Assembly (NCBI RefSeq): GCF_020886775.1
Contig: NZ_AP024525.1
Location: 2,418,001-2,482,000, forward strand
Length of the DNA: 64,000 nt
Source of the DNA: Sinomonas cyclohexanicum
GTDB taxonomy: Bacteria; Actinomycetota; Actinomycetes; Actinomycetales; Micrococcaceae
Reading direction: 5' to 3'
Positions 1 through 64,000 of the stretch are shown in pieces. The notes under the pieces were generated by a model. The model did no database searches. It had not been told where the DNA came from and saw only the letters and a list, made by a program, of their open reading frames with translations. Position 1 is the first letter of the stretch. Every line of letters begins with the position of its first letter. The translations under genes and the position numbers were made by a program.

Positions 1-1
1 C

Positions 2-481
2 CTCGTCGCCTCCCTCGCCGCGGGCGGAAGGAACTCGCAGCAGGGCATCGACGACGAGCTCGCGCGGGACAACACCTCGACGGGCCAGTGCGCGGCGGCG
101 CTCGCCGCGGCCGCGCTCCCCACGCCGGAGGCCAAGGCGGAGGCCTGGGACGCGATCGTGGTCCGCGGGAAGCTCTCCAACGCGATCCAGCAGGCGGCGA
201 TCAACGGATTCGTACGGGCGCACGATGCCGCGCTCCTGACCCCGTATGCCGAGAAGTACTTCGAGGCGGTGCCCGGAATCGTCACGGGGCGCACGCACGC
301 GCTCGCGCAGCAGATCGTGGTCGGCCTCTACCCGGCACGGCCGACCACCCAGGCGATCGTCGATCGCACCGATGCCTTCCTCGCCTCCCTGGCCGATGAT
401 CAGGCCGCCCTGCGCCGCATGACGCTCGAGAACCGCGACGGCGTCGCGAGGGCCCTCCGCGCGCAGTCGGCAGACCGGTAG
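2..481 (+). CDS. pepN: aminopeptidase N, C-terminal part (cut by window edge)
   Basis: The reading frame is open from base 2 and stops at 481, giving about 159 residues. They match the helical ERAP1-like C-terminal domain of family M1 aminopeptidase N, a cytosolic zinc enzyme that removes N-terminal residues from peptides. Repeated helical segments (AEAWDAIV, KLSNAIQQAAINGF, YAEKYFEAVPGIV) fit this domain. The catalytic GAMEN and HExxH motifs lie upstream of the window, so activity cannot be judged. The stop overlaps a TAGTCT motif that looks like the -10 box of the next gene. Confidence 0.85.
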   Translation, partial: LVASLAAGGRNSQQGIDDELARDNTSTGQCAAALAAAALPTPEAKAEAWDAIVVRGKLSNAIQQAAINGFVRAHDAALLTPYAEKYFEAVPGIVTGRTHALAQQIVVGLYPARPTTQAIVDRTDAFLASLADDQAALRRMTLENRDGVARALRAQSADR

Positions 482-484
482 TCT
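479..484 (+). promoter_or_regulatory. candidate -10 box for the OsmC gene (leaderless or near-leaderless)
   Basis: TAGTCT lies 8 bases before the ATG at 493 and overlaps the pepN stop. The same TAGTCT-short gap-start layout precedes orn at 14754. No -35 box is clear. Confidence 0.4.
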
Positions 485-492
485 TGGCGTCC

Positions 493-957
493 ATGGCACT
501 CGGCGAGCACCACTACAGCGTCACGGTCACGTGGACGGGCAACCGCGGGACGGGAACATCCGGTGTGCGCGACTTCGGCCGAGAGCACGACGTCGCGCTG
601 CCCGGCCTGCCCGTCCTGCCCGGCACGGCCGACCCGTCCTTCCGCGGGACCGCAGACCGGTACAACCCGGAGCAGCTGCTCCTCACGGCCCTTGCCCAGT
701 GCCACATGCTCAGCTACCTCTTCGAGGCGGCGCGGCACGGCGTTGTCGTGACCGGGTACAGCGACGCGGCGAGCGGCACGATGGCGGTGCACGGCACCTC
801 AGGCGAGTTCACTGAGGTGACCCTGCGTCCGCGAGTCGAGCTCGCCGACGAGTCGCAGCGGGCTCTCGCGGATCGGCTGCACGACGACGCGCACGAGACC
901 TGCTTCATTGCGCGCTCGGTGAACTTCCCCGTGAGGCACGTCCCCGAACTGCCCTGA
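493..957 (+). CDS. OsmC family peroxide/redox protein
   Basis: This 154-residue protein has the OsmC/Ohr-like fold size and the two conserved redox cysteines, C70 in the AQCHMLSYL helix and C137 in the ETCFIARS segment. OsmC-family proteins reduce organic hydroperoxides in the cytosol using thiols, so the cysteine pair supports a peroxidase role. I chose ATG 493 over the in-frame TTG at 484 because the TTG sits inside the likely -10 box TAGTCT. The gene follows pepN closely but probably has its own promoter. Confidence 0.85.
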   Translation: MALGEHHYSVTVTWTGNRGTGTSGVRDFGREHDVALPGLPVLPGTADPSFRGTADRYNPEQLLLTALAQCHMLSYLFEAARHGVVVTGYSDAASGTMAVHGTSGEFTEVTLRPRVELADESQRALADRLHDDAHETCFIARSVNFPVRHVPELP

Positions 958-1027
958 AGGGCCGTCGCCCCAGGCTGGGCCGATAGGGTGGGGGAACACC
1001 GTTCCCTCACCCAGGAGGCCCCTGAGA

Positions 1028-1807
1028 GTGCCATTCGCCCTGTCCGAGACCCTGACAGCACCCGCGAGCACGACGCCGAGCCCGTCGCCCAGCGCTGATC
1101 CGCTCCCGATCACGTCCGCGCAGCTCGACAGCGCCGTGTCCACGTTCAACGAAAGGCTTCTCCAGGTCGCCATCGCGATCGGCGTCGGCCTGATCGTGTG
1201 GCTCGTTGCCACGTTCTTGATCCGTCAAGTGGTCAAGAGGATCCTCACCGGGACGGCACTCTCGCAGAACCGGATCTTCAAGTGGGCTGCCCCTGCTCTG
1301 CGGGCGCTCGACTCCGAACGAAGGGCCCAGCGGGCCCGGACCATCGGCTCGCTCCTGAACTCCATCGTCGCCGTGGTCATCACGACCCTCGTGGTCCTGT
1401 ACGTCCTCAAGGCGCTCGGCGTGGACCTCGCACCCGTCCTGACCAGCGTCGGCATCCTCGGCGTCGCCATCGGCTTCGGCGCCCAGCAGCTCATCCGCGA
1501 CTTCCTCGCCGGGATCTTCATCACGCTCGAGGACCAGTACGGCATTGGCGACTTCATCGAGACCGGCGCGGGCGAGGTTGCGGGGACTGTCGAGTCCATG
1601 GGGCTTCGCATCACCCGGGTCCGCGCCGAGGACGGCACCATCTGGTACCTGCGGAACGGCGAGATCCTGCGTGTCGGGAACCGGTCGCAGGGCAGCTATG
1701 TGCCGCCCGTAGCGCCAACGGCAGCGCCCGCGGGCGGGGCGCCGGAGGACAATGAAGGCGGCAGCACCGCGCAGGACAGCAACGGAGGTCAGCATTCCCG
1801 TGAGTGA
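1028..1807 (+). CDS. small-conductance mechanosensitive channel, MscS family
   Basis: This 259-residue inner-membrane protein has a Pro/Ser/Thr-rich N-terminus and membrane helices at about residues 46-66, 107-129 and 137-156. The third is the Gly/Ala-rich pore helix (GILGVAIGFGAQ). The beta domain follows (LEDQYGIGDFIETG to about residue 222). MscS channels open under membrane tension to release solutes during osmotic downshock. The usual C-terminal alpha/beta cage domain is largely replaced by a low-complexity Pro/Ala/Gly tail. The GTG start is set by AGGAGG at 1013-1018. Its 3' end overlaps the globin gene by 8 bases. Confidence 0.9.
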   Translation: MPFALSETLTAPASTTPSPSPSADPLPITSAQLDSAVSTFNERLLQVAIAIGVGLIVWLVATFLIRQVVKRILTGTALSQNRIFKWAAPALRALDSERRAQRARTIGSLLNSIVAVVITTLVVLYVLKALGVDLAPVLTSVGILGVAIGFGAQQLIRDFLAGIFITLEDQYGIGDFIETGAGEVAGTVESMGLRITRVRAEDGTIWYLRNGEILRVGNRSQGSYVPPVAPTAAPAGGAPEDNEGGSTAQDSNGGQHSRE

Positions 1808-2192
1808 GACAGCACAGAGGAGCTTCTACGAGCTCGTCGGAGGGCACGAGACATTCGTCAGACTCGTCGACGTGTTCTACGACGGGGTTGCCGAGGATCC
1901 GCTGCTGCGCCCGATGTACCCCGAAGAGGACCTCGGCCCTGCTCGGCGTCGGCTCACGATGTTCCTCGAGCAGTACTGGGGAGGGCCGGGCACCTACAGC
2001 GCCGAACGGGGCCACCCGCGCCTGCGCATGCGACACGTGCCGTTCAAGGTCAATCCGGCGGCCCGAGACCGCTGGCTCCACCACATGCGCGCGGGCGTCG
2101 ACGCCCTCGGGCTGCCGCCCGTGTACGAGGCCACGCTATGGGATTACCTCGAGAGGGCCGCCCACTCCTTGGTGAACTCGTTCGAGGACTGA
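1800..2192 (+). CDS. glbO: group II truncated haemoglobin
   Basis: This 130-residue protein matches group II truncated haemoglobins (GlbO/YjbI type). Visible landmarks are a B10 tyrosine (VFYDGV, Y27), the proximal haem histidine H79 in RMRHVPFKV and the group-II tryptophan W92 (G8). Members bind O2 and protect against peroxide or nitrogen oxides; the physiological ligand here is unknown. The GTG at 1800 is preferred because GGAGG lies at 1784-1788 with suitable spacing. An upstream ATG at 1752 would give a low-complexity extension inside mscS. Overlap with mscS suggests coupled translation. Confidence 0.92.
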   Translation: MSETAQRSFYELVGGHETFVRLVDVFYDGVAEDPLLRPMYPEEDLGPARRRLTMFLEQYWGGPGTYSAERGHPRLRMRHVPFKVNPAARDRWLHHMRAGVDALGLPPVYEATLWDYLERAAHSLVNSFED

Positions 2193-2214
2193 GGACGGCC
2201 TCGGGGCCACGGGC

Positions 2215-2886
2215 TCAGACGGCGGCGAGCACCGAGGGCCGACGGCACAGCACGTGCCCGCGGCTCGAGGAGAGCCTGACCCACGGGCCGCACCCGAACC
2301 GCCGCAGCTCATTGCCCGGCGCGGCGAAGCCGAGCACCTGCGCCGCGAAGGCGGCGCCGCTCGGAACGCCCGGGCTCGCGGGCAGGTCGCGTCCCCAGAC
2401 CGCGGACCTGACGCTGTGGAGCATCGCGGCGCCGGGCTGCTGCGGGACCGTGCCCGCCACCTCGGCGATGCCGGCGGCGGCAGCCGAGAGCACGTCGTCG
2501 CCCGCGATCGATCCCTGAGGCTCCCACGGCCCGCGGGGCGGACTCACTGCGGCCCACGCCTCGCGCGTACGCGTCGGCGGGAGCTCCAGCCCGGTGCCTG
2601 CATCGCCGAGGCGGGCCAGGCGGTCGAACACCGCCGCCATCGGAACCGTCGCGTCCACGTGGGCTTCCCTCGCGAGGGCCAGGGTGCGCAGCCCCAGAAC
2701 CGTGGGCGTGGGCTCTCCGAGGATCCGCGGACCGATCACGCACACATAGACGGCGAGCACGCCGCCCACGGCCTGCAGGCGCACCGAGCCGTGGTCGACC
2801 GACCGTGCCCGGGTCAGGTACACGCGCAGGTCGGAGACCGCCTCGGGGTCGCCGAGGTCCAGCACGACGGCGGGTGAGGGGCTCAC
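2215..2886 (-). CDS. conserved hypothetical protein, 223 aa
   Basis: I do not recognise this protein. The GTG start at 2886 overlaps the stop of the thioesterase gene by four bases (GTGA), so the two are translationally coupled. The N-terminal half is predicted to be mixed alpha/beta (VVLDLGDPEAVSDLRVYLTRA, VGGVLAVYVCVIGPRILG). No membrane helix or signal peptide is obvious. The frame runs open upstream to 3432, but that part is only the shadow of the thioesterase gene. The tight coupling suggests a role linked to acyl-CoA metabolism, which is inference only. Confidence 0.7.
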   Translation of the reverse strand: MSPSPAVVLDLGDPEAVSDLRVYLTRARSVDHGSVRLQAVGGVLAVYVCVIGPRILGEPTPTVLGLRTLALAREAHVDATVPMAAVFDRLARLGDAGTGLELPPTRTREAWAAVSPPRGPWEPQGSIAGDDVLSAAAAGIAEVAGTVPQQPGAAMLHSVRSAVWGRDLPASPGVPSGAAFAAQVLGFAAPGNELRRFGCGPWVRLSSSRGHVLCRRPSVLAAV

Positions 2887-3383
2887 GCTCGCACGCTCCC
2901 CTCGGGCAGCGGCGGCCGCCGGCGGAACGGCACGTCGGGTCCGGCGAACTCTGCGAACTCGGTGCGCATTGCCTCCGGCAGCCGCACCGGGCGGCCGGTC
3001 GCTCGGCTCACGAGGACCATCGACGTGGAACAGTTGGCGCAGACGGCGCCATCCGCGAGGTCGATCACCGCGTAGCCGAGGTCGAACGACGAGCCGCCCA
3101 CGCGGGTGACCCACAGGTCCACCGCCACGGGCTCCTTGCGGTACAGCAGCGGCGCGAGGTATTCGATCTCGTGCCTGCCGACCAGCGTGAAGTTCGCGTC
3201 CGTGACGAGGTCGGCGAGGGTCCGAGGTCCTCCCGCCCCCGCCGCCGCAGTCTTCAGCGGTTCCCGAATCCAGTGCACGCGCGCGTCCTCGAGGAACTGC
3301 AGGAAGCGGACATTGTTCACGTGACCGTAGGAGTCGACGTCGCCGAAGCGCAGTTGCAGGGGGAATCGGTACGCGGAGGGCAT
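2883..3383 (-). CDS. acyl-CoA thioesterase, 4HBT hot-dog family
   Basis: This 166-residue protein carries the hot-dog signature FGDVDSYGHVNN at residues 13-24, with D17 in the position of the catalytic aspartate of 4-hydroxybenzoyl-CoA thioesterases, followed by the long helix FLQFLEDARVHW. It should hydrolyse acyl-CoA esters in the cytosol; chain-length preference cannot be read from sequence. It is divergent from tesB at 3463, so two unrelated hot-dog thioesterases share one control region. Downstream it overlaps a hypothetical gene by four bases. Confidence 0.88.
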   Translation of the reverse strand: MPSAYRFPLQLRFGDVDSYGHVNNVRFLQFLEDARVHWIREPLKTAAAGAGGPRTLADLVTDANFTLVGRHEIEYLAPLLYRKEPVAVDLWVTRVGGSSFDLGYAVIDLADGAVCANCSTSMVLVSRATGRPVRLPEAMRTEFAEFAGPDVPFRRRPPLPEGSVRA

Positions 3384-3450
3384 ACAGCCATCTTGCCACC
3401 ACGGCGTGCGGTCCCATGTGGCCTGCTGGCACCCGGCGTCACCCGGCGTC

Positions 3451-3456
3451 TAATGT
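3451..3456 (+). promoter_or_regulatory. candidate -10 box of tesB (leaderless start)
   Basis: TAATGT is followed by exactly six bases and the ATG at 3463. This suggests transcription begins at or next to the start codon. No Shine-Dalgarno sequence is visible. Confidence 0.45.
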
Positions 3457-3462
3457 CGTGCC

Positions 3463-4362
3463 ATGACATCCGTCCGCCCCGCGGGGCCCACCGGCACACT
3501 GCTGACCCTGCTCGACCTCGACGACCTCGGCGGCGCCAGGACCGACAAGGACGTGTTCGTCGGCCCGAGCGAGCGCCAGCCGCGCCACCGGGTCTTCGGA
3601 GGGCAGGTCCTCGCCCAGAGCCTCGTCGCGGCGTCGCGGACCGTGGCCGACGACCGGTCTGTCCATTCGATCCACGCCTACTTCCTCCGGCCGGGCGACG
3701 CGGACAAGTCGATCACTTTCGGCGTCGAACGCCTGCGGGATGGTCGTTCGTTCTCCGCCAGGCAGGTGCACGCCTATCAGGACGGCACCCCGATCCTGTC
3801 GATGATCGCGTCCTTCCAGATCGAGTCGGAGGGCGTCGAGCACCAGTCGACGATGCCTGAGGGCATCCCAGACCCGGAGTCGCTCCCGAGCACCGCGGAC
3901 CTGCTGGGCTCCATCGACCACCCCGTCGCCCAGTACTGGGCCTATGACCGGCCGTTCGATGTCCGGCACGTGGACCCCGCGCTGTACGTCTCCGCGGCAG
4001 GCTCGCATGTGGCGCGGAACGCCGTGTGGATGAAGACGTTCGATCCGATGCCCGACGACGACACCTTGCACCGGGCTGCCCTCGTGTTCGCCAGCGACTA
4101 CACGCTGCTCGAGCCCGTGCTGCGCCGCCATGGCCTGTCGTGGATCACCCCTGGCATGAGTGTGGCGAGCCTCGACCACGCGATGTGGTGGCACCGCCCG
4201 GTCAGGGTGGACGAGTGGCTGCTGTATGTCCAGGAGTCCCCCAGCGCGCAGGGCGCCCGCGGGCTCGGAACGGGGAAGATCTTCAACCGCCAGGGGGTGC
4301 ACGTCGCGAGCGTGGCCCAGGAGGGCATGATTCGGCTGCCGTACCTCGAGGGACCCGCCTGA
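3463..4362 (+). CDS. tesB: acyl-CoA thioesterase II
   Basis: This 299-residue double hot-dog protein aligns along its length with TesB. The catalytic Asp-Thr/Ser-Gln triad of E. coli TesB is represented by D212 (FASDYTLLEP), S236 (MSVASLDHAMWWH) and Q286 (SVAQEGMIR). The conserved RVFGGQVLAQSL and FLRPGD segments lie in the N-terminal half. TesB hydrolyses medium- and long-chain acyl-CoAs. No Shine-Dalgarno precedes the ATG, but a -10-like TAATGT lies six bases upstream. A strong bidirectional hairpin follows. Confidence 0.95.
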   Translation: MTSVRPAGPTGTLLTLLDLDDLGGARTDKDVFVGPSERQPRHRVFGGQVLAQSLVAASRTVADDRSVHSIHAYFLRPGDADKSITFGVERLRDGRSFSARQVHAYQDGTPILSMIASFQIESEGVEHQSTMPEGIPDPESLPSTADLLGSIDHPVAQYWAYDRPFDVRHVDPALYVSAAGSHVARNAVWMKTFDPMPDDDTLHRAALVFASDYTLLEPVLRRHGLSWITPGMSVASLDHAMWWHRPVRVDEWLLYVQESPSAQGARGLGTGKIFNRQGVHVASVAQEGMIRLPYLEGPA

Positions 4363-4403
4363 GCCTGGCGGCGATGTTCCCAGCAGGACCAACCTCAACG
4401 CAG

Positions 4404-4433
4404 GTAGGGCCGGCCCGACTGGGCTGGCCCTAC
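4404..4433. terminator. bidirectional hairpin between tesB and ettA
   Basis: Arms 4404-4411 (GTAGGGCC) and 4426-4433 pair perfectly and extend inward with a further GC-rich helix and a four-base loop. The site lies between convergent genes. Confidence 0.75.
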
Positions 4434-4473
4434 GTGCGTTCGCCTCGCGCCGCGGACGCGGCGTGGCGCGGTG

Positions 4474-6156
4474 TCAGTCGCGCGTGAGCTTGCGGTGCGT
4501 CACGCGGTGGGGCTTGGCCGCCTCGGGACCGAGCCGCTCGACCTTGTTCTCCTCGTACGACTCGAAGTTGCCCTCGAACCAGTACCAGTTGGCCTCGTCC
4601 TCGTCCGTGCCCTCGTAGGCGAGGATGTGGGTGGCGACGCGGTCCAGGAACCAGCGGTCGTGGGAGACCACGACGGCGCAGCCGGGGAACTCGAGCAGGG
4701 CGTTCTCGAGGCTCGAGAGCGTCTCGACGTCCAGGTCGTTCGTGGGCTCGTCGAGGAGCAGGAGGTTGCCGCCCTGCTTGAGGGTGAGCGCAAGGTTCAG
4801 GCGGTTCCGCTCCCCGCCGGAGAGCACGCCGGCCTTCTTCTGCTGGTCCGGCCCCTTGAAGCCGAACGCGGAGACATAGGCGCGCGACGGCATCTCGACC
4901 TGGCCGACCTGGATGTGGTCGAGCCCGTCCGAGACGACCTCCCAGAGCGTCTTGTTGGGGTCGATGCCCCCACGCGACTGGTCGACGTAGGAGATCTTGA
5001 CCGACTCGCCGATCTTCAGGTCGCCGCCGTCGAGCGGCTCGAGGCCCACGAGCGTCTTGAACAGCGTCGTCTTGCCGACGCCGTTGGGCCCAATCACGCC
5101 GACGATCCCGTTGCGCGGGAGCGAGAACGAGAGGCCGTCGATGAGCACGCGGTCGCCGAAGCCCTTCTTGAGGTCCTTGGCCTCGATGACGAGCTGGCCG
5201 AGTCGCGGGCCCGGCGGGATCTGGATCTCCTCGAAGTCCAGCTTGCGGGTGCGCTCGGCCTCGGCGGCCATCTCCTCGTAGCGGGCGAGGCGTGCCTTGG
5301 ACTTGGTCTGGCGTCCCTTGGCGTTGGAGCGGACCCACTCGAGCTCGTCCGAGAGACGCTTCGCCAGCTTGGCGTCCTTCTTGCCCTGGACCTCGAGGCG
5401 CGCACGCTTCTTCTCGAGATACGTCGAGTAGTTGCCCTCGTACGGGTAGAGGCGGCCGCGGTCAACCTCACAGATCCACTCGGCGACGTGGTCGAGGAAG
5501 TAGCGGTCGTGGGTGACGGCGAGCACTGCGCCCGGGTAGTTCGACAGGTGCTGCTCGAGCCAGAGGACGCTCTCGGCGTCGAGGTGGTTCGTGGGCTCAT
5601 CGAGGAGCAGGAGATCAGGCTTCTGCAGGAGGAGCTTGCACAGGGCCACGCGGCGGCGCTCGCCTCCCGAGAGGACCTTGACGTCGGCGTCCGGCGGGGG
5701 GCACCTCAGGGCGTCCATCGCCTGCTCGAGCTGCGAGTCGAGGTCCCAGGCGTCGGCGGCGTCGATGGCCTCCTGGAGCTTGCCCATCTCCTCAAGGAGC
5801 GAGTCGTAGTCGGCGTCGGGGTTCGCCATCTCCTCGGAGATCTGGTTGAACCGCTCGATCTTCGCGTAGATCTCGCCGACGCCCTCCTGGACGTTGCCCA
5901 GGACGGTCTTCTCCTCGTTGAGCGGTGGCTCCTGGAGGAGGATCCCCACGGAGTAGCCCGGCGACAGCCGTGCCTCGCCGTTGGACGGGGTGTCGAGGCC
6001 TGCCATGATCTTCAGGATGGTCGACTTCCCAGCGCCGTTCGGGCCCACGACGCCGATCTTGGCTCCGGGGAAGAAGGACATGCTCACGTCGTCGAGGATG
6101 ACCTTGTCGCCCACCGCTTTACGGGCCTTGGTCATGGTGTAGATGAATTCCGCCAT
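4474..6156 (-). CDS. ettA: energy-dependent translational throttle protein, ABC-F ATPase
   Basis: This 560-residue protein has two ABC ATPase domains. Domain 1 has Walker A GPNGAGKST (about 38-46), signature LSGGERRRVAL and Walker B LLLLDEPTNHLD. Domain 2 has GPNGVGKTT, LSGGERNRLNL and LLLLDEPTNDLD. The charged linker between them and the N-terminus MAEFIYTM identify EttA, which binds the ribosomal E site and gates translation by ATP/ADP ratio. I chose ATG 6156 because MAEFIY is the family start; an upstream ATG at 6180 adds eight unconserved residues. It is a single-gene unit. Confidence 0.96.
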   Translation of the reverse strand: MAEFIYTMTKARKAVGDKVILDDVSMSFFPGAKIGVVGPNGAGKSTILKIMAGLDTPSNGEARLSPGYSVGILLQEPPLNEEKTVLGNVQEGVGEIYAKIERFNQISEEMANPDADYDSLLEEMGKLQEAIDAADAWDLDSQLEQAMDALRCPPPDADVKVLSGGERRRVALCKLLLQKPDLLLLDEPTNHLDAESVLWLEQHLSNYPGAVLAVTHDRYFLDHVAEWICEVDRGRLYPYEGNYSTYLEKKRARLEVQGKKDAKLAKRLSDELEWVRSNAKGRQTKSKARLARYEEMAAEAERTRKLDFEEIQIPPGPRLGQLVIEAKDLKKGFGDRVLIDGLSFSLPRNGIVGVIGPNGVGKTTLFKTLVGLEPLDGGDLKIGESVKISYVDQSRGGIDPNKTLWEVVSDGLDHIQVGQVEMPSRAYVSAFGFKGPDQQKKAGVLSGGERNRLNLALTLKQGGNLLLLDEPTNDLDVETLSSLENALLEFPGCAVVVSHDRWFLDRVATHILAYEGTDEDEANWYWFEGNFESYEENKVERLGPEAAKPHRVTHRKLTRD

Positions 6157-6204
6157 GGCGTTAAATCTAGTGGGTCGCACCGACGATCACACATCCATCC
6201 CCTC

Positions 6205-6250
6205 GACCGGAAGGGCCAGGCGCTTCCAGCAGCGCGCGGCCCTTCCGGTC
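6205..6250 (-). terminator. hairpin downstream of ssb
   Basis: Perfect 13-bp arms at 6205-6217 and 6238-6250 (GACCGGAAGGGCC and its complement) lie between the ssb stop and the ettA start on the minus strand. Confidence 0.6.
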
Positions 6251-6285
6251 TGTGCACGTGCGGCCCCCGGCCCGGGCGCCGACAC

Positions 6286-6924
6286 CTACGTGGACAAAAG
6301 GCTCTCTCCGTCCGGGTGCGCGGCGTCCCGCGTGCCCTCGCCTGGCGCTTCGCCCTCAGGGGCGCCTTCCGCCTCGGGCTGCCCGTCGCGGCCGTACGGC
6401 GCCTCGTCCTCATCGAGGAAGGCGGGGTCGTCGAACTCCGTCGGTTCCGGCCCGAAAGGATCCTCGACCACCGCGTCCAGGTGCACCTCGCCGGTGCCCG
6501 GGTTCACCGCTCCAACTCCCTCGACATACGCAGGCCGGTCCGCGAGACGACGGGAGTCTTCCTCGTCCCGCCGCCGGTTCCACGTCGCCATGCCCATGGC
6601 AAGGTCCTGCCCCACGGAGGACGCGGTGATCACGGCCTCGCTGCCGAAGGTCCCATCAGCCCGCTGGAAGGTACGCAGCTGCAGCCGGCCCACGACGATG
6701 ACGCGCTGGCCCTTGCGGATGCTCGCGGCGACGTTGTCCGCCATCTCGCCGTAGCACTGGATGGTGAACCAGTTGGTGTGCCCGGTGACCCAGGCCTGCC
6801 GCTCATGGTCCTTCCACCGCTCAGTCACGGACATCCTGAACCGCGCGTACAGCCGATTGTGCCTCGTGAGACCCTTGGTCGGCTCGGTCCCCACCCAGCC
6901 GCGCATCGTGATCGAGTCGCTCAT
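6286..6924 (-). CDS. ssb: single-stranded DNA-binding protein, second (SsbB-like) type
   Basis: This 212-residue protein has an N-terminal OB-fold domain (SITMRGWVGTEP to about residue 115, with WFTIQCYGEMADN and VGRLQLRTFQ) that coats single-stranded DNA. The long C-terminal tail is acidic and Gly/Pro-rich but ends GESLLST and lacks the DDIPF-type acidic tip that recruits partner proteins in replicative SSBs. It is not beside rpsF or rpsR, where replicative ssb normally lies. Both points indicate a paralogue, as in Streptomyces SsbB. The ATG is fixed by AGGAGG just upstream. A paired TCCACA element lies about 100 bases before the start. Confidence 0.9.
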   Translation of the reverse strand: MSDSITMRGWVGTEPTKGLTRHNRLYARFRMSVTERWKDHERQAWVTGHTNWFTIQCYGEMADNVAASIRKGQRVIVVGRLQLRTFQRADGTFGSEAVITASSVGQDLAMGMATWNRRRDEEDSRRLADRPAYVEGVGAVNPGTGEVHLDAVVEDPFGPEPTEFDDPAFLDEDEAPYGRDGQPEAEGAPEGEAPGEGTRDAAHPDGESLLST

Positions 6925-7021
6925 GCCGCCACCTCCTGGTGCCAGTTGCCACGGCCGCCGTCTGGCGACCTGCGACCAGCCTCCCGGTGCACACCGACCG
7001 GAGGAAGCCGCACCACCCCGC

Positions 7022-7060
7022 ATGTGGACGACGCGCCGGGTCGAGCACCTGTGGAGGAGT
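7022..7060 (-). promoter_or_regulatory. paired TCCACA element upstream of ssb
   Basis: On the plus strand TGTGGACGA (7023-7031) and TGTGGAGGA (7050-7058) lie 27 bp apart as direct repeats. About 30 of 38 positions match 45548-45586 upstream of yraN-comM-dprA. The boxes resemble DnaA boxes. Whether this is a promoter, a competence operator or a DnaA site is inference. Confidence 0.5.
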
Positions 7061-7129
7061 AATCGCAGCGGCATCGACGTTGATGCCATGTACGAGATCC
7101 CGTCGCTGGCGGGATAGACTTTCACAGTT

Positions 7130-7202
7130 GCCCCAGTAGCTCAGAGGATAGAGCAGGAGCCTTCTAATCTCTTGGTCGGGGGTTCGATTCCCTCCTGGGG
7201 CG
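7130..7202 (+). tRNA. tRNA-Arg (anticodon TCT)
   Basis: A complete cloverleaf with acceptor arms GCCCCAG and CTGGGGC, a GCTC/GAGC D-stem, anticodon loop CTTCTAA and T-arm GGTTCGATTCC reads AGA codons. The anticodon stem has a C-T mismatch at position 31-39. No CCA is encoded. The next base (7203) is already the stop codon of the convergent GH2 gene. Confidence 0.95.
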
Positions 7203-9983
7203 CTATCCGACCGCGCCGGCGTCTGCGTGGAGCTCGAGCGAGAGCCTGAAACGCCGCGCATCCACGTCATGCTCCTCATCCATCGTGACCCACAGCCACT
7301 CGGGATCGTCCACGAGATCCGCGGCGTGGGCTGTCGCGGCCAGCGACTCGGACGTCCACGGCCGGACCGCCAGGATGAATCCCTCGCCCCGCACCGTGAA
7401 CCGTGATCCGGCCCCCGAGAGCTCGGCCCACCTCACGCCGCGGCGCGCGCCGTTCTCCTGCGGCCTCGGGAACGGAGTCTGCAGACCGGCCACGCCGGAC
7501 GAGAAGCGGCCCTGCCTGACCGCGAGGGAAGCACCCGGATACGCTTCTGATGGACCGAGCCCCACCCATCGCACCATGTTGAGGGCCCGCGGAACGGCCA
7601 TCTGCACGCCCAGCCTGGGGACCGGCAGTGTCCAGGGGCCGAGCGGCGAGCCGACGACGTCAAGTCCCAGGCCGCCGTCGTGCCCCCTCCAGCGGTACTC
7701 GACCTCGTAGCCCACATCCGTGCCCGCAGGCATGACATGGGCGACGACGCTCAGCGCGTTCTCCTCGGGGGCCATGGAGACGGTGCGGTGGCACAGCCTG
7801 TCCAGCCCGAGCTCCCGCCATGCCCTGGCGCGGGACTCGTCCAGTCCACGCTCGTCTCGGTCGGTGGGAGCACGCCACAGGTCCAGGCGCGGCCCGAGGA
7901 CGGGAATGCCGCTGAGCCCCACCAGCCGCCCCGAGGGCTCGAAGCGTCCCGCCCCGAGGTCCCACCCTCCGTCCGGGCGCGCGACGGCGGGCGCATCTCC
8001 GGGCGGGCGCGCAGGCCGATGCGCCGGGCGACGCCGCTCTTCGCCGCCCTCCACGATCCGGGTCTGGCCCCATGCGACCTCGTGGCCCGCCGGCGCCCAC
8101 GGCGTGCCGGCCGGGAGCTCCGCACTCACCGTGAGCCATCGCTGTGCGCCAGCCGGCCGCGCGGGCGTGGGCGAGGCAGGCTCGGGCAGCGGCACGAGCA
8201 CGTGCTCCCCCGGCCCGAGCTCTGGCACCTCGAGGCCACCCGAGGCGACCGGCTCGCCGTCATCCTCGATCCGGAAACGGAAGCGCAGGTGGCCCGTGCT
8301 GCGATGACCGTACCTCGAGGTGACCGCGACGCCATCGCGCGAAGAACTGATCGTGACCGGCGCGTACGCGCGGGCCATCTCCAGGAGACCCGGCAGGGGC
8401 GTGTGGTCAGGGGCCAGAAGACCGGTCCACTCCCCCACGAAGCCGCCGGCGAGCCGGGGGTACTCCTCGAACAGCTCCACGTACTCGCCGAGACCGGCCG
8501 TGCCGATGCCACCGACCCGCGCTTCCTCGCACAGCACGAACGGCAGGGCACGGCGTCGGCGGTCCGCGCGCAGATCCGGGGCCGGCGCCTCCTCGCCTCG
8601 GCCGACGAGCTCGGTCTCCGCCGGGCCGATGTCCGCGCGGGCGTAGACATCGGCCGACTCGCCGTCCAGATCGCCCACGTAGAGCACGAACCGTTCAGGG
8701 TCGCGGGCGCGGACCCACTCGGCCATGGCGTCGAGGTTGGCTCCCCTGCCCGAATCGCCGCCGAGCGACCAGCCGATCACGCAGGGATGGTTCTTGCCCT
8801 GCTCGACCATGCGCTGCGTCCGGTCCAGCAGGGCGTCCCGCCACGCGGGCTCCGCTCCCGGGTTCCGGCGCCACTCGACACGCTCGAACGGATGGGTGTC
8901 CAGGCCGCACTCGTCGACGACCCAGAGGCCGTACTCGTCGCACAGGGCGAGGAAGCGCTCGTCCGGAGGGCAGTGGCCGGTCCGAACGGCGTTGATGTTG
9001 TGCCGCTTCATCAGCTCGACGTCTTCGCGCGTGGCCCCGCCAGACGCACGGTTCACACCTCGCAGCCTCACGGGGACCCCGTTGGCCAGGAGCGTCGCGT
9101 CCCGGATCGCGACGCTCCTGAAGCCCACGGTGATCTGGACGGTCTCCAGGGGCGTCGGATCGCCCACGGAAACGGTCCCGCGGTACAGCCGGGGCACCTC
9201 CGCGCTCCACGGCTCGACGCCGGGGACGGCCACCTCCTCGTTGGCAAGCACCTCGATCCCCAACTCCGCAAGACGCACGACGGCGCCCGGCGGCCCTTCG
9301 ACGGACAGTCGCCCCGTGCGGGTGGCGGCGTCGAACGCCGCGTGGACGAAAAGGTCGTCGAGCCCTCCGTCCGGACGGTTCAGAAGGCTGACGGTCCCGG
9401 TGATGCCAGGGCGCCGTCCGCTCGCGCGGCCTTCCAGGTACGACCCGGCCGACCACTCGTGCACGCGCACAGCCAGGAGGTTGCGGCCCTCGAAGAGATG
9501 GGCCGTCACGTCGAACTCGTGCGTGAGGCATGAGCCCATCGCGTCGCCGACCCGAGTGGCGTTGATGAACACCTCGAATCCCGAGTCGACGCCCTCGAAG
9601 CGCAGCAGCCACCGGCCGCGGCCCGGCGCGTCGGGGAGATCGAACCAGGCCCGGTACTCGCCCGTGCGGTTCTCGTCCGGGACCTCGGGCGGATCCACCG
9701 GGAAGGGGTAGCCTCCGGCTGCGGGGTCGGTCGGGGCTGTGGCCGTGCCGCCGGTCTCCCAGGAGTGCGGCACCCGTATGCGTTCCCAGCGGGAGTCGTC
9801 ATAGTCCCGCGCCTCGAATCCGGTGCCCGCGCCCGCTGGGACGTGGGAGAGGCGGCGGAAGGACCACGCGCCGTCGAGCGTCATCCGAACGGCATCGGTG
9901 TCCAAGGCGGCCCGCGCCGGAAGCGCCGCGTGGTGGGGTGCCGTGTCGGCGAACCACGCGCGCTCCGGGCGGGCCGGGGTCAC
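7203..9983 (-). CDS. glycoside hydrolase family 2 (beta-galactosidase-like), atypical active site
   Basis: This 926-residue protein has the LacZ-type layout: N-terminal jelly roll (GEYRAWFDLPD region), Ig-like domain, TIM barrel (LRGVNRASGG onward) and a C-terminal small-chain beta domain. The nucleophile region LCEE (E486) is kept. The acid/base motif, normally WSLGNESGHG, reads WSLGGDSGRG, so the catalytic Glu is Asp (D410) and the preceding Asn is Gly. The metal-site ETH motif reads DTH. It may hydrolyse an unusual beta-galactoside-like substrate or be weakly active. The GTG start overlaps the upstream mannosyltransferase stop by four bases (GTGA). No signal peptide is seen. Confidence 0.85.
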   Translation of the reverse strand: MTPARPERAWFADTAPHHAALPARAALDTDAVRMTLDGAWSFRRLSHVPAGAGTGFEARDYDDSRWERIRVPHSWETGGTATAPTDPAAGGYPFPVDPPEVPDENRTGEYRAWFDLPDAPGRGRWLLRFEGVDSGFEVFINATRVGDAMGSCLTHEFDVTAHLFEGRNLLAVRVHEWSAGSYLEGRASGRRPGITGTVSLLNRPDGGLDDLFVHAAFDAATRTGRLSVEGPPGAVVRLAELGIEVLANEEVAVPGVEPWSAEVPRLYRGTVSVGDPTPLETVQITVGFRSVAIRDATLLANGVPVRLRGVNRASGGATREDVELMKRHNINAVRTGHCPPDERFLALCDEYGLWVVDECGLDTHPFERVEWRRNPGAEPAWRDALLDRTQRMVEQGKNHPCVIGWSLGGDSGRGANLDAMAEWVRARDPERFVLYVGDLDGESADVYARADIGPAETELVGRGEEAPAPDLRADRRRRALPFVLCEEARVGGIGTAGLGEYVELFEEYPRLAGGFVGEWTGLLAPDHTPLPGLLEMARAYAPVTISSSRDGVAVTSRYGHRSTGHLRFRFRIEDDGEPVASGGLEVPELGPGEHVLVPLPEPASPTPARPAGAQRWLTVSAELPAGTPWAPAGHEVAWGQTRIVEGGEERRRPAHRPARPPGDAPAVARPDGGWDLGAGRFEPSGRLVGLSGIPVLGPRLDLWRAPTDRDERGLDESRARAWRELGLDRLCHRTVSMAPEENALSVVAHVMPAGTDVGYEVEYRWRGHDGGLGLDVVGSPLGPWTLPVPRLGVQMAVPRALNMVRWVGLGPSEAYPGASLAVRQGRFSSGVAGLQTPFPRPQENGARRGVRWAELSGAGSRFTVRGEGFILAVRPWTSESLAATAHAADLVDDPEWLWVTMDEEHDVDARRFRLSLELHADAGAVG

Positions 9984-11503
9984 GCTGTGCTCCGCTTCGG
10001 GATGAGCGGCGCGAACAGCACCCGGGTCTTCCAGTCCCACAGCATCATGTAGGCCACGAAGCCCACGCTCAGCACGATGGCGACCGCCCTCACGACCCAC
10101 AGCGGGATCCACTCGAACACGTCGAGCTGGTCCGTGATCGCGATGACGGTGAAGAAGACGGTGACGACGTAGTACGACAGGAGCGGCCAGCCGTCCCGAA
10201 CGCCCACGAGTGCGAACAGGGCCATGAGCCACGTGATGTACCAGGGCTGGATCATGGGTGCGGTGACCACGATCGCGGTGAACGCGAGTGCCATCCGGAG
10301 GAAGACCTTCTCGCTGCGCCCGCGGAGGACGAACCATACCGCCGCAAGGGCGCCGACGATGGTTCCCACGCGCTTGACGATCCCTGCCACGAGGTCCGGG
10401 TCGCCGCCCGCCACCTGGGTGATGCCGCCGGCGATCGCCGAGAGCAGCCCGAAGGGCGCATACCAGATCCAGAGCGTCCCAGGGGTGGCCATGGCGGGAA
10501 CCCAGCCGAACCAGAAGCCCGTGGCGGCGCCCGCGGCCGTCAGCAGCGCGACCGCGATCCCCGCGGTCCCGGCCCAGCAGGCGATCCGCCGGCCCCACCC
10601 GGCGTCCTTCCCCGCCCAGATCAGACCGATGAAGGGCAGGGCGATGACCGTGATCGGTTTGACGCCGATCGAGGCGGTCACGAGGACGGTCGCGAGCACC
10701 GGATGCCGGCGCACCGCCGCGAGGAGGCCCACGAGCAGGAGCCCCAGCATGAGCGCATCGTTGTGGATGCTCGCGATGAAGTTGATGACGAACAGCGGGT
10801 TGGCGACCGTGAGCCAGAGCGTCTTCGAGGGGTCCACGCCAAAGTGCTCGGACAGCCCGATCACCGCGACCGCGCACAGTGCGACCCCGACGGCCGCCGC
10901 GAGCCGGAACAGGAGGATGGCGATCTCGAGATTGCCCGCGCTCACCCCCACCACCGCCTGCTCGATCCACAGGAACAGCGGGCCGTACGGGGTGGGCGCT
11001 TCGGTCCACAACGAGTCCGGGCCGAGGTTGTGGTAGTTGTTCAGCGCCGAGATGCCGTTGACGTAGGGGTCGAGCCCAGCGGCCATGAGTCGCCCCTGCC
11101 CGATGTACGCGTAGACGTCCCGGCTGAAGAGCGGGAACGTGACCATGAGCGGCGCACACCACAGCGCCGCGACCTTGACCGCAGCCAGAGGGTGGACGGC
11201 GCGCCAATCGTCGACGCGTTGTCCCAGCCGCAGCCAGGCCCGCACGAGCAGGAGCCCGCCGAAGGCGACGAGGGCCGTGCTCAGGACCACGAGGACAGGG
11301 TTGTCGCGCAGGGCGATGAAGAAGGGAACCCGGATGAGGGAGGAGCCGCTGGCCATCCAGCCCACTCCGAGGCCACCCACCGCCATGCACAGCGCAGCCA
11401 CCGCGCCCTGCCACACGGCCACGCTGCCTCCTCCGGGGAGCGCCGCGATGGTCCGCACGGTCCGGGGAACGCTCAGGCTGCCGCCTGCCCGGGGGTGAGG
11501 CAT
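9980..11503 (-). CDS. mptB: MptB-type polyprenol-phosphomannose mannosyltransferase
   Basis: This 507-residue membrane protein has about a dozen hydrophobic helices and the GT-C loop motif FSRDVYAYIGQGRLMAAGLDPY early in the chain, whose Arg-Asp pair is the likely catalytic site. It resembles MptB, which adds alpha-1,6-mannose from polyprenyl-phosphomannose to lipomannan at the outer face of the membrane. ATG 11503 is chosen because the N-terminal conservation starts there; an upstream ATG (11632) would run through an inverted-repeat region. It overlaps the GH2 gene by four bases. A paralogue lies at 13097-14659. Confidence 0.82.
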   Translation of the reverse strand: MPHPRAGGSLSVPRTVRTIAALPGGGSVAVWQGAVAALCMAVGGLGVGWMASGSSLIRVPFFIALRDNPVLVVLSTALVAFGGLLLVRAWLRLGQRVDDWRAVHPLAAVKVAALWCAPLMVTFPLFSRDVYAYIGQGRLMAAGLDPYVNGISALNNYHNLGPDSLWTEAPTPYGPLFLWIEQAVVGVSAGNLEIAILLFRLAAAVGVALCAVAVIGLSEHFGVDPSKTLWLTVANPLFVINFIASIHNDALMLGLLLVGLLAAVRRHPVLATVLVTASIGVKPITVIALPFIGLIWAGKDAGWGRRIACWAGTAGIAVALLTAAGAATGFWFGWVPAMATPGTLWIWYAPFGLLSAIAGGITQVAGGDPDLVAGIVKRVGTIVGALAAVWFVLRGRSEKVFLRMALAFTAIVVTAPMIQPWYITWLMALFALVGVRDGWPLLSYYVVTVFFTVIAITDQLDVFEWIPLWVVRAVAIVLSVGFVAYMMLWDWKTRVLFAPLIPKRSTA

Positions 11504-11585
11504 CAAGGTCCCTACTGTCGCGGAGGCGCCGATCGGTGCATGCCCCAGAAGGCCGCCCCGGCGTCGGCGTGACGTCCTCTCGATG

Positions 11586-11648
11586 CTATCAGCAGGGCCG
11601 GTGCGGGCCGGGAAAACCCTTCCGGCCCGCACGAAGGCTCGCTGATAG
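11586..11648. repeat. nested inverted repeat in divergent promoter region
   Basis: An outer 8-bp pair (CTATCAGC at 11586-11593, GCTGATAG at 11641-11648) encloses a perfect 11-bp pair (11601-11611 and 11622-11632, GTGCGGGCCGG) with a ten-base loop. It lies between the divergent mptB and GT87 genes and could be an operator or RNA hairpin. Confidence 0.6.
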
Positions 11649-11706
11649 ACTGTCGGGCGGTCGCGAGCGCCCTGCGGCCTGCCGACCCACGCCGAGGAGA
11701 CCCGCC

Positions 11707-12999
11707 ATTTCCATCCAGCCCGCCCGCCCCGCGGACAAGAGCCAGACCGGAGAGCAACGTCGGATCACGGCGTGGCTCATGACTCCCCGGGGCCTGCTGA
11801 CCGGCTTCCTCGCCGTGCACCTGGGCTACCTCGCATACCTCTCGATCTTCGTATTCCAGGGCCAGGCCTTCAGCGACACCAACATCTACCGCGACTGGGC
11901 CGCGGCGGGGTTCCCCCAGGACGTGCAGCCTTCGCCGTGGGTGTACCCCATCGCGGGCCTCCTGCCCATCTGGATCTCCGGCCTCGCCGGTCCCGGGCCC
12001 TTCCTCATCCTCTGGGTAGTGCTCACATCGGTGCTCAACGGCGTGGCGATCGGCGTCCTGAGCGGCTGGGGCGCCAAGCGCGAGGGCGTGCGGGCCGCAT
12101 GGTGGTGGCTCGTGTTCATCGCGATCATGGGGCTCCTCGGCTTCGCACGGGTGGACGGCGTGACGGCACCGATCGTCCTGTTGGGCCTCAGCCTCGGCGT
12201 CGCGAGCCCCTTCGCGGCCTCCGCGATCCTCGCGTTCGCCACCTGGATGAAGGTCTGGCCGGCAGCGGCGCTGCTGCCGCTGTTCGCCGTCCTGCGCGAT
12301 CGGTGGAAGGTCGTCGCGGGCGCCGTGCTTGTCACGGCCGTGGTCGCGGCGGCCGCGGCCGCCCTCGGCGTCTTCCACCACCTCCTCGACTTCCTCACCA
12401 CCCAGGGCTCGCGGGGCATGCAGCTCGAGGCGACCTTCACCACGCCCTGGCTCTGGATGTCCGTTCTGGGGCTCGGCGGCGCGCGCATGTACATGAACAC
12501 CGAGATCAACTCGATGCAGGTGGACGGTCCCGGATCCTCTATCGCCTCGGCGCTCATGCAGCCGCTCTTCGTCGTCGTCGCCGTCGCGATCGCCGGCACA
12601 ATCTTCTGGGCCCTGCACGAGGGCAAGAAGCGCGGCCACGAGGATCGGTCGGAGCTCCTGCTCGCAGGCGCGCTCGCCATGGTGAGCGCCTTCATCGTGT
12701 TCAACAAGGTGGGGTCGCCGCAGTTCATGCTGTGGCTGGGCCCGGTGGTGGCGCTGGGCATTGCGCAGGACCGCGCGGCGTGGCGGGTTCCGGCCCGCCT
12801 GCTGCTCGGCGTCGCGGTGGCCACGTACTTCATCTACCCGCTCTTCTACGACGCCTTGAGCCACAACAACCCGATCATGGCCTTCGTCCTGACCGTCCGG
12901 AACGTGCTCCTCGTGGTCCTGTTCGTCTGGTCCGCGATCCGGCTCGTCCGGCTGGGCCGCAAGGGCGCGCCCGCGGTTCCCTCCTCCGACGCCGTGTAG
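11707..12999 (+). CDS. GT87-like (DUF2029) membrane mannosyltransferase
   Basis: This polytopic protein of about 430 residues has an early extracytoplasmic motif (FSDTNIYRDWAAAGF) and many membrane helices, as in GT87 polyprenol-phosphomannose transferases such as PimE. Start choice is uncertain. AGGAG at 11695-11699 is ideally spaced from an ATT at 11707, and the protein then begins with the normal short cytoplasmic segment. The first in-frame ATG after it (11779) has no ribosome-binding site and begins just before helix 1. An in-frame ATG also exists at 11536 but lies upstream of the inverted repeat. Confidence 0.78.
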   Translation: MSIQPARPADKSQTGEQRRITAWLMTPRGLLTGFLAVHLGYLAYLSIFVFQGQAFSDTNIYRDWAAAGFPQDVQPSPWVYPIAGLLPIWISGLAGPGPFLILWVVLTSVLNGVAIGVLSGWGAKREGVRAAWWWLVFIAIMGLLGFARVDGVTAPIVLLGLSLGVASPFAASAILAFATWMKVWPAAALLPLFAVLRDRWKVVAGAVLVTAVVAAAAAALGVFHHLLDFLTTQGSRGMQLEATFTTPWLWMSVLGLGGARMYMNTEINSMQVDGPGSSIASALMQPLFVVVAVAIAGTIFWALHEGKKRGHEDRSELLLAGALAMVSAFIVFNKVGSPQFMLWLGPVVALGIAQDRAAWRVPARLLLGVAVATYFIYPLFYDALSHNNPIMAFVLTVRNVLLVVLFVWSAIRLVRLGRKGAPAVPSSDAV

Positions 13000-13014
13000 C
13001 CAGCATCGAGGCCG

Positions 13015-13081
13015 AAGAACGCCGCACCGGGACGTCACGCCCTTCCCCGCGGATGGCGACGCGTCCTGGTGCGGCGTTCTT
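13015..13081. terminator. strong bidirectional hairpin
   Basis: Arms of about 20 bp (13015-13034 and 13062-13081, containing AAGAACGCCGCACC and complement) lie between the convergent GT87 and second MptB-type genes. Confidence 0.8.
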
Positions 13082-13096
13082 GGTCGGCGGCCCCGG

Positions 13097-14659
13097 TCAG
13101 GCCCCGCGGGCCTCGACGCCCCGCCGCTCGGCGCGGGTCCGCTCGAAAACGATGCGCCGCGTCTTGGGATCCAGCAGGACGAGGTAGGCGACGAATGCGA
13201 GGGCCACGAGCCCCGCGAGCACATCCGGCGGGACGGGGATGTTCACGAATCCGAAGACGTGCAGCTGGTCCTGCGCCCCGAAGACCACGAAGAACACCAC
13301 CGTGAGGTACCAGAGCTTGACCTCCCAGTTGTCCCGCAGCCCCGTCACTGCAAGGAACGGGAAGAACCACAGGACGTACCACGGCTGGATGATGGGCCCG
13401 AGGACCACGATGGCCATGAAGGCCAGGCCGAGCCGGCGCACCACCCGACGGTCGTCGCCGCGCAGGATCAGCAGGACGGCGATGCCGATGCCGGCCCACT
13501 TGAGGACCGCACGGTAGCCCTCGGCGATGGAACCGCCGTCGAGCCCTACGGCGCTGAGCATTGTCGCGAGGATGTTGCTCGAGAACCCCGAGGGCGTGTA
13601 CGCGATGAACCCAGGCGTCGGATCCACGATCGCGTTGACCCAGCCGAACCCGAGCCCGTAGACGAGCGCGCTCACGGCGAACAGTGCGAGGCTGATCATC
13701 CCGGTCCCGGCCCAGCACAGGAACCTCCGCGCCCAGGTCGCGCCCGGGCCGGCCCACAGCAGGCCGATGAACGGGAGCACGACGGCTGTGATCGGCTTGA
13801 CGCCGATGGAAAGGGTCGTCAGGACGATCCCCATGAACCAGTTCCCCTTGGCCGCGTAGTACACGCCGGCGACAGCGAAGCCGATCATGAGCGCCTCGTT
13901 GTGGGCGCTCGCAATGCAGGAGATCAAGAAGAGCGGGTTGGCCACGCTGAGCCAGATCGTCCGTGCGCCGTCTATCCCATGCAGCTGGGCGAGGCGATAG
14001 CCGTAGTAGGCGCTCATCGCGACGCCCGCGAGAGCGAGGACCCGGAAGAGCAGCACCGAAGTATCGGGCTGGCCGCCGGTGATCTGGACGACCCAACGCT
14101 CGAGCCAGAGGAAGTAGGGACCATAAGGGGTGCGGGTCGAGGCCCACGAGGGGTCCGTGCCCAGCTCGAGCCAGTTGTTCAGGCTCGAAATGCCGTTCGT
14201 GTACGGATTGAGCCCGGCCGCCATGAGCCGCCCCTGCCCCACGTACGCATACACGTCCCTCGAGTAGATCGGCAGGGTGAGGGTCAGGGGCAGCCCCCAT
14301 AGCACGACCGCCAGCACCGTGGGGCGCAGTGTGCCGGGCCCCCAGTTGCGCAGGCGCTGGCCGAGCCGGAGCCACGAGCGCGTCAGGAGCATGGCACCGA
14401 TCACGAGGGAGACGATGCAGGTCGTGACCCCCCAGGTCTCCGTCCGCAGGGCGATGAAGAAGGGGTTCCGTGTGAACACCGACGCGTCGGCCAGCCAGCC
14501 GACGCCGAAGGAGCCGAAGACGATCAGGAGAGAGCCGACCATCCCCTGCCCAAGAGCCCAGTGGGGACGCTGGTTGACGCCCGCGGGGGGGACCGCCGTC
14601 CACAGGGAGCGCAGCCACCCGAGAAGTCTCCCGGGCAGGCCTGGGCGCTGTGAAGACAT
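13097..14659 (-). CDS. second MptB-type mannosyltransferase
   Basis: This 520-residue multi-spanning protein is a paralogue of the one at 9980-11503. It shares the motifs YSRDVYAYVGQGRLMAAGLNPY, TPYGPYFLWLERW, SIGVKPIT and a late IIQPWYVLWF. The Arg-Asp pair of the GT-C catalytic loop is kept. Actinobacteria often carry MptA and MptB for proximal and distal alpha-1,6-mannan synthesis, so this pair plausibly divides the same job; which is which cannot be told. With the GT87 gene it forms a three-enzyme polyprenol-phosphomannose set. Confidence 0.82.
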   Translation of the reverse strand: MSSQRPGLPGRLLGWLRSLWTAVPPAGVNQRPHWALGQGMVGSLLIVFGSFGVGWLADASVFTRNPFFIALRTETWGVTTCIVSLVIGAMLLTRSWLRLGQRLRNWGPGTLRPTVLAVVLWGLPLTLTLPIYSRDVYAYVGQGRLMAAGLNPYTNGISSLNNWLELGTDPSWASTRTPYGPYFLWLERWVVQITGGQPDTSVLLFRVLALAGVAMSAYYGYRLAQLHGIDGARTIWLSVANPLFLISCIASAHNEALMIGFAVAGVYYAAKGNWFMGIVLTTLSIGVKPITAVVLPFIGLLWAGPGATWARRFLCWAGTGMISLALFAVSALVYGLGFGWVNAIVDPTPGFIAYTPSGFSSNILATMLSAVGLDGGSIAEGYRAVLKWAGIGIAVLLILRGDDRRVVRRLGLAFMAIVVLGPIIQPWYVLWFFPFLAVTGLRDNWEVKLWYLTVVFFVVFGAQDQLHVFGFVNIPVPPDVLAGLVALAFVAYLVLLDPKTRRIVFERTRAERRGVEARGA

Positions 14660-14753
14660 GGGTCACCCTTCGTTCAGTGCGGGAGAGCCTCACTTTACCA
14701 TTTTGGGCGGGCCCGACGGCGGCCGCCGGACCGGCCGGCAGCGCTGCTGGCGG

Positions 14754-14759
14754 TAGTCT
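14754..14759 (+). promoter_or_regulatory. candidate -10 box of orn (leaderless)
   Basis: TAGTCT is six bases before the GTG at 14766, with no Shine-Dalgarno, as at osmC. Confidence 0.45.
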
Positions 14760-14765
14760 TGGCGG

Positions 14766-15401
14766 GTGCCCATCAGCAACGAACACATTGTCTGGATCGA
14801 CTGCGAGATGACCGGCCTCGACCCGGTCGCGGATGCCCTCATCGAGGTCGCCGTGCTTGTGACGGATTCGGAGCTCAACATCCTCGGTGACGGCGTCGAC
14901 GTCGTCATCAAGCCCAGCGACGAGGCGCTGTCCGGCATGAACGACTTCGTGCGCACGATGCACACCGAGTCGAAGCTGATCGATGAACTCCCCAGCGGGA
15001 TGACGCTCGACGCCGCCCAGGCGGAGGTCATGCAGTACATCCGCACCTGGGTCAAGGAGCCCAACAAGGCCCAGCTCGGCGGGAACTCGGTCGGCACGGA
15101 CCGGCTGTTCCTGGCCCGCGACATGCCCGAGGTCATCGAGCACCTCCACTACCGGGTGATCGACGTCTCGACCATCAAGGAGTTGGCCCGGCGCTGGTAT
15201 CCGCGCGCCTACTTCCAGGCGCCGGCCAAGACCGGGAACCATCGGGCGCTGGGAGACATCCGCGATTCCATCGACGAACTCCGCTACTACCGCGAGACTG
15301 TCTTCGTCCGTGCCCCGGGGCCCGAGTCTGCAGCTGCACGGGAGGTCGCCCAGCGCATTGCAGCCGGCGCACCGGGGCCGAGCGCAGAAGAAAAAAGTTA
15401 G
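14766..15401 (+). CDS. orn: oligoribonuclease
   Basis: This 211-residue DEDDh 3'-5' exoribonuclease has D12 and E14 (WIDCEMTGLD), D112 (GTDRLFLARD), H159 and D164 (GNHRALGDIRD). Orn degrades 2-5-mer RNAs, including pGpG, to mononucleotides in the cytosol and is usually essential in actinobacteria. A C-terminal Ala/Gly/Pro tail extends beyond the core. The GTG start has a -10-like TAGTCT directly upstream, suggesting a leaderless mRNA. tRNA-His follows, a common actinobacterial arrangement. Confidence 0.97.
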   Translation: MPISNEHIVWIDCEMTGLDPVADALIEVAVLVTDSELNILGDGVDVVIKPSDEALSGMNDFVRTMHTESKLIDELPSGMTLDAAQAEVMQYIRTWVKEPNKAQLGGNSVGTDRLFLARDMPEVIEHLHYRVIDVSTIKELARRWYPRAYFQAPAKTGNHRALGDIRDSIDELRYYRETVFVRAPGPESAAAREVAQRIAAGAPGPSAEEKS

Positions 15402-15516
15402 CCCCGACCGGCCGTTTTGGTCATGAGCACTCCCGCGAGCAGGTAGACTATTTCTCGTTGCTTTCGCGGGGAAGAACCCTGGAACCTCGTTTCCAGGACA
15501 TCTCCCGAGTGCGCAC

Positions 15517-15590
15517 GGTGGGTATAGCTCAGTTGGCAGAGCGTCTGGTTGTGGTCCAGAAGGTCGCGGGTTCGAGCCCCGTTACTCACC
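15517..15590 (+). tRNA. tRNA-His (anticodon GTG)
   Basis: Acceptor arms GTGGGTA (15518-15524) and TACTCAC (15583-15589) pair with one G-T. The anticodon loop TTGTGGT reads CAC/CAT. A G at 15517 can be the extra G-1 opposite C73, the identity element of histidine tRNAs. Confidence 0.96.
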
Positions 15591-15690
15591 CCGAAGGGGC
15601 CGGGCATTCCGGTCAGCACGAGGCCGCCAGGGATTCATCCCGGCGGCCTCGTTCCGTTTCAGCGCCATCCAGCACATCAGGAGCCGCACC

Positions 15691-16350
15691 GTGACTGTCC
15701 ACCCGATCACCATTTGGGGCGAACCCGTCCTTCACCAGCGGGCCGCCGAGGTCACGGAGTTCGACGACGCGCTGCGCACCCTCATCGCTGACATGCACGA
15801 GACGAACGACGCCGCCCACGGCGCCGGTCTCGCCGCCCCCCAGATCGGGGTCGGGCTGCGCGTCTTCGTGTACAAGTTCCGCAACGAGGACGGCGTGCCG
15901 CCGCGCGGCGCCATCGTGAATCCCCGCCTGACGCTCTCCAAGGTCTCCGGCGCCGCGCCGGACCCCGAGGAAGACGAGGAGGGCTGCCTCTCGTTCCCGG
16001 GCGAGGGCTACCCCCTGCGGCGGGCCGAGTGGGTCAAGGTCGAGGGGTTCGACGGCGACGGCCAGCCCCTCGAGTTCGTGGCCACCGGCTGGTTCGGGCG
16101 GGTCATGCAGCACGAGTACGACCACCTGGACGGCAAGCTCTATGTCAACCGGCTCATCGACAAGTACGCGAAAAAGGCCCGTCGCGCCGCCAGGAAGCAC
16201 GGCTGGGGCGTACCGGGCCTGACCTGGATGCCCGGGGTGGACCCGGACCCGTTCGGGCACGGCGACCACGACGACGACGTGCATGAGCATGACCACTCGC
16301 ATGGCCACGGCGGTCACGGACATGCCGGCCACGACGAGACCGGACTCTGA
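15691..16350 (+). CDS. def: peptide deformylase with histidine-rich tail
   Basis: This 219-residue protein has the three deformylase motifs: GAGLAAPQIG (44-53), EGCLSFPG with metal ligand C99, and QHEYDHLDG with H141, E142 and H145. It removes the formyl group from N-terminal Met of new proteins. After a normal core, residues 190-214 hold ten histidines interspersed with Asp and Gly, a probable metal-binding or metal-storage tail not needed for catalysis. GTG start. A 22-bp terminator hairpin follows. Confidence 0.96.
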   Translation: MTVHPITIWGEPVLHQRAAEVTEFDDALRTLIADMHETNDAAHGAGLAAPQIGVGLRVFVYKFRNEDGVPPRGAIVNPRLTLSKVSGAAPDPEEDEEGCLSFPGEGYPLRRAEWVKVEGFDGDGQPLEFVATGWFGRVMQHEYDHLDGKLYVNRLIDKYAKKARRAARKHGWGVPGLTWMPGVDPDPFGHGDHDDDVHEHDHSHGHGGHGHAGHDETGL

Positions 16351-16445
16351 ACAGCGGCCGCCCACCGAAGCGGCAGTACCGCGTCTGACAGCGCGGGCCG
16401 CCTCCGACACTGCAGGCACGGCGGGCCCCTGACGCGCGACCCGCA

Positions 16446-16492
16446 ACGGCAAGGGCGCCGCACCCCTTCCAGGGGTGCGGCGCCCTTGCCGT
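16446..16492. terminator. 22-bp perfect hairpin
   Basis: Arms 16446-16467 and 16471-16492 are perfectly complementary around a three-base loop. The hairpin lies between convergent def and a small coiled-coil gene and likely serves both. Confidence 0.85.
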
Positions 16493-16501
16493 CAGTGCCT
16501 T

Positions 16502-16702
16502 CTACTGTTCACGGGTCACGCGGAGGAGGTCCTCGTCCGCGGCCTGTCTGAGCGCCTCGAGCTGGGCGACGCGCTCAGGCGTGACGTCCCCTCTGGCGAG
16601 GGCGGCCTTCGCGTGGTCCACGAGGAGCTTGGCCTGCTTGGCGTTGGCCTTCGCGACGTCGAGCGCGTGCTCGAGAGTGCTGTCATGCTCGGTAGGTTCC
16701 AT
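16502..16702 (-). CDS. small hypothetical protein, 66 aa, helical
   Basis: The 66-residue product (MEPTEHDSTLEHALDVAKAN to DLLRVTREQ) is almost entirely charged and alanine-rich heptad-like helix, without cysteine, signal or membrane segment. I do not recognise it. It lies just downstream of gap on the same strand and could be cotranscribed with it. Start ATG 16702 gives the conserved-looking helical segment; upstream extension runs only in the gap shadow frame. The strong hairpin at its 3' end supports a real transcript ending here. Confidence 0.6.
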   Translation of the reverse strand: MEPTEHDSTLEHALDVAKANAKQAKLLVDHAKAALARGDVTPERVAQLEALRQAADEDLLRVTREQ

Positions 16703-16754
16703 AGGTGCATCTTGCCCCTGGGCCCGTTGCGAATCCAGCACCGCTGGCGAATCG

Positions 16755-18236
16755 CTACCGAGTCGTTGCCAGCTCGTACTCGTCCGCCGCGGTCTGGACG
16801 GGGAACGTCGGAGCGTGGTCGCCCGCCATGTCCTCGAGGACGCGCACCACCTGGGTGGAGTAGCCGAACTCGTTGTCGTACCAGACATAGAGCACGAGGT
16901 TCTTGCCCGTGGAGATCGTCGCGAGGCCGTCGACGATGCCCGCGCGGCGCGAACCGACGAAGTCAGTGGAGACGACCTCGGGCGAGTCGATGTAGTCGAT
17001 CTGCTTGCGCAGGTCGGAGTGCAGCGACATCTCGCGCAGGTACGCGTTGACCTCGTCCTTGGTGGTCTCCTTCTCGAGGCTGAGGTTCAGCACTGCCATG
17101 GAGACGTCCGGGGTGGGGACGCGGATCGCGTTGCCCGTGAGCTTGCCGGCGAGCTCGGGGAGCGCCTTGGCGACGGCCTTCGCGGCACCCGTCTCGGTGA
17201 TGACCATGTTGAGCCCGGCGGCGCGGCCACGGCGGTTGCCCTTGTGGAAGTTGTCGATGAGGTTCTGGTCGTTCGTGAACGAGTGGACCGTCTCGACGTG
17301 GCCGTGGACCACACCGTACTTGTCGTTGATCGCTTTGAGGACCGGAGTGATCGCGTTGGTCGTGCACGAGGCCGCCGTGACGATCTTGTCGTCCTTGGAG
17401 ATCGACGTGTGGTTGATGCCGTGGACGATGTTCGGAAGGTCGCCCTTGCCGGGGGCCGTGAGCAGGACGCGCGCCACGCCCTTGCTCTGCAGGTGCTGGG
17501 ATAGGCCCTCCGCGTCGCGCCACTTGCCCGTGTTGTCCACCACGATCGCGTCGTGGATGCCGTACTGGGTGTAGTCGACGCTGGCGGGGCTGTCCGAGTA
17601 GATGACCTGGATGAGGGTGCCGTTGGCCAGGATGGTGTTGTTCTCCTGGTCGACCGTGATGGTGCCCTCGAACGCGCCGTGGACCGAGTCCCGGCGGAGC
17701 AGGCTCGCACGCTTGACGAGGTCCTGGTCGGAGCCCTTGCGGACCACGATGGCGCGCAGGCGCAGGCCGTCGCCGCCACCGGCGTGCTCGATGAGGATGC
17801 GCGCGACGAGGCGGCCGATGCGGCCGAAGCCGTAGAGGACGACGTCCTGGCTCCTGCGAGGATCCGCGCCGTGCTTGCCGACGATCGGGGCGAGCTCTGC
17901 GCGGAGGAACTCCTCGAGGCCGAGGGCCTGGCCCTCGGCGCGGAACGCCTCGTTCAGTCGCGCGATGTCGATCGACGCGGCGCCGAGCTCGAGGGTGTCG
18001 AGCACCTTCAGGATGGGGAGGGTCTCCTCGAGAGCCAGCTCCTCGCTGTCGATCTGGCGGGCCCAGCGGTGGGCCTTGAGGAGGCCGACCACCGACTGGT
18101 TGATGAGGCTGCGGCCGTGGACCGAGGTCACCACGTTGTTCTGGCGGTAGAGGCGCCCGATGATCGGGATCATCTCCTCCGCGGCGGCCTCGCGTCCGAT
18201 CCACGTACCCAGGGCGGATTCCGTCGTTGTGCTCAC
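16755..18236 (-). CDS. gap: glyceraldehyde-3-phosphate dehydrogenase, long form
   Basis: This 493-residue protein is about 150 residues longer than the glycolytic enzyme. A helical N-terminal extension (1-130) precedes the NAD(P) motif GFGRIGR (136-142); the catalytic cysteine is C291 in AASCTTNAITP. The phosphate-binding GNRRGRAAGLNM and C-terminal WYDNEFGYS are intact. The long class resembles corynebacterial GapB/GapX, linked to gluconeogenesis and NADP preference, but cofactor choice is inference. GTG 18236 is preferred, with GAAAGG upstream; an ATG at 18290 lacks a ribosome site. Confidence 0.93.
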   Translation of the reverse strand: MSTTTESALGTWIGREAAAEEMIPIIGRLYRQNNVVTSVHGRSLINQSVVGLLKAHRWARQIDSEELALEETLPILKVLDTLELGAASIDIARLNEAFRAEGQALGLEEFLRAELAPIVGKHGADPRRSQDVVLYGFGRIGRLVARILIEHAGGGDGLRLRAIVVRKGSDQDLVKRASLLRRDSVHGAFEGTITVDQENNTILANGTLIQVIYSDSPASVDYTQYGIHDAIVVDNTGKWRDAEGLSQHLQSKGVARVLLTAPGKGDLPNIVHGINHTSISKDDKIVTAASCTTNAITPVLKAINDKYGVVHGHVETVHSFTNDQNLIDNFHKGNRRGRAAGLNMVITETGAAKAVAKALPELAGKLTGNAIRVPTPDVSMAVLNLSLEKETTKDEVNAYLREMSLHSDLRKQIDYIDSPEVVSTDFVGSRRAGIVDGLATISTGKNLVLYVWYDNEFGYSTQVVRVLEDMAGDHAPTFPVQTAADEYELATTR

Positions 18237-18321
18237 ACAGGTGCCTTTCTCTGCGTCTCGCGCGCACGCCGTCGTGCGCATGCCCGCCATAATGCCCAGG
18301 ATTGGTCGACGGGCATGGAAA

Positions 18322-18352
18322 GAGCCGGTCCTGCGATCGCAGAGCCCGGCTC
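18322..18352 (-). terminator. hairpin between rnpB 3' end and gap
   Basis: GAGCCGG (18322-18328) pairs with CCGGCTC (18346-18352) around the self-complementary CTGCGATCGCAG. It lies about 120 bases downstream of the RNase P RNA 3' end and upstream of gap, so it may terminate rnpB or sit in the gap leader. Confidence 0.4.
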
Positions 18353-18469
18353 ATGAGAACATCTACGTTCACCATCCAGTGTACGTGAGGCGCCGCCCGG
18401 CCGGGCCGGGGCGACCTGTGAAGTCACTCACACGCTCTCGGTTACGCCCGCGAGCCAGGAGCGGTGAAG

Positions 18470-18882
18470 GTGAGGACAGGCCGGCCTGTGAGCCGGGTTC
18501 TGTCTCCGCGCCGGGTTGCCCTGACGCGGGAGGCGACCATCCATCTAGGACCGCCGTTGCCGGCGGCCTCGAGCGGCCTACCCGGGCACTGGGGCGGGCA
18601 GCCCTCGTCACGCGCCCTGTCTGGCCTTGCTCCGGGTGGGGTTTACCGAGCCTCCCCGGTCGCCCGGGGAGCTGGTGGTCTCTTACACCGCCGTTTCACC
18701 CTTACCGGTGCGCTGCGCACGAGGCGCGGTGCACCGGCGGTCTGTTCTCTGTGGCACTGGCCTGCGGGTTGCCCCGAGTGGGCGTTACCCACCACCCTGC
18801 CCTGCGGAGCCCGGACTTTCCTCGCGGCCTCTCCCGAAGGAGCGGCCCCGCGGTCGCCCGGCCGACCTGTCCTCGAAAGCCC
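18470..18882 (-). ncRNA. rnpB: RNase P RNA (bacterial type A)
   Basis: The minus strand carries the universally conserved GAGGAAAGTCCGGGCTCC and GGTAACGCCCA blocks near the 5' side and ACAGAACCCGGCTCACAGG near the 3' end. The ends pair as P1 (18866-18874 with 18472-18480, GAGGACAGG and complement). The RNA is the catalytic subunit that cleaves tRNA 5' leaders. End positions are approximate by a few bases. Confidence 0.95.
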
Positions 18883-18917
18883 AGTCTAGCCGGGCGCGGC
18901 GCCGGCCGCCGTCCCGG

Positions 18918-18923
18918 TACGAT
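18918..18923 (+). promoter_or_regulatory. candidate -10 box of yaaA (leaderless)
   Basis: TACGAT ends seven bases before GTG 18931, with no Shine-Dalgarno between. Confidence 0.4.
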
Positions 18924-18930
18924 CTTTCGC

Positions 18931-19698
18931 GTGCTCATCCTGCTTCCGCCCTCCGAGGGCAAGACGCCCGCGCCGCCGGCGGGCCCCGCCGTCGACCTCG
19001 CCTCGCTGAGCTTCCCGGCGCTCGAGGTGGCGCGCAAGGAAGTGATGGCCCACCTCGCGGAGGTCAGTGGCCGCGAGGACGCGCTCGAGTTGCTCGGCGT
19101 GGGCGCGTCATTGGCGCACGACGTCGAGCGGAACCGGCGGCTGCACGCGGAACCGGCGGCGCCGGCGCACTCGGTCTACTCCGGGGTCCTGTACGAGGCG
19201 CTCGGGTACGAGACCCTCACCCCGGCCCAACGGCGGCGCGCCGTCGAGTGGATCGTGGTCGTCTCAGCGCTGTGGGGCGCGGTCGGGTTCGGCGATCCCG
19301 TGCCCGCGTACCGTCTCTCGATGTCCACGGCGCTGCCGGACGTGGGCCGGCTCGCCTCCTACTGGAAGCCGCGCCTCGCCGAGGCCCTCGCGCCACGCGC
19401 CGCCGAGGGGCTCGTGGTCGACTGCCGCTCGAGCACCTACGCCGCTGCATACGCCCCTCCCCCGGCCTCGACCGTGACGGTGGACGTCTTCCGCGAGCGG
19501 GACGGGAAACGCAGCGTCGTGAGCCACTTCGCCAAGCACCACCGAGGCGAACTCGCGCGCCATCTGCTCACCCGGAGAGGGAAGGCGCCAGCGACGCCCG
19601 AGGCGCTGCTCGCCGTCGCGCGCGAGAAGTGGGAGGCCGAGCTGCGGGAGGGAACCGCAAGGCGTCCGCACTCCCTCGCGCTCATCCTGCGGGACTGA
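18931..19698 (+). CDS. yaaA: YaaA-family peroxide stress protein
   Basis: This 255-residue protein starts LILLPPSEGK and has the family segments SVYSGVLYEALG, LWGAVGFGDPVPAYRLSM and FAKHHRGELARHLL. YaaA lowers intracellular iron and limits Fenton damage in E. coli and has a DNA-binding fold; a similar protective role is inferred. The GTG start is chosen because the motif begins at once and a -10-like TACGAT lies seven bases upstream. A long upstream in-frame extension is only the shadow of rnpB and the gap upstream region. Confidence 0.9.
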   Translation: MLILLPPSEGKTPAPPAGPAVDLASLSFPALEVARKEVMAHLAEVSGREDALELLGVGASLAHDVERNRRLHAEPAAPAHSVYSGVLYEALGYETLTPAQRRRAVEWIVVVSALWGAVGFGDPVPAYRLSMSTALPDVGRLASYWKPRLAEALAPRAAEGLVVDCRSSTYAAAYAPPPASTVTVDVFRERDGKRSVVSHFAKHHRGELARHLLTRRGKAPATPEALLAVAREKWEAELREGTARRPHSLALILRD

Positions 19699-19705
19699 GC
19701 GGGCC

Positions 19706-20440
19706 TCAGCTCCACTCAGCGGAGCGGACGAGGATGCAGCCCGAGTCCGGGCAGAACACGACCTCGTCCTCGGCCGCCGCCCGGATCGCGGCGAGGTCGC
19801 CGGGGCTCAGCGCCATCCCAGACCCCTCCGAGGTCCCGTGGAACAGGCGCGCGGCACCCACGCCTCGCTTCGCCAGGGTCTTCTCGTACACCTCGACGAG
19901 AGCCTCGTCGACGCCCGCGGCGTACTGGGCCCGCTCGGCGGCCACGCTCGCCCGTTCTCCGGCGACCTCGGAGATCTGGGCGTCCAGCTCGGCACGGAGG
20001 ACGTCGCTGGCTGACTGGGCCGCGGCCAGCGCGGCCGACGCGGACGACTGGGTCTCGCGGAGGCCGTCAAGGCGTTCGAGGATCTCGAGCTCGGCGTCCT
20101 CGAGGTCGCCCTTGCGCGCCGTGAGACCGGCGATGTCCTTCTGGAGCGCCTCGAGGTCCTTCGAGAGGCCTCCGGCGTAGAGCCGCTGCTCGTCCTTGGC
20201 GATCCTTGCGGACACCTCGGCGACCTTGTCCTCCGAAGCGACCAGCTCGGCGTCGGCCGCGGCGACGGCGTCGTCGGCCGACCGGGCAGCGAGGCCCGCC
20301 GCCCTCAGCTCGGCGGCCGCGGGAGCGAGCCGCGGGTCGTTCTCGAGTGCCCTCCGGCGCACGTCGAGGGCTCGCAGCTTCGCGTCGAGGGCCTGGAGCC
20401 CGAGCAGCTTGAGCTGTTCGGCGGCGGGGGCCTTGGGCAT
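19706..20440 (-). CDS. coiled-coil zinc-ribbon domain protein (DUF164/CT398-like)
   Basis: The 244-residue protein has a long coiled coil from about residue 10 to 180 (many Ala, Glu, Leu heptads) followed by a C-terminal ribbon. Homologues end with two Cys pairs forming a C4 zinc ribbon. Here only FCPDSGCILVR remains Cys-containing, with spacing CxxxxC; the first pair is replaced by HGTSEGSG, so zinc binding may be lost. The start is fixed by AGGAGG before ATG 20440. It precedes a Nif3-like gene on the opposite side of a short gap, the usual actinobacterial pairing. Function unknown. Confidence 0.82.
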   Translation of the reverse strand: MPKAPAAEQLKLLGLQALDAKLRALDVRRRALENDPRLAPAAAELRAAGLAARSADDAVAAADAELVASEDKVAEVSARIAKDEQRLYAGGLSKDLEALQKDIAGLTARKGDLEDAELEILERLDGLRETQSSASAALAAAQSASDVLRAELDAQISEVAGERASVAAERAQYAAGVDEALVEVYEKTLAKRGVGAARLFHGTSEGSGMALSPGDLAAIRAAAEDEVVFCPDSGCILVRSAEWS

Positions 20441-20517
20441 TGCGTACCTCCTGGGGTGGGGCTGCCGCCTCCTGGCGTGCGCGGCGGCGTCGAGCGGGGC
20501 GGCGGTATTGCGGCTGT

Positions 20518-21486
20518 CTACTCCTCGCCGGGGGTGAGGATGAAGTCCCACGGGTCGGTGTTGATGGTCGAGACCCGGATGTCCAGGCTGTGTCCCTGAT
20601 CGGTCAGGACGTTGTCGAGCGCGTTCGCGGCGGCCGGGAGCCACAGCCACTCGCTCGCGAAGTGGCTCACGTCGACCAGGTAGGGTCGCCCGTCCAGAGA
20701 CGATGCGCGGGCCTCGGATGCGGGGTGGTGGCGAAGGTCCGCCGTGATGTAGACGTCCGCCTCCGCCGCGCGCACGGCGTCGAAGAGGCTGTCCCCCGCG
20801 CCCCCGCACACGGCCACACGACGCACGAGCCCGTCACGGTCACCGGAGACGCGGACGCCGCCGGCGACGGCCGGCAGGATCGCGAACAGCCGCTCCGCGA
20901 GGGCTCCGAGGCTCGTGATCTCGGGCAGGTCCCCGACGCGCCCGATGCCCTCCTCCGGGAGGCCGTTGGCCGCTTTGGTCAGCGGCCCGATGCCGTCGAG
21001 GCCCAACGCATCGGCGAGCACGTCCGACACACCGCCGACGGCCGAGTCGCCGTTCGTGTGGACGCTCACGAGGGCCACACCGGACTCGATGAGGCGGTGC
21101 ACCGCGCGCCCCTTGGGCGTGTTCGCCGCAACGGACGTGACTCCCCGCAGGAGTAGCGGGTGATGGGCGACGATGAGGTCCGCCTCCCACGTCACGGCCT
21201 CCTCGATGACTTCCAGGACCGGGTCGACGCAGAACAGGATCCGCCGGACGGGCTGGGAGGGGCGGCCCGCCACGAGGCCCACCGCGTCCCAGTCCTCGGC
21301 GAGGGACTCGGGCCAGAGCTCCTCGATGGCCACGAGGACATCGGCGAGCGAGACGCCTTCGGCGGGCGCGGCGTCCTGCCCGTCCTTCCCCGTCGGCGTG
21401 CTCTCGGCCACTGTGGGCTCGTGTGGGGACTGCTCGTTCTCTGGCGTGGCGGGCTCTGACGTTGCGGGGCCGGTCTGCTCTGACAC
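20518..21486 (-). CDS. Nif3-like dinuclear metal centre protein
   Basis: The 322-residue product has an acidic low-complexity N-terminus (1-45), then the Nif3/YbgI fold with metal ligands in VAHHPLLLRG, SVHTNGD, ADLRHHPA and VDVSHFASEW. The family forms toroidal hexamers with a two-metal site; GTP cyclohydrolase-like or hydrolase activity has been suggested but is not settled. GTG 21486 has GAGGA upstream. The N-terminal extension of Glu, Pro and Thr is longer than usual. It is divergent from msrA. Confidence 0.88.
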   Translation of the reverse strand: MSEQTGPATSEPATPENEQSPHEPTVAESTPTGKDGQDAAPAEGVSLADVLVAIEELWPESLAEDWDAVGLVAGRPSQPVRRILFCVDPVLEVIEEAVTWEADLIVAHHPLLLRGVTSVAANTPKGRAVHRLIESGVALVSVHTNGDSAVGGVSDVLADALGLDGIGPLTKAANGLPEEGIGRVGDLPEITSLGALAERLFAILPAVAGGVRVSGDRDGLVRRVAVCGGAGDSLFDAVRAAEADVYITADLRHHPASEARASSLDGRPYLVDVSHFASEWLWLPAAANALDNVLTDQGHSLDIRVSTINTDPWDFILTPGEE

Positions 21487-21540
21487 GAGGGGCGGTCCTC
21501 TCTCGGGAATCTTCCGCGGGCTCCGGACATTGTAGGCAGC

Positions 21541-22065
21541 ATGAGGACTTTCATTCTGGGCGGCGGCTGCTTCTGGTGTCTCGATGCGGTGTACCAGAAG
21601 ACGCGCGGCGTGACCTCCGTGGTCTCTGGCTACACCGGCGGGCATTTCCCGGACCCGGACTACTACAGCGTCTGCAGCGGCATGACCGGGCACGCGGAGG
21701 TCGTCGCGGTGACCTTCGACGAGGAGGTCATCCCCCAGGAGACCGTGCTGGACATGTTCTTCGCGATGCACGACCCAACCACGCTCAATCGGCAGGGCTA
21801 CGACGTGGGGACCCAGTACCGGTCCTCGATGTTCTACCGCACCGACGAGGAGAGGTCTCTCTTCGAGGAGGCGATCGCACGGAACCAGGCCCTGTGGAGC
21901 GCGCAGATCGTCACAGAAGTGACTCGTGCCAGCACGTTCTATCCGGCCGAGGCCTTTCATCAGGATTACTACGCGAACAATCAGGACACGGGCTACTGCC
22001 ACGTGATCATCAACCCCAAGCTGGCCAAGGCCCGCAAATATTACTCGGAGTGGCTGACGTCCTAG
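21541..22065 (+). CDS. msrA: peptide-methionine (S)-S-oxide reductase
   Basis: This 174-residue protein begins with the catalytic motif GGGCFWC (C10 nucleophile, C13) and contains the family segments YTGGHFPDPDY, GHAEVVAVTFD and FYPAEAFHQDYY. MsrA repairs S-epimer methionine sulfoxide with thioredoxin as electron donor. The resolving cysteine is probably the C-terminal YCHV cysteine. It starts in the gap divergent from the Nif3-like gene and lies just before cysK with its own spacing. Confidence 0.96.
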   Translation: MRTFILGGGCFWCLDAVYQKTRGVTSVVSGYTGGHFPDPDYYSVCSGMTGHAEVVAVTFDEEVIPQETVLDMFFAMHDPTTLNRQGYDVGTQYRSSMFYRTDEERSLFEEAIARNQALWSAQIVTEVTRASTFYPAEAFHQDYYANNQDTGYCHVIINPKLAKARKYYSEWLTS

Positions 22066-22153
22066 CCGCGCCTCAGGGCGCTGGCTAGGCTGAAGCCGCG
22101 GCCGGCGCTCCGGTTACGCTCCGTCACGCCCACTTCCAGAAAGCAAAGGAATC

Positions 22154-23089
22154 ATGGCCCGCATCTACGATGACGTCACCCAGCTGGTCGGCAACACCCC
22201 CCTCGTCCGGCTCAACCGGCTCACGGAGGGCCTCGGCGCGCAGGTCGCGGTCAAGCTCGAGTTCTACAACCCCGCCAACAGCGTCAAGGACCGGATCGGC
22301 GTGGCGATCGTCGACGCGGCCGAGCAGTCCGGTGCCCTCAAGCCGGGCGGCACGATCGTCGAGGGCACCTCGGGCAACACGGGCATCGCCCTCGCCCTCG
22401 TCGGCGCCGCCCGCGGCTACAAGGTGATCCTGACGATGCCTGAGACCATGTCCACCGAGCGCCGGGTCCTCCTGCGGGCGTACGGCGCCGAGATCGTCCT
22501 CACGCCCGGCTCGGACGGCATGCGCGGCGCCGTCGAGAAGGCCCAGGAGATCGTAGCCAACACCGAGAACTCGATCTGGGCCCAGCAGTTCGCGAACCCG
22601 GCGAACCCCGAGATCCACCGCAAGACCACCGGCGAGGAGATCTGGAACGACACCGACGGCGAGGTGGACATCCTCGTTGCCGGGGTCGGCACGGGCGGAA
22701 CCATCACCGGCGCCGGCCAGCTGCTCAAGGAGCGCAAGGCGGGCGTCCAGGTCGTGGCCATCGAGCCGAAGGACTCCGCCATCCTCAACGGCGGGGCCGC
22801 GGGCCCGCACAAGATCCAGGGCCTCGGGGCCAACTTCGTCCCCGAGGTCCTCGACACCAATGTGTACGATGAAGTGCTCGACGCGACCCTCGAGGATTCC
22901 CTCGCGGCCTCCCGCGCCCTGGCCACCAAGGAGGGCATCCTCGGCGGCATCTCGGCGGGCGCGGCCGTGTGGGGGGCGCTCGAGCTGGCCAAGCGCCCGG
23001 AGAACAAGGGCAAGCTGATTGTCGCGGTCATCCCCGACTTCGGTGAGCGCTACATCTCCACCGTCCTGTACGACGACATCCGCGGCTAG
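22154..23089 (+). CDS. cysK: cysteine synthase A (O-acetylserine sulfhydrylase)
   Basis: This 311-residue PLP enzyme has the Schiff-base lysine K45 in NSVKDRIG, the substrate loop [11 protein letters not shown] and the phosphate-binding [10 protein letters not shown]. It makes cysteine from O-acetylserine and sulfide. AAAGGA precedes the ATG. cysE lies 40 bases downstream on the same strand, so the two steps of cysteine synthesis are probably one transcript and the proteins may form the cysteine synthase complex. Confidence 0.97.
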
Positions 23090-23129
23090 GCCCGTACCTC
23101 GCGGACCCGGCCACACCTGAAGGAAGCCT

Positions 23130-23717
23130 GTGTCTCTGATCAAACGCACGGTGGCCCGGCTGCGCGAGGACCTCGACGCCGCGGCGGCCCATGACCCGGC
23201 CGCGCGGGGCAACGTCGAGAACTTCCTCGCGTACTCCGGCCTGCACGCCATCTGGATCCACCGCCTGACCCACGCGATGTGGCAGAAGCCGGAGCTCCGC
23301 TTCCCGGCCAGGCTCATCTCCCAGGCGGGACGGTTCCTCACGGGCATCGAGATCCATCCCGGCGCCACGATCGGTCGCAGGTTCTTCATTGACCACGGCA
23401 TGGGCGTGGTGATCGGCGAGACGGCCGAGATCGGGGACGACGTGTTCCTGTACCACGGCGTGACGCTCGGGGGCCGCTCACTGGCCAAGGTCAAGCGGCA
23501 CCCGACGATCGGCGACGGCGTGACCATCGGTGCCGGCGCGAAGGTCCTCGGGCCGATCACGATCGGCGCCGGGAGCGCCGTCGGGGCCAACGCCGTGGTG
23601 GTCAAGGACGCCCCGCCGAACTCGATCGTGACGGGCGTCCCGGCGACGTGGCGGCACCGCGACGCCGCCAAGGAGACCAAGCCCGCGGTCGATCCGGCGG
23701 AGTACTACTACATCTGA
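23130..23717 (+). CDS. cysE: serine O-acetyltransferase
   Basis: This 195-residue EpsC/CysE short-form protein has an N-terminal helical domain and a left-handed beta helix of hexapeptide repeats ([36 protein letters not shown]). The catalytic histidines lie in DHGMGVV and YHGVTLGG. It acetylates serine with acetyl-CoA to feed CysK. It ends EYYYI, and a C-terminal Ile is the residue that docks in the CysK active site, consistent with complex formation. GTG start with AAGGAA upstream. Confidence 0.95.
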
Positions 23718-23743
23718 GGTCTCATCGGGGGTCGTCCCCGTGA

Positions 23744-23799
23744 GCGCACGACGACGGCGCCGCCCACCGCACGTGGTGGGCGGCGCCGTCGTCGTGCGC
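23744..23799. terminator. 25-bp hairpin, GACGGCGG family
   Basis: Arms 23744-23768 and 23775-23799 are perfect complements with core GCACGACGACGGCG. The hairpin lies between convergent cysE and gnd. Related hairpins occur at 28395, 35331, 58985 and 60950. Confidence 0.8.
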
Positions 23800-23800
23800 G

Positions 23801-23896
23801 CGGGAGGTGACCCCCAGAGGGTAGGGCCCAGAAGGTGACACCCGGGACGTGACCCCCAGACCAGAGAGCGTCTGGGGGTCACGTCCCGAGTGTCAC
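23801..23896. repeat. GTCAC-type intergenic repeat with nested hairpin
   Basis: CGGGAGGTGACCC (23801-23813) is followed by a 27-base inverted pair (23835-23861 and 23870-23896) containing GGTGACACC and GTGACCCCCAG. The first motif recurs in reverse at 28329-28341. Confidence 0.6.
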
Positions 23897-23916
23897 GAGG
23901 CGGGGGGAAGCCGCGG

Positions 23917-25357
23917 TCAGTGGGTGTCGACTGCGGAGATCTCCGAGCGGTCCTCGCCCCAGAGCGTGTGGAACGTGCCCTCGCCGTCCACACGCTGGTA
24001 GGTGTGCGCGCCGAAGAGGTCGCGCTGGCCCTGGATCACCGCGGCGGGCAGGCGCTTGGCGCGCAAGGCGTCGTAGTACGCGAGCGAGGAGGAGAAGACC
24101 GGCACGGGGGATGCCCAGCTGCACAGCCGTCGCGACAACGCGCCGCCACGCCGGGACGGCCTTGCCGACGGATTCGACGAAGCCCGGCGCGAACAGCAGG
24201 TTCGCGGGGGCCGAGCCGCCCTTGTACGCCTCCATGATGACCTTGAGCAGGTCGGCGCGGATGATGCAGCCGGCACGCCACAGCGAGGCGATCTCGTCGA
24301 GCTTGAGGTCCCAGCCGTACTCCTTCGCCGCGGAGCCGAGCATATCCAGGCCCTGGGCGTAGGAGACGAGCTTGGACGCGTACAGCGCCTGGCGCACGTC
24401 CTCGACGAAGCCCTCGGGCACCTCGATCTCGGCCTCGTGGCCGGCGAGGGTCGCCTGGGCGATCGCGCGCTGGTCCCGCTGGGAGGAGATCCCGCGCGCG
24501 AACACGGACTCGGCGATGCCCGAGACCGGCGAGCCGAGGTCGAGGGCGGACTGCACCGTCCAGCGGCCGGTGCCCTTCTGCCCGGCGGAGTCCACCACGA
24601 CGTCGACGAACGGCTTGCCCGTCTTCGCGTCGACGTGCCCGAGGACCTCGGCCGTGATCTCGATCAGGAACGAGGAGAGCTCGCCCTTGTTCCACTCGGT
24701 GAAGATCTCCGACTGCTCGGCGGGCTCGATCCCGGCCGCGCTGCGGAGCAGGTTGTAGGCCTCGCCGATGACCTGCATGTCGGCGTACTCGATGCCGTTG
24801 TGGACCATCTTCACGAAGTGGCCCGCGCCGTCGGTCCCGATCCACGCGCAGCACGGGGTGCCGTCGTCGGCCTTGGCCGAGATCTTCTCCAGCAGCGGCC
24901 CGAGCGCGTCGTAGGACTCCTTGGAGCCGCCGGGCATGATGGACGGGCCGTTGAGGGCTCCCTCCTCCCCGCCGGAGACGCCGACGCCGACGAAGTGCAG
25001 GCCCTTCTCGGCCAGGGCCGCCTCGCGGCGGCGCGTGTCCTGGTAGTGCGAGTTGCCGCCGTCGATCACGATGTCGCCCTCCTGAAGGAGGGGCACGAGC
25101 TGGTCCACGACCGCGTCGACGGGAGCGCCGGCCTTGACCATGATCAGGACGCGGCGGGGCCTCTCGAGCGCGCCGACGAGCTCCTGGAGCGTCTCGGTGC
25201 GGATAAAGTCGCCCTCGTCGCCGTGCTTGGCCAGCAGCGCGTCCGTCTTCTCCACCGAGCGGTTGTGCAGCGCCACCGTGTAGCCGTTGCGCGCCAGGTT
25301 GCGGGCGAGGTTCGCCCCCATCACCGCAAGTCCGGTGACGCCGATCTGTGCAGACAT
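23917..25357 (-). pseudogene. gnd: 6-phosphogluconate dehydrogenase with one-base frameshift
   Basis: The enzyme oxidatively decarboxylates 6-phosphogluconate to ribulose 5-phosphate. Residues 1-417 are intact: Rossmann GVTGLAVMGANLARN, substrate loop VGVGVSGGEEGALNGPS and catalytic lysine in GHFVKMVHNGIEY. After QLGIP the frame shifts. The true C-terminus ([19 protein letters not shown] to AVDTH) continues in the -1 frame to the stop at 23917. The cause is a run of five C on the minus strand (24106-24110) where four are expected. Read through, the product would be about 479 residues, the family length. A sequencing error is as likely as a real mutation. Confidence 0.9.
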
Positions 25358-25487
25358 GTACTCTCCGTCTCTTCGCTGGGATCCCCGTCAAGGCTAGTTG
25401 AGCCGGGCAGGCTTAGGTGCTCTTTGACATCGTATTTCGGCGCACCTCACATTTGGCAAGCGATTGCTGCCACTTGCCACGCCGGCA

Positions 25488-26279
25488 TCACACGACGGCG
25501 GTCATGCCGCCGTCGACGAAGATTGTCTGGCCGTTGACGAACGCGGAGGCGTCCGAGGCGAGCCACACGATCGGCCCTACGAGATCCGCGACCGTTCCCC
25601 ACCGGGCGGCCGGGGTCCGGCCGAGGATCCACGAGTTGAACTCCGTGTCGTCGACGAGGTTCTGGGTCATCTCAGTGTGGATGTAGCCCGGCGCGATCGC
25701 GTTGATCTGGAGCCCGGACCCGGCCCACTCGGCGGCCATGGCACGCGTGAGGTTCCTCAGGCCGCCCTTCGCGGCCGTGTAGGGCGCGATGGTGGGACGC
25801 GCGAGGTCCGCCTGGACCGAGGCGATGTTGATGATCTTGCCGCGGCCGCGTTCGACCATGCCGCGGGCGGCCTCGCGGCCCACCAGGAACGCGCTCGTGA
25901 GGTCCGTGGCAATCACGCGGTCCCAGTCTGCCGGGTCGAGCTCGAGCATCGGTACCCGGTGCTGGATGCCCGCGTTGTTGACCAGGATGTCGAGGGGGCC
26001 GGCTGCCTCCTCGGCGGCATGGACGCCCCGGGCGACGGCCCGCGGATCGGTGATATCGAACGCGACACCGTGGAAGGCGGCCCGCCTGCCGGCCCCGCGG
26101 GCCCGCTCCGTGAGCTCGGCGCGGGTCGCCTCGACCCGCCCGGCATCCGAGCCGTGGAGCACGACGGCGGCACCCGCCTCCGCGAGGCCCGCGGCGAGGG
26201 CCCTGCCGATGCCGCGGCTCGAGCCGGTCACGAGGGCGGTTCGCCCGGTCAGGTCGAAGGATGTGCTGGTGCTCGTCAT
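25488..26279 (-). CDS. SDR oxidoreductase, gluconate 5-dehydrogenase-like
   Basis: This 263-residue classical short-chain dehydrogenase has the cofactor motif TGSSRGIG, NNAG, and the catalytic set N102, S154, Y167 and K171. The C-terminal half (WGTVADLVGPIVWLASDASAFVNGQ, FVDGGMTAVV) resembles gluconate 5-dehydrogenase/IdnO. It likely interconverts a sugar acid and its keto form. Its ATG overlaps the upstream dehydrogenase stop by four bases. It belongs to the IclR-flanked cluster, next to gnd, which fits gluconate-type metabolism; the actual substrate is unknown. Confidence 0.85.
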   Translation of the reverse strand: MTSTSTSFDLTGRTALVTGSSRGIGRALAAGLAEAGAAVVLHGSDAGRVEATRAELTERARGAGRRAAFHGVAFDITDPRAVARGVHAAEEAAGPLDILVNNAGIQHRVPMLELDPADWDRVIATDLTSAFLVGREAARGMVERGRGKIINIASVQADLARPTIAPYTAAKGGLRNLTRAMAAEWAGSGLQINAIAPGYIHTEMTQNLVDDTEFNSWILGRTPAARWGTVADLVGPIVWLASDASAFVNGQTIFVDGGMTAVV

Positions 26280-27190
26280 GGTGTGGCGGTCTCCCGGTCC
26301 GTCATGCCGCTCGCGCGGCGGGTGTACTCGTGCACGACTGCAAGGTCCTCGCCTCCGAGGCCGGCTTCGTTGAGGCGCGTGTAGATGTCGAGCGCCGCGG
26401 CCGCGAGCGGGAGGCGCGCGCCGCCGTCGTGCGCAGCGGCCTCGACGAAGCGGAGGTCCTTGGCCATGAACCGCGCGGGGCCGGTGACGGTGTAGTCGCG
26501 GGCGACGATCCGGGGCCCGAGCTGGTCCAGAACGCGGCTTCCGGCGAGGCCGCCGCCGAGCACGGCGAAGAGCTGGCCCACGTCGAGGCCCGCCGTCTCG
26601 GCGAGCACGGCAGCCTCGGCCAGCGCCGCGGCCGTGGCACCGACCACGAGCTGGTTGCAGGCCTTGGCGAGCGAGCCCGAGCCCCTGGGGCCGAGCCGGA
26701 CGACCGTACTGGCGAGCGGGGCGAACAGCCCGGCGAGGGCCTCGGCCTGCGCGGGCTCCGCACCGACCATGATCGAGAGCGTGCCCCTGATCGCGCCGCG
26801 CTGCCCGCCGCTGACGGGCGCATCCACCACGGAGGCCGCACCGCGGCTCGCTTGGGCGACACGTTCGCCGAAGGCGCGCACGTCGACCGGCGAGACGCTG
26901 CTGAACACCACGACGAGCGTGCCCTGCTGGGGAGCCTCCAGCGCCCACCGCGCGAAGATCGGCTCGAACGCCGCCTCGATCTGGGGGAGGTCGGGCAGCA
27001 TCACCGCCAAGACGGGCAGGGAGGCGAGATCGGCTGTTTCCGCCACGGCGCGGCCGCCCGCCGCCTCAAGGGAGTCCAGTGCCGGCCGGGACCGGTTCCA
27101 CCCCGCCACGCCCCAGCCCGCCTCGACGAGACGGCTTGCCATGGGGCCGCCCATGAGGCCGAGCCCCATGAAACCCACGCTGCGCTGCAT
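26276..27190 (-). CDS. 3-hydroxyisobutyrate dehydrogenase-family oxidoreductase
   Basis: This 304-residue beta-hydroxyacid dehydrogenase has the N-terminal Rossmann motif GFMGLGLMGGPMA, the substrate-binding DAPVSGGQRGA and the catalytic lysine in GSGSLAKACNQL. Relatives reduce tartronate semialdehyde or oxidise 3-hydroxyisobutyrate. ATG 27190 follows AGGAGG. An upstream ATG at 27229 lies inside the divergent operator region and is rejected. It is the first gene of a two-gene minus-strand operon with the SDR and is divergent from a 2-hydroxyacid dehydrogenase. Confidence 0.85.
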   Translation of the reverse strand: MQRSVGFMGLGLMGGPMASRLVEAGWGVAGWNRSRPALDSLEAAGGRAVAETADLASLPVLAVMLPDLPQIEAAFEPIFARWALEAPQQGTLVVVFSSVSPVDVRAFGERVAQASRGAASVVDAPVSGGQRGAIRGTLSIMVGAEPAQAEALAGLFAPLASTVVRLGPRGSGSLAKACNQLVVGATAAALAEAAVLAETAGLDVGQLFAVLGGGLAGSRVLDQLGPRIVARDYTVTGPARFMAKDLRFVEAAAHDGGARLPLAAAALDIYTRLNEAGLGGEDLAVVHEYTRRASGMTDRETATP

Positions 27191-27210
27191 GATGACCTCC
27201 TGAATGATTC

Positions 27211-27247
27211 TGTTCAGTATTCTAGCCATGATTCAGTATAATGAACA
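27211..27247. promoter_or_regulatory. candidate IclR operator overlapping divergent promoters
   Basis: TGTTCA (27211-27216) and TGAACA (27242-27247) form inverted half-sites around a perfect -10 TATAAT (27237-27242) that is six bases before ATG 27249. The same half-sites recur near the transporter and iclR starts. Confidence 0.55.
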
Positions 27248-27248
27248 G

Positions 27249-28304
27249 ATGAGTGATTCCCCTCTCACCGTCGCCATCGCCGTCCCGCTCGAGGCCGAGC
27301 TGGTTGAGACGATCCGCGCCGTGGACCCCGCTGTCACCGTCCTCTACGAGCCCGGCCTCCTCCCGCCGGAGCGATTCCCCGCCGACCACGCCGGCGATCC
27401 GGCCTTCCGCCGGTCCCCCGATGCCGAGGAGCGCTACTGGAAGCTCCTCAACTCGGCCGAAGTCCTGTACGGGCTTCCGAACGAGTCCGCGTCGGGCCTC
27501 GCGCGCGTGGTAGCCGAGAACCCGCGACTGAGGTGGGTCCACGCTATGGCCGCCGGCGCCGGCGGCGCGGTCAAGGCCTCGGGCCTCTCCGCCGAGGACC
27601 TTGAGCGCGTCGCGGTCACCACATCCGCGGGCATCCACGCCCTTCCGCTCGCCGAGTTCGCCATGATGGGGATCCTCAACGGCTTCAAGCGCGTCTCAGA
27701 GATGGCCGCCGATCAGGCCGTCAGGCACTGGCCCGGGCTGCGCACCCCCACGCGGCTCGTCTCCGGCTCGAAGCTCGTGGTCGCCGGCCTCGGCGAGATC
27801 GGCCTCGAGACCGCACGGCTCGCCCGCGCTCTCGGCATGGGCGTGAGCGGCACCAAGCGCGCGGCTGCCGAGGTCGAGGGCATCGACCGCATCGCAACCA
27901 ATGCCGGGCTGGCCGAGCTCGTCGCGGGCGCAGACGCCCTCGTCAACACTCTTCCGGGCACGCCCTACACCGAGGGCATCATCGGCGCAGAGGTGTTCGC
28001 CGCCATGAAGCCAGGGACAGTATTCGTGAACGTGGGGCGCGGGACCGTCGTGGACGAGGACGCGCTCGTCGACGCGCTCGACTCGGGCAAGGTCGGCTAT
28101 GCGTGCCTCGACGTGTTCGCGGTCGAGCCGCTGCCGGCCGCGAGCCCCCTCTGGGAGCACCCGCGCGTGCTCGTCTCGCCGCACACTTCTGCGCTCTCCG
28201 CCGCCGAGAACCGGCTCATCGCCGAGCGGTTCGCCGCGAATCTCCGCCTGCTGCTGGACGGCGGACCCCTCCCCCACCGGGTGGACCCGATCCACTTCTA
28301 CTGA
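27249..28304 (+). CDS. D-2-hydroxyacid dehydrogenase
   Basis: This 351-residue NAD-dependent enzyme has the nucleotide motif VAGLGEIGLETARLA and the catalytic Arg-Glu-His set in VNVGRGTVVDEDAL, DVFAVEPLP and VSPHTSALS. It would reduce a 2-ketoacid or oxidise a D-2-hydroxyacid; the substrate cannot be told. The mRNA is probably leaderless: TATAAT ends six bases before the ATG. It is divergent from the two-dehydrogenase operon and shares its TGTTCA/TGAACA operator, so all three are probably controlled together by the IclR protein. Confidence 0.9.
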   Translation: MSDSPLTVAIAVPLEAELVETIRAVDPAVTVLYEPGLLPPERFPADHAGDPAFRRSPDAEERYWKLLNSAEVLYGLPNESASGLARVVAENPRLRWVHAMAAGAGGAVKASGLSAEDLERVAVTTSAGIHALPLAEFAMMGILNGFKRVSEMAADQAVRHWPGLRTPTRLVSGSKLVVAGLGEIGLETARLARALGMGVSGTKRAAAEVEGIDRIATNAGLAELVAGADALVNTLPGTPYTEGIIGAEVFAAMKPGTVFVNVGRGTVVDEDALVDALDSGKVGYACLDVFAVEPLPAASPLWEHPRVLVSPHTSALSAAENRLIAERFAANLRLLLDGGPLPHRVDPIHFY

Positions 28305-28328
28305 GCCGAGAGCCCGCTCACCGTCCGA

Positions 28329-28372
28329 GGGTCACCTCCCGGAGGTTGCCACTCAGGAGGTGACTCCCGGAC
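28329..28372. repeat. GTCAC-type intergenic repeat
   Basis: AGGGTCACCTCCCG (28329-28341) and an opposed GGAGGTGACTCCCGG segment form an imperfect palindrome. The first motif matches 23801-23813 in reverse, and both copies adjoin a GACGGCGG-family hairpin. Confidence 0.5.
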
Positions 28373-28394
28373 GAGGGAGCGCAGCTCGACGCAC

Positions 28395-28450
28395 GAGGTG
28401 GGCCGCCGCCGTCGTGCGCAACTGGACGCACGACGTCGGCGGCCCACCTC
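28395..28450. terminator. 24-base-arm hairpin between convergent genes
   Basis: Arms 28395-28418 and 28427-28450 pair apart from one or two positions and contain GCACGACG and CGGCGGCCCACC, related to 23744-23799. It probably ends both the hydroxyacid dehydrogenase and transporter transcripts. Confidence 0.7.
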
Positions 28451-28476
28451 AGGCGGTTGCGGCGCCGGAGCCTCGG

Positions 28477-29829
28477 CTACGCGCCGTCGGCCAGCACCGT
28501 GAGGTCGCGTCCGCGCGTCTCCCGCAGCGCGAACGTCGTGCCGAACGTGATGAGTGAGAGCACGAGCGAGAAGAGCCCGAGGACGAGCCACGAGTTGTGG
28601 GTCGCCTCCAGCGCCGCGGCGATGAGCACCGGCACGAGGCCAGAGGCGAGCATCGCCGAGATCTCGCGGCTCAGCGCCACTCCCGTGAACCGGTGGGTCG
28701 CACCGAACATCTCAGGCAGGAGCGCGCACTGCGGGCCAAGCATCGACTGGACGCCGAGCGCGATCCCGACCGTGATCACCACGATCACGAGCCACGCCTG
28801 TCCGAGCGTGAGGAGGTAGAACGCCGGCAACGCGATGATGGCCTGGAAGAGCGCGCCGTACCGGTAGACCGGCACGCGGCCCACGCGGTCCGAGAGCCAG
28901 CCGAAGAACACGACGGCGACCGCGGAGAACGCCGCAGCGATGAGGAGCGCCACCGGTCCGAGCGCCTTGTCGTCCTTGAAGACAGCGACGGTACCGAGGA
29001 AGCTCACGGCAATGGCCGAGAAGATCGACGAGTTGCCGTTCTCCGCCATGCGCACGCCGATCCCCTTGAGGACTGCGCCCTTCGATGAAGCCCAGACCGA
29101 CTTCACAGGGTTCTTGACGACCTCCTCGTGCGCCTCGAGCTCCCGGAAGACGGGCGTTTCCTTAAGGCGCAGACGGATCACGAGGGCCGTGACGATGAGG
29201 ATGAATGAGGCGAGGAAGGGCACGCGCCACAGCCAGACCTGCACGATCTTCGGATCGACGAGGCCCAGCAGTGTGAAGGTGCCGGCGCCGAGGAGTGTCC
29301 CGAGCTGGATGCCCACGAAGGGCAGCGCGGCGAAGAAGCCACGGCGGGGCGCAGGCGAGACCTCGGAGATCAGGGTCGTGGCGCCGGCCTGCTCCGCCCC
29401 CGCCCCGAGGCCCTGGAGGATGCGGAGGGCAACGAGCATGATCGGCGCGGCTGCGCCGATCTGGGTGTACGTGGGCAGGAGCCCGATGAGGAAGCTCGCG
29501 GAGCCCATCAGGGCGATCGTGCTCAGGAGCACGACCTTGCGGCCCCAGCGGTCGCCGATGAAGCCGAAGAGCAGGCCGCCGATCGGACGGGCCACGTAGG
29601 CGATGCCGAACGTCGCGAAGCCCACGATGACCTTGGCATCGCCGAACGGCGCGAAGAAGAGCGGGGCGAAGACGAGCGCCGTGGCAAGGCCGAAAATGTA
29701 GAAGTCGTAGTACTCGAGGGCCGATCCCACCGAGCTCGCGAGCGTTGCCCGCCGGAGCTGGTCGGGATCAACCTGGCTGCCCTGCGGCAGAGCACTCGTC
29801 CGTGCGGTGCCCGGGTCGCTGATGTTCAT
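28477..29829 (-). CDS. MFS transporter, metabolite:H+ symporter (MHS) type
   Basis: This 450-residue protein has 12 predicted membrane helices. It opens with the MHS signature SSVGSALEYYDFYIFG and carries the loop 2-3 motif GFIGDRWGRKVVL and a repeat in GWLSDRVGRVPVYR. MHS proteins import carboxylates and related acids with protons (ShiA, ProP, KgtP relatives). ATG 29829 has AAGGAG upstream. Its place in a hydroxyacid dehydrogenase/IclR cluster suggests it takes up the hydroxy or sugar acid degraded by the cluster. TGAACA half-sites lie about 75-125 bases upstream. Confidence 0.9.
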   Translation of the reverse strand: MNISDPGTARTSALPQGSQVDPDQLRRATLASSVGSALEYYDFYIFGLATALVFAPLFFAPFGDAKVIVGFATFGIAYVARPIGGLLFGFIGDRWGRKVVLLSTIALMGSASFLIGLLPTYTQIGAAAPIMLVALRILQGLGAGAEQAGATTLISEVSPAPRRGFFAALPFVGIQLGTLLGAGTFTLLGLVDPKIVQVWLWRVPFLASFILIVTALVIRLRLKETPVFRELEAHEEVVKNPVKSVWASSKGAVLKGIGVRMAENGNSSIFSAIAVSFLGTVAVFKDDKALGPVALLIAAAFSAVAVVFFGWLSDRVGRVPVYRYGALFQAIIALPAFYLLTLGQAWLVIVVITVGIALGVQSMLGPQCALLPEMFGATHRFTGVALSREISAMLASGLVPVLIAAALEATHNSWLVLGLFSLVLSLITFGTTFALRETRGRDLTVLADGA

Positions 29830-29900
29830 GTGTACTCCTTTGGACGCATCCCGTGACACGCGGGATGGTGAACAGCGCGCGGCATGACGCCGATCACTAC

Positions 29901-29955
29901 TCTGAACAGAGTACAGAACTCTGAACAATCAGTCCATAGGAATGAACACTGTTCA
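29901..29955. promoter_or_regulatory. TGAACA half-site cluster upstream of MHS transporter
   Basis: TCTGAACA occurs at 29901-29908 and 29920-29927, and a perfect palindrome TGAACACTGTTCA lies at 29943-29955, overlapping the iclR stop. This is a candidate operator for the IclR protein. Confidence 0.55.
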
Positions 29956-30759
29956 ACCCATCGGATTTCCGAGGACCTTGGCGAGCTCCTTCAGCTCCGC
30001 CACCATCGCGTTCTTCGCCGCCTCGGTGAAGCTCGCCTTGAGGTAGGTCACGGACACCCCGAGACTGGGGCCGTGGGCACCTCGAGTCGGCACGGCCACG
30101 GCGAGGCTCACCACGCCGATGGTCGATTCCTCATCCTCGAAGGCGTATCCATCCGTCTGGATGCGACGGAGCTCGGCCTTCAGCTCCCGGCCCGTCCGGA
30201 TCGAATGCTCCGTGAGCACCGGGAGTTGCGCATCGTCGGGGAACAACTCGTCCAGATCGCGCTGGTGACGCCGCGCAAGGAGAGCCTTCCCGACGGCACA
30301 CAGAGACGCGGGCATCTTGTCCCCGATGCTGGAGGTGAGCCGGACTGCCGGGTGGCCCTCATAGCGCGCGAGGTAGATGACACTGTCCCCATCGAGGAGG
30401 GCCACGCGGACCGTCTCATGCGAGAGCGTCGGAGCCTGTTCGCAGAAACGGTAGAACTCCTGGATCTCGTCACGCCGGCTGAGGTAGGCGGCCCCGAGTT
30501 CGACCAGCTTGCGGCCCAGCGAGTATTCGGACCCCTGTCGCGTGACCAGGCCCGCATCCTCGAGCGCTGTGAGGAGATTGGACGTCGACGACTTGGGGAT
30601 GCCCAGCTCCCGGGCGAGGTCGCTCAGCGTGACCCTGCCGGCGTCCGAGGCCGCGAGGACGTCAAGGAGTGCGGCCGCGCGGGTGACCGCTGGCGCTGGG
30701 GACTGCGTGGACGAGGCCTGGGCGGGTGTGCCCTCGGCTGCTGCTACCGCGACCATCAT
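29953..30759 (-). CDS. IclR family transcriptional regulator
   Basis: This 268-residue protein has an N-terminal winged helix-turn-helix (about 25-85: AAALLDVLAAS, VTLSDLARELGIPKSSTSNLLTALEDAGLV) and a C-terminal IclR effector domain (GDSVIYLARYEGHP, LCAVGKALLA, YAFEDEESTIGVVSLAVAV). IclR proteins bind palindromic operators and respond to small acids. Control regions of the neighbouring transporter, both dehydrogenase transcripts and this gene all contain TGAACA/TGTTCA half-sites, so it probably governs the cluster and itself. The ligand is unknown. Confidence 0.93.
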   Translation of the reverse strand: MMVAVAAAEGTPAQASSTQSPAPAVTRAAALLDVLAASDAGRVTLSDLARELGIPKSSTSNLLTALEDAGLVTRQGSEYSLGRKLVELGAAYLSRRDEIQEFYRFCEQAPTLSHETVRVALLDGDSVIYLARYEGHPAVRLTSSIGDKMPASLCAVGKALLARRHQRDLDELFPDDAQLPVLTEHSIRTGRELKAELRRIQTDGYAFEDEESTIGVVSLAVAVPTRGAHGPSLGVSVTYLKASFTEAAKNAMVAELKELAKVLGNPMG

Positions 30760-30772
30760 GCTCCTTCGCGTG

Positions 30773-30788
30773 GTTCATTCTGCTGAAC
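30773..30788. promoter_or_regulatory. candidate IclR autoregulatory operator
   Basis: GTTCA (30773-30777) and TGAAC (30784-30788) form an inverted repeat with a six-base spacer just upstream of the iclR start. The half-sites match those at 27211-27247 and 29901-29955. Confidence 0.5.
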
Positions 30789-30885
30789 ACGCTCCATCAT
30801 ACTGGCAGCGCTGTCAGGGCCTTCGGCGCCGGGCGTGGATCGTGCGATTTTGATTCCGGAAACGTTCACCCTATATTCGTCTTCA

Positions 30886-30931
30886 GAGCCTCCCGCCGCG
30901 GCAAACCCCCAATGGCCGCGGCGGGAGGCTC
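30886..30931 (-). terminator. 17-bp hairpin downstream of tRNA-Val
   Basis: Perfect arms 30886-30902 and 30915-30931 (GAGCCTCCCGCCGCGGC and complement) with a 12-base loop. Its position suits termination of the tRNA-Val transcript. Confidence 0.65.
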
Positions 30932-31070
30932 ATTCCATGCCTGCTAGGGCCCGGGCAGGCCGCGGAGACGCGAGGGGCCGCCCGACAGCGGTCAGGCGGC
31001 CCGTGACTTCTTCCGTACGGCAGCTTCCGTGCCGCGACACTGGGAAGCGGCCCGGCATTCTTGGGATGGG

Positions 31071-31143
31071 TGGGTCCTACCGGGATCGAACCGATGACAT
31101 CCACGGTGTAAGCGTGGCGCTCTACCAGCTGAGCTAAAGACCC
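31071..31143 (-). tRNA. tRNA-Val (anticodon TAC)
   Basis: On the minus strand the acceptor arms GGGTCTT and AGGACCC pair, the anticodon stem CCACG/CGTGG carries loop CTTACAC, and the T-arm GGTTCGATCC is canonical. It reads GTA/GTG codons. No CCA is encoded. Confidence 0.96.
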
Positions 31144-31230
31144 TTCTGTCGGCGAACGGCCAGCGTCCCGACGGGGTCCAACAGTACCCCAGGGGGCGCC
31201 GCGCGGCGAAACCGCGCGCGGTCCGCACGC

Positions 31231-31725
31231 CTAGGAGGCCCTGGACCCGGCGACCTCGGCCAGCGCGGCGCGGTACTCGGCAATGTCGCGCGCCTGACCT
31301 CGCGGGTTGACAACGCGATAGCGGACCACGCCGTCGTCGTCGAGGATGAAGGTTCCGCGCAGCGCCATGCCGCTGTCCTCGTCGAACACCCCGTAGCGGC
31401 GTGCCACCTCGCCGTGCGGCCAGAAGTCGGCGAGGAGGGAGAACTCGTAGCCTTCCGCCGCGGCGTAGGCGCGTTGCGCGAACTTGCTGTCGACCGAGAC
31501 GGCGAGCACCTCGGCGTCGACCTGCGCGAAGGCGTCCCAGCCGTCGCGGATCTCGCACAGCTCGCCGGTGCAGATGCCGGAGAACGCGAACGGGAAGAAG
31601 AGCACGACGACGGGCCGGCCGCGGTAGGCCGAGAGCCGGACAGGCTCGCCGAACTGGTTGGGCAACTCGAAGTCCGGGGCGAGATCGCCGACTGCGGGCG
31701 ATCCGGCGCCCAGCGGGAGGGTCAC
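31231..31725 (-). CDS. ahpE: peroxiredoxin, AhpE type
   Basis: This 164-residue thioredoxin-fold protein has the peroxidatic motif FAFSGICTGELC with C52, and an extra cysteine C57. It matches actinobacterial AhpE, a one-cysteine peroxiredoxin that reduces hydroperoxides and peroxynitrite. Its start overlaps the DUF3052 gene stop by four bases. The same ahpE-DUF3052 pair lies beside aceE in Mycobacterium tuberculosis (Rv2238c region), which supports the assignment. C57 could act as a resolving cysteine. Confidence 0.9.
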   Translation of the reverse strand: MTLPLGAGSPAVGDLAPDFELPNQFGEPVRLSAYRGRPVVVLFFPFAFSGICTGELCEIRDGWDAFAQVDAEVLAVSVDSKFAQRAYAAAEGYEFSLLADFWPHGEVARRYGVFDEDSGMALRGTFILDDDGVVRYRVVNPRGQARDIAEYRAALAEVAGSRAS

Positions 31726-32138
31726 TGCTTCTTCCGCACGAGTCGGGTCGCGCTCCAGTCTTTGGAGACGCCCACCGATGACGTCGAGTGGAGCCCGGCT
31801 GTCGGCGCAGACTCCTGCACCTCGACGGGACGCACATGGCCGTCACGCCCCTGCTTGGGCGTCAGCAGCCACAGGACACCGGATTCGTTGAGGGTCGTCT
31901 GGGCATCCACAAGCATGTCGACGAGGTCGCCGTCATCCTCGCGCCACCATACGATCACGCCGTCGACGACATCGTGGTCATCCTCATCGAGGAGCTCGGA
32001 GCCGACCGCCTCCTCGATCGCGTCCCTCAGTTCGAAGTCCACGTCCTCGTCGTAGCCGAACTCCTGGATCAGGTCCCCATCCTTGAAACCCAGTCGCGCC
32101 GCCACATTGCTGTCCGCGGCGGTGTCGGTCTCGCCCAC
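31722..32138 (-). CDS. DUF3052 family protein
   Basis: This 138-residue acidic protein begins GETDTAADSNVAARLGFKDGDLIQEFGYDEDVD and contains DVVDGVIVWWREDDGDLVDML and LLTPKQGRDGHVRP. This is the pattern of actinobacterial DUF3052, of unknown function. GTG 32138 is chosen because GGAGG lies just upstream; an ATG at 32213 adds an unconserved extension. It is coupled to ahpE and divergent from aceE, the arrangement seen in mycobacteria. Confidence 0.88.
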   Translation of the reverse strand: MGETDTAADSNVAARLGFKDGDLIQEFGYDEDVDFELRDAIEEAVGSELLDEDDHDVVDGVIVWWREDDGDLVDMLVDAQTTLNESGVLWLLTPKQGRDGHVRPVEVQESAPTAGLHSTSSVGVSKDWSATRLVRKKQ

Positions 32139-32541
32139 GTCCTCTCCTCCTTGTCTGGCACCAGGTCCGACGCTGTGCGGCCCGGAATGCCGATCGCATC
32201 CCATGTGTCGCATCAGACGTGTCTACTCTGGCGCACTGTAGCTATAAGCCAACTACGTTTGGCGCGCTGCTTCAAGCAGGCACCGCGTCGACCGCCCCAA
32301 TAGTCGCCGTTTCCGCGCCCGGCCAGCATCCATGATGACGGTCACAGAGCGGTGAGCGGCTAACCACCCCCGCCCGCGCGCGGCTAGAGTGGCGTGTGAA
32401 CGTCGGCCGGCCGCAAGACCCCCATGGCCTGGCACGGCGCTTACTTTGCATCAACGGCCCTGCACGCAGGGCATCGTGACGAGACTGCCCGCCGCCGGCT
32501 GCCACCAGCTCCGGCCCCACGGGCTCGAAGAGAGGTTGGAC
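32139..32541. other. divergent control region between DUF3052 gene and aceE
   Basis: This 403-base region has no credible gene. It holds the promoters of both units. Visible items are the perfect palindrome CTGCTTCAAGCAG at 32267-32279 and an AT-richer patch TGTAGCTATAAG near 32238 that could supply a -10 box on either strand. In-frame ATG 32416 lies upstream of aceE but lacks a ribosome site and encodes Arg/Pro-rich, unconserved sequence. Confidence 0.55.
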
Positions 32542-35283
32542 GTGTCTGTAGGAGAGGAAACCTCGCACATCCTCAGCGGCCTGACGAATCAGTTGCCGGA
32601 CCGCGATCCCGAAGAGACCGCCGAGTGGGTTGAGTCTCTCGACTCCCTGATCGAAGAGCACGGTACGGAGCGCGCGCAGTACATCATGCGCAGCCTCCTC
32701 CAGCGCGCGGGTTCGCGGAGCGTGGGCGTTCCCATGGTCACGACGACTGACTTCGTGAACACCATCCCGGCCGATCAGGAGCCGGAGTACCCTGGCAACG
32801 AGGAGTTCGAGCGCCGCTACCGCGCCTACATGCGCTGGAATGCGGCCATCATGGTCCACCGGGCCCAGCGGCCCGGCGTCGGCGTGGGCGGGCACATCTC
32901 GACCTATGCGGGCGCCGCGACGCTCTACGAAGTGGGCTTCAACAACTTCTTCCGCGGCAAGGACCACCCCGGCGGCGGCGACCAGGTCTTCTTCCAGGGC
33001 CACGCCTCCCCCGGCATGTACGCCCGCGCCTTCATGGAAGGACGGCTCGCCGAAGAGGACCTCGACGGCTTCCGGCAGGAGAAGTCCCGCGAGGGCCACG
33101 CCCTCTCCTCCTACCCGCACCCGCGCATGATGCCGGAGTTCTGGGAGTTCCCGACCGTGTCCATGGGCATCGGGCCGATGAACGCGATCTACCAGGCCCA
33201 GACGAACCGGTACCTGCACAACCGCGGGATCAAGGACACCTCGGACCAGCACGTGTGGGCCTTCCTCGGCGACGGCGAGATGGACGAGCCCGAGTCCCGC
33301 GGCCTCCTCCAGCTCGCAGCCAACGAGAACCTCGACAACCTCACGTTCGTCGTCAACTGCAACCTCCAGCGCCTCGACGGGCCCGTGCGCGGCAACGGCA
33401 AGATCATCCAGGAGCTCGAGGCATTCTTCCGCGGGGCCGGCTGGAACGTCATCAAGGTCATCTGGGGCCGCGAGTGGGACTCGCTGCTCGCGCGCGATGA
33501 CAACAACCAGCTCGTCAAGATCATGAACGAGACGCTCGACGGCGACTACCAGACGTACAAGGCCGAGTCCGGCGGGTTCGTCCGCGACCACTTCTTCGGC
33601 AAGACACCTGAGACGAAGGAGCTCGTCGCCGACTACACCGACGAGCAGATCTGGAACCTCAAGCGCGGCGGCCACGACTACTGGAAGGTGTATGCCGCCT
33701 ACAAGGCCGCGACGGAGTTCAAGGGCAAGCCGTCGGTGGTGCTGGCGATGACCGTCAAGGGCTACGGGCTCGGGACGCACTTCGAGGGCCGCAATGCGAC
33801 CCACCAGATGAAGAAGATGACGCTCCAGGACCTCAAGGACTTCCGCGACCACCTGCGGATCCCGATCACGGACGAGCAGCTCGAGGCCGACCCGTACCAG
33901 CCGCCGTACTACCACCCCGGCCAAGACGCGCCCGAGATCCAGTACATGATGCAGCGCCGCAAGGAGCTCGGCGGGTTCCTGCCCGAGCGCCGCGACCCGC
34001 ACGAGGGCATCACGCTGCCGGCCGAGAAGTCCTTCGAAGTCGCCAAGCGCGGCTCCGGCAAGCAGCAGGCGGCGACCACGATGGCGTTCGTCCGGCTCCT
34101 CAAGGACCTCATGCGGGACAAGGAGTTCGGCAAGCGCATCGTGCCGATCGTCCCCGACGAGGCGCGCACGTTCGGCATGGACGCGTTCTTCCCCACCGCG
34201 AAGATCTACAACCCCAAGGGCCAGAACTACCTCTCCGTGGACCGTGACCTGGTCCTCGCATACAAGGAGTCGCCACAAGGGCAGATCCTCCACGCTGGCA
34301 TCAACGAGGCCGGCTCGGTTTCGGCGTTCACCGCGGCGGGCACGTCCTACGCGACGCATGGCGAGACGCTCGTCCCGGTGTACGTGTTCTACTCGATGTT
34401 CGGCTTCCAGCGCACCGGTGACGGCCTGTGGGCCGCGGCGGACCAGATGGCCCGCGGGTTCGTGATCGGCGCCACCGCCGGGCGCACCACCCTGACGGGC
34501 GAGGGCACCCAGCACGCGGACGGGCACTCCCCCATCCTCGCCTCGACGAACCCCGCGGTGGTCAGCTATGACCCCGCCTACGGCTACGAGATCGGGCACA
34601 TCGTCAAGGACGGCCTCGAGCGCATGTACGGCGGGAAGCACCCCAACCCGAACGTCATGTACTACATCACCGTGTACAACGAGCCGATCGTGCAGCCGGC
34701 CGAGCCGGACGAGCTCGATGTCGAGGGCGTGCTCAAGGGCATCTACCTGCTGGCTCCCGCGAAGATCGACGGCCCCCGGACCCAGCTGCTCGCCTCCGGC
34801 GTGGCGGTGCCGTGGGCGCTCGAGGCCCAGGAGATCCTCGCCAACGAGTGGGGCGTCTCCGCGGACGTGTGGAGCGTGACGAGCTGGACCGAGCTGCGCC
34901 GCGACGGCCTCGCCGCCGAGGAGGAGGCGTTCCTCAATCCGGGGCAGGAGCCGCGGGTGCCGTTCGTCACGCAGCAGATGGCGGGCGCGACGGGCCCGAT
35001 CGTGGCCGTCACGGACTACATGAAGGCCGTGCCCGACCAGATCCGCCAGTTCGTCCCGAACGAGTTCGCCACGCTGGGTGCCGACGACTTCGGCTTCGCA
35101 GACACCCGCGCGGCCGCCCGCCGCTACTTCCACATCGACGCGCACTCGGTGGTGGTGCGGGCTCTGCAGATGCTCGCCCGCCGCGGCGAGGTCGACGCCG
35201 ATGCTCCGCGTCAGGCGTTCGAGCGGTACCGGCTCATGGATGTCAACGCGGGGACGACCGGAAACGCGGGCGGCGAGAGCTAG
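32542..35283 (+). CDS. aceE: pyruvate dehydrogenase E1, homodimeric type
   Basis: This 913-residue thiamine-diphosphate enzyme has the cofactor motif beginning [12 protein letters not shown] and ending near [17 protein letters not shown]. It decarboxylates pyruvate and passes the acetyl group to E2 lipoyl domains, making acetyl-CoA. GTG 32542 is chosen because AGAGG lies six bases before it and the conserved protein starts [13 protein letters not shown]. In actinobacteria AceE often joins a mixed pyruvate/oxoglutarate dehydrogenase complex. It directly precedes the fatty-acid regulator and fab operon that use its product. A hairpin follows. Confidence 0.96.
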
Positions 35284-35330
35284 CCCGCAGAACACCGCGG
35301 CGAGAGCTGGGCTTCCGCTTCGGCAACCGC

Positions 35331-35375
35331 GCACGACGGCGGCGTTCCCCACACGAGGGGGCGCCGCCGTCGTGC
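35331..35375 (+). terminator. hairpin downstream of aceE, GACGGCGG family
   Basis: GCACGACGGCGGCG (35331-35344) pairs with 35362-35375, with further CCCC/GGGG pairing inside and TTCTGT after it. Confidence 0.8.
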
Positions 35376-35460
35376 TTCTGTGGCAAAGGTGACGTGACGT
35401 CTGTGGCCGCGCACACTGTGCCTTGTAGCCTTCACACAAAAGCAAGGATCGCCGGCTCGC

Positions 35461-35466
35461 TATGCT
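35461..35466 (+). promoter_or_regulatory. candidate -10 box of fasR (leaderless)
   Basis: TATGCT lies seven bases before ATG 35474 and includes the alternative ATG 35462, with no Shine-Dalgarno visible. Confidence 0.4.
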
Positions 35467-35473
35467 CGTGTGC

Positions 35474-36712
35474 ATGGCCCAGCCGCACAAGTCCCCCGGC
35501 AGCTCGCAGAACGGCAAGCTGACCATCTCGCCCGCGAAGGCGGAGACCGTCAAGAAGCTCCGGGCCAACGTCGGCCAGCTCTCGACCACCACGATGCGCG
35601 AGCTCGAGCGCTCACTGCCGTGGTACACGCGCCTGAGCGCGGACGAGCGCTCCGCGCTCGGGCTCGTCGCCCAGAACGGCATCGCGGCGTTCGTCACGTG
35701 GTACGAGAAGCCGACGCTGCCAACGTGGATCCTCTCCGACGTGTTCGGCGCGGCGCCGACGGAGCTGACGCGGTCCATCAGCCTGCAGAAGGCGCTCCAG
35801 CTCATCCGGATCGTCGTCGAGACGGTCGAGGACCAGGTGCCGCACCTCGCACCCGAAGAGGACCAGCCCGCGCTCCGCGAAGCTGTCCTGCGGTACTCGC
35901 GGGAGGTGGCGTTTGCGGCGGCCGACGTCTACGCACGCGCCGCGGAGACGCGCGGCTCGTGGGACACGCGTCTCGAGGCGCTCATCGTCGACGCCATCCT
36001 GCGGGCGGAGAACACGGACGCGCTGCGCTCACGCATCGCGGCGCTCGGCTGGAAGGCCCAGGAGCGGTTCATGGTGGTGGTGGGCTCGTCTCCCCTCGAG
36101 CCGAGCCCGACCTACGTCGGCGAGTTGCGGCGCGCCGCCGGCAGGTATGCGCAGGACGCGCTCGTGGGCATCCAGGGCGACCGTCTGATCCTCATCCTCG
36201 GGGGCCTGCACGACCCACAGCAGGCGGTGTCCCGACTGGCCGAGCTGTTCGCCCCAGGGCCGGTGGTCTACGGGCCCGAGGCGGCGACCCTGACGGAGGC
36301 GAGCGCGTCGGCGCAGGCCGCCTTCGCGGGCCTCTCGGCCGCCCGGGCGTGGCCCAACGCTCCGCGGCCGGTCTCCGCTGACGACCTGCTCCCGGAGCGG
36401 GTCGTCGCGGGCGACGACGCCGCGCGGCGCGCCCTGGTGCAGAAGATCTACCGGCCCCTCGTGGCCGCCTCGAATGGGCTGGTGGAGACACTCAGCGCCT
36501 ATATCGAGCTCGGCCATTCGCTCGAGGCGACCGCACGCGAGCTGTTCGTCCACGCCAACACCGTGCGCTACCGCCTGCGCCGCGTCTGCGACGTCACAGG
36601 GTGGGACCCGTTGATCCCGCGGGAGGCGTTCGTGCTGCAGACCGCGCTCGTGGTGGGGCGCCTCGCGGCGCCCGCGAAACCGGCCGCCGAACGCCACCCG
36701 CAGCGCACCTGA
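35474..36712 (+). CDS. fasR: PucR/CdaR-type regulator of fatty-acid synthesis
   Basis: This 412-residue protein has an N-terminal helical region, a central GGDEF-like degenerate domain (VGIQGDRLILILGGL) and a C-terminal PucR helix-turn-helix (LGHSLEATARELFVHANTVRYRLRR, about 365-390). Its position before fabD matches Streptomyces FasR (SCO2386), the known activator of fabDHPF, and M. tuberculosis Rv2242. ATG 35474 is preferred over 35462, which lies inside the -10 box. It probably senses an acyl-CoA or ACP-linked signal, which is inference. A TTGTAG/CTACAA palindrome precedes fabD. Confidence 0.88.
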   Translation: MAQPHKSPGSSQNGKLTISPAKAETVKKLRANVGQLSTTTMRELERSLPWYTRLSADERSALGLVAQNGIAAFVTWYEKPTLPTWILSDVFGAAPTELTRSISLQKALQLIRIVVETVEDQVPHLAPEEDQPALREAVLRYSREVAFAAADVYARAAETRGSWDTRLEALIVDAILRAENTDALRSRIAALGWKAQERFMVVVGSSPLEPSPTYVGELRRAAGRYAQDALVGIQGDRLILILGGLHDPQQAVSRLAELFAPGPVVYGPEAATLTEASASAQAAFAGLSAARAWPNAPRPVSADDLLPERVVAGDDAARRALVQKIYRPLVAASNGLVETLSAYIELGHSLEATARELFVHANTVRYRLRRVCDVTGWDPLIPREAFVLQTALVVGRLAAPAKPAAERHPQRT

Positions 36713-36735
36713 TGTCCACGCCGCGCCGACCCAGG

Positions 36736-36752
36736 TTGTAGACTTCCTACAA
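36736..36752 (+). promoter_or_regulatory. palindrome and -10 region upstream of fabD
   Basis: TTGTAG (36736-36741) and CTACAA (36747-36752) are perfect inverted arms with a five-base spacer. TAGACT (36739-36744) within it could be the -10 box. A FasR operator is likely by position. Confidence 0.5.
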
Positions 36753-36820
36753 ATGGCGCCATGGAGCTTGGTGTGCGCTCCCTCCGCTCCGACCCCCCGC
36801 GATTTGGAAAGCTTGGTGAC

Positions 36821-37774
36821 GTGTTAGCAATTGTCTGCCCTGGACAGGGCTCGCAGACCCCTGGGTTCCTGGCCCCGTGGCTCGAGCTGCCCGCCGTCGC
36901 CGATCGTCTCGGTGCCCTCGGCGAGGTCGTGGGCCTCGATCTTGTGGCCCACGGGACGACGTCCGACGAGGAGACGATCAAGGACACCGCAGTCGCGCAG
37001 CCGCTCATCGTGGCCGCCGGGCTGGTCGCCGCGGAGTCGATTTTCGACGCCGCCCTGTCCGACCTCCCCGTCGTGCTCGCAGGCCATTCGGTCGGCGAGA
37101 TCACCGCCTCCGCCCTCGCCGGTGTGCTGACCGCTGAGGACGCGATGCGGTTCGTGGGCGTGCGTGCCCGGGGCATGGCGCGTGCCGCGGCCGTGACGCC
37201 GACCGGGATGAGCGCCGTCGTGGGCGGAGAACGGGACGACGTCCTCGCCGCCATCGCCGCTGCGGGCGCCGAGCCGGCCAACGTCAACGGTGGCGGCCAG
37301 ATCGTCGCGGCCGGCACCTTCGAGCAGCTCAAGGCCCTCGCGGACAACCCGCCCGCCAAGGCGCGAGTCATCCCCCTCAAGGTGGCCGGCGCGTTCCACA
37401 CGCAGCACATGGCCTCCGCGGTCTCGGACCTCGAGGCGCTCCGCCCGGAGTTGACCGTGAGCGACCCGACCGTGCCGCTCCTGTCCAACTACGACGGCGC
37501 CCAGGTCGCCTCGGGTAGCGCGGCCGTCGCGAGCCTCATCGCGCAGGTCTCCCGCCCCGTCCGGTGGGACCTGTGCATGGAGACCCTCGTGGCGCGCGGC
37601 GTCACCGGTGTGATCGAACTGGCCCCGGCGGGAACCCTCGTGGGCCTCGCCAAGCGCGGCATGCCGGGTGTGAAGACCGTGGCTGTCAAGACCCCTTCCG
37701 ACGTCGACGCCGCACTCGAGCTGTTCGCCGCCGACGCCTCGGGCGACGCCCCGACCACAAAGGAGACGGTGTGA
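36821..37774 (+). CDS. fabD: malonyl-CoA:ACP transacylase
   Basis: This 317-residue acyltransferase has the nucleophile S90 in AGHSVGE and the catalytic histidine in GAFHTQHM. It loads malonate onto ACP for FAS-II elongation. GTG 36821 is chosen because the conserved start LAIVCPGQGSQ follows at once; ATG 36761 would add 20 unconserved residues. The last bases overlap fabH (GTGA). It is first in a fabD-fabH-acpP-fabF operon. Confidence 0.95.
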   Translation: MLAIVCPGQGSQTPGFLAPWLELPAVADRLGALGEVVGLDLVAHGTTSDEETIKDTAVAQPLIVAAGLVAAESIFDAALSDLPVVLAGHSVGEITASALAGVLTAEDAMRFVGVRARGMARAAAVTPTGMSAVVGGERDDVLAAIAAAGAEPANVNGGGQIVAAGTFEQLKALADNPPAKARVIPLKVAGAFHTQHMASAVSDLEALRPELTVSDPTVPLLSNYDGAQVASGSAAVASLIAQVSRPVRWDLCMETLVARGVTGVIELAPAGTLVGLAKRGMPGVKTVAVKTPSDVDAALELFAADASGDAPTTKETV

Positions 37775-38832
37775 GCACGCCAACCCTCAAGCAGCATCAG
37801 ACACACGAGCACGCCAGGATCCTCGGCATCGGCGGCTACCGCCCCTCGGTGGTCGTCACCAATGACGACGTGTGCCAGTGGATCGACTCGTCAGACGAGT
37901 GGATCCGCCAGCGCACCGGCATTGTGACGCGGCGCCGGGCCCCCGAAGACATCAGCGTTCTCGACATGGCCGAGGGTGCCGCCCGCGAGGCGCTCGCCTC
38001 CGCCGGCATCGAGGCCAGCCAGCTCGGCGCGGTCATCGTCTCGACCGTCTCCCACCCCTACGCCACGCCGTCTGCGGCAGCGGCGCTGGCCGACCGGCTG
38101 GGCGCGACGCCGGCACCGGCCTATGACATCTCCGCCGCATGCGCGGGGTACTGCTACGGCATCGCCCAGGGCGACGCCCTGGTCCGCGCGGGCTCGGCCG
38201 ACTACGTGCTCGTGGTCGGCGCCGAGAAGCTCAGCGACTTCATCGACAACACCGAACGCAGCATCTCGTTCCTGCTCGGCGACGGCGCCGGGGCGGTCGT
38301 GATCGGCCCGTCCGACACTCCGGGCATCGGCCCGTCGGTATGGGGGTCCGACGGCAGCAAGTGGAGCACGATCGGCATGACCCATTCGCTCCTGGACGTG
38401 CGGGACCTCTCCGATGAGGCCGAGCGCAACGGCGCGAGCAACGCCGCGGCGGTCCTCGGCACCGAGGCCAAGATCTGGCCGACGCTGCGCCAGGACGGTC
38501 AGAGCGTCTTCCGGTGGGCCGTGTGGGAGATGGCGAAGGTGGCGCGCCGCGCCCTGGACGCCGCGGGCATCGAGCCCGAGGATCTCGGCGCATTCATCCC
38601 CCATCAGGCGAACATGCGCATCATCGACGAGATGGTCAAGCAGCTCAAGCTGCCCGACACCGTCATGGTTGGCCGCGACATCGCCGACGCGGGGAACACC
38701 TCCGCCGCATCCATCCCGCTCGCCACCATTCGGCTGCTCGAGGAGCACCCCGAGCTCCATGGCAAGCTGGCCCTGCAGATCGGATTCGGCGCCGGGCTCG
38801 TGTTCGGTGCCCAGGTTGTGACCCTGCCCTGA
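37771..38832 (+). CDS. fabH: 3-oxoacyl-ACP synthase III
   Basis: This 353-residue thiolase-fold enzyme has the C124-H278-N309 triad (ISAACAGYCYG, IPHQANMR, DAGNTSAAS). It condenses an acyl-CoA primer with malonyl-ACP. GTG 37771 overlaps fabD by four bases and has AGGAG ten bases upstream. In Micrococcaceae, FabH usually prefers branched-chain primers; that is not visible here. About 20 N-terminal residues precede the core. Confidence 0.95.
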   Translation: MSTPTLKQHQTHEHARILGIGGYRPSVVVTNDDVCQWIDSSDEWIRQRTGIVTRRRAPEDISVLDMAEGAAREALASAGIEASQLGAVIVSTVSHPYATPSAAAALADRLGATPAPAYDISAACAGYCYGIAQGDALVRAGSADYVLVVGAEKLSDFIDNTERSISFLLGDGAGAVVIGPSDTPGIGPSVWGSDGSKWSTIGMTHSLLDVRDLSDEAERNGASNAAAVLGTEAKIWPTLRQDGQSVFRWAVWEMAKVARRALDAAGIEPEDLGAFIPHQANMRIIDEMVKQLKLPDTVMVGRDIADAGNTSAASIPLATIRLLEEHPELHGKLALQIGFGAGLVFGAQVVTLP

Positions 38833-38937
38833 GAACCATGGCGCGCCCGGCACCGGGCGGGCCGAGACCAGGCCGCGGATCACGCGGCTGGACCCCCTGA
38901 TCCGGCGGACCGCCGGGAACCAAGAGAAGGAGCCGAC

Positions 38938-39183
38938 ATGGCAACGAACGAAGAGATCCTCGCCGGTCTGGCCGAGATCGTCAACGAGGAGACGGGCCTC
39001 GCCACCGACGCGGTCCAGCTCGACAAGTCCTTCACGGATGACCTCGACATCGACTCGATCTCGATGATGACCATCGTGGTCAACGCCGAGGAGAAGTTCG
39101 GCGTCCGCATCCCCGACGAGGAGGTCAAGAACCTCACGACGGTTGGCGACGCGGTCGACTTCATCGCCAAGGCCCAGGCCTAA
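38938..39183 (+). CDS. acpP: acyl carrier protein
   Basis: This 81-residue acidic four-helix protein has the phosphopantetheine site S40 in DDLDIDSISMM. It carries growing acyl chains for FabF and FabH. It sits between fabH and fabF in the fab operon. GAGAAGGAG precedes the ATG. Confidence 0.97.
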   Translation: MATNEEILAGLAEIVNEETGLATDAVQLDKSFTDDLDIDSISMMTIVVNAEEKFGVRIPDEEVKNLTTVGDAVDFIAKAQA

Positions 39184-39281
39184 GCACGGCCTCCACGGCG
39201 GCCGGCGCCACGCGCCGGCCGCCGCCTGTTTTCCGCCAGCGTCGCTGGCACCTGACGAAGCACAGACGAAAGTAGCGAAGC

Positions 39282-40529
39282 ATGGCGCGCAAAGTTGTTG
39301 TGACCGGCCTCGGTGCCACGACGCCGATCGGCGGCGATGTCCCGACCCTGTGGCAGAACGCCCTCAAGGGAGTCTCCGGTGTCCGCCGGCTTACCGACGA
39401 CTGGGTTGAGCAGTACGAACTGCCTGTCAAGATTGCCGCCAAGCTCTCCACACCCGCGGAGGAAGTCCTCAGCCGCGTCGAGATGAAGCGCATGGACCCT
39501 TCCACGCAGTACGGCGTCATCGCCGCCCGCGAGGCGTGGAAGGATTCCGGAATCGAGGAGATCGACCACGATCGGCTCGCCGTTGCCTTCGCCACCGGCA
39601 TCGGAGGCGTCTGGACCCTGCTGAACGGCTGGGACACGCTCAAGGAGAAGGGCCCCCGGCGGGTCCTGCCGATGACGGTCCCCATGCTCATGCCCAACGG
39701 CGTCGCCGCGGCAGTGAGTCTGGACCTGGGCGCCCGTGCGGGCGCCCATACCCCGGTTTCCGCCTGCGCGTCCGGCACCGAGGCGATGGCCGTGGGTCAG
39801 GAGCTGATCCGCTCGGGCAAGGCCGACGTGGTCGTTGTGGGAGGCGCCGAGGCGGCCATCCACCCGATGCCGCTCGCCTCGTTCGCCGCGATGCAGGCCC
39901 TCTCCAAGCGCAATGACGACCCGGAGCACGCCTCGCGCCCCTACGACATCGACCGCGACGGCTTCGTCATGGGCGAGGGCGCCGGCGCGCTCGTGCTCGA
40001 AGCGGAGGACCACGCGCTTGCCCGAGGAGCACGCATCTACGCCGAGCTCGCCGGGACGTCCGTGACCGCGGATGCCACCGCTCAGCGCATCGACCGCACG
40101 CGACCGCGACCCGAGGGCCTCGGCGCGACCCGCGCGCTCAAGGCCGCCATGTTCGACGCGAGGATCCAGCCCGAGGACGTCGTCCACGTGAATGCCCACG
40201 CTACGTCCACGCCCGTCGGCGACAAGCCCGAGTACACGGCCCTCAGGGCGGCATTCGGCGCCCATGTCGACAACGTGGCGGTCTCGGCGACGAAGTCCCA
40301 GATGGGCCACCTCCTCGGCGCCTCCGGCGCCGTCGAGGCCGTTCTGACGGTCCTCGCCGTCAAGGAACGCCGCGCACCCGCCACGATCAACCTCGATCAC
40401 CAGGATCCGGAGATCCCGCTCGACGTCGTCACAACGGCGCGCGACCTGCCGCAGGGCGACATCGTCGCACTGAGCAATTCGTTCGGATTCGGTGGCCACA
40501 ATGCGGTGATCGTGATCCGCAACGTCTGA
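39282..40529 (+). CDS. fabF: 3-oxoacyl-ACP synthase II
   Basis: This 415-residue condensing enzyme has the nucleophile C162 (VSACASGTEAM) and the two catalytic histidines in NAHATSTPVGD and MGHLLGASGA. It elongates acyl-ACP with malonyl-ACP and is the last gene of the fab operon. A 12-bp hairpin follows at 40551-40585. Confidence 0.96.
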   Translation: MARKVVVTGLGATTPIGGDVPTLWQNALKGVSGVRRLTDDWVEQYELPVKIAAKLSTPAEEVLSRVEMKRMDPSTQYGVIAAREAWKDSGIEEIDHDRLAVAFATGIGGVWTLLNGWDTLKEKGPRRVLPMTVPMLMPNGVAAAVSLDLGARAGAHTPVSACASGTEAMAVGQELIRSGKADVVVVGGAEAAIHPMPLASFAAMQALSKRNDDPEHASRPYDIDRDGFVMGEGAGALVLEAEDHALARGARIYAELAGTSVTADATAQRIDRTRPRPEGLGATRALKAAMFDARIQPEDVVHVNAHATSTPVGDKPEYTALRAAFGAHVDNVAVSATKSQMGHLLGASGAVEAVLTVLAVKERRAPATINLDHQDPEIPLDVVTTARDLPQGDIVALSNSFGFGGHNAVIVIRNV

Positions 40530-40550
40530 CCCAGACGCCGCGCTGTTGCG

Positions 40551-40585
40551 ACGAGGGGGCCCACCATGATGGCGGGCCCCCTCGT
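40551..40585. terminator. hairpin between fabF and DUF3145 gene
   Basis: ACGAGGGGGCCC (40551-40562) pairs perfectly with 40574-40585, between convergent genes. Confidence 0.8.
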
Positions 40586-40638
40586 GTCTGTAGCGTGCGT
40601 GGATGGAGGATGGTCTGGACAGCGCTAGCCGACCCGAG

Positions 40639-41142
40639 CTAGCCCACTTGGTGGAGCCAGCGCACAGGGGCGCCCTCGGCAGCGTGCCGGAATGGCTCGA
40701 GCTCCTCGTCCCACGCCTCGCCGAGCGCAAGCGACAGCTCGTGATAGACGACCGTCGGGTCGCCCGCGCCGGACTCGTAGGCGTAGCGGATCCGGTCCTC
40801 CGAGATGACGATGTTGCCGTGGACATCGGTCATGCCGTGGAAGATGCCGAGTTCGGGCGTGTGGGACCAGCGTGCCCCGTCCACGCCGGCGCTGGGCTCC
40901 TCAGTCACCTCGTAGCGGAGGTGGGCCCAGCCGCGGAGCGCGGACGCGAGCTGCGCACCAGTCCCGGGAGCACCCACCCAAGAGAATTCGGCGCGGAACA
41001 TCCCCGGAGCGGCTGGCTGAGCCGTCCAGTCGAGGTCCGCACGCTTGTCAACGACCGCGCCGATGGCCCACTCGACGTGGGGGCACAGCGCGCTCGGTGC
41101 TGAGTGCACGAACAGCAGACCGCGGGTCTTCACTGCAGACAT
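40639..41142 (-). CDS. DUF3145 family protein
   Basis: This 167-residue protein begins MSAVKTRGLLFVHSAPSALC, the DUF3145 pattern, with conserved HVEWAIGAV, FRAEFSWVGAPGTGAQLASAL and LGIFHGMTDVHGNI. The function is unknown; the gene commonly lies beside fabF in actinobacteria, as here, suggesting a link to lipid metabolism. ATG 41142 has GGAGG upstream; a longer frame to 41274 is not supported. Confidence 0.9.
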   Translation of the reverse strand: MSAVKTRGLLFVHSAPSALCPHVEWAIGAVVDKRADLDWTAQPAAPGMFRAEFSWVGAPGTGAQLASALRGWAHLRYEVTEEPSAGVDGARWSHTPELGIFHGMTDVHGNIVISEDRIRYAYESGAGDPTVVYHELSLALGEAWDEELEPFRHAAEGAPVRWLHQVG

Positions 41143-41315
41143 TCCATCCTCCATCGCTGTCGGTACGTCTTCCCCTACGACCGTCAGCCAGGTGGTGTCC
41201 CAGCAACCTGCGGTGATGAAGTTGTCTGCCCTCCGTGCAGCCTCAGGCTGCACGGCAGGCGGTTTCGCGACCATTCTGCCTGACGTGCTGGCGATGCGCC
41301 AGTGCGCCCCGCTGT

Positions 41316-42254
41316 TTAGGCCCGCGGATGTGACGCAAGATAGCTCGCCCGGAGCCTCTCGACGGATACGTGGGTGTACAGCTGCGTCGTGGCGAGGCTC
41401 GCGTGGCCCAGCAGCTCCTGGACGCTGCGGAGGTCGGCTCCGCCGTCGAGGAGGTGGGTGGCTGCAGTGTGCCTCAGCGTATGGGGCCCGCTGGCTGAGG
41501 TGTCACCGAGTTCGCGAAGGGCGCGGTCGACGACGTCGCGCGCCTGGCGCTGTCCGAGCCGGCCCCCGCGCTTGCCGAGGAAGAGCGCGGCCCCGCTGCC
41601 GGCAGTGGCGAGGGCCATGCGGGCGCCGAGCCAGCGGACGAGCGCGTCGGCCGCGGGGGCGCCGAAGGGGACGGTCCGTTCCTTGTTGCCCTTGCCGAGC
41701 ACGCGCAAGGTCCTGCGTTCGAGGTCGATGTCATCGATGTCGAGGCCGACCAGCTCGCCGACGCGGACTCCGGTCGCGTAGAGCAGCTCGAGGAGAGCCA
41801 TGTCACGCACGGCTGCGGGGTCGCCGTCCTGCGCGGCGGCCACGGCGTCTCCCACGAGCCGCTCGGCCTGGTCCCTGTGCAGCACCTCGGGCAGGTGCTG
41901 CTGGCGCTTGGGCGCGGCGAGGCGGATCGACGGGTCGGCGTCGACGTGCCCTTCCCGCGCCGCCCACGCGAGGAACGACCTCGCGGCCGCGGACCGGCGC
42001 GCGAGGGTGGACCGCGCCAGGCCCGCCTCGCTCTGCCGGCCCAACCACCGCCTCAGCATCGGCAGGTCCACGCTGCTCAGGTCCACGGCGCCATCGTCTG
42101 CAGCCGAGGCGAGCATAGAGCGGAGGTCGGCCTCGTAGGCCCGGACGGTGTGCTCAGAACGAGCCCGTTCGAGGGCGAGGTAGCGCAGGAAGGCATCGAG
42201 TGGGCGTGCCATGGGATCGGGCACGCCGGTGGGCCTCGGCTCCGTCTGTCCCAC
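41316..42254 (-). CDS. xerC: site-specific tyrosine recombinase XerC
   Basis: This 312-residue recombinase has an N-terminal SAM-like DNA-binding domain (LRYLALERARSEHTVRAYEADL) and a catalytic domain with Arg in TGVRVGEL, Lys in LGKGNKERTVP, HTLRH, GHASLATTQ and the nucleophile Tyr in LYTHVS. With XerD it resolves chromosome dimers at dif. GTG 42254 is preferred because GGAAGGGG lies just upstream; an internal ATG at 42212 lacks a site. It follows dprA by about 85 bases on the same strand. Confidence 0.93.
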   Translation of the reverse strand: MGQTEPRPTGVPDPMARPLDAFLRYLALERARSEHTVRAYEADLRSMLASAADDGAVDLSSVDLPMLRRWLGRQSEAGLARSTLARRSAAARSFLAWAAREGHVDADPSIRLAAPKRQQHLPEVLHRDQAERLVGDAVAAAQDGDPAAVRDMALLELLYATGVRVGELVGLDIDDIDLERRTLRVLGKGNKERTVPFGAPAADALVRWLGARMALATAGSGAALFLGKRGGRLGQRQARDVVDRALRELGDTSASGPHTLRHTAATHLLDGGADLRSVQELLGHASLATTQLYTHVSVERLRASYLASHPRA

Positions 42255-42340
42255 TCGATGCCCCTTCCTACGAGCTCCACTGCGTATCGTCACCTCAACT
42301 GTGTCGATGCCCACCGAGGGCGGCAAGCCGACACGCGGCC

Positions 42341-43591
42341 CTAGTGGGCGCTGCGCGTCCGGTGCCAGCCGCCCTCGGTACGCTCGGCGAGACCGAGCAG
42401 GGACAGTCTTCCGAGTCCTGCCCGGATCTCCGCCTCGCTCAGGCCCGCGACCACCGCGAGGTGTTCGACCTCGGAGCCTCGCCGGACGGGGAGCGCTTCG
42501 AGAACCATGAGGTCCACGAGCGAGAGGCCGTCGTGGGGCCTCGACGGTGTCGCTTGGTCTTCCACGAGCCCCTCGCCGGTCGGGGAGATGAGTTCGAAGG
42601 CTTCCTTCGCCTCGGTGACGCACGTGGCCCCCTCCCTCAGGAGCCGGTGGCACCCCGCCGAGTTGGCGCTGTACACGGATCCGGGGACGGCCGCGACGTG
42701 ACGCCCCAGCTCGACGGCCCGGCGGGCGGTGCTCAGGGCCCCAGAACGCCAGCGGGCCTCCACCACGATGGTGAGGGCGGACATCGCCGCGATGAGGCGA
42801 TTCCTCTTCAGGAAGCGATGTTTGGATGGCGAAGCCCCGGGCGGCAACTCGGAGACGAGATGCCCTCGTCTGGCCACCTCACGGAGGAGCTCCTCGTGGC
42901 CCGACGGGTAGTAGCGGTCCACCCCGCCCGCGAGGATCGCCACCGTTGGCACGGAGGGACCGGAGGATGTCAGGGCGGCACGGTGGGCCTGCCCGTCGAT
43001 GCCGTACGCACCCCCGCTGACGATGGTCACGCCCAGGTCCGCGAGGCCACGGGCCAGCTCCCCCGCGACCGAGAGCCCATATCCCGTGGCATCCCGTGAT
43101 CCGACGACGGCCACGCTCCGGTCCGTAGCGGGCAGCGGCTCCTCCCCGCGGACCCATAGGCAGAGAGGGGCCTCGGCGCCCAAGTCTCTGAACCCGGCCG
43201 GCCACTCGCGGTCCTCCGGCGTTACGATCCTGCCCCCGAACCTGGCGATCGTCTCGAGGTCCCGCTCGGGCGCAAGCTGGGACACTCTGGGCCGCCACCT
43301 CTCGAGGGCCCCCGCCAGGGTGCCCAGCGGCGCCGACGTGCTCGATCGTCCCTGCCTCCCGCCGGACGGATCGAGCACCGCCGCCATCTCGGCGATCTCG
43401 GCGCCGGAGGCGCCGCCGGTCGCGATCCGCAGGGCCTCCGCGGGACCGAAAGCCTCCACGAGCAGAGTCCCCATTGGGTCGAGAGGCTCGAACAGGCGAG
43501 AGAGGGCCGCCCGTGCAACGCGTGTCTGGTCCATGTCTCCCCCGTCTGCGGAGCCGAGCCAGCCGCCGCGTGCCTGATGTTGGATGCTCAT
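42341..43591 (-). CDS. dprA: DNA-processing protein DprA
   Basis: This 416-residue protein has the Rossmann-like DprA core (VAVVGSRDATGYG, VSGGAYGIDGQAHRAAL, LAGGVDRYYPSGH) and a C-terminal winged-helix-like segment. DprA loads RecA on incoming single-stranded DNA during natural transformation. The ATG overlaps comM by four bases, placing it in a yraN-comM-dprA operon. About 100 N-terminal residues form the usual helical extension. Confidence 0.95.
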   Translation of the reverse strand: MSIQHQARGGWLGSADGGDMDQTRVARAALSRLFEPLDPMGTLLVEAFGPAEALRIATGGASGAEIAEMAAVLDPSGGRQGRSSTSAPLGTLAGALERWRPRVSQLAPERDLETIARFGGRIVTPEDREWPAGFRDLGAEAPLCLWVRGEEPLPATDRSVAVVGSRDATGYGLSVAGELARGLADLGVTIVSGGAYGIDGQAHRAALTSSGPSVPTVAILAGGVDRYYPSGHEELLREVARRGHLVSELPPGASPSKHRFLKRNRLIAAMSALTIVVEARWRSGALSTARRAVELGRHVAAVPGSVYSANSAGCHRLLREGATCVTEAKEAFELISPTGEGLVEDQATPSRPHDGLSLVDLMVLEALPVRRGSEVEHLAVVAGLSEAEIRAGLGRLSLLGLAERTEGGWHRTRSAH

Positions 43592-45141
43592 GCCGCCATC
43601 ACCGCCTGCCTCAGCATGAGTGCCTGCCCCACTTCGTCGCTGCCGGGCCGGTCGATGCCCGCGAGATCGGCCACAGACCAGGCAAGCCGGAGCACGCGAT
43701 CGAAGCCGCGGGCGGTGAGGGTGTTCGTGATCATGGCCCGGTCCAGCATTCCGGTGGCGCCCGGATCGAGGCGGAGCTGACCACGCAGCAGCCGCCCAGG
43801 GACCTGCGCGTTGGTCTCGAGCCCGAACGGCTGAAGCCGGTCAGCCTGCCTCCTCCTGGCCTCCAGCACCCGAGCGGCAACGTCCGCCGTGGTCTCGCCG
43901 ATCGCACCGGCACCGAAGTCGACCGCCGAGACCTTGCTCACCGGCAGCTGGATGTCGACTCGGTCCATGAGTGGGCCGGAGATCCGCCCGAAGTACCGCA
44001 TCTTGGCCTGTGCGCTGCACGTGCAGTCCAGGCCCTTGCCGGTGCCTTTGCCACATGGACATGGGTTCGCCGCAAGGACGAGCTGAAACCGCGCCGGGTA
44101 CGCCGCCGTCCCAGCCATGCGGTGGATCACGAGCTCACCGCTCTCAAGCGGCTCCCGCAGCGAGTCCAGGACACGCCGGTCATACTCGGGGGCCTCGTCG
44201 AGGAACAAGACGCCGCGGTGGGCCCGGGACGCGGCCCCGGGCCGGGGCAGCCCCGACCCGCCGCCGATGATCGCGGGGGCGCTGGCTGTGTGGTGGGGAC
44301 TCTCGAAGGGTGGACGGCGGATCAGGTCCTCCCGGCTGCCGGGTACCCCGGAGAGGGAGTGGATCGCCGTCACTTCCATGGCAGCCTCGTCGTCAAGGTC
44401 CGGCAGGATGCCGGGAAGCCGCTCCGCGAGCATCGTCTTGCCAGCACCCGGGGGCCCGACGAGCATGAGGTGATGGCCGCCTGCAGCGGCGACTTCGACC
44501 GCCGCGCGGGCCTCGGACTGGCCGGCCACATCGCGCAGGTCCGGCTCGCCGAGGAGGGACCGTGACCGGGCCGGACCAACGGGCCCGGACGGCGCCGCAT
44601 CCCGGGCCGGTGGGATCGAGACGGCCGCCGGATCCGCTCCGAGATCGAGCGCGAGGTGCCCGAGAGACTCGTACGCGTGCACGCGGGCACCCGGCACGAG
44701 GGACGCCTCGTGCGCGTTCGCCGTTGCGACCACCACATCGGGCCGGCTGGCCCGCACGGCCGCCATCACCGCGGGGAGCACGCCCCGCACCGGCCGGAGC
44801 TGGCCGTCGAGGCCGAGCTCGGCGAGGAACACGACGCCCGCCGGCGGCCGGAGATCCCCGCCCGCCGCGAGAGAGGCCACAGCAATGGCCAAATCGAAGC
44901 CCGTCCCTCGCTTGGGCAGGGAGGCCGGAACGAGGTTCACCGTGATCTTGCGCCGGCTCAGCGGCAGTCCGCTGTTCTTCGCTGCGCTGCGGATCCGCTC
45001 GCGGGCCTCGCTCAGGGCGGAGTCCGGCAGCCCGAGGAGCACAAAGTTGGGGAGGCTCTGGCCGATGTCCGCCTCGACCTCGACGAGATAGCCGTTGAGC
45101 CCCACGAGCGCCACCCCAAGCGCCCTCCCGACCCCGGACAT
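43588..45141 (-). CDS. comM: ComM/YifB Mg-chelatase-like AAA+ ATPase
   Basis: This 517-residue protein has an N-terminal Lon-protease-like segment (ALVGLNGYLVEVEADIGQSLPNFVLLGLPD), Walker A GPPGAGKTML, and a Cys-rich insert (NPCPCGKG, DCTCSAQ) in the AAA+ module. ComM is a hexameric helicase that extends recombination intermediates during transformation. Its ATG overlaps the yraN stop by one base (TGATG), so translation is coupled. Confidence 0.95.
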   Translation of the reverse strand: MSGVGRALGVALVGLNGYLVEVEADIGQSLPNFVLLGLPDSALSEARERIRSAAKNSGLPLSRRKITVNLVPASLPKRGTGFDLAIAVASLAAGGDLRPPAGVVFLAELGLDGQLRPVRGVLPAVMAAVRASRPDVVVATANAHEASLVPGARVHAYESLGHLALDLGADPAAVSIPPARDAAPSGPVGPARSRSLLGEPDLRDVAGQSEARAAVEVAAAGGHHLMLVGPPGAGKTMLAERLPGILPDLDDEAAMEVTAIHSLSGVPGSREDLIRRPPFESPHHTASAPAIIGGGSGLPRPGAASRAHRGVLFLDEAPEYDRRVLDSLREPLESGELVIHRMAGTAAYPARFQLVLAANPCPCGKGTGKGLDCTCSAQAKMRYFGRISGPLMDRVDIQLPVSKVSAVDFGAGAIGETTADVAARVLEARRRQADRLQPFGLETNAQVPGRLLRGQLRLDPGATGMLDRAMITNTLTARGFDRVLRLAWSVADLAGIDRPGSDEVGQALMLRQAVMAA

Positions 45142-45497
45142 CAGGCCACGCCTCTGAGGTGCTCGATCACGGGCTGAGACCCCGGGGGCCCGGTCACCGC
45201 GATGACGTCAACACGCCGCGGACCGCCATCCACCCCATGCGCCGATGCCCACGCCGCGAGCAGCCGCACCAGGCGTCCCAGCTTGGCGGGGCCCACCGCC
45301 TCGAACGGGTGGCCGAAGTCCCACGAGCGCCGCGACTTCACCTCAACAGCGACAAGCGTTCCAGCGTCAGCCGCCACGATGTCAAGCTCACCGTCACGGC
45401 ACCGCCAGTTGCGGTCCAAGATCGCCGCACCGGCCTCCCGCAGATAGTCCTCCGCGAGACGTTCCCCGCGCTGACCGAGTCTGTCCTTGGCTCTCAT
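45141..45497 (-). CDS. yraN: YraN/UPF0102 nuclease-like protein
   Basis: This 118-residue protein has the PD-(D/E)xK-type core GELDIVAADAGTLVAVEVKSRR (Asp, Glu, Lys) and the N-terminal GQRGERLAEDYL. The family looks like Holliday-junction-resolvase-type nucleases, but activity is unproven. It is the first gene of the yraN-comM-dprA operon. A paired TCCACA element that also precedes ssb lies 52-90 bases upstream of its ATG. Confidence 0.93.
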   Translation of the reverse strand: MRAKDRLGQRGERLAEDYLREAGAAILDRNWRCRDGELDIVAADAGTLVAVEVKSRRSWDFGHPFEAVGPAKLGRLVRLLAAWASAHGVDGGPRRVDVIAVTGPPGSQPVIEHLRGVA

Positions 45498-45547
45498 GGG
45501 ACAACGCTCGCGCGGCCAGACGAACCCCGTAAGAGGGTCCGCGCCCT

Positions 45548-45586
45548 ATGTGGACAACACGCCCGGCATGCCCCTGTGGAGGAGAA
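45548..45586 (-). promoter_or_regulatory. paired TCCACA element upstream of yraN-comM-dprA
   Basis: On the plus strand TGTGGACAA (45549-45557) and TGTGGAGGA (45575-45583) are direct repeats 26 bp apart. The 39-base element matches about 30 of 38 positions of 7022-7060 upstream of ssb. The first box is an exact complement of the actinobacterial DnaA box TTGTCCACA. Confidence 0.55.
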
Positions 45587-45597
45587 GTCAGGAACCC

Positions 45598-45921
45598 CTA
45601 CGTGCCCAGCCCGCCCTTGGGAAGCCCCAGATCCTCGACCTTCGGCAGTTCCTCGACGTTGACGTCCTTGAAGGTAATGACCCGAACACTCTTGACGAAG
45701 CGCGCGCTGCGGTAGACATCCCAGACCCACGCGTCCTGCAGGGTCAAGTCGAAGTAGACCTCGCCGTCCGCCGAGCGAGCCTGGAGGTCTACGTGATTGG
45801 CGAGGTAGAACCGGCGCTCCGTCTCCACCACATAGCTGAACAGCGAGATGACATCCCGGTACTCGCGGTAGAGCTGCAGCTCCATGTCGGTCTCGTAGTT
45901 CTCAAGGTCTTCGGCGCTCAT
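45598..45921 (-). CDS. DUF2469 family protein
   Basis: This 107-residue protein, MSAEDLENYETDMELQLYRE to the acidic C-terminus, is highly conserved in actinobacteria and always lies next to rnhB. It contains FSYVVETERRFYLAN and VYFDLTLQDAWVWDVYR. The function is unknown. It overlaps rnhB by four bases. Confidence 0.93.
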   Translation of the reverse strand: MSAEDLENYETDMELQLYREYRDVISLFSYVVETERRFYLANHVDLQARSADGEVYFDLTLQDAWVWDVYRSARFVKSVRVITFKDVNVEELPKVEDLGLPKGGLGT

Positions 45922-46700
45922 AGTCCTATCCTTCCATCCGCGTCCGCGTCGGCCGCCTCGGCGTCCTCATCCGCTCCTGCGCCGTCCTCCAGCACACCGA
46001 GGTGCCAGGAGCGGCGGTGGAGCAGGGTCGGGCCGTACTCGAGGATCGCCGCACGGTGCTCGGGGGTGGCGTACCCCTTGTTCACGGCCCACCCGAACCG
46101 CGGGTCGTCCATGCCGTACTCAACCATGAGGGAGTCCCTCGCCACCTTCGCCAGGATGCTGGCGGCGGCGACCGCCTGACACGACAGGTCGGCCTTGATG
46201 GTGGTCTGGACCGGGGACAGGGGCCGCGATGGCTGCGGGTCGAACAGGGACCCCTGTCCTCCTCGGGAGAGCCAGTCGTAGTTCCCGTCGAGGTGAACGG
46301 CGTCGGGGACCACGCCGGCCGCGGCGATCTCGTCGAGCGCCCTGAGGCCCGCGAGGCGGAGTGCCTCCATGATCCCGACGGCGTCGATCTCCTCGGCGCT
46401 TGCGTGGCCGACGGCGGCGCCCACGCCCCAGCTCTGGATCATCGGCACGAGCTCCACACGCCTCTCGGGGGTGAGGAGCTTGCTGTCGCGCAGCACCGTC
46501 CGGGTCACGACCCTCCGCGCATCCACGACGACGATCCCGACCGTCACGGGTCCGGCAAGGGCCCCGCGTCCCACCTCGTCGCAGCCCGCGATGAGGGGAC
46601 CGTAGGCCGAGGCGAGCCGGTTCACGAAACGCAGCGTGGGCGCCGTCGTGCGTCGAGGCCCTGCCGCGGCCGCCTTGGCGAGCGGAATCCGCGGGCTCAT
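45918..46700 (-). CDS. rnhB: ribonuclease HII
   Basis: This 260-residue type 2 RNase H has the catalytic acids D41 and E42 in AGCDEVGRGALAGPV and an Asp in VHLDGNYDWL. It removes RNA, including single ribonucleotides, from DNA. It carries a short Pro/Arg N-terminal extension and an Ala/Asp-rich tail. ATG 46700 overlaps the lepB stop by four bases. An upstream ATG at 46769 is inside lepB and not supported. Confidence 0.94.
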   Translation of the reverse strand: MSPRIPLAKAAAAGPRRTTAPTLRFVNRLASAYGPLIAGCDEVGRGALAGPVTVGIVVVDARRVVTRTVLRDSKLLTPERRVELVPMIQSWGVGAAVGHASAEEIDAVGIMEALRLAGLRALDEIAAAGVVPDAVHLDGNYDWLSRGGQGSLFDPQPSRPLSPVQTTIKADLSCQAVAAASILAKVARDSLMVEYGMDDPRFGWAVNKGYATPEHRAAILEYGPTLLHRRSWHLGVLEDGAGADEDAEAADADADGRIGL

Positions 46701-47446
46701 TTCGGTGCGGGCACGTCTTTGAACGTGTCGGGGTAGCTGTCCAGCGTGCGGAGCCGGTTCAGCGGCCATGCGATGACCGCGGCTTGGCCCTCCACGTCGT
46801 CCATCGAGACGAAGCCCGAGCCCGGCTGCATCGCCTCGTGGTAGCGGGAGTCCGCGGAGTGGTTGCGATTGTCGCCCATGACCCAGATATCCCCCTGCGG
46901 GACCGTTACGTCAAACGGCACGACCCGTGGGACCTCGGCGGGGTTGACGTAGGGCTCCGTGAGGGCCTGTCCGTTGACCGTGATGTGCTGGCCGGCGTCG
47001 CAGCACACGACGTGGTCGCCGGGCAGTCCGATGACGCGCTTGATGAGGTGCTGCTGGGACGTATCGGGCAGGAGACCGACGAACTCGAGGGCGTCGGTGA
47101 GGGGGTTCGAGGGTGTCTGTGGAACGGCGGGCAGCCACCCCTTGGTGTCCTTGAACACGACCACGTCGCCGCGGTGGAGGGGCGAATTCCGTGGCACGAA
47201 GAGGTTCACGAAGATCCTGTCGTTCTCCTCGAGGGTCGGCACCATCGACTCAGACGGGATGTAGAACGCCTTGAACAGGAACGTCTTGATGAGGAAGGAC
47301 AGGACGATCGCGACGCCGAGGATGATGGCGATCTCCCTGAGCCAGGCCATCAGACCGCCGCGCTTGGGGGCGCGGTGACCGGATCCCGAATCGGCCGATT
47401 CCGGATCCGCGCCCGTTGACTCGGGTCCGGCGTGTCGGCTGCGCAT
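46697..47446 (-). CDS. lepB: signal peptidase I, copy 1
   Basis: This 249-residue enzyme has a cytoplasmic N-terminus, one membrane helix (about 35-58), the nucleophile S67 (YIPSESM) and general base K136 (LIKRVIGLPGD). The canonical MGDNRNHSADSR box is present. It cleaves signal peptides outside the membrane. It overlaps the second lepB by one base (TGATG); the pair is typical of actinobacteria. Confidence 0.95.
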   Translation of the reverse strand: MRSRHAGPESTGADPESADSGSGHRAPKRGGLMAWLREIAIILGVAIVLSFLIKTFLFKAFYIPSESMVPTLEENDRIFVNLFVPRNSPLHRGDVVVFKDTKGWLPAVPQTPSNPLTDALEFVGLLPDTSQQHLIKRVIGLPGDHVVCCDAGQHITVNGQALTEPYVNPAEVPRVVPFDVTVPQGDIWVMGDNRNHSADSRYHEAMQPGSGFVSMDDVEGQAAVIAWPLNRLRTLDSYPDTFKDVPAPK

Positions 47447-48123
47447 CAGTGGGTATCCTCCGGAGTCTGGTGGGTGGTCAACCCGCCCAATCTATCAAGT
47501 GGCCACAGGATCGCCACCGGGCGCCCGATCACCTTGTCGGCGCGGACGAGCCCGCCGCCCGGCGCACCGAGCAGGGCGCGCGAGTCCGAGGATTCCGAGC
47601 GGTGGTCGCCCAGCAGCCAGAGGCGTCCCGCGGGCACGACGACGTCGAATGGCTGGATGCTCGGCGCGTCCCCCGGGTAGACGTACGGCTCGACGAGCGG
47701 CTGCCCGTTCACCTCGATTTTCCCCGCAGCCGTGCAGCAGCGGACGTGGTCGCCTCCGACGCCGATCACGCGCTTGACGTACACGGTCTCGTTGGGCACG
47801 ATCCCGAACCACTCGCCCGCCCCCTGGACGAGGTCGCCGACCCATCCCCGCCCGGAGTTCAGGGGCGCGAAGGAGCCGCGGCCGTCGAAGACCACGACGT
47901 CGCCGCGGCGGATCGGCTCCTGGTCGATGAGGGAGCGCGCGACGGCGATCCGGTCACCGGGCGCAAGGAGCGGCTCCATGGAACCGGACGGGATGTAGAA
48001 GACGTCGAAGAGCGCCGCCCGGATCACGCCCCAGACGACGAGGGCGAGGACGATGGCCACAACGACCGAACGCCAGCCCCGCAGGCGGGACTGGCGTTCT
48101 GGTCGTGCCACGGTTTCTGCCAT
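47446..48123 (-). CDS. lepB: signal peptidase I, copy 2
   Basis: This 225-residue paralogue has one N-terminal helix (about 18-40), S48 (FYIPSGSM) and K117 (VKRVIGVGGD). Its last box reads LGDHRSESSDSR, with His replacing the usual Asn of GDNR, so specificity may differ from copy 1. I chose ATG 48123; a GTG at 48138 is also possible. It lies directly upstream of copy 1 and downstream of rplS. Confidence 0.93.
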   Translation of the reverse strand: MAETVARPERQSRLRGWRSVVVAIVLALVVWGVIRAALFDVFYIPSGSMEPLLAPGDRIAVARSLIDQEPIRRGDVVVFDGRGSFAPLNSGRGWVGDLVQGAGEWFGIVPNETVYVKRVIGVGGDHVRCCTAAGKIEVNGQPLVEPYVYPGDAPSIQPFDVVVPAGRLWLLGDHRSESSDSRALLGAPGGGLVRADKVIGRPVAILWPLDRLGGLTTHQTPEDTH

Positions 48124-48156
48124 GGAGACGGTGAGCACGCGTGGGCAGCGCTGAGG

Positions 48157-48516
48157 CTACTTGGCGTTGCTGTAGTCGCGCTTCTCCTTGATCTTCGCGG
48201 CCTTGCCGCGGAGCTCACGCATGTAGTAGAGCTTCGCGCGGCGCACATCGCCCTTGGTCACGACCTCGATCTTGTCGATGATCGGGGAGTGCACCGGGAA
48301 GGTACGCTCCACGCCGACACCGAAGGAGACCTTGCGGACCGTGAAGGTCTCGCGCACGCCGTGGCCCTGGCGGCCGACGACGAAGCCCTGGAAGACCTGG
48401 ACGCGGGAGTTCTTGCCCTCGATGATGTTCACGTGCACCTTGAGGGTGTCACCGGGGGCGAACACCGGGATGTCGGAGCGCAGCGAGGCGGCGTCGACAG
48501 CGTCGAGAATGTTCAT
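48157..48516 (-). CDS. rplS: 50S ribosomal protein L19
   Basis: This 119-residue protein, [20 protein letters not shown] onward, has the L19 segments [27 protein letters not shown] and [12 protein letters not shown]19 sits at the 30S-50S interface. AGGAG precedes the ATG. It lies between trmD and lepB as in many bacteria. Confidence 0.97.
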
Positions 48517-48753
48517 GATCTTCTCCTGGCAGATGCCACAGGCCACCTGCTTTGGTGGTAGGCACGCGCCGCGCGTGGGCGGCGGAGCCCGAATCCTTGA
48601 CCGCCAGCCGAAAGTCCCGGCAAGGCGGCGTGTCCGTCCCGTTGGCCAGGGCCCCCTGTGGCAGGTCCCGTGCCCGGCAGACACAACGATCAATTGTGCC
48701 ACAGCGTGCGGGCACCGCGCACATCGGGCACCGCACGTCGGGCAACGCCCAGG
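48517..48753 (-). promoter_or_regulatory. upstream region of rplS
   Basis: This 237-base gap holds the probable rplS promoter, with CACAAT in an extended -10-like TGTGGCACAAT on the minus strand. CGGGCA recurs on the plus strand at 48709, 48725 and 48739 after the trmD stop. A small CCACC/GGTGG hairpin at 48543-48558 lies near the start. No recognisable riboswitch is seen. Confidence 0.35.
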
Positions 48754-49578
48754 TCAGGCCCGGCGCAACCGCCCGTCGGCGACCTCGTAGCCCAGCTCGC
48801 GCAGCACCGACCGCTCGGCCTTCCCGTAGGGCGCCGCATCCGCGCCGTCCAGCAGCTCCGGCCGCCGCGCCGCGGTGCGCCGCAGCTGCTGCTCGACGCG
48901 CCACGCGGCGATCCTGCCGTGGTTGCCGGACAGCAGGATCTCGGGGACCTCATGGCCGCGCCACGAGGACGGCTTCGTGTACACGGGATACTCGAGGAGG
49001 CCGTCGGCATGGGACTCCTCGACGAGCGACTCTGGATTGCCCACCACGCCGGGCACGAGCCTGCCAATCGCCTCGACCATGGCCATGACGGCGACCTCTC
49101 CCCCATTGAGGACGTAGTCCCCGATGCTCACGGGGCGGACGTCGAACCCCTCCGACGCCCACTCCAGGACGCGCTCGTCGATGCCCTCGTACCTGCCGCA
49201 CGCGAACGCGAGCGTGGGCTCCTCTGCCAGCTCGTAGGCCATCGCCTGGGTGAACACGGCCCCGGCCGGGGACGGCACGATCAGGACCGGACGGCGGGAG
49301 GCGACCGGGCCGGCGTCGTGCGCTCGGCCCGCCCCGGGCACGCCCGACTGTTCGGCGCGCACCTTCTCGAGGGCGAGCGCCCACGGCTCGGCCTTCATCA
49401 CCATGCCGGCGCCGCCGCCGTAGGGCGTGTCGTCCACGGTGTGGTGGCGGTCGAAGGTGAAGTCGCGCAGGTCATGGACGGCCACGCTCAGGAGGCCGTC
49501 CTCCTGGGCGCGGCCGAGCAGCGACAGCCGCAGCGGGGCCAAGTAGTCGGGGAAGATGCTGACGACGTCGATCCGCAT
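48754..49578 (-). CDS. trmD: tRNA (guanine-N1)-methyltransferase
   Basis: This 274-residue knotted methyltransferase starts [12 protein letters not shown] and has the TrmD motifs [30 protein letters not shown] and [15 protein letters not shown]. It makes m1G37 in tRNA and prevents +1 frameshifting. The C-terminal domain ([22 protein letters not shown]) completes the tRNA site. It starts immediately after rimM on the same strand. Confidence 0.97.
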
Positions 49579-50088
49579 CTATGCCTCCCGATTGAGCTCG
49601 AAGAGCCCGGGCGGGGGCACCACGACGACGAATCCCCCCTCGAGGTCCACCTCGGGCACGATCTCCTCGACGAAGGGCACGAGCACCTCGCCGTGGGGGG
49701 TGTCCACGACGAGGAGGTCTTGGACCGGCATGGTCTGCAGCGCGGCCACGGTCCCCACGTCCTGGCCGTCGACGCGGACGGCCAGGCCGACGAGCTCGTG
49801 CTCGTACCAGCCCTCGTCGTCGTCCTCGAGCTCCTCAGTGTCCACGAACAGCTTGGCCCCGCGGAGCTCTTCGGCGCGGTTGCGGTCTGGGACCTCCGCG
49901 AAGGACAGGAGGAGGATGTCCTTGTTCCACCGGGCACTGCGCAGCGTGAGGGGGCCGTGGGACGCGGGCTCGACCGTGAACTGGATGCCCGGCACGAAGC
50001 GGTCCTCCGGGGCGTCCGTGAGGACCTGGGCGGTCACCTCACCGCGGATGCCGTGCGGCTTGCCGATCCTGGCGACCTGGACGTGCAT
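49579..50088 (-). CDS. rimM: 16S rRNA processing protein RimM
   Basis: This 169-residue protein has an N-terminal RimM barrel (VARIGKPHGIRGEVTAQVLTD) and a C-terminal PRC-like barrel (YEHELVGLAVRVDGQDVGTV, VLVPFVEEIVPEVDLEGG). It helps assemble the 30S head, binding S19. ATG 50088 begins the conserved region; upstream extension to 50163 is not supported. It abuts trmD. Confidence 0.95.
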   Translation of the reverse strand: MHVQVARIGKPHGIRGEVTAQVLTDAPEDRFVPGIQFTVEPASHGPLTLRSARWNKDILLLSFAEVPDRNRAEELRGAKLFVDTEELEDDDEGWYEHELVGLAVRVDGQDVGTVAALQTMPVQDLLVVDTPHGEVLVPFVEEIVPEVDLEGGFVVVVPPPGLFELNREA

Positions 50089-50151
50089 GCTTCTCGTGCT
50101 CCTGACATCGTGGAAAATACACACTGCTTGAAAGTTCCTGCGGAGACGGCT

Positions 50152-50185
50152 CCGGCCCCTCAACCCTAGCGGGGAGAGGGGCCGG
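50152..50185 (-). terminator. hairpin downstream of rpsP-khpA
   Basis: CCGGCCCCTC (50152-50161) pairs perfectly with 50176-50185. It lies between khpA and rimM, splitting the translation block into two transcripts or attenuating between them. Confidence 0.6.
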
Positions 50186-50210
50186 ATTGGCCTTGCGGGC
50201 GGCGTGACGC

Positions 50211-50453
50211 CTACCGGCGGCGGTCGGTGTCCACGACGTCGACCCGGACCTGCTCGCCGTCGGCGAGGGCTGCGACCACGGTGCGCAGTGCGCGGGCGGT
50301 GCGGCCCTGACGGCCGATGACGCGGCCCAGATCATCTTGGTGGACGCGCACCTCGAGGATGTCGCCGCGGCGGTTGGACTTCGCCTGGACCGCCACATCA
50401 TCCGGGTTGTCCACGATGCCGCGGACCAGGTGCTCGAGTGCCTCGGCGAGCAA
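50211..50453 (-). CDS. khpA: KH-domain RNA-binding protein KhpA
   Basis: This 80-residue protein is a single KH domain with the GRVIGRQGRTARALRTV loop. KhpA binds RNA, often with KhpB. The start is TTG at 50453, one base after the rpsP stop, so translation is probably coupled. No better start exists. It lies in the usual rpsP-khpA-rimM-trmD-rplS order. Confidence 0.93.
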   Translation of the reverse strand: MLAEALEHLVRGIVDNPDDVAVQAKSNRRGDILEVRVHQDDLGRVIGRQGRTARALRTVVAALADGEQVRVDVVDTDRRR

Positions 50454-50454
50454 T

Positions 50455-50853
50455 CTACTCGGCCTCGGCGGCGGCCTCGGCGGGAGCCTCCTCCTTGGCA
50501 GCCTTCGGCGCCTCGGGGAGGATCACGGAGCCCTTCTCGGGGGCCACGAAGGCCTCCTTGCCCTTCGCCGTCTTCAGCGTGCCCTCGGTGCCCGGGAGGC
50601 CCTTGAACTTCTGCCAGTCACCCGTGATCTTGAGGATGGCCGCGACCTGCTCGGTCGGCTGGGCGCCGACACCGAGCCAGTACTGGGCACGCTCGGAGTT
50701 GACCTCGATGAACGAGGGCTCCTCGGTGGGGTGGTACTTGCCGATCTCCTCGATCGCACGGCCATCGCGCTTGGTGCGCGAGTCGGCGACGACGATGCGG
50801 TAGTACGGGGCGCGCATCTTGCCGAAGCGCTTGAGTCGAATCTTAACGGCCAC
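50455..50853 (-). CDS. rpsP: 30S ribosomal protein S16
   Basis: The 132-residue product starts [20 protein letters not shown], the S16 signature, and has an Ala/Glu tail typical of actinobacteria. GTG 50853 is chosen since AGGAG lies about 11 bases upstream; an in-frame GTG at 50865 directly abuts that AGGAG and cannot use it. Confidence 0.96.
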
Positions 50854-51015
50854 TGTTGTGGTCACTCCTGTATCTGCACATGAGGCGAGCCCGGACTTTT
50901 CCGCTCCCGTGGGGCGGGCCGTACTTTGTCAGGGCTCAGATGGACGCAATGGGCACGGAGAGAGGGGGCCGCGCACATCGAGTACCTGACCATTGTGCCA
51001 CAGATGCCGGGCGAT

Positions 51016-51477
51016 TCAGGAGCTGGCCCAGACGTACAGCTCCTGCCTGTCGGAATTGTCGACGTCGGCGGCGAGCTTTGCGAGCTGCTCGACGTAGCCG
51101 TAGGCCTCCTGGGCATCGAAGGGAAGGTCTTCCTGGTCGACCCAGGCGGCGGCGACGCGCTCGACGGCGTCGCCCTCGCCCTCCTCGGACTCGTAGCCGA
51201 GGAGCTCGGCGAGGGCACGGACCATCGTGGCCGGGACCGCGAGCAGGCTGTCCGAGCCGACATCGACCATGGTCAGCTCGTAGTCGGCGCCCGGGGCGTG
51301 CACCGCAGCGCCCACGAGGGTGCCGAGCTGCTCGATCTCGTAGTCGGAGACCCCGGGGATGCGGAGCCCCCCGTTGTCGTCGGCATCGGCGACCCCGCCG
51401 TCCAGCTCGGCGGCACGGCTGATGGCATCGGCGTGGGTGGAGACGAAGATCTCGGCGAAGGGACTGGGAGCGGACAC
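51016..51477 (-). CDS. conserved hypothetical protein, 153 aa
   Basis: I do not recognise this acidic protein. It begins SAPSPFAEIFVSTHADAISR and has helical and beta segments (YEIEQLGTLVGAAVHAPG, YELTMVDVGSDSLLAVP, AYGYVEQLAKLAADVDNSD). No membrane or signal segment is seen. GTG 51477 is chosen because GAGGGGG precedes it. It stands alone upstream of rpsP. Confidence 0.65.
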   Translation of the reverse strand: MSAPSPFAEIFVSTHADAISRAAELDGGVADADDNGGLRIPGVSDYEIEQLGTLVGAAVHAPGADYELTMVDVGSDSLLAVPATMVRALAELLGYESEEGEGDAVERVAAAWVDQEDLPFDAQEAYGYVEQLAKLAADVDNSDRQELYVWASS

Positions 51478-51574
51478 TGTTTCCCCCTCTACGGGCACTG
51501 GGCGGATCGCCCCGGTTAAGCGACTCAACGTGCCCGCGGCAACCGCGGACACGTTGAGCGTAGCGCAGCCGGTC

Positions 51575-52483
51575 TCAGGCTTCCACGACGGCCATGCGGA
51601 TCTGGTTGCGCCACGGATCCTCGAAGCGGAGCTCCGCGCCGGTGTGCTGCGTGGAGATGCCCGCGACCTTGAGCCGGTCGGCCGCTGCGAGCACGTCGTC
51701 CTGCCCGGGAACGCCGATGAGCACCTCGCCGAGGCCGAGCGTGTCCTTGCGGGGGCCGGCGCCGCGGGAGTTCCACACGTTCATGGCCATGTGGTGGTGG
51801 TACCCGCCCGCGGAGACGAAGAGGGCCTGGCCGTGCCACCCCGACGTCTTCTCGAACCCGAGGGTGTCGACGTAGAACGCGTGGGCGGTCTCGACGTCAC
51901 CGACCTGGAGGTGGACGTGGCCGATCCCGGCCGCAGAATCCCGCTGGCCGCCCAGGGACGCCTCGGTGAGGTTCTGGTTGAGGAAGGCCTGCGGAGGCAG
52001 CGGAAGGCTGTCCATGACGACCTCGCCGCCGCTCCACCGCCACGTGTCGCGAGGCTTGTCGAAGTAGAGCTCGACCCCGTTGCCCTCGGGGTCGGTGAAG
52101 TAGAAGGCCTCGGAGACGAGGTGGTCGGCGCTGCCGGCGAAGAGGCGCGGATCATACTGCGCGGCCGTGGCGACGGTCGCCGCGAGGTCCGCACGGTTGT
52201 CGAAGAGGATCGCGGTGTGGAAGAGGCCCGCTTCGCCGCGCCCGGGGATCTGCAGGCCGGCGGCGGGGCTCAGGTGGATCACCGGGAGCCCCTTGCGACC
52301 GAGGTAGACGCCGCCGAGGGACTCGGTGATCGGCACGAGGCCGAGGGCCCGCTCGTAGTAGTCGAGCATGAGCTTCATGTCGCCGACCTTGAGCATCACG
52401 GTGCCCATCGTCAGGTCGGCGGGGAGGATGTCTCGGGCAGGCGGGGTGGGACGGGAGGTTGCGGCGGGAGTCGCTGAAGTCAC
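51575..52483 (-). CDS. VOC family protein, catechol 2,3-dioxygenase-like
   Basis: This 302-residue protein has two vicinal-oxygen-chelate repeats: GTVMLKVGDMKLMLDYYERALGL (about 27-50) and GIGHVHLQVGDVETAHAFYVDTLGF (about 185-210). The second repeat has the ligand-like histidines (HVHLQV, YHHHMAMN) and a late Glu. It resembles CatE-type extradiol dioxygenases or thiol-stress VOC proteins. GTG 52483 has AGGAG upstream. A TCAAGT/ACTTGA palindrome typical of MarR operators lies just upstream. Apparent fusion with the amidohydrolase is only a frameshift effect. Confidence 0.85.
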   Translation of the reverse strand: MTSATPAATSRPTPPARDILPADLTMGTVMLKVGDMKLMLDYYERALGLVPITESLGGVYLGRKGLPVIHLSPAAGLQIPGRGEAGLFHTAILFDNRADLAATVATAAQYDPRLFAGSADHLVSEAFYFTDPEGNGVELYFDKPRDTWRWSGGEVVMDSLPLPPQAFLNQNLTEASLGGQRDSAAGIGHVHLQVGDVETAHAFYVDTLGFEKTSGWHGQALFVSAGGYHHHMAMNVWNSRGAGPRKDTLGLGEVLIGVPGQDDVLAAADRLKVAGISTQHTGAELRFEDPWRNQIRMAVVEA

Positions 52484-52511
52484 GGGGTGCTCCTGGTGTG
52501 GTTGGTCCGCA

Positions 52512-52539
52512 TCAAGTCTACATTTACTTGAAGCTTCAA
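52512..52539 (-). promoter_or_regulatory. overlapping palindromes upstream of VOC gene
   Basis: TCAAGT (52512-52517) and ACTTGA (52526-52531) form an inverted pair with an eight-base spacer, and TTGAAGCTTCAA (52528-52539) is a perfect palindrome. Both fit MarR-type operators; no regulator gene is adjacent. Confidence 0.45.
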
Positions 52540-53665
52540 TCAACCTCGGATATTCCCACGCTGCCCCTGTGCCAACGGATCGCTGTGGCCAGCGATCCGC
52601 GCGCCCTCGCGCAGCACGTGCAGTGGCGAGGCGAGTGCCGTCACGTCCCGCCGGGGATCTGCGGCATAGAGCACGACGTCGGCCGGGTCGCCTTCGCCGA
52701 TCCCCGCCGCCCCCCAGCCACGCGCGCGCACCCCAGGAGGCCGCGTCGAGCGCCGCGGGGAGGCCGATCGCCCTCGCGAGCTCGGCAACCTCGTCCGCGA
52801 TCCGACCGTGGGCGATCACGGTGCCCGCGTCCGTGCCGGCGTAGATTGGCACCCCGGCTGCGTGCGCCGCGGCGATCCGCTCGTGGCGGCCCTCCCACAG
52901 GGCGCGCATGTGCGCCGCGTACCGCGGGAACTTCGCCTCGCCGCGGGCGGCGATCTGGGGGAACGTGGCGACGTTCACGAGCGTCGGGACGATGGGGATC
53001 CCCGCCTCCGCGAGCCGCGGGATGTGCCGGGTCTGGAGCCCGGTGGCGTGCTCGAGGCAATCGATGCCCGCGTCGAGGAGAGCATCGATCGTCTCCTCAG
53101 CGAACGTGTGCGCGGTGACGCGCGCACCCTCCTCGTGCGCCGCGGCGACGGCCTCACGCACGACGCCGGCCGGGAACGCGGGTCCTAGGTCGCCGGCGTC
53201 CCGGTCGATCCAGTCCGCGACGATCTTGACCCATCCGTCGCCGGCGCGGGCCTGGACCCGGACCGCGTCGACGAGGTCCTCCGGCTCGACCTCGAGCGCG
53301 AGGCCGCGCAGGTAGCGGCGGGACCTCGCGAGGTGGCGCCCCGCGCGCACGAGGCGGGGCGCGCCGTCGTGCGCCTGCAGCCAGCGGGTATCGGTGGGGC
53401 TGCCGCAGTCCCGCACGAGCAGCACCCCCGCGGCGGCCTCGGCCCGGGCATGGGCGAGCGCCGCGTCGCGGTCGGGTGCGCCGCCCGGCACGAGCCCGAT
53501 GTGGCAGTGCGCGTCGACCAGTCCGGGGAGGACCCACCCGGCGACGGTCTCGGCGGGGCCGGGCGGAGCCGTGTAGGTCATGCGCCCGCCCACGATCCAG
53601 GCCTCCGGACGCTCCTCGTGGGGTCCGAGCAAGACAGGGCCGGTCAGGTGGATGACGCTGTGCAT
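52540..53665 (-). pseudogene. amidohydrolase with one-base frameshift near the C-terminus
   Basis: The protein is a metal-dependent amidohydrolase: DAHCHIG (HxH), Lys in GWVKIVAD, His in RVTAHTF and LEHATGL, Asp in YAGTDAGT. After ALDAASWGARAWLG the frame shifts. The natural C-terminus (AAGIGEGDPADVVLYAADPR to stop 52540) continues in another frame. The cause is a run of six C (52710-52715 on the plus strand) where five are expected. The read-through product would be about 375 residues. It could be a real mutation or an assembly error. It is divergent from thiC. Confidence 0.82.
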
Positions 53666-53687
53666 GCGCCCAGCCTATCGACCGTGC

Positions 53688-53693
53688 TAGGGT
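53688..53693 (+). promoter_or_regulatory. candidate -10 box for the TPP riboswitch/thiC transcript
   Basis: TAGGGT lies just upstream of the riboswitch core. The -35 box is not clear. The site overlaps the divergent amidohydrolase 5' region. Confidence 0.35.
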
Positions 53694-53700
53694 CCAACGC

Positions 53701-55547
<1,847 letters not shown>

Positions 55548-55556
55548 CCCGCCCCC

Positions 55557-55615
55557 GCCGAGGTGGGGCCCAGACCGCCGAAGTGGGGGCCCTGACCGGC
55601 GAGGCGGGGGTCGCG
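55557..55615. repeat. three short tandem units of about 21 bases
   Basis: Units 55557-55576, 55577-55597 and 55598-55615 share the pattern GCCGARGTGGGGSCCYKACC with drift. They lie between thiC and ffh and are followed by partially inverted sequence. Confidence 0.5.
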
Positions 55616-55645
55616 TCCCCCATGTCAGCGGTCTGGCCGGCGCGA

Positions 55646-55680
55646 CGAGGGGGCGCCTCCCAGCGGGAGGCGCCCCCTCG
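55646..55680. terminator. 16-bp hairpin between thiC and ffh
   Basis: CGAGGGGGCGCCTCCC (55646-55661) pairs perfectly with 55665-55680 across a three-base loop, between convergent genes. Confidence 0.85.
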
Positions 55681-55698
55681 GCGTCGCGCGTGCAGTGG

Positions 55699-57285
55699 CT
55701 ACTTCCCGAGGTACTTCTCGAAGCCCTTGGGGAGGTTGAGCGAGGACGGGTCGAAGTCCTGGTTCTGGGCACCGCCGAACGAGGAGCCCTGGGCGTCGAG
55801 GGCCTTGGAGGCGCCGGCGGCCCGACGGGCCTCGGCCTCGCGGAGCTGCTGCGCGGCCTTGGCCGGGTTCCCCGACTTCGCCTTCTTCTTGCCCTTGGCC
55901 GGGCCCTTCTTCGCCCCGCCGAAGCCTCCGGGCCCGGGCATGCCCGGCATCCCGGGGATGCCGCCACCCTGGGCCATCTTGCGCATCATCTTCTGCGCCT
56001 GCCCGAACCGCTCGAGGAGGCCGTTGACCTCGGACACGTGCACGCCGGAGCCCTTCGCGATGCGGGCGCGGCGGGAGCCGTTGATGATCTTGGGGGCCAC
56101 ACGCTCGTGCGGGGTCATGGAGCGGACGATCGCCTCGACGCGGTCGATCTCGCGCTCGTCGAACTGCTCGAGCTGCTGCCGGAAGTTCTGGGCCCCCGGC
56201 ATCATCATGAGCATCTTCTTCATCGAGCCCATCTTGCGGATCTGCTGCATCTGGGCGAGGAAGTCCTCGAGCGTGAAGTCCTCCTGGTCGACGAACTTCT
56301 TCGCCATCCGGGCGGCTTCGTCCTTGTCCCAGTTCTTCTCCGCCTGCTCGATGAGCGTCAGGACGTCGCCCATGTCGAGAATGCGCGAGGCCATGCGGTC
56401 CGGGTGGAACAGCTCGAAGTCGTCGAGGCCCTCGCCCGTGGAGGCGAACATGACCGGGCGGCCGGTCACCGACGCGACGGAGAGGGCCGCGCCGCCGCGC
56501 GCGTCGCCGTCGAGCTTCGAGAGCACGACACCGGTGAAGTCAACGCCCTCCTCGAAGGCCTTGGCCGTGTTGACGGCGTCCTGGCCGATCATCGCGTCGA
56601 TGACGAACAGGACCTCGTCCGGGTTCACGGCGGCACGGATGTCCGCCGCCTGCTGCATCATCTCGGCATCGACGCCGAGGCGCCCGGCCGTGTCGACAAT
56701 GACGACGTCGTGGAGCTTCGCCCGTGCCTCGGCCACGCCGTCCCGCGCGACGGCGACGGGATTGCCCGTGGGCGCCTCAAACTCGGACTGCACTCCGGGG
56801 TGGGGGGCATAGACGGCGACGCCGGCGCGCTGGCCGACCACCTGGAGCTGCGTGACGGCGTTGGGCCGCTGGAGGTCGGCTGCGACGAGGATCGGCGAGT
56901 GGCCCTGCCCCTTCAGCCACTTGGCCAGCTTGCCCGCGAGGGTCGTCTTGCCTGCGCCCTGGAGGCCCGCGAGCATGATGACGGTGGGCGGGTTCTTCGC
57001 GAGCCGGAGGCGGCGGGTCTCGCCGCCGAGGATCGCCTGGAGCTCCTCGTTGACGATCTTGACGACCTGCTGGCTCGGGTTCAGGGCCCCCGAGACCTCG
57101 GCGCCGAGCGCGCGTTCGCGGATGCGGCCCGCGAAGTCGCGGACCACGGGCACCGCCACGTCGGCGTCGAGGAGGGCGCGACGGATCTCGCGGACGGTGG
57201 CGTCGACATCCGCCTCGCTCAGGCGGCCCTTGCCGCGGAGATTCTTGAACGTCGCAGTCAGACGGTCCGAGAGGGAGTTGAACAC
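55699..57285 (-). CDS. ffh: signal recognition particle protein Ffh
   Basis: This 528-residue GTPase has the N domain, G domain (GLQGAGKTTLAGKL, DTAGR, SKLDGDARGGAAL) and a methionine-rich M domain (QMQQIRKMGSMKKMLMMMPG) that binds 4.5S RNA and signal sequences. The tail is Gly/Pro/Met-rich. It targets membrane proteins to SecYEG. GTG start at 57285. In corynebacteria glnD sits near ffh; here a zwf paralogue lies between it and the amt-glnK genes. Confidence 0.97.
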   Translation of the reverse strand: MFNSLSDRLTATFKNLRGKGRLSEADVDATVREIRRALLDADVAVPVVRDFAGRIRERALGAEVSGALNPSQQVVKIVNEELQAILGGETRRLRLAKNPPTVIMLAGLQGAGKTTLAGKLAKWLKGQGHSPILVAADLQRPNAVTQLQVVGQRAGVAVYAPHPGVQSEFEAPTGNPVAVARDGVAEARAKLHDVVIVDTAGRLGVDAEMMQQAADIRAAVNPDEVLFVIDAMIGQDAVNTAKAFEEGVDFTGVVLSKLDGDARGGAALSVASVTGRPVMFASTGEGLDDFELFHPDRMASRILDMGDVLTLIEQAEKNWDKDEAARMAKKFVDQEDFTLEDFLAQMQQIRKMGSMKKMLMMMPGAQNFRQQLEQFDEREIDRVEAIVRSMTPHERVAPKIINGSRRARIAKGSGVHVSEVNGLLERFGQAQKMMRKMAQGGGIPGMPGMPGPGGFGGAKKGPAKGKKKAKSGNPAKAAQQLREAEARRAAGASKALDAQGSSFGGAQNQDFDPSSLNLPKGFEKYLGK

Positions 57286-57427
57286 GTGCCCCAGTCGCTT
57301 TCAGTCGAGGTTCGGTGAGCCCGTCTGCCGGGCCATGGTGGCCGACAGACGGCGGCCGACCCGCCGAGGGGCGGGTTCCGGCCATCCTTAAGGTTACCAA
57401 CCAGCCGGGGGTGGCATGCTGGGGCCC

Positions 57428-58948
57428 GTGACGACGCACACATCGGATACAGCACAGAGCACCCCAGACGCAGCGCAGACCGCCGCGGCCACGGACCAGG
57501 GTTCCTCCCCCGCGGTGCGCAGCCTCCTGATTCTCGGCGCCTCGGGCGACCTGACGGGGCGCCTTCTCTTCCCGGGCCTCGCACGCCTGCTGGCCACGGG
57601 AAGGCACGCCGGCCTCACGGTCGTGGGCGCGGGCGCGGACGCATGGACCCCACAGCAGTGGAGCGAGCGCGTCCACGACGCCACCGAGGACGCCCTCAAG
57701 GACGCCACGGACGCAGGCCGCGAAGAGCTCGAACGCGTCCGCCGGGAGTCGACCTACGAGCAGCTGGATGTCACCGCGCCCGGCGCCCTCGGAGGGGCGC
57801 TCGCAAAGCTGCCGGCCCCCGTCGCCGTCTACTTCGCCCTGCCGCCGGCGATCACCCAGAAGGCGTGCGGCCTCCTGAAGGCCTCGGACCTCCCGGACGG
57901 CACCCGGCTGGTCCTCGAGAAGCCGTTCGGTTCCTCCGAGGCCTCGGCAGCACAGCTCAACGACACGCTGCGCCGGCTCGTCCCCGAGGGCCGGATCCAC
58001 CGGGTGGACCACTTCCTGGGCAAGGGAACGGTCCTGAACATCCTGGGCCTGCGCTTCGCGAACAACTTCCTCGAGCCCGTCTGGAACCGAGACCACATCG
58101 AGAAGGTGGAGGTCGTCTTCGACGAGGACCTCGCCCTCGAGGGCCGCGCGGGCTACTACGACAGGGCCGGCGCCCTGCGGGACATGATCCAGAGCCACCT
58201 CCTGGAGGTCCTGGCCATCCTGGCGATGGACGCCCCGGCTCACCTGGACGAGCGCGACCTCCGAGACCGCATCAGCACCGTGCTGCGCTCGGCCCGCATC
58301 GAGGAGCCATTCACCTCGTCCACACGGCGCGCCCGCTACACCGCCGGCAGCATCGCCGGACGGGACGTGCCGGACTACACGGCCGAGCCGGGCGTCGACG
58401 CGTCCCGCAACACGGAGACGCTCGCCGAGGTCACCGTGACGCTCGAGAGCTGGCGCTGGGCAGGCGTGCCGTTCATCCTCCGCTCGGGCAAGGCCCTGGG
58501 CACGAAGCGCAAGGAGGCGGTCGTCACCTTCAAGCCCGTCCCGCACCTGCCGACGGGCTTCCACGGCGTGGACGAGCCCAACCGCCTCCGGATCGGGTTC
58601 GGCCCGGACGTGCTCCAGCTCGACGTCGACGTCAACGGCCCCGGCGACGTGCTCAGCCTCAACCGCGTCACACTCGACGCCGACCTGGCCGAGACCGATC
58701 TCCTGCCCTACGGCGAGGTGCTCGACGGCGTGCTCAACGGCGACCCGCTGCTCTCCGTGCGCGGCGACACGGCCGAGAGCTGCTGGCGCATCCTCGAGCC
58801 GGTCCTGGACGCGTGGGCCGCAGACGAGGTACCGATGGAGACCTACGCCGCCGGCACGCCCGGACCGGCGGATTGGCCGACGTCGGCGAAGGGCGAGGAC
58901 GGCACCGACGGCCGCATGGAGGGCCCCAGCTCGGCAGGCGACGCCTGA
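57428..58948 (+). CDS. glucose-6-phosphate dehydrogenase-like protein (divergent paralogue)
   Basis: This 506-residue protein has NADP motif GASGDLTGR (37-45), EKPFG (164-168), RVDHFLGK (H195) and MIQSHLLEVL, so the catalytic histidines are present. The usual DHYLGKE reads DHFLGKG and the following segment is altered, suggesting a divergent paralogue rather than the pentose-phosphate-operon Zwf. It may act on another sugar phosphate. GTG 57428 starts the visible protein. It is divergent from ffh and faces glnK. Confidence 0.85.
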   Translation: MTTHTSDTAQSTPDAAQTAAATDQGSSPAVRSLLILGASGDLTGRLLFPGLARLLATGRHAGLTVVGAGADAWTPQQWSERVHDATEDALKDATDAGREELERVRRESTYEQLDVTAPGALGGALAKLPAPVAVYFALPPAITQKACGLLKASDLPDGTRLVLEKPFGSSEASAAQLNDTLRRLVPEGRIHRVDHFLGKGTVLNILGLRFANNFLEPVWNRDHIEKVEVVFDEDLALEGRAGYYDRAGALRDMIQSHLLEVLAILAMDAPAHLDERDLRDRISTVLRSARIEEPFTSSTRRARYTAGSIAGRDVPDYTAEPGVDASRNTETLAEVTVTLESWRWAGVPFILRSGKALGTKRKEAVVTFKPVPHLPTGFHGVDEPNRLRIGFGPDVLQLDVDVNGPGDVLSLNRVTLDADLAETDLLPYGEVLDGVLNGDPLLSVRGDTAESCWRILEPVLDAWAADEVPMETYAAGTPGPADWPTSAKGEDGTDGRMEGPSSAGDA

Positions 58949-58984
58949 GGTCCCTCCTTGGCATGGTCGCGAGCACCGCGACGA

Positions 58985-59028
58985 GGAGGCGGGCGACGGC
59001 GGGCGCGCACCCGCCGTCGCCCGCCTCC
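58985..59028. terminator. 19-bp hairpin, GACGGCGG family
   Basis: Arms 58985-59003 and 59010-59028 pair perfectly. The 24-base core at 58995-59018 is the exact reverse complement of 60959-60982. It ends the zwf-like and the amt1-glnK1 transcripts. Confidence 0.8.
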
Positions 59029-59047
59029 TTCGCGCTGGGTCGGCGCC

Positions 59048-59386
59048 TCAGATCGCGGCGGCCCCGCGCTCGCCGGTGCGCACGCGAACGGCGTCGTGCA
59101 CGTCCACGACCCAGACCTTCCCGTCGCCCTGGGCGCCCGTGGAGGCGGCGATGACGATGGACTCGAGGATCTCCTCCGCCTGCTCGTCGGTGGTGAGGAC
59201 CTCGACGCGGATCTTGGGGATGAGGTCGACGCTGTACTCGGCGCCCCGGTAGACCTGGACGTAGCCTCGCTGGCGCCCATAGCCGCTCGCGGCGCTCACG
59301 GTCAGGCCCTGGACCCCTTCGGCCTCGAGTCGTTCACGGATGTCGTCGAGCCGCTCGGGGCGGACGATCGCGGTGATGAGCTTCAC
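59048..59386 (-). CDS. glnK: nitrogen regulatory protein PII, copy 1
   Basis: This 112-residue trimeric signal protein has the T-loop with Y51 in VYRGAEYSVDLIPK and the C-terminal VRTGERGAAAI. The tyrosine allows modification by GlnD (adenylylation or uridylylation). GlnK binds Amt to block uptake under nitrogen excess. It overlaps amt1 by four bases. A glnD gene is not in the window. Confidence 0.95.
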   Translation of the reverse strand: MKLITAIVRPERLDDIRERLEAEGVQGLTVSAASGYGRQRGYVQVYRGAEYSVDLIPKIRVEVLTTDEQAEEILESIVIAASTGAQGDGKVWVVDVHDAVRVRTGERGAAAI

Positions 59387-60807
59387 CCGCTCACACTACC
59401 CGCCGGAACGGCGCTGGCCCGCACCTCCCCGGCGTGCTCCGCGTGGGCGCGCTGTCCGAGCCGGTCGAGGTGCTGCTCGAGGAGCGCCTCGACCGTGTGC
59501 TTGACGCCGAGCGGGTGGAAGCCGGCGCCCGTGGACGACGAGCCGACATGGGCCGCGTAGGCCGTCTCGGCGTGGATCACGAGGTCCACGCCCGTCTCCT
59601 CGACGTCCTGGGCGACCCGGAAGCCCATGACGGCCTTGATCGCGAGTCCGAGCCCGAGCGCCACCGCGAACGAGTAGCCGAGCACCGCTCCGGTTCCGAG
59701 CGCCTGCGTGCCCAGGAGCCCGAACCCGCCGCCGTAGAAGAGGCCGCGCCCGGGCACCGGCGCCGCCGGATCGGCGGCGAGACCGATGAACAGGGTGCCG
59801 ACAATCCCGCCGACGAGGTGGACGCCGACGACGTCGAGAGAGTCGTCGTAGCCGAACCGGTACTTCAGGCCCACCGCGAGGGCGCAGACCGCGCCGGCGA
59901 CAAGTCCGAGGACGATTGCCCACACGGGGTCGATCGACGCGCAGGACGGCGTGATGGCCACGAGCCCCGCGACCGCGCCGGACGCCGCGCCGAACGAGGT
60001 GGCGTGCCCGTCGCGGACCTTCTCGACCACGAGCCAGGCGAGGATCGCGGCGCACGGCGCCACGAGCGTGTTGATCCACGCGAAGCCCGCCTCGCCGTTG
60101 GCTCCGAGCGCCGAGCCCGCGTTGAAGCCGAACCAGCCGAACCAGAGCAGGCCCGCGCCGAGCATGACGAGCGGAAGGTTGTGCGGGCGGTGGTCCGGGT
60201 CCTTGCCGAACCCGACCCGCTTGCCGAGGACCAGCGCGAGGGCCAGGCCAGCCGCTCCTGCGAGGACCTCGACGGCGGTGCCGCCGGCGAAGTCGATGAG
60301 GCCGAGGTGGTTGAGCCACCCGCCGATGAACGTCCCGTGCGAATCCTTCTTGGAGTCGAAGACCCAGTGGGCCACGGGGAAGTAGACGAGCACCGCGAAC
60401 GCCCCGGCGAAGACCATCCACGAGCCGAACTTGGCGCGGTCCGCGATCGCCCCGGAGACGAGGGCCACGGTCACCGTCGCGAAGACGCCCTGGAAGCCCA
60501 CGAACACGATCTCGGGAATGGTGCCCACGAGCGGCATGTCCGCGCCGGTGGCGAGCAGGTTGTGGAGGCCGAAGTCCTCGAACGGATTCCCGAACAGGCC
60601 GTCGCCGGCATCCGTGCCGAAGGCGATCGAGTAGCCGAACAGCACCCACAGGACGCCGACGAGCGCGAGGGCCCCGAAGCTCATCATCATCATGTTCAGC
60701 ATCGACTTCACACGGGTCATGCCCCCGTAGAAGATCGCGAGGCCCGGTGACATGAGGAGGACGAGCGCGGCCGAGACGAGGACCCAGGCGGTGTCGCCAG
60801 CGTTCAT
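59383..60807 (-). CDS. amt: ammonium transporter Amt, copy 1, first pore His replaced by Glu
   Basis: This 474-residue membrane protein has about 11 helices and the Amt signature DFAGGTAVEVLAGAAGLALA. The position of the first pore histidine (E. coli H168) is E180 here; the codon GAG is clear. The second histidine in DVVGVHLVGG is kept, as are PVAHWVF and WFGFNAGS. Fungal Mep1/Mep3-type transporters also have Glu here, with altered transport mechanism. The C-terminal tail is longer and Ala-rich. It overlaps glnK1 by four bases. GlnR-like half-sites lie upstream. Confidence 0.95.
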   Translation of the reverse strand: MNAGDTAWVLVSAALVLLMSPGLAIFYGGMTRVKSMLNMMMMSFGALALVGVLWVLFGYSIAFGTDAGDGLFGNPFEDFGLHNLLATGADMPLVGTIPEIVFVGFQGVFATVTVALVSGAIADRAKFGSWMVFAGAFAVLVYFPVAHWVFDSKKDSHGTFIGGWLNHLGLIDFAGGTAVEVLAGAAGLALALVLGKRVGFGKDPDHRPHNLPLVMLGAGLLWFGWFGFNAGSALGANGEAGFAWINTLVAPCAAILAWLVVEKVRDGHATSFGAASGAVAGLVAITPSCASIDPVWAIVLGLVAGAVCALAVGLKYRFGYDDSLDVVGVHLVGGIVGTLFIGLAADPAAPVPGRGLFYGGGFGLLGTQALGTGAVLGYSFAVALGLGLAIKAVMGFRVAQDVEETGVDLVIHAETAYAAHVGSSSTGAGFHPLGVKHTVEALLEQHLDRLGQRAHAEHAGEVRASAVPAGSVSG

Positions 60808-60862
60808 GAGTGAGGCCTTTCGGGGGAGGTGTCGCGGTTCCCCTCCAGAATCCCGTGCCGGT

Positions 60863-60941
60863 GTTTCGGTCCCGCTCCGCGAATGTTGCCCTCCGGTTAC
60901 AGGATCCCCCGGGGGTTAAAGGCGCGTCACACGCATGTTAA
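60863..60941 (-). promoter_or_regulatory. GlnR-like half-site array upstream of amt1
   Basis: On the plus strand GTTTC 60863, GTTGC 60885, GTTAC 60896, GTTAA 60915, GTCAC 60926 and GTTAA 60937 (starts) are spaced 22, 11, 19, 11 and 11 bp. On the minus strand they read as GTnAC/GAAAC-type half-sites with n6 spacing, the GlnR box pattern. Confidence 0.6.
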
Positions 60942-60949
60942 CGGCGTGT

Positions 60950-60991
60950 TTCGCGGACGACGGCGGGTGCGCGCCCGCCGTCGTCCGCGAA
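60950..60991 (-). terminator. 18-bp hairpin downstream of glnK2
   Basis: Arms 60950-60967 and 60974-60991 pair perfectly. The core at 60959-60982 is the reverse complement of 58995-59018. It separates amt2-glnK2 from amt1. Confidence 0.75.
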
Positions 60992-61007
60992 GGGTGTGTG
61001 CGGGGTG

Positions 61008-61346
61008 CTACACCGCCGCGGCCCCGCGTTCCCCCGTCCTGACCCGGATGGCCTCGTGGACCTCGACGGTCCAGACCTTGCCGTCCCCGGCGCGGCCGGT
61101 GTTGGAGGTGGTGATGAGGACATCGAGGATGTCGTCGGCCTGCTCGTCGGTGGAGAGGACCTCGACCCGCAGCTTCGGCAGCAGGTCCACGCTGTACTCG
61201 GCGCCTCGGTAGACCTCGGTGTACCCGCGCTGGCGGCCGTATCCGCTCGCGGCGCTCACCGTGAGGCCCTGGACACCGTAGGCCTCGAGGCCCTCGCGGA
61301 TGGAGTCGAGCTTCTCGGGACGGACGATCGCGGTGATGAGCTTCAT
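61008..61346 (-). CDS. glnK: nitrogen regulatory protein PII, copy 2
   Basis: This 112-residue paralogue is nearly identical in layout to copy 1, with T-loop Y51 in VYRGAEYSVDLLPK. Differences are scattered (for example ASTGAQ to SNTGRA). It overlaps amt2 by four bases. Having two PII proteins with two Amt partners suggests partner-specific pairing. Confidence 0.94.
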   Translation of the reverse strand: MKLITAIVRPEKLDSIREGLEAYGVQGLTVSAASGYGRQRGYTEVYRGAEYSVDLLPKLRVEVLSTDEQADDILDVLITTSNTGRAGDGKVWTVEVHEAIRVRTGERGAAAV

Positions 61347-62734
61347 GCCTTGACCTTCTTCTCGGTGTTCTTCGCCAGCGGTGCCGTGAGGAGGTCGTCC
61401 GCGTTGAATGCCGCGACCTCGGCCTCGGCCTTGGCGCCCAGCGGGTGGAAGCCCGACCCGCCCGACGTGGTCGAGTAGGCGGTCTCCGCATGGAGCGCGA
61501 TGTCGACGCCGGCCTCCTCGGCCTCGGTCGAGACCCGGAAGCCCATGGTCTTGGAGATGATCCAGCCGATCACCAGGGAGATGACGAAGGAGTAGACGAG
61601 CACCGAGCCCGCGCCGAGCGCCTGCTTGCCGAGGAGCTCGAAGCCGCCGCCGTAGAACAGGCCCTGGCCCTTGGACGGCGCGCCGGGGCCCGCCGCGAGG
61701 CCGATGAAGAGCGTTCCGACGATGCCGCCGACGAGGTGGACGCCGACCACGTCGAGCGAGTCGTCGTACCCGAAGCGGTACTTCAGGCCCACGGCGAGGG
61801 CGCAGACCGCACCGGCGAGGAGGCCGAGGATGATGGCCCACAGCGGGGAGATCGCCGCACACGCGGGGGTGATGGCCACGAGGCCGGCAACGGCACCGGA
61901 GGCCGCGCCGAGGGACGTCGCGTGGCCGTCGCGCAGCTTCTCCACGATGAGCCATCCGAGCACCGCGGCGCAGGGGGCGACGAGGGTGTTGATCCAGGCG
62001 AAGGCCGCGACGCCGTTGGCGCCGAGGGCGGAACCGGCGTTGAAGCCGAACCAGCCGAACCACAGCAGGCCCGCGCCGAGCATCACGAACGGGAGGTTGT
62101 GGGGACGGTGGCTGGGGTCCTTGCCGAAGCCGCGGCGCTTGCCCAGGACGAGGGCGAGGGCCAGGCCGGCCGCGCCGGCGTTGATGTGGACCGCGGTGCC
62201 GCCGGCGAAGTCGATGACGCCGAGGCCGTTCAGCCAGCCGCCGATGAAGTTGCCGTTGGCGTCCTTGTTCGCGTCGAACACCCAGTGGGCCACAGGGAAG
62301 TAGACGAGGATCGAGAAGAAGAACGCGAAGACCATCCAGGCACCGAACTTCGCGCGGTCCGCGATCGAGCCCGAGATGAGGGCCACGGTGATGATCGCGA
62401 ACACGCCCTGGAAGCCCACGAACGCGAGCTCGGGGATCGTGCCGGCCAGCGGCATGTCATCGCCGGTCGAGAGCGTGCCGTGGAGGGCGAACTTGTCGAG
62501 GTTGCCGAGGAGGCCACCGAACCAGTCGGTACCGAAGGACATCGAATAGCCGACGAGCACCCAGAGCACGCCCACGAGGGCAATTGCGCCGAAGCTCATC
62601 ATCATCATGTTCAGGACGCTCTTGGCGCGCGTCATGCCGCCGTAGAAGAACGCAAGCCCGGGTGTCATGAGCAGCACGAGCGCTGCCGAGGCGAGCACCC
62701 AAGCGGTGTCTCCCGCGCTGAGGGTGGGGGTCAT
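61343..62734 (-). CDS. amt: ammonium transporter Amt, copy 2, canonical twin-His pore
   Basis: This 463-residue Amt has the canonical DFAGGTAVHINAGAAGLALA with H183 as first pore histidine and VVGVHLVGG for the second. Aromatic gate and PVAHWVF are kept. ATG 62734 begins the normal N-terminus (MTPTLSAGDTAWVLASAALV) with AAAGG upstream; ATG 62812 is too far upstream. It is the first gene of the second amt-glnK pair and is divergent from an MFS gene with a shared phased GlnR-like array. Confidence 0.96.
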   Translation of the reverse strand: MTPTLSAGDTAWVLASAALVLLMTPGLAFFYGGMTRAKSVLNMMMMSFGAIALVGVLWVLVGYSMSFGTDWFGGLLGNLDKFALHGTLSTGDDMPLAGTIPELAFVGFQGVFAIITVALISGSIADRAKFGAWMVFAFFFSILVYFPVAHWVFDANKDANGNFIGGWLNGLGVIDFAGGTAVHINAGAAGLALALVLGKRRGFGKDPSHRPHNLPFVMLGAGLLWFGWFGFNAGSALGANGVAAFAWINTLVAPCAAVLGWLIVEKLRDGHATSLGAASGAVAGLVAITPACAAISPLWAIILGLLAGAVCALAVGLKYRFGYDDSLDVVGVHLVGGIVGTLFIGLAAGPGAPSKGQGLFYGGGFELLGKQALGAGSVLVYSFVISLVIGWIISKTMGFRVSTEAEEAGVDIALHAETAYSTTSGGSGFHPLGAKAEAEVAAFNADDLLTAPLAKNTEKKVKA

Positions 62735-62790
62735 GGCTTCTGCCTTTCGAGCGGTGGAGGGACCTTTCGCAACTAGATTCCTCCCGCGGT

Positions 62791-62881
62791 GTTTCAGTGG
62801 GACGCGGACCACATTGCGCCGCCGTTACAACTCGCTCCCCCGCGTTAATGCTGGGTCACGGGTGTGTTTCGAGCCTGTTTC
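62791..62881. promoter_or_regulatory. GlnR-like half-site array between amt2 and MFS gene
   Basis: On the plus strand GTTTC 62791, ATTGC 62813, GTTAC 62824, GTTAA 62844, GTCAC 62855, GTTTC 62866 and GTTTC 62877 (starts) fall at 22, 11, 20, 11, 11 and 11-bp steps. The arrangement copies the amt1 upstream region. Confidence 0.65.
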
Positions 62882-62883
62882 GC

Positions 62884-62889
62884 TAGGGT
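62884..62889 (+). promoter_or_regulatory. candidate -10 box of the MFS gene (leaderless)
   Basis: TAGGGT ends six bases before ATG 62896 and starts three bases after the last GlnR-like half-site. Confidence 0.4.
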
Positions 62890-62895
62890 TGGTCC

Positions 62896-64000
62896 ATGCC
62901 CAGCACTCCCCCGCGCGTTCCCGTGCCCCGCGACATCTGGGTGCTGGTCGCCGCGGCGTTCGTCATCGCCGTCGGGTTCGGTCTCGTCGCCCCGGTCCTG
63001 CCGCAGCTCGCGACGAGCTTCGGCGTGGGCGCGACTGCCGCCTCGGTGATCGTCAGCGCGTTCGCCCTGTCCCGGCTCGTGCTGGCCCCCGCCGCGGGCT
63101 CCCTCGTGGACCGTCTGGGCGAGCGTCCCGTCTACGTCACCGGGCTGCTGCTCGTGGCCGCCTCGAGCGCGGCCTGCGCCTTCGCCCCCGACTACTGGAC
63201 CCTCCTCGCGGTCCGCGGGCTGGGCGGCATCGGCTCCACGATGTTCACGATCTCCGCCTCGGGCCTGATCGTGCGCCTCGCCCCGCCCGAGGCGCGCGGC
63301 CGAGTGAGCGGGCTGTACGCGGCGTCGTTCCTCATGGGGAGCATCGCCGGGCCGGTGATCGGCGGGCTGCTGGCGGGCTTCGGGCTGCGGGTCCCCTTCC
63401 TCGTCTACGCGGCCGCCCTCATCGTTGCCGCCGCGGTGGTCCAGGCGCTGCTCGGCCGGGGCGGCGCGACCGGCGCGCGCACGACGGCGGCCGCTCGCCC
63501 CCCGCTGCTGCTCGCGGAGGCGCTCCGCGCGGCACAGTACCGCGCCGCGGTCGGATCGAACTTCGCCAACGGGTGGGCAGCGTTCGGGATCCGCATGGCG
63601 CTCGTGCCGCTCTTCGCCTCTGCGGCGCTCGGGGCGGGTCCGCAGGCGGCTGGCCTCGCCCTCGCGCTGTACGCGGTCGGGACGGCCGCGGCCCTGACGT
63701 TCACGGGGCGCCTCGCGGACCGCTGGGGGCGGCGGCCCGTGGCGGTGATCGGGCTGATGTGGACGGCCGTACCCACGGCCCTCCTCGGGGTGAGCGGCTC
63801 GGAGCCGGTGTTCTTCGCGCTGTCCATCGCGGCCGGCTTCGGCGCGGGCTTCCTCGGCCCGTCCCTCCAGGCCACGGTGGCGGACACGATCGGGTCGGAC
63901 CGCAGCGGCGGCCGCCCGCTCGCGGTGTTCCAGATGGCCTCGGACGTGGGCAGCATCCTCGGCCCGCTGGTCGCCGGTGCACTCGCGGACGGGATCGGCT
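62896..64000 (+). CDS. MFS transporter (3' end beyond window)
   Basis: The frame is open from ATG 62896 to the window end, about 368 residues seen. It has paired helices and the motif-A loop AGSLVDRLGERPVYV (about 76-90) and a repeat in TGRLADRWGRRPVAV. This is a drug/sugar-type major facilitator; the substrate is unknown. It is divergent from amt2 and its start lies beside the GlnR-like array, so nitrogen control is possible. Confidence 0.9.
   Translation, partial: MPSTPPRVPVPRDIWVLVAAAFVIAVGFGLVAPVLPQLATSFGVGATAASVIVSAFALSRLVLAPAAGSLVDRLGERPVYVTGLLLVAASSAACAFAPDYWTLLAVRGLGGIGSTMFTISASGLIVRLAPPEARGRVSGLYAASFLMGSIAGPVIGGLLAGFGLRVPFLVYAAALIVAAAVVQALLGRGGATGARTTAAARPPLLLAEALRAAQYRAAVGSNFANGWAAFGIRMALVPLFASAALGAGPQAAGLALALYAVGTAAALTFTGRLADRWGRRPVAVIGLMWTAVPTALLGVSGSEPVFFALSIAAGFGAGFLGPSLQATVADTIGSDRSGGRPLAVFQMASDVGSILGPLVAGALADGIG

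Follow-up and report, generated by a model that had tools for sequence, protein, structure and literature searches.

A paired TCCACA element before competence genes of Sinomonas, a probable switch that turns on natural transformation

The window analysed here is a stretch of 64,000 nucleotides from Sinomonas cyclohexanicum (positions 2418001–2482000 of a genome of one contig, 4,413,566 bases). Ahead of yraN-comM-dprA, positions 45548–45586 read ATGTGGACAACACGCCCGGCATGCCCCTGTGGAGGAGAA and contain TGTGGA twice as a direct repeat, beginning at 45549 and 45575, that is 26 apart. The same direct repeats, 27 apart, begin at 7023 and 7050 within 7022–7060, before the second ssb gene. Both elements have the same orientation to their gene (yraN ATG at 45497, ssb ATG at 6924, both on the minus strand). 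On the gene strand, the element consists of CCTCCACA, a TCCACA 26–27 bp later, a −10-like hexamer 40–45 bases further on and, at many sites, an ATG at +51 to +53. The features are as follows.

45575..45583, minus strand: distal box of the predicted yraN-comM-dprA operator (TCCTCCACA on the gene strand, TGTGGAGGA on the plus strand)
45549..45557, minus strand: proximal box of the predicted yraN-comM-dprA operator (TTGTCCACA on the gene strand); its TCCACA part is predicted at about −57 to −52 from the transcription start
45504..45509, minus strand: −10-like hexamer GAGCGT, 40–45 bases past the proximal box, at a position conserved among sites
45141..45497, minus strand: yraN (UPF0102), ATG at +52 from the proximal box, predicted to be leaderless
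43588..45141, minus strand: comM (Mg-chelatase-like ATPase)
42341..43591, minus strand: dprA (DNA_processg_A)
7023..7057, minus strand: predicted two-box operator of the second ssb, boxes 27 bp apart
6978..6983, minus strand: −10-like hexamer GAGGCT before the second ssb, 40–45 bases past the proximal box
6286..6924, minus strand: second ssb (SSB family), ATG at +99 from the proximal box

When the two elements were compared with one gap allowed, 31 of the first 38 bases were identical, and the runner-up place on either strand of the window matched at 25 of 38. The first-pass annotation had pointed out a paired element shared by yraN-comM-dprA and ssb in the same orientation, and had noticed no further intergenic copy in the window. 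The observation holds, and only 2 of the 8 genome-wide matches described below fall in the window. The bare two-box core at a fixed spacing of 26 with 2 mismatches was found 4 times in the window against 3.07 expected, which is not significant. No standard sigma-70 promoter was found at 45400–45700. As the ssb ATG lies at +99 from the proximal box, a leader is predicted for the ssb transcript. A tRNA-Arg gene (anticodon tct; 7130–7203, plus strand) adjoins the ssb operator.

We scanned the whole genome with the pattern TGTGGA-N18..24-TGTGGAGG and used the reversed pattern as control. Eight two-box matches were observed with the pattern and none with the control. One of them (L001) was set aside because it is without the extended form. 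Six of the remaining seven are close to that form, with boxes 26–27 apart; the seventh, which stands before an AbiEi_4 gene and has boxes 29 apart, resembles it more loosely. The six close sites precede comEA-comEC, the second ssb, yraN-comM-dprA, cpaB (SAF/RcpC), the tadZ-tadA-T2SSF operon (tadZ is TIGR03815, a CpaE homologue; tadA is T2SSE and is followed by T2SSF) and an operon of a small protein that has no Pfam/NCBIfam match and was read as WXG-like. Longer patterns, allowing up to three mismatches, added three sites in this genome and none in the control; they stand before genes for a DUF4192, a DUF559 and a short AbiEi_4 protein, and all three genes have their ATG at +51 or +52.

Several of the accessory gene types recur behind the operator. 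AbiEi_4/DUF559-type genes are found there three times in the S. cyclohexanicum genome (L010 8128–8164, L313 and L314), and also at L044, L051, L055, L060, L069 and L032; family searches were run on L005, L032, L060, L313 and L314, with L060 falling under the cut-offs, and the rest were assigned by eye. WXG100/T7SS-signal-like small proteins stand behind it in more than one genus (L013 7569–9463, L050, L062, L054, L064, L065, L078 and L080; several by eye), and the WXG-like gene of S. cyclohexanicum is followed by one for a larger protein without a Pfam match. DUF4192 genes carry the operator in three genomes of two genera (L315 2811–4175 of S. cyclohexanicum, L036 and L037, the last by eye), with ATG at +52 or +53, and the operator would thus link DUF4192, which is of unknown function, to competence.

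Among the Sinomonas genomes, three were read site by site, and in all three the five core competence units (comEA-comEC, yraN-comM-dprA, the second ssb, cpaB and tadZ/tadA) carry the element. The 28 sites read comprise the 7 of S. cyclohexanicum, all 13 of genome G006 and 8 of the 9 of genome G037. The five core units, once per genome, account for 15 of them; 5 precede AbiEi/DUF559 genes, 4 WXG or WXG-like genes, 2 rpsF-ssb operons and 1 an M23 peptidase gene, and 1 is unassigned, most of these classes having been assigned by eye and family searches having been run for some examples. The 13 sites before genes outside the core competence set count against a competence operator. The presence of the element before all five core units in each of the three genomes supports the proposal, made in the first-pass annotation, that it is the operator of a competence regulon, and we consider that proposal right in substance.

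A pattern of one box with −10 and ATG matched at 25 places in 13 of the 15 Sinomonas genomes and nowhere with the control. As judged by eye, six of these places precede cpaB and four precede antitoxin-like genes, and others, including both places in S. cyclohexanicum, have no evident link to competence. The two one-box matches of S. cyclohexanicum have no distal box and precede, by eye, a GntR-like regulator and a membrane protein. In four Sinomonas genomes, the operator is followed by a Phd-like antitoxin gene, again assigned by eye (L186, L190, L196 and L199). M23 peptidase genes with the operator are present in two genera (L053 and L021, L021 by eye); such a peptidase could possibly serve cell wall opening or lysis in competence.

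We then aligned the sites on the proximal box (the logo and the counts of ATG and TAnnnT left out L001 only; the weight matrix left out six matches, L001, L017, L022, L041, L042 and L043). Apart from two bases right after the box, the clearest downstream signals were a −10-like hexamer at 40–45 and, in Sinomonas, a start codon at about 52. An ATG at 51–53 past the proximal box was present at 18 of the 28 Sinomonas sites, 10 of 22 sites from three further genomes and 14 of 30 sites taken one per genome, where the rates at other positions (0.15, 0.39 and 0.38 per position) predict only ∼0.5 to 1.2 per group. TAnnnT starting at 39–41 was seen at 8, 9 and 9 sites of these groups, respectively; many sites are without a perfect TAnnnT, and the two window sites have the hexamers listed above. 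TAnnnT also lies ahead of the start in 54 of 67 comEA regions, all chosen for having a box. The sequence conserved in Sinomonas extends to GGCG.GT ahead of the proximal box and A.T ahead of the distal box.

The distance between the boxes is 26–27 in 24 of the 28 Sinomonas sites and 28 in 32 of the 52 others. Despite this difference in box spacing, the −10-like signal stays at 40–45 in both sets. If transcription starts at the ATG, the −10 hexamer would occupy −12 to −7 and the distal box would lie at about −81, with the TCCACA of the proximal box between them at −57 to −52. Judged by sequence, this is the layout of an upstream activator, and the −10-like signal at a fixed distance, together with a poor −35, agrees with an activator-dependent sigma-A promoter. 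A spacing of 26–28 bp corresponds to about 2.5 helical turns, which is odd for two cooperating sites.

In 100 Micrococcaceae genomes, the two-box pattern gave 175 matches against 17 for the control, and 46 genomes had matches. Outside Sinomonas we read 9 of the 11 sites of genome G024, 10 of 11 of G076, 3 of 8 of G025 (picked by eye) and a single locus from each of 30 further genomes; the sites of G084 and G096 were left out. The targets in these other genera include ssb, yraN, comEA, cpaB, tadZ and a ComF-like gene (TIGR00201, under its cut-off), and further a RadC-type UPF0758 N-terminal domain, M23 peptidase, WXG and T7SS_signal proteins, DUF4192, DUF222-HNH, DUF559 and DUF2461. A survey of the genome and its relatives had been proposed as the way to judge the idea, and its outcome is positive: matches precede comEA/comEC, dprA and pilus genes, and they are neither scattered without gene preference nor confined to replication genes.

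Upstream regions of 15 yraN and 11 ssb genes of family members (one of 16 yraN loci gave no yraN, and one of 12 ssb loci had no usable start) contain, by eye, similar boxes with a −10-like sequence in many cases. For yraN at 20 loci outside Sinomonas (20 of 22 genomes, two with partial comM matches being left out), a box lies 51–68 bases before a plausible start in 11, with no sharp spike; three loci of family f22 are among the nine without a box. A strict pattern of two boxes, perfect TAnnnT and ATG was too strict as a probe for the whole order, as it matched in 3 of 297 genomes and missed S. cyclohexanicum. A short RadC-type gene with the UPF0758 N-terminal domain only (L034) stands behind the operator, and radC is a competence gene in other bacteria. 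At L078 (3062–3097), a DUF3263 gene, presumably encoding a helix-turn-helix protein, follows a two-box match without the usual −10 geometry; it may be a regulator or a chance match, and with such a site we did not retain it as the regulator.

The comEA gene allowed the element to be followed further. We collected the 80 comEA loci most like the S. cyclohexanicum ComEA among the matches listed, a choice in which Arthrobacter and its kin are over-represented, and assigned Actinomycetota from record titles. TCCAC[AC] lies 50–54 bp before an in-frame comEA start at 37 of the 50 Actinomycetota loci and at 1 of the 30 other loci among these best 80. The distances are sharply placed, with 12 boxes at 52, 19 at 53 and at most 4 at any other distance. 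Of these 37 boxes, 22 come from the 26 loci of presumed Micrococcaceae genera and 15 from the 24 outside, among them Leifsonia, Microbacterium, Brevibacterium, Actinomyces and Actinomadura. The N-terminus of ComEA is conserved (M followed by RHRW or similar), which supports the start at that place.

Within the family, comEA was examined in 41 of 61 genomes, and 28 of the 41 loci have a box at 50–54 (TCCACG allowed); a second peak of 13 at distance 80 is the distal box. Nine of the 13 loci without an exact box have one with one mismatch, one of them at an unlikely start, and such a match is easily met by chance. Of the 151 genomes of the phylum in which comEA was matched, 37 outside the family were examined, and the box was present in 1 of the 3 from the order, 3 of the 8 from other orders of the class (all 3 from family f21, none of the 5 from f22) and 2 of the 26 from other classes. 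In the low-G+C genus g27, comEA of both species has TCAACA, and as the ssb of one of them keeps TTATCCACA, we do not claim a genus-wide switch of the operator. From these sequences, comEA genes over much of the Actinomycetes have the proximal half in common, together with its promoter geometry, and this is the strongest addition to the original idea.

The main rival, already named as such in the first-pass annotation, is that the TCCACA boxes are bound by DnaA, which would itself control the competence genes and thereby couple transformation to the replication state. TCCACA is the core of the DnaA box, 12 of 67 comEA boxes read TT[AG]TCCACA (including those of Rothia, Actinomadura and the large-genome family f21), and TTATCCACA occurs in several distant lineages. 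On the other hand, 50 of the 67 have no TT at positions 1–2 and only 15 fit TTNTCCACA, which agrees poorly with a regulon of DnaA boxes. This poor fit weakens the DnaA explanation, although its force is tempered by the S. cyclohexanicum boxes between dnaA and dnaN (genes named by eye), which are equally loose before TCCACA (TTG, CTA, TCA, CTT, GGA, TTA and GTT). We had also taken TCCACC-type boxes as proof against DnaA; this argument was dropped, because three relatives have TTGTCCACC or TTATCCACC in their box clusters as well. It also speaks against DnaA that the Sinomonas sites conserve bases well beyond the 9-mer, that TCAACA, TCCCCA or CCCACA stands at the same distance before some comEA genes, that the distal box is of a CCTCC type and that the sites stand before competence genes and keep a fixed distance to the −10. 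We therefore regard control by DnaA as unlikely.

An operator for a repressor that is relieved in competence, for example a Mlut_14660-like HTH_17 protein, appears improbable to us. Boxes at −54 and −81 are unusual for repression, and their constant distance to the −10 suggests activation. In favour of a repressor, the missense change R64W of Mlut_14660, re-inserted in a reporter strain of Micrococcus luteus, reproduced the raised comEA/EC promoter phenotype (PMC8467076). A rough signature search for HTH_17 in the collected loci, including beside cpaB and with a weak gene call, found none, which weighs little. It is highly improbable that the two boxes are themselves the −35- and −10-like elements of an alternative, ComX-like competence sigma factor. 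Such a factor would account for an element common to competence genes and for the spacer of 20–22 bases between the hexamers in most sites; however, a separate −10-like signal follows at 40–45 and a start codon at 51–53, which places the proximal box at about −54, too far upstream for a −10 element.

The predicted operator has partial parallels in known competence systems. ComK-activated promoters of Bacillus subtilis have a pair of variably spaced boxes ahead of a sigma-A promoter and serve comE, comF, comG, ssb and dprA-type genes; the arrangement and the gene set are alike, but ComK boxes are A/T-rich. The cin-box of the ComX/sigma-X regulon of streptococci is likewise one short signal for late competence genes, including ssbB, dprA and radC, but it is a promoter read by the sigma factor, whereas the element here is followed by a −10 distinct from it. 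CRP-S/Sxy (TfoX) sites of Haemophilus and Vibrio are activator sites, as predicted here, that define a regulon including comM, dprA, ssb and pilus genes; they differ in sequence and in their palindromic form. DnaA boxes share the TCCACA core, and the element differs from them in that its conserved flanks are longer (in Sinomonas), its distal box is of a CCTCC type, its promoter geometry is fixed and its targets are competence genes.

The competence literature on M. luteus covers comEA/comEC, tad genes and mutants (PMC4322843, PMC8467076, PMC6667448, PMC12849477). In it, deletion of Mlut_14650 (cpaB) lowered transformation 10^4-fold (PMC8467076), ComK is stated to be absent (PMC4322843, PMC12849477) and a 2026 paper states the competence regulon to be unknown (PMC12849477). 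The machinery is the same, and cpaB carries the element here; the accessible parts of PMC4322843, PMC8467076 and PMC12849477 describe no operator, and no description of the element was found among the titles and abstracts that searches of the open-licence literature listed.

The reading we prefer, with a probability of roughly 0.7, is that an activator of leaderless, sigma-A-type competence promoters has its operator in this element, with boxes near −54 and −81. The repeats, their geometry, their target genes and their conservation are features of the DNA itself; protein binding, activation and the position of the transcription start we infer from them. The activator would bind the two direct repeats, the distal CCTCCACAgg and the proximal TCCACA, ahead of a sigma-A-type promoter whose −35 is weak. 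Bound at about −54 and −81, it would stimulate RNA polymerase in a class-I-like manner. With the −10 placed 40–45 bases past the proximal box, the transcript would mostly begin at the ATG, that of ssb having a leader, and genes of DNA uptake and processing would be turned on together with accessory genes. For Sinomonas, the paired signal is probably the switch that had been missing for natural transformation, and many other Actinobacteria appear to have a simpler form of it.

A wider proposal, to which we give even odds on this sequence evidence, is that natural competence has a dedicated master activator, conserved in much of the class Actinomycetes, whose TCCACA operator keeps a fixed place at about −54 in leaderless com promoters, and that its regulon in Micrococcaceae includes gene families without an assigned role (DUF4192, AbiEi/DUF559 and DUF222-HNH) as well as WXG100/T7SS-signal and M23 peptidase genes. 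If this is true, these would be competence genes, perhaps for DNA release or processing. The defined operator could serve as bait for the regulator, it provides a list of candidate new competence genes, and it may predict which species can become competent.
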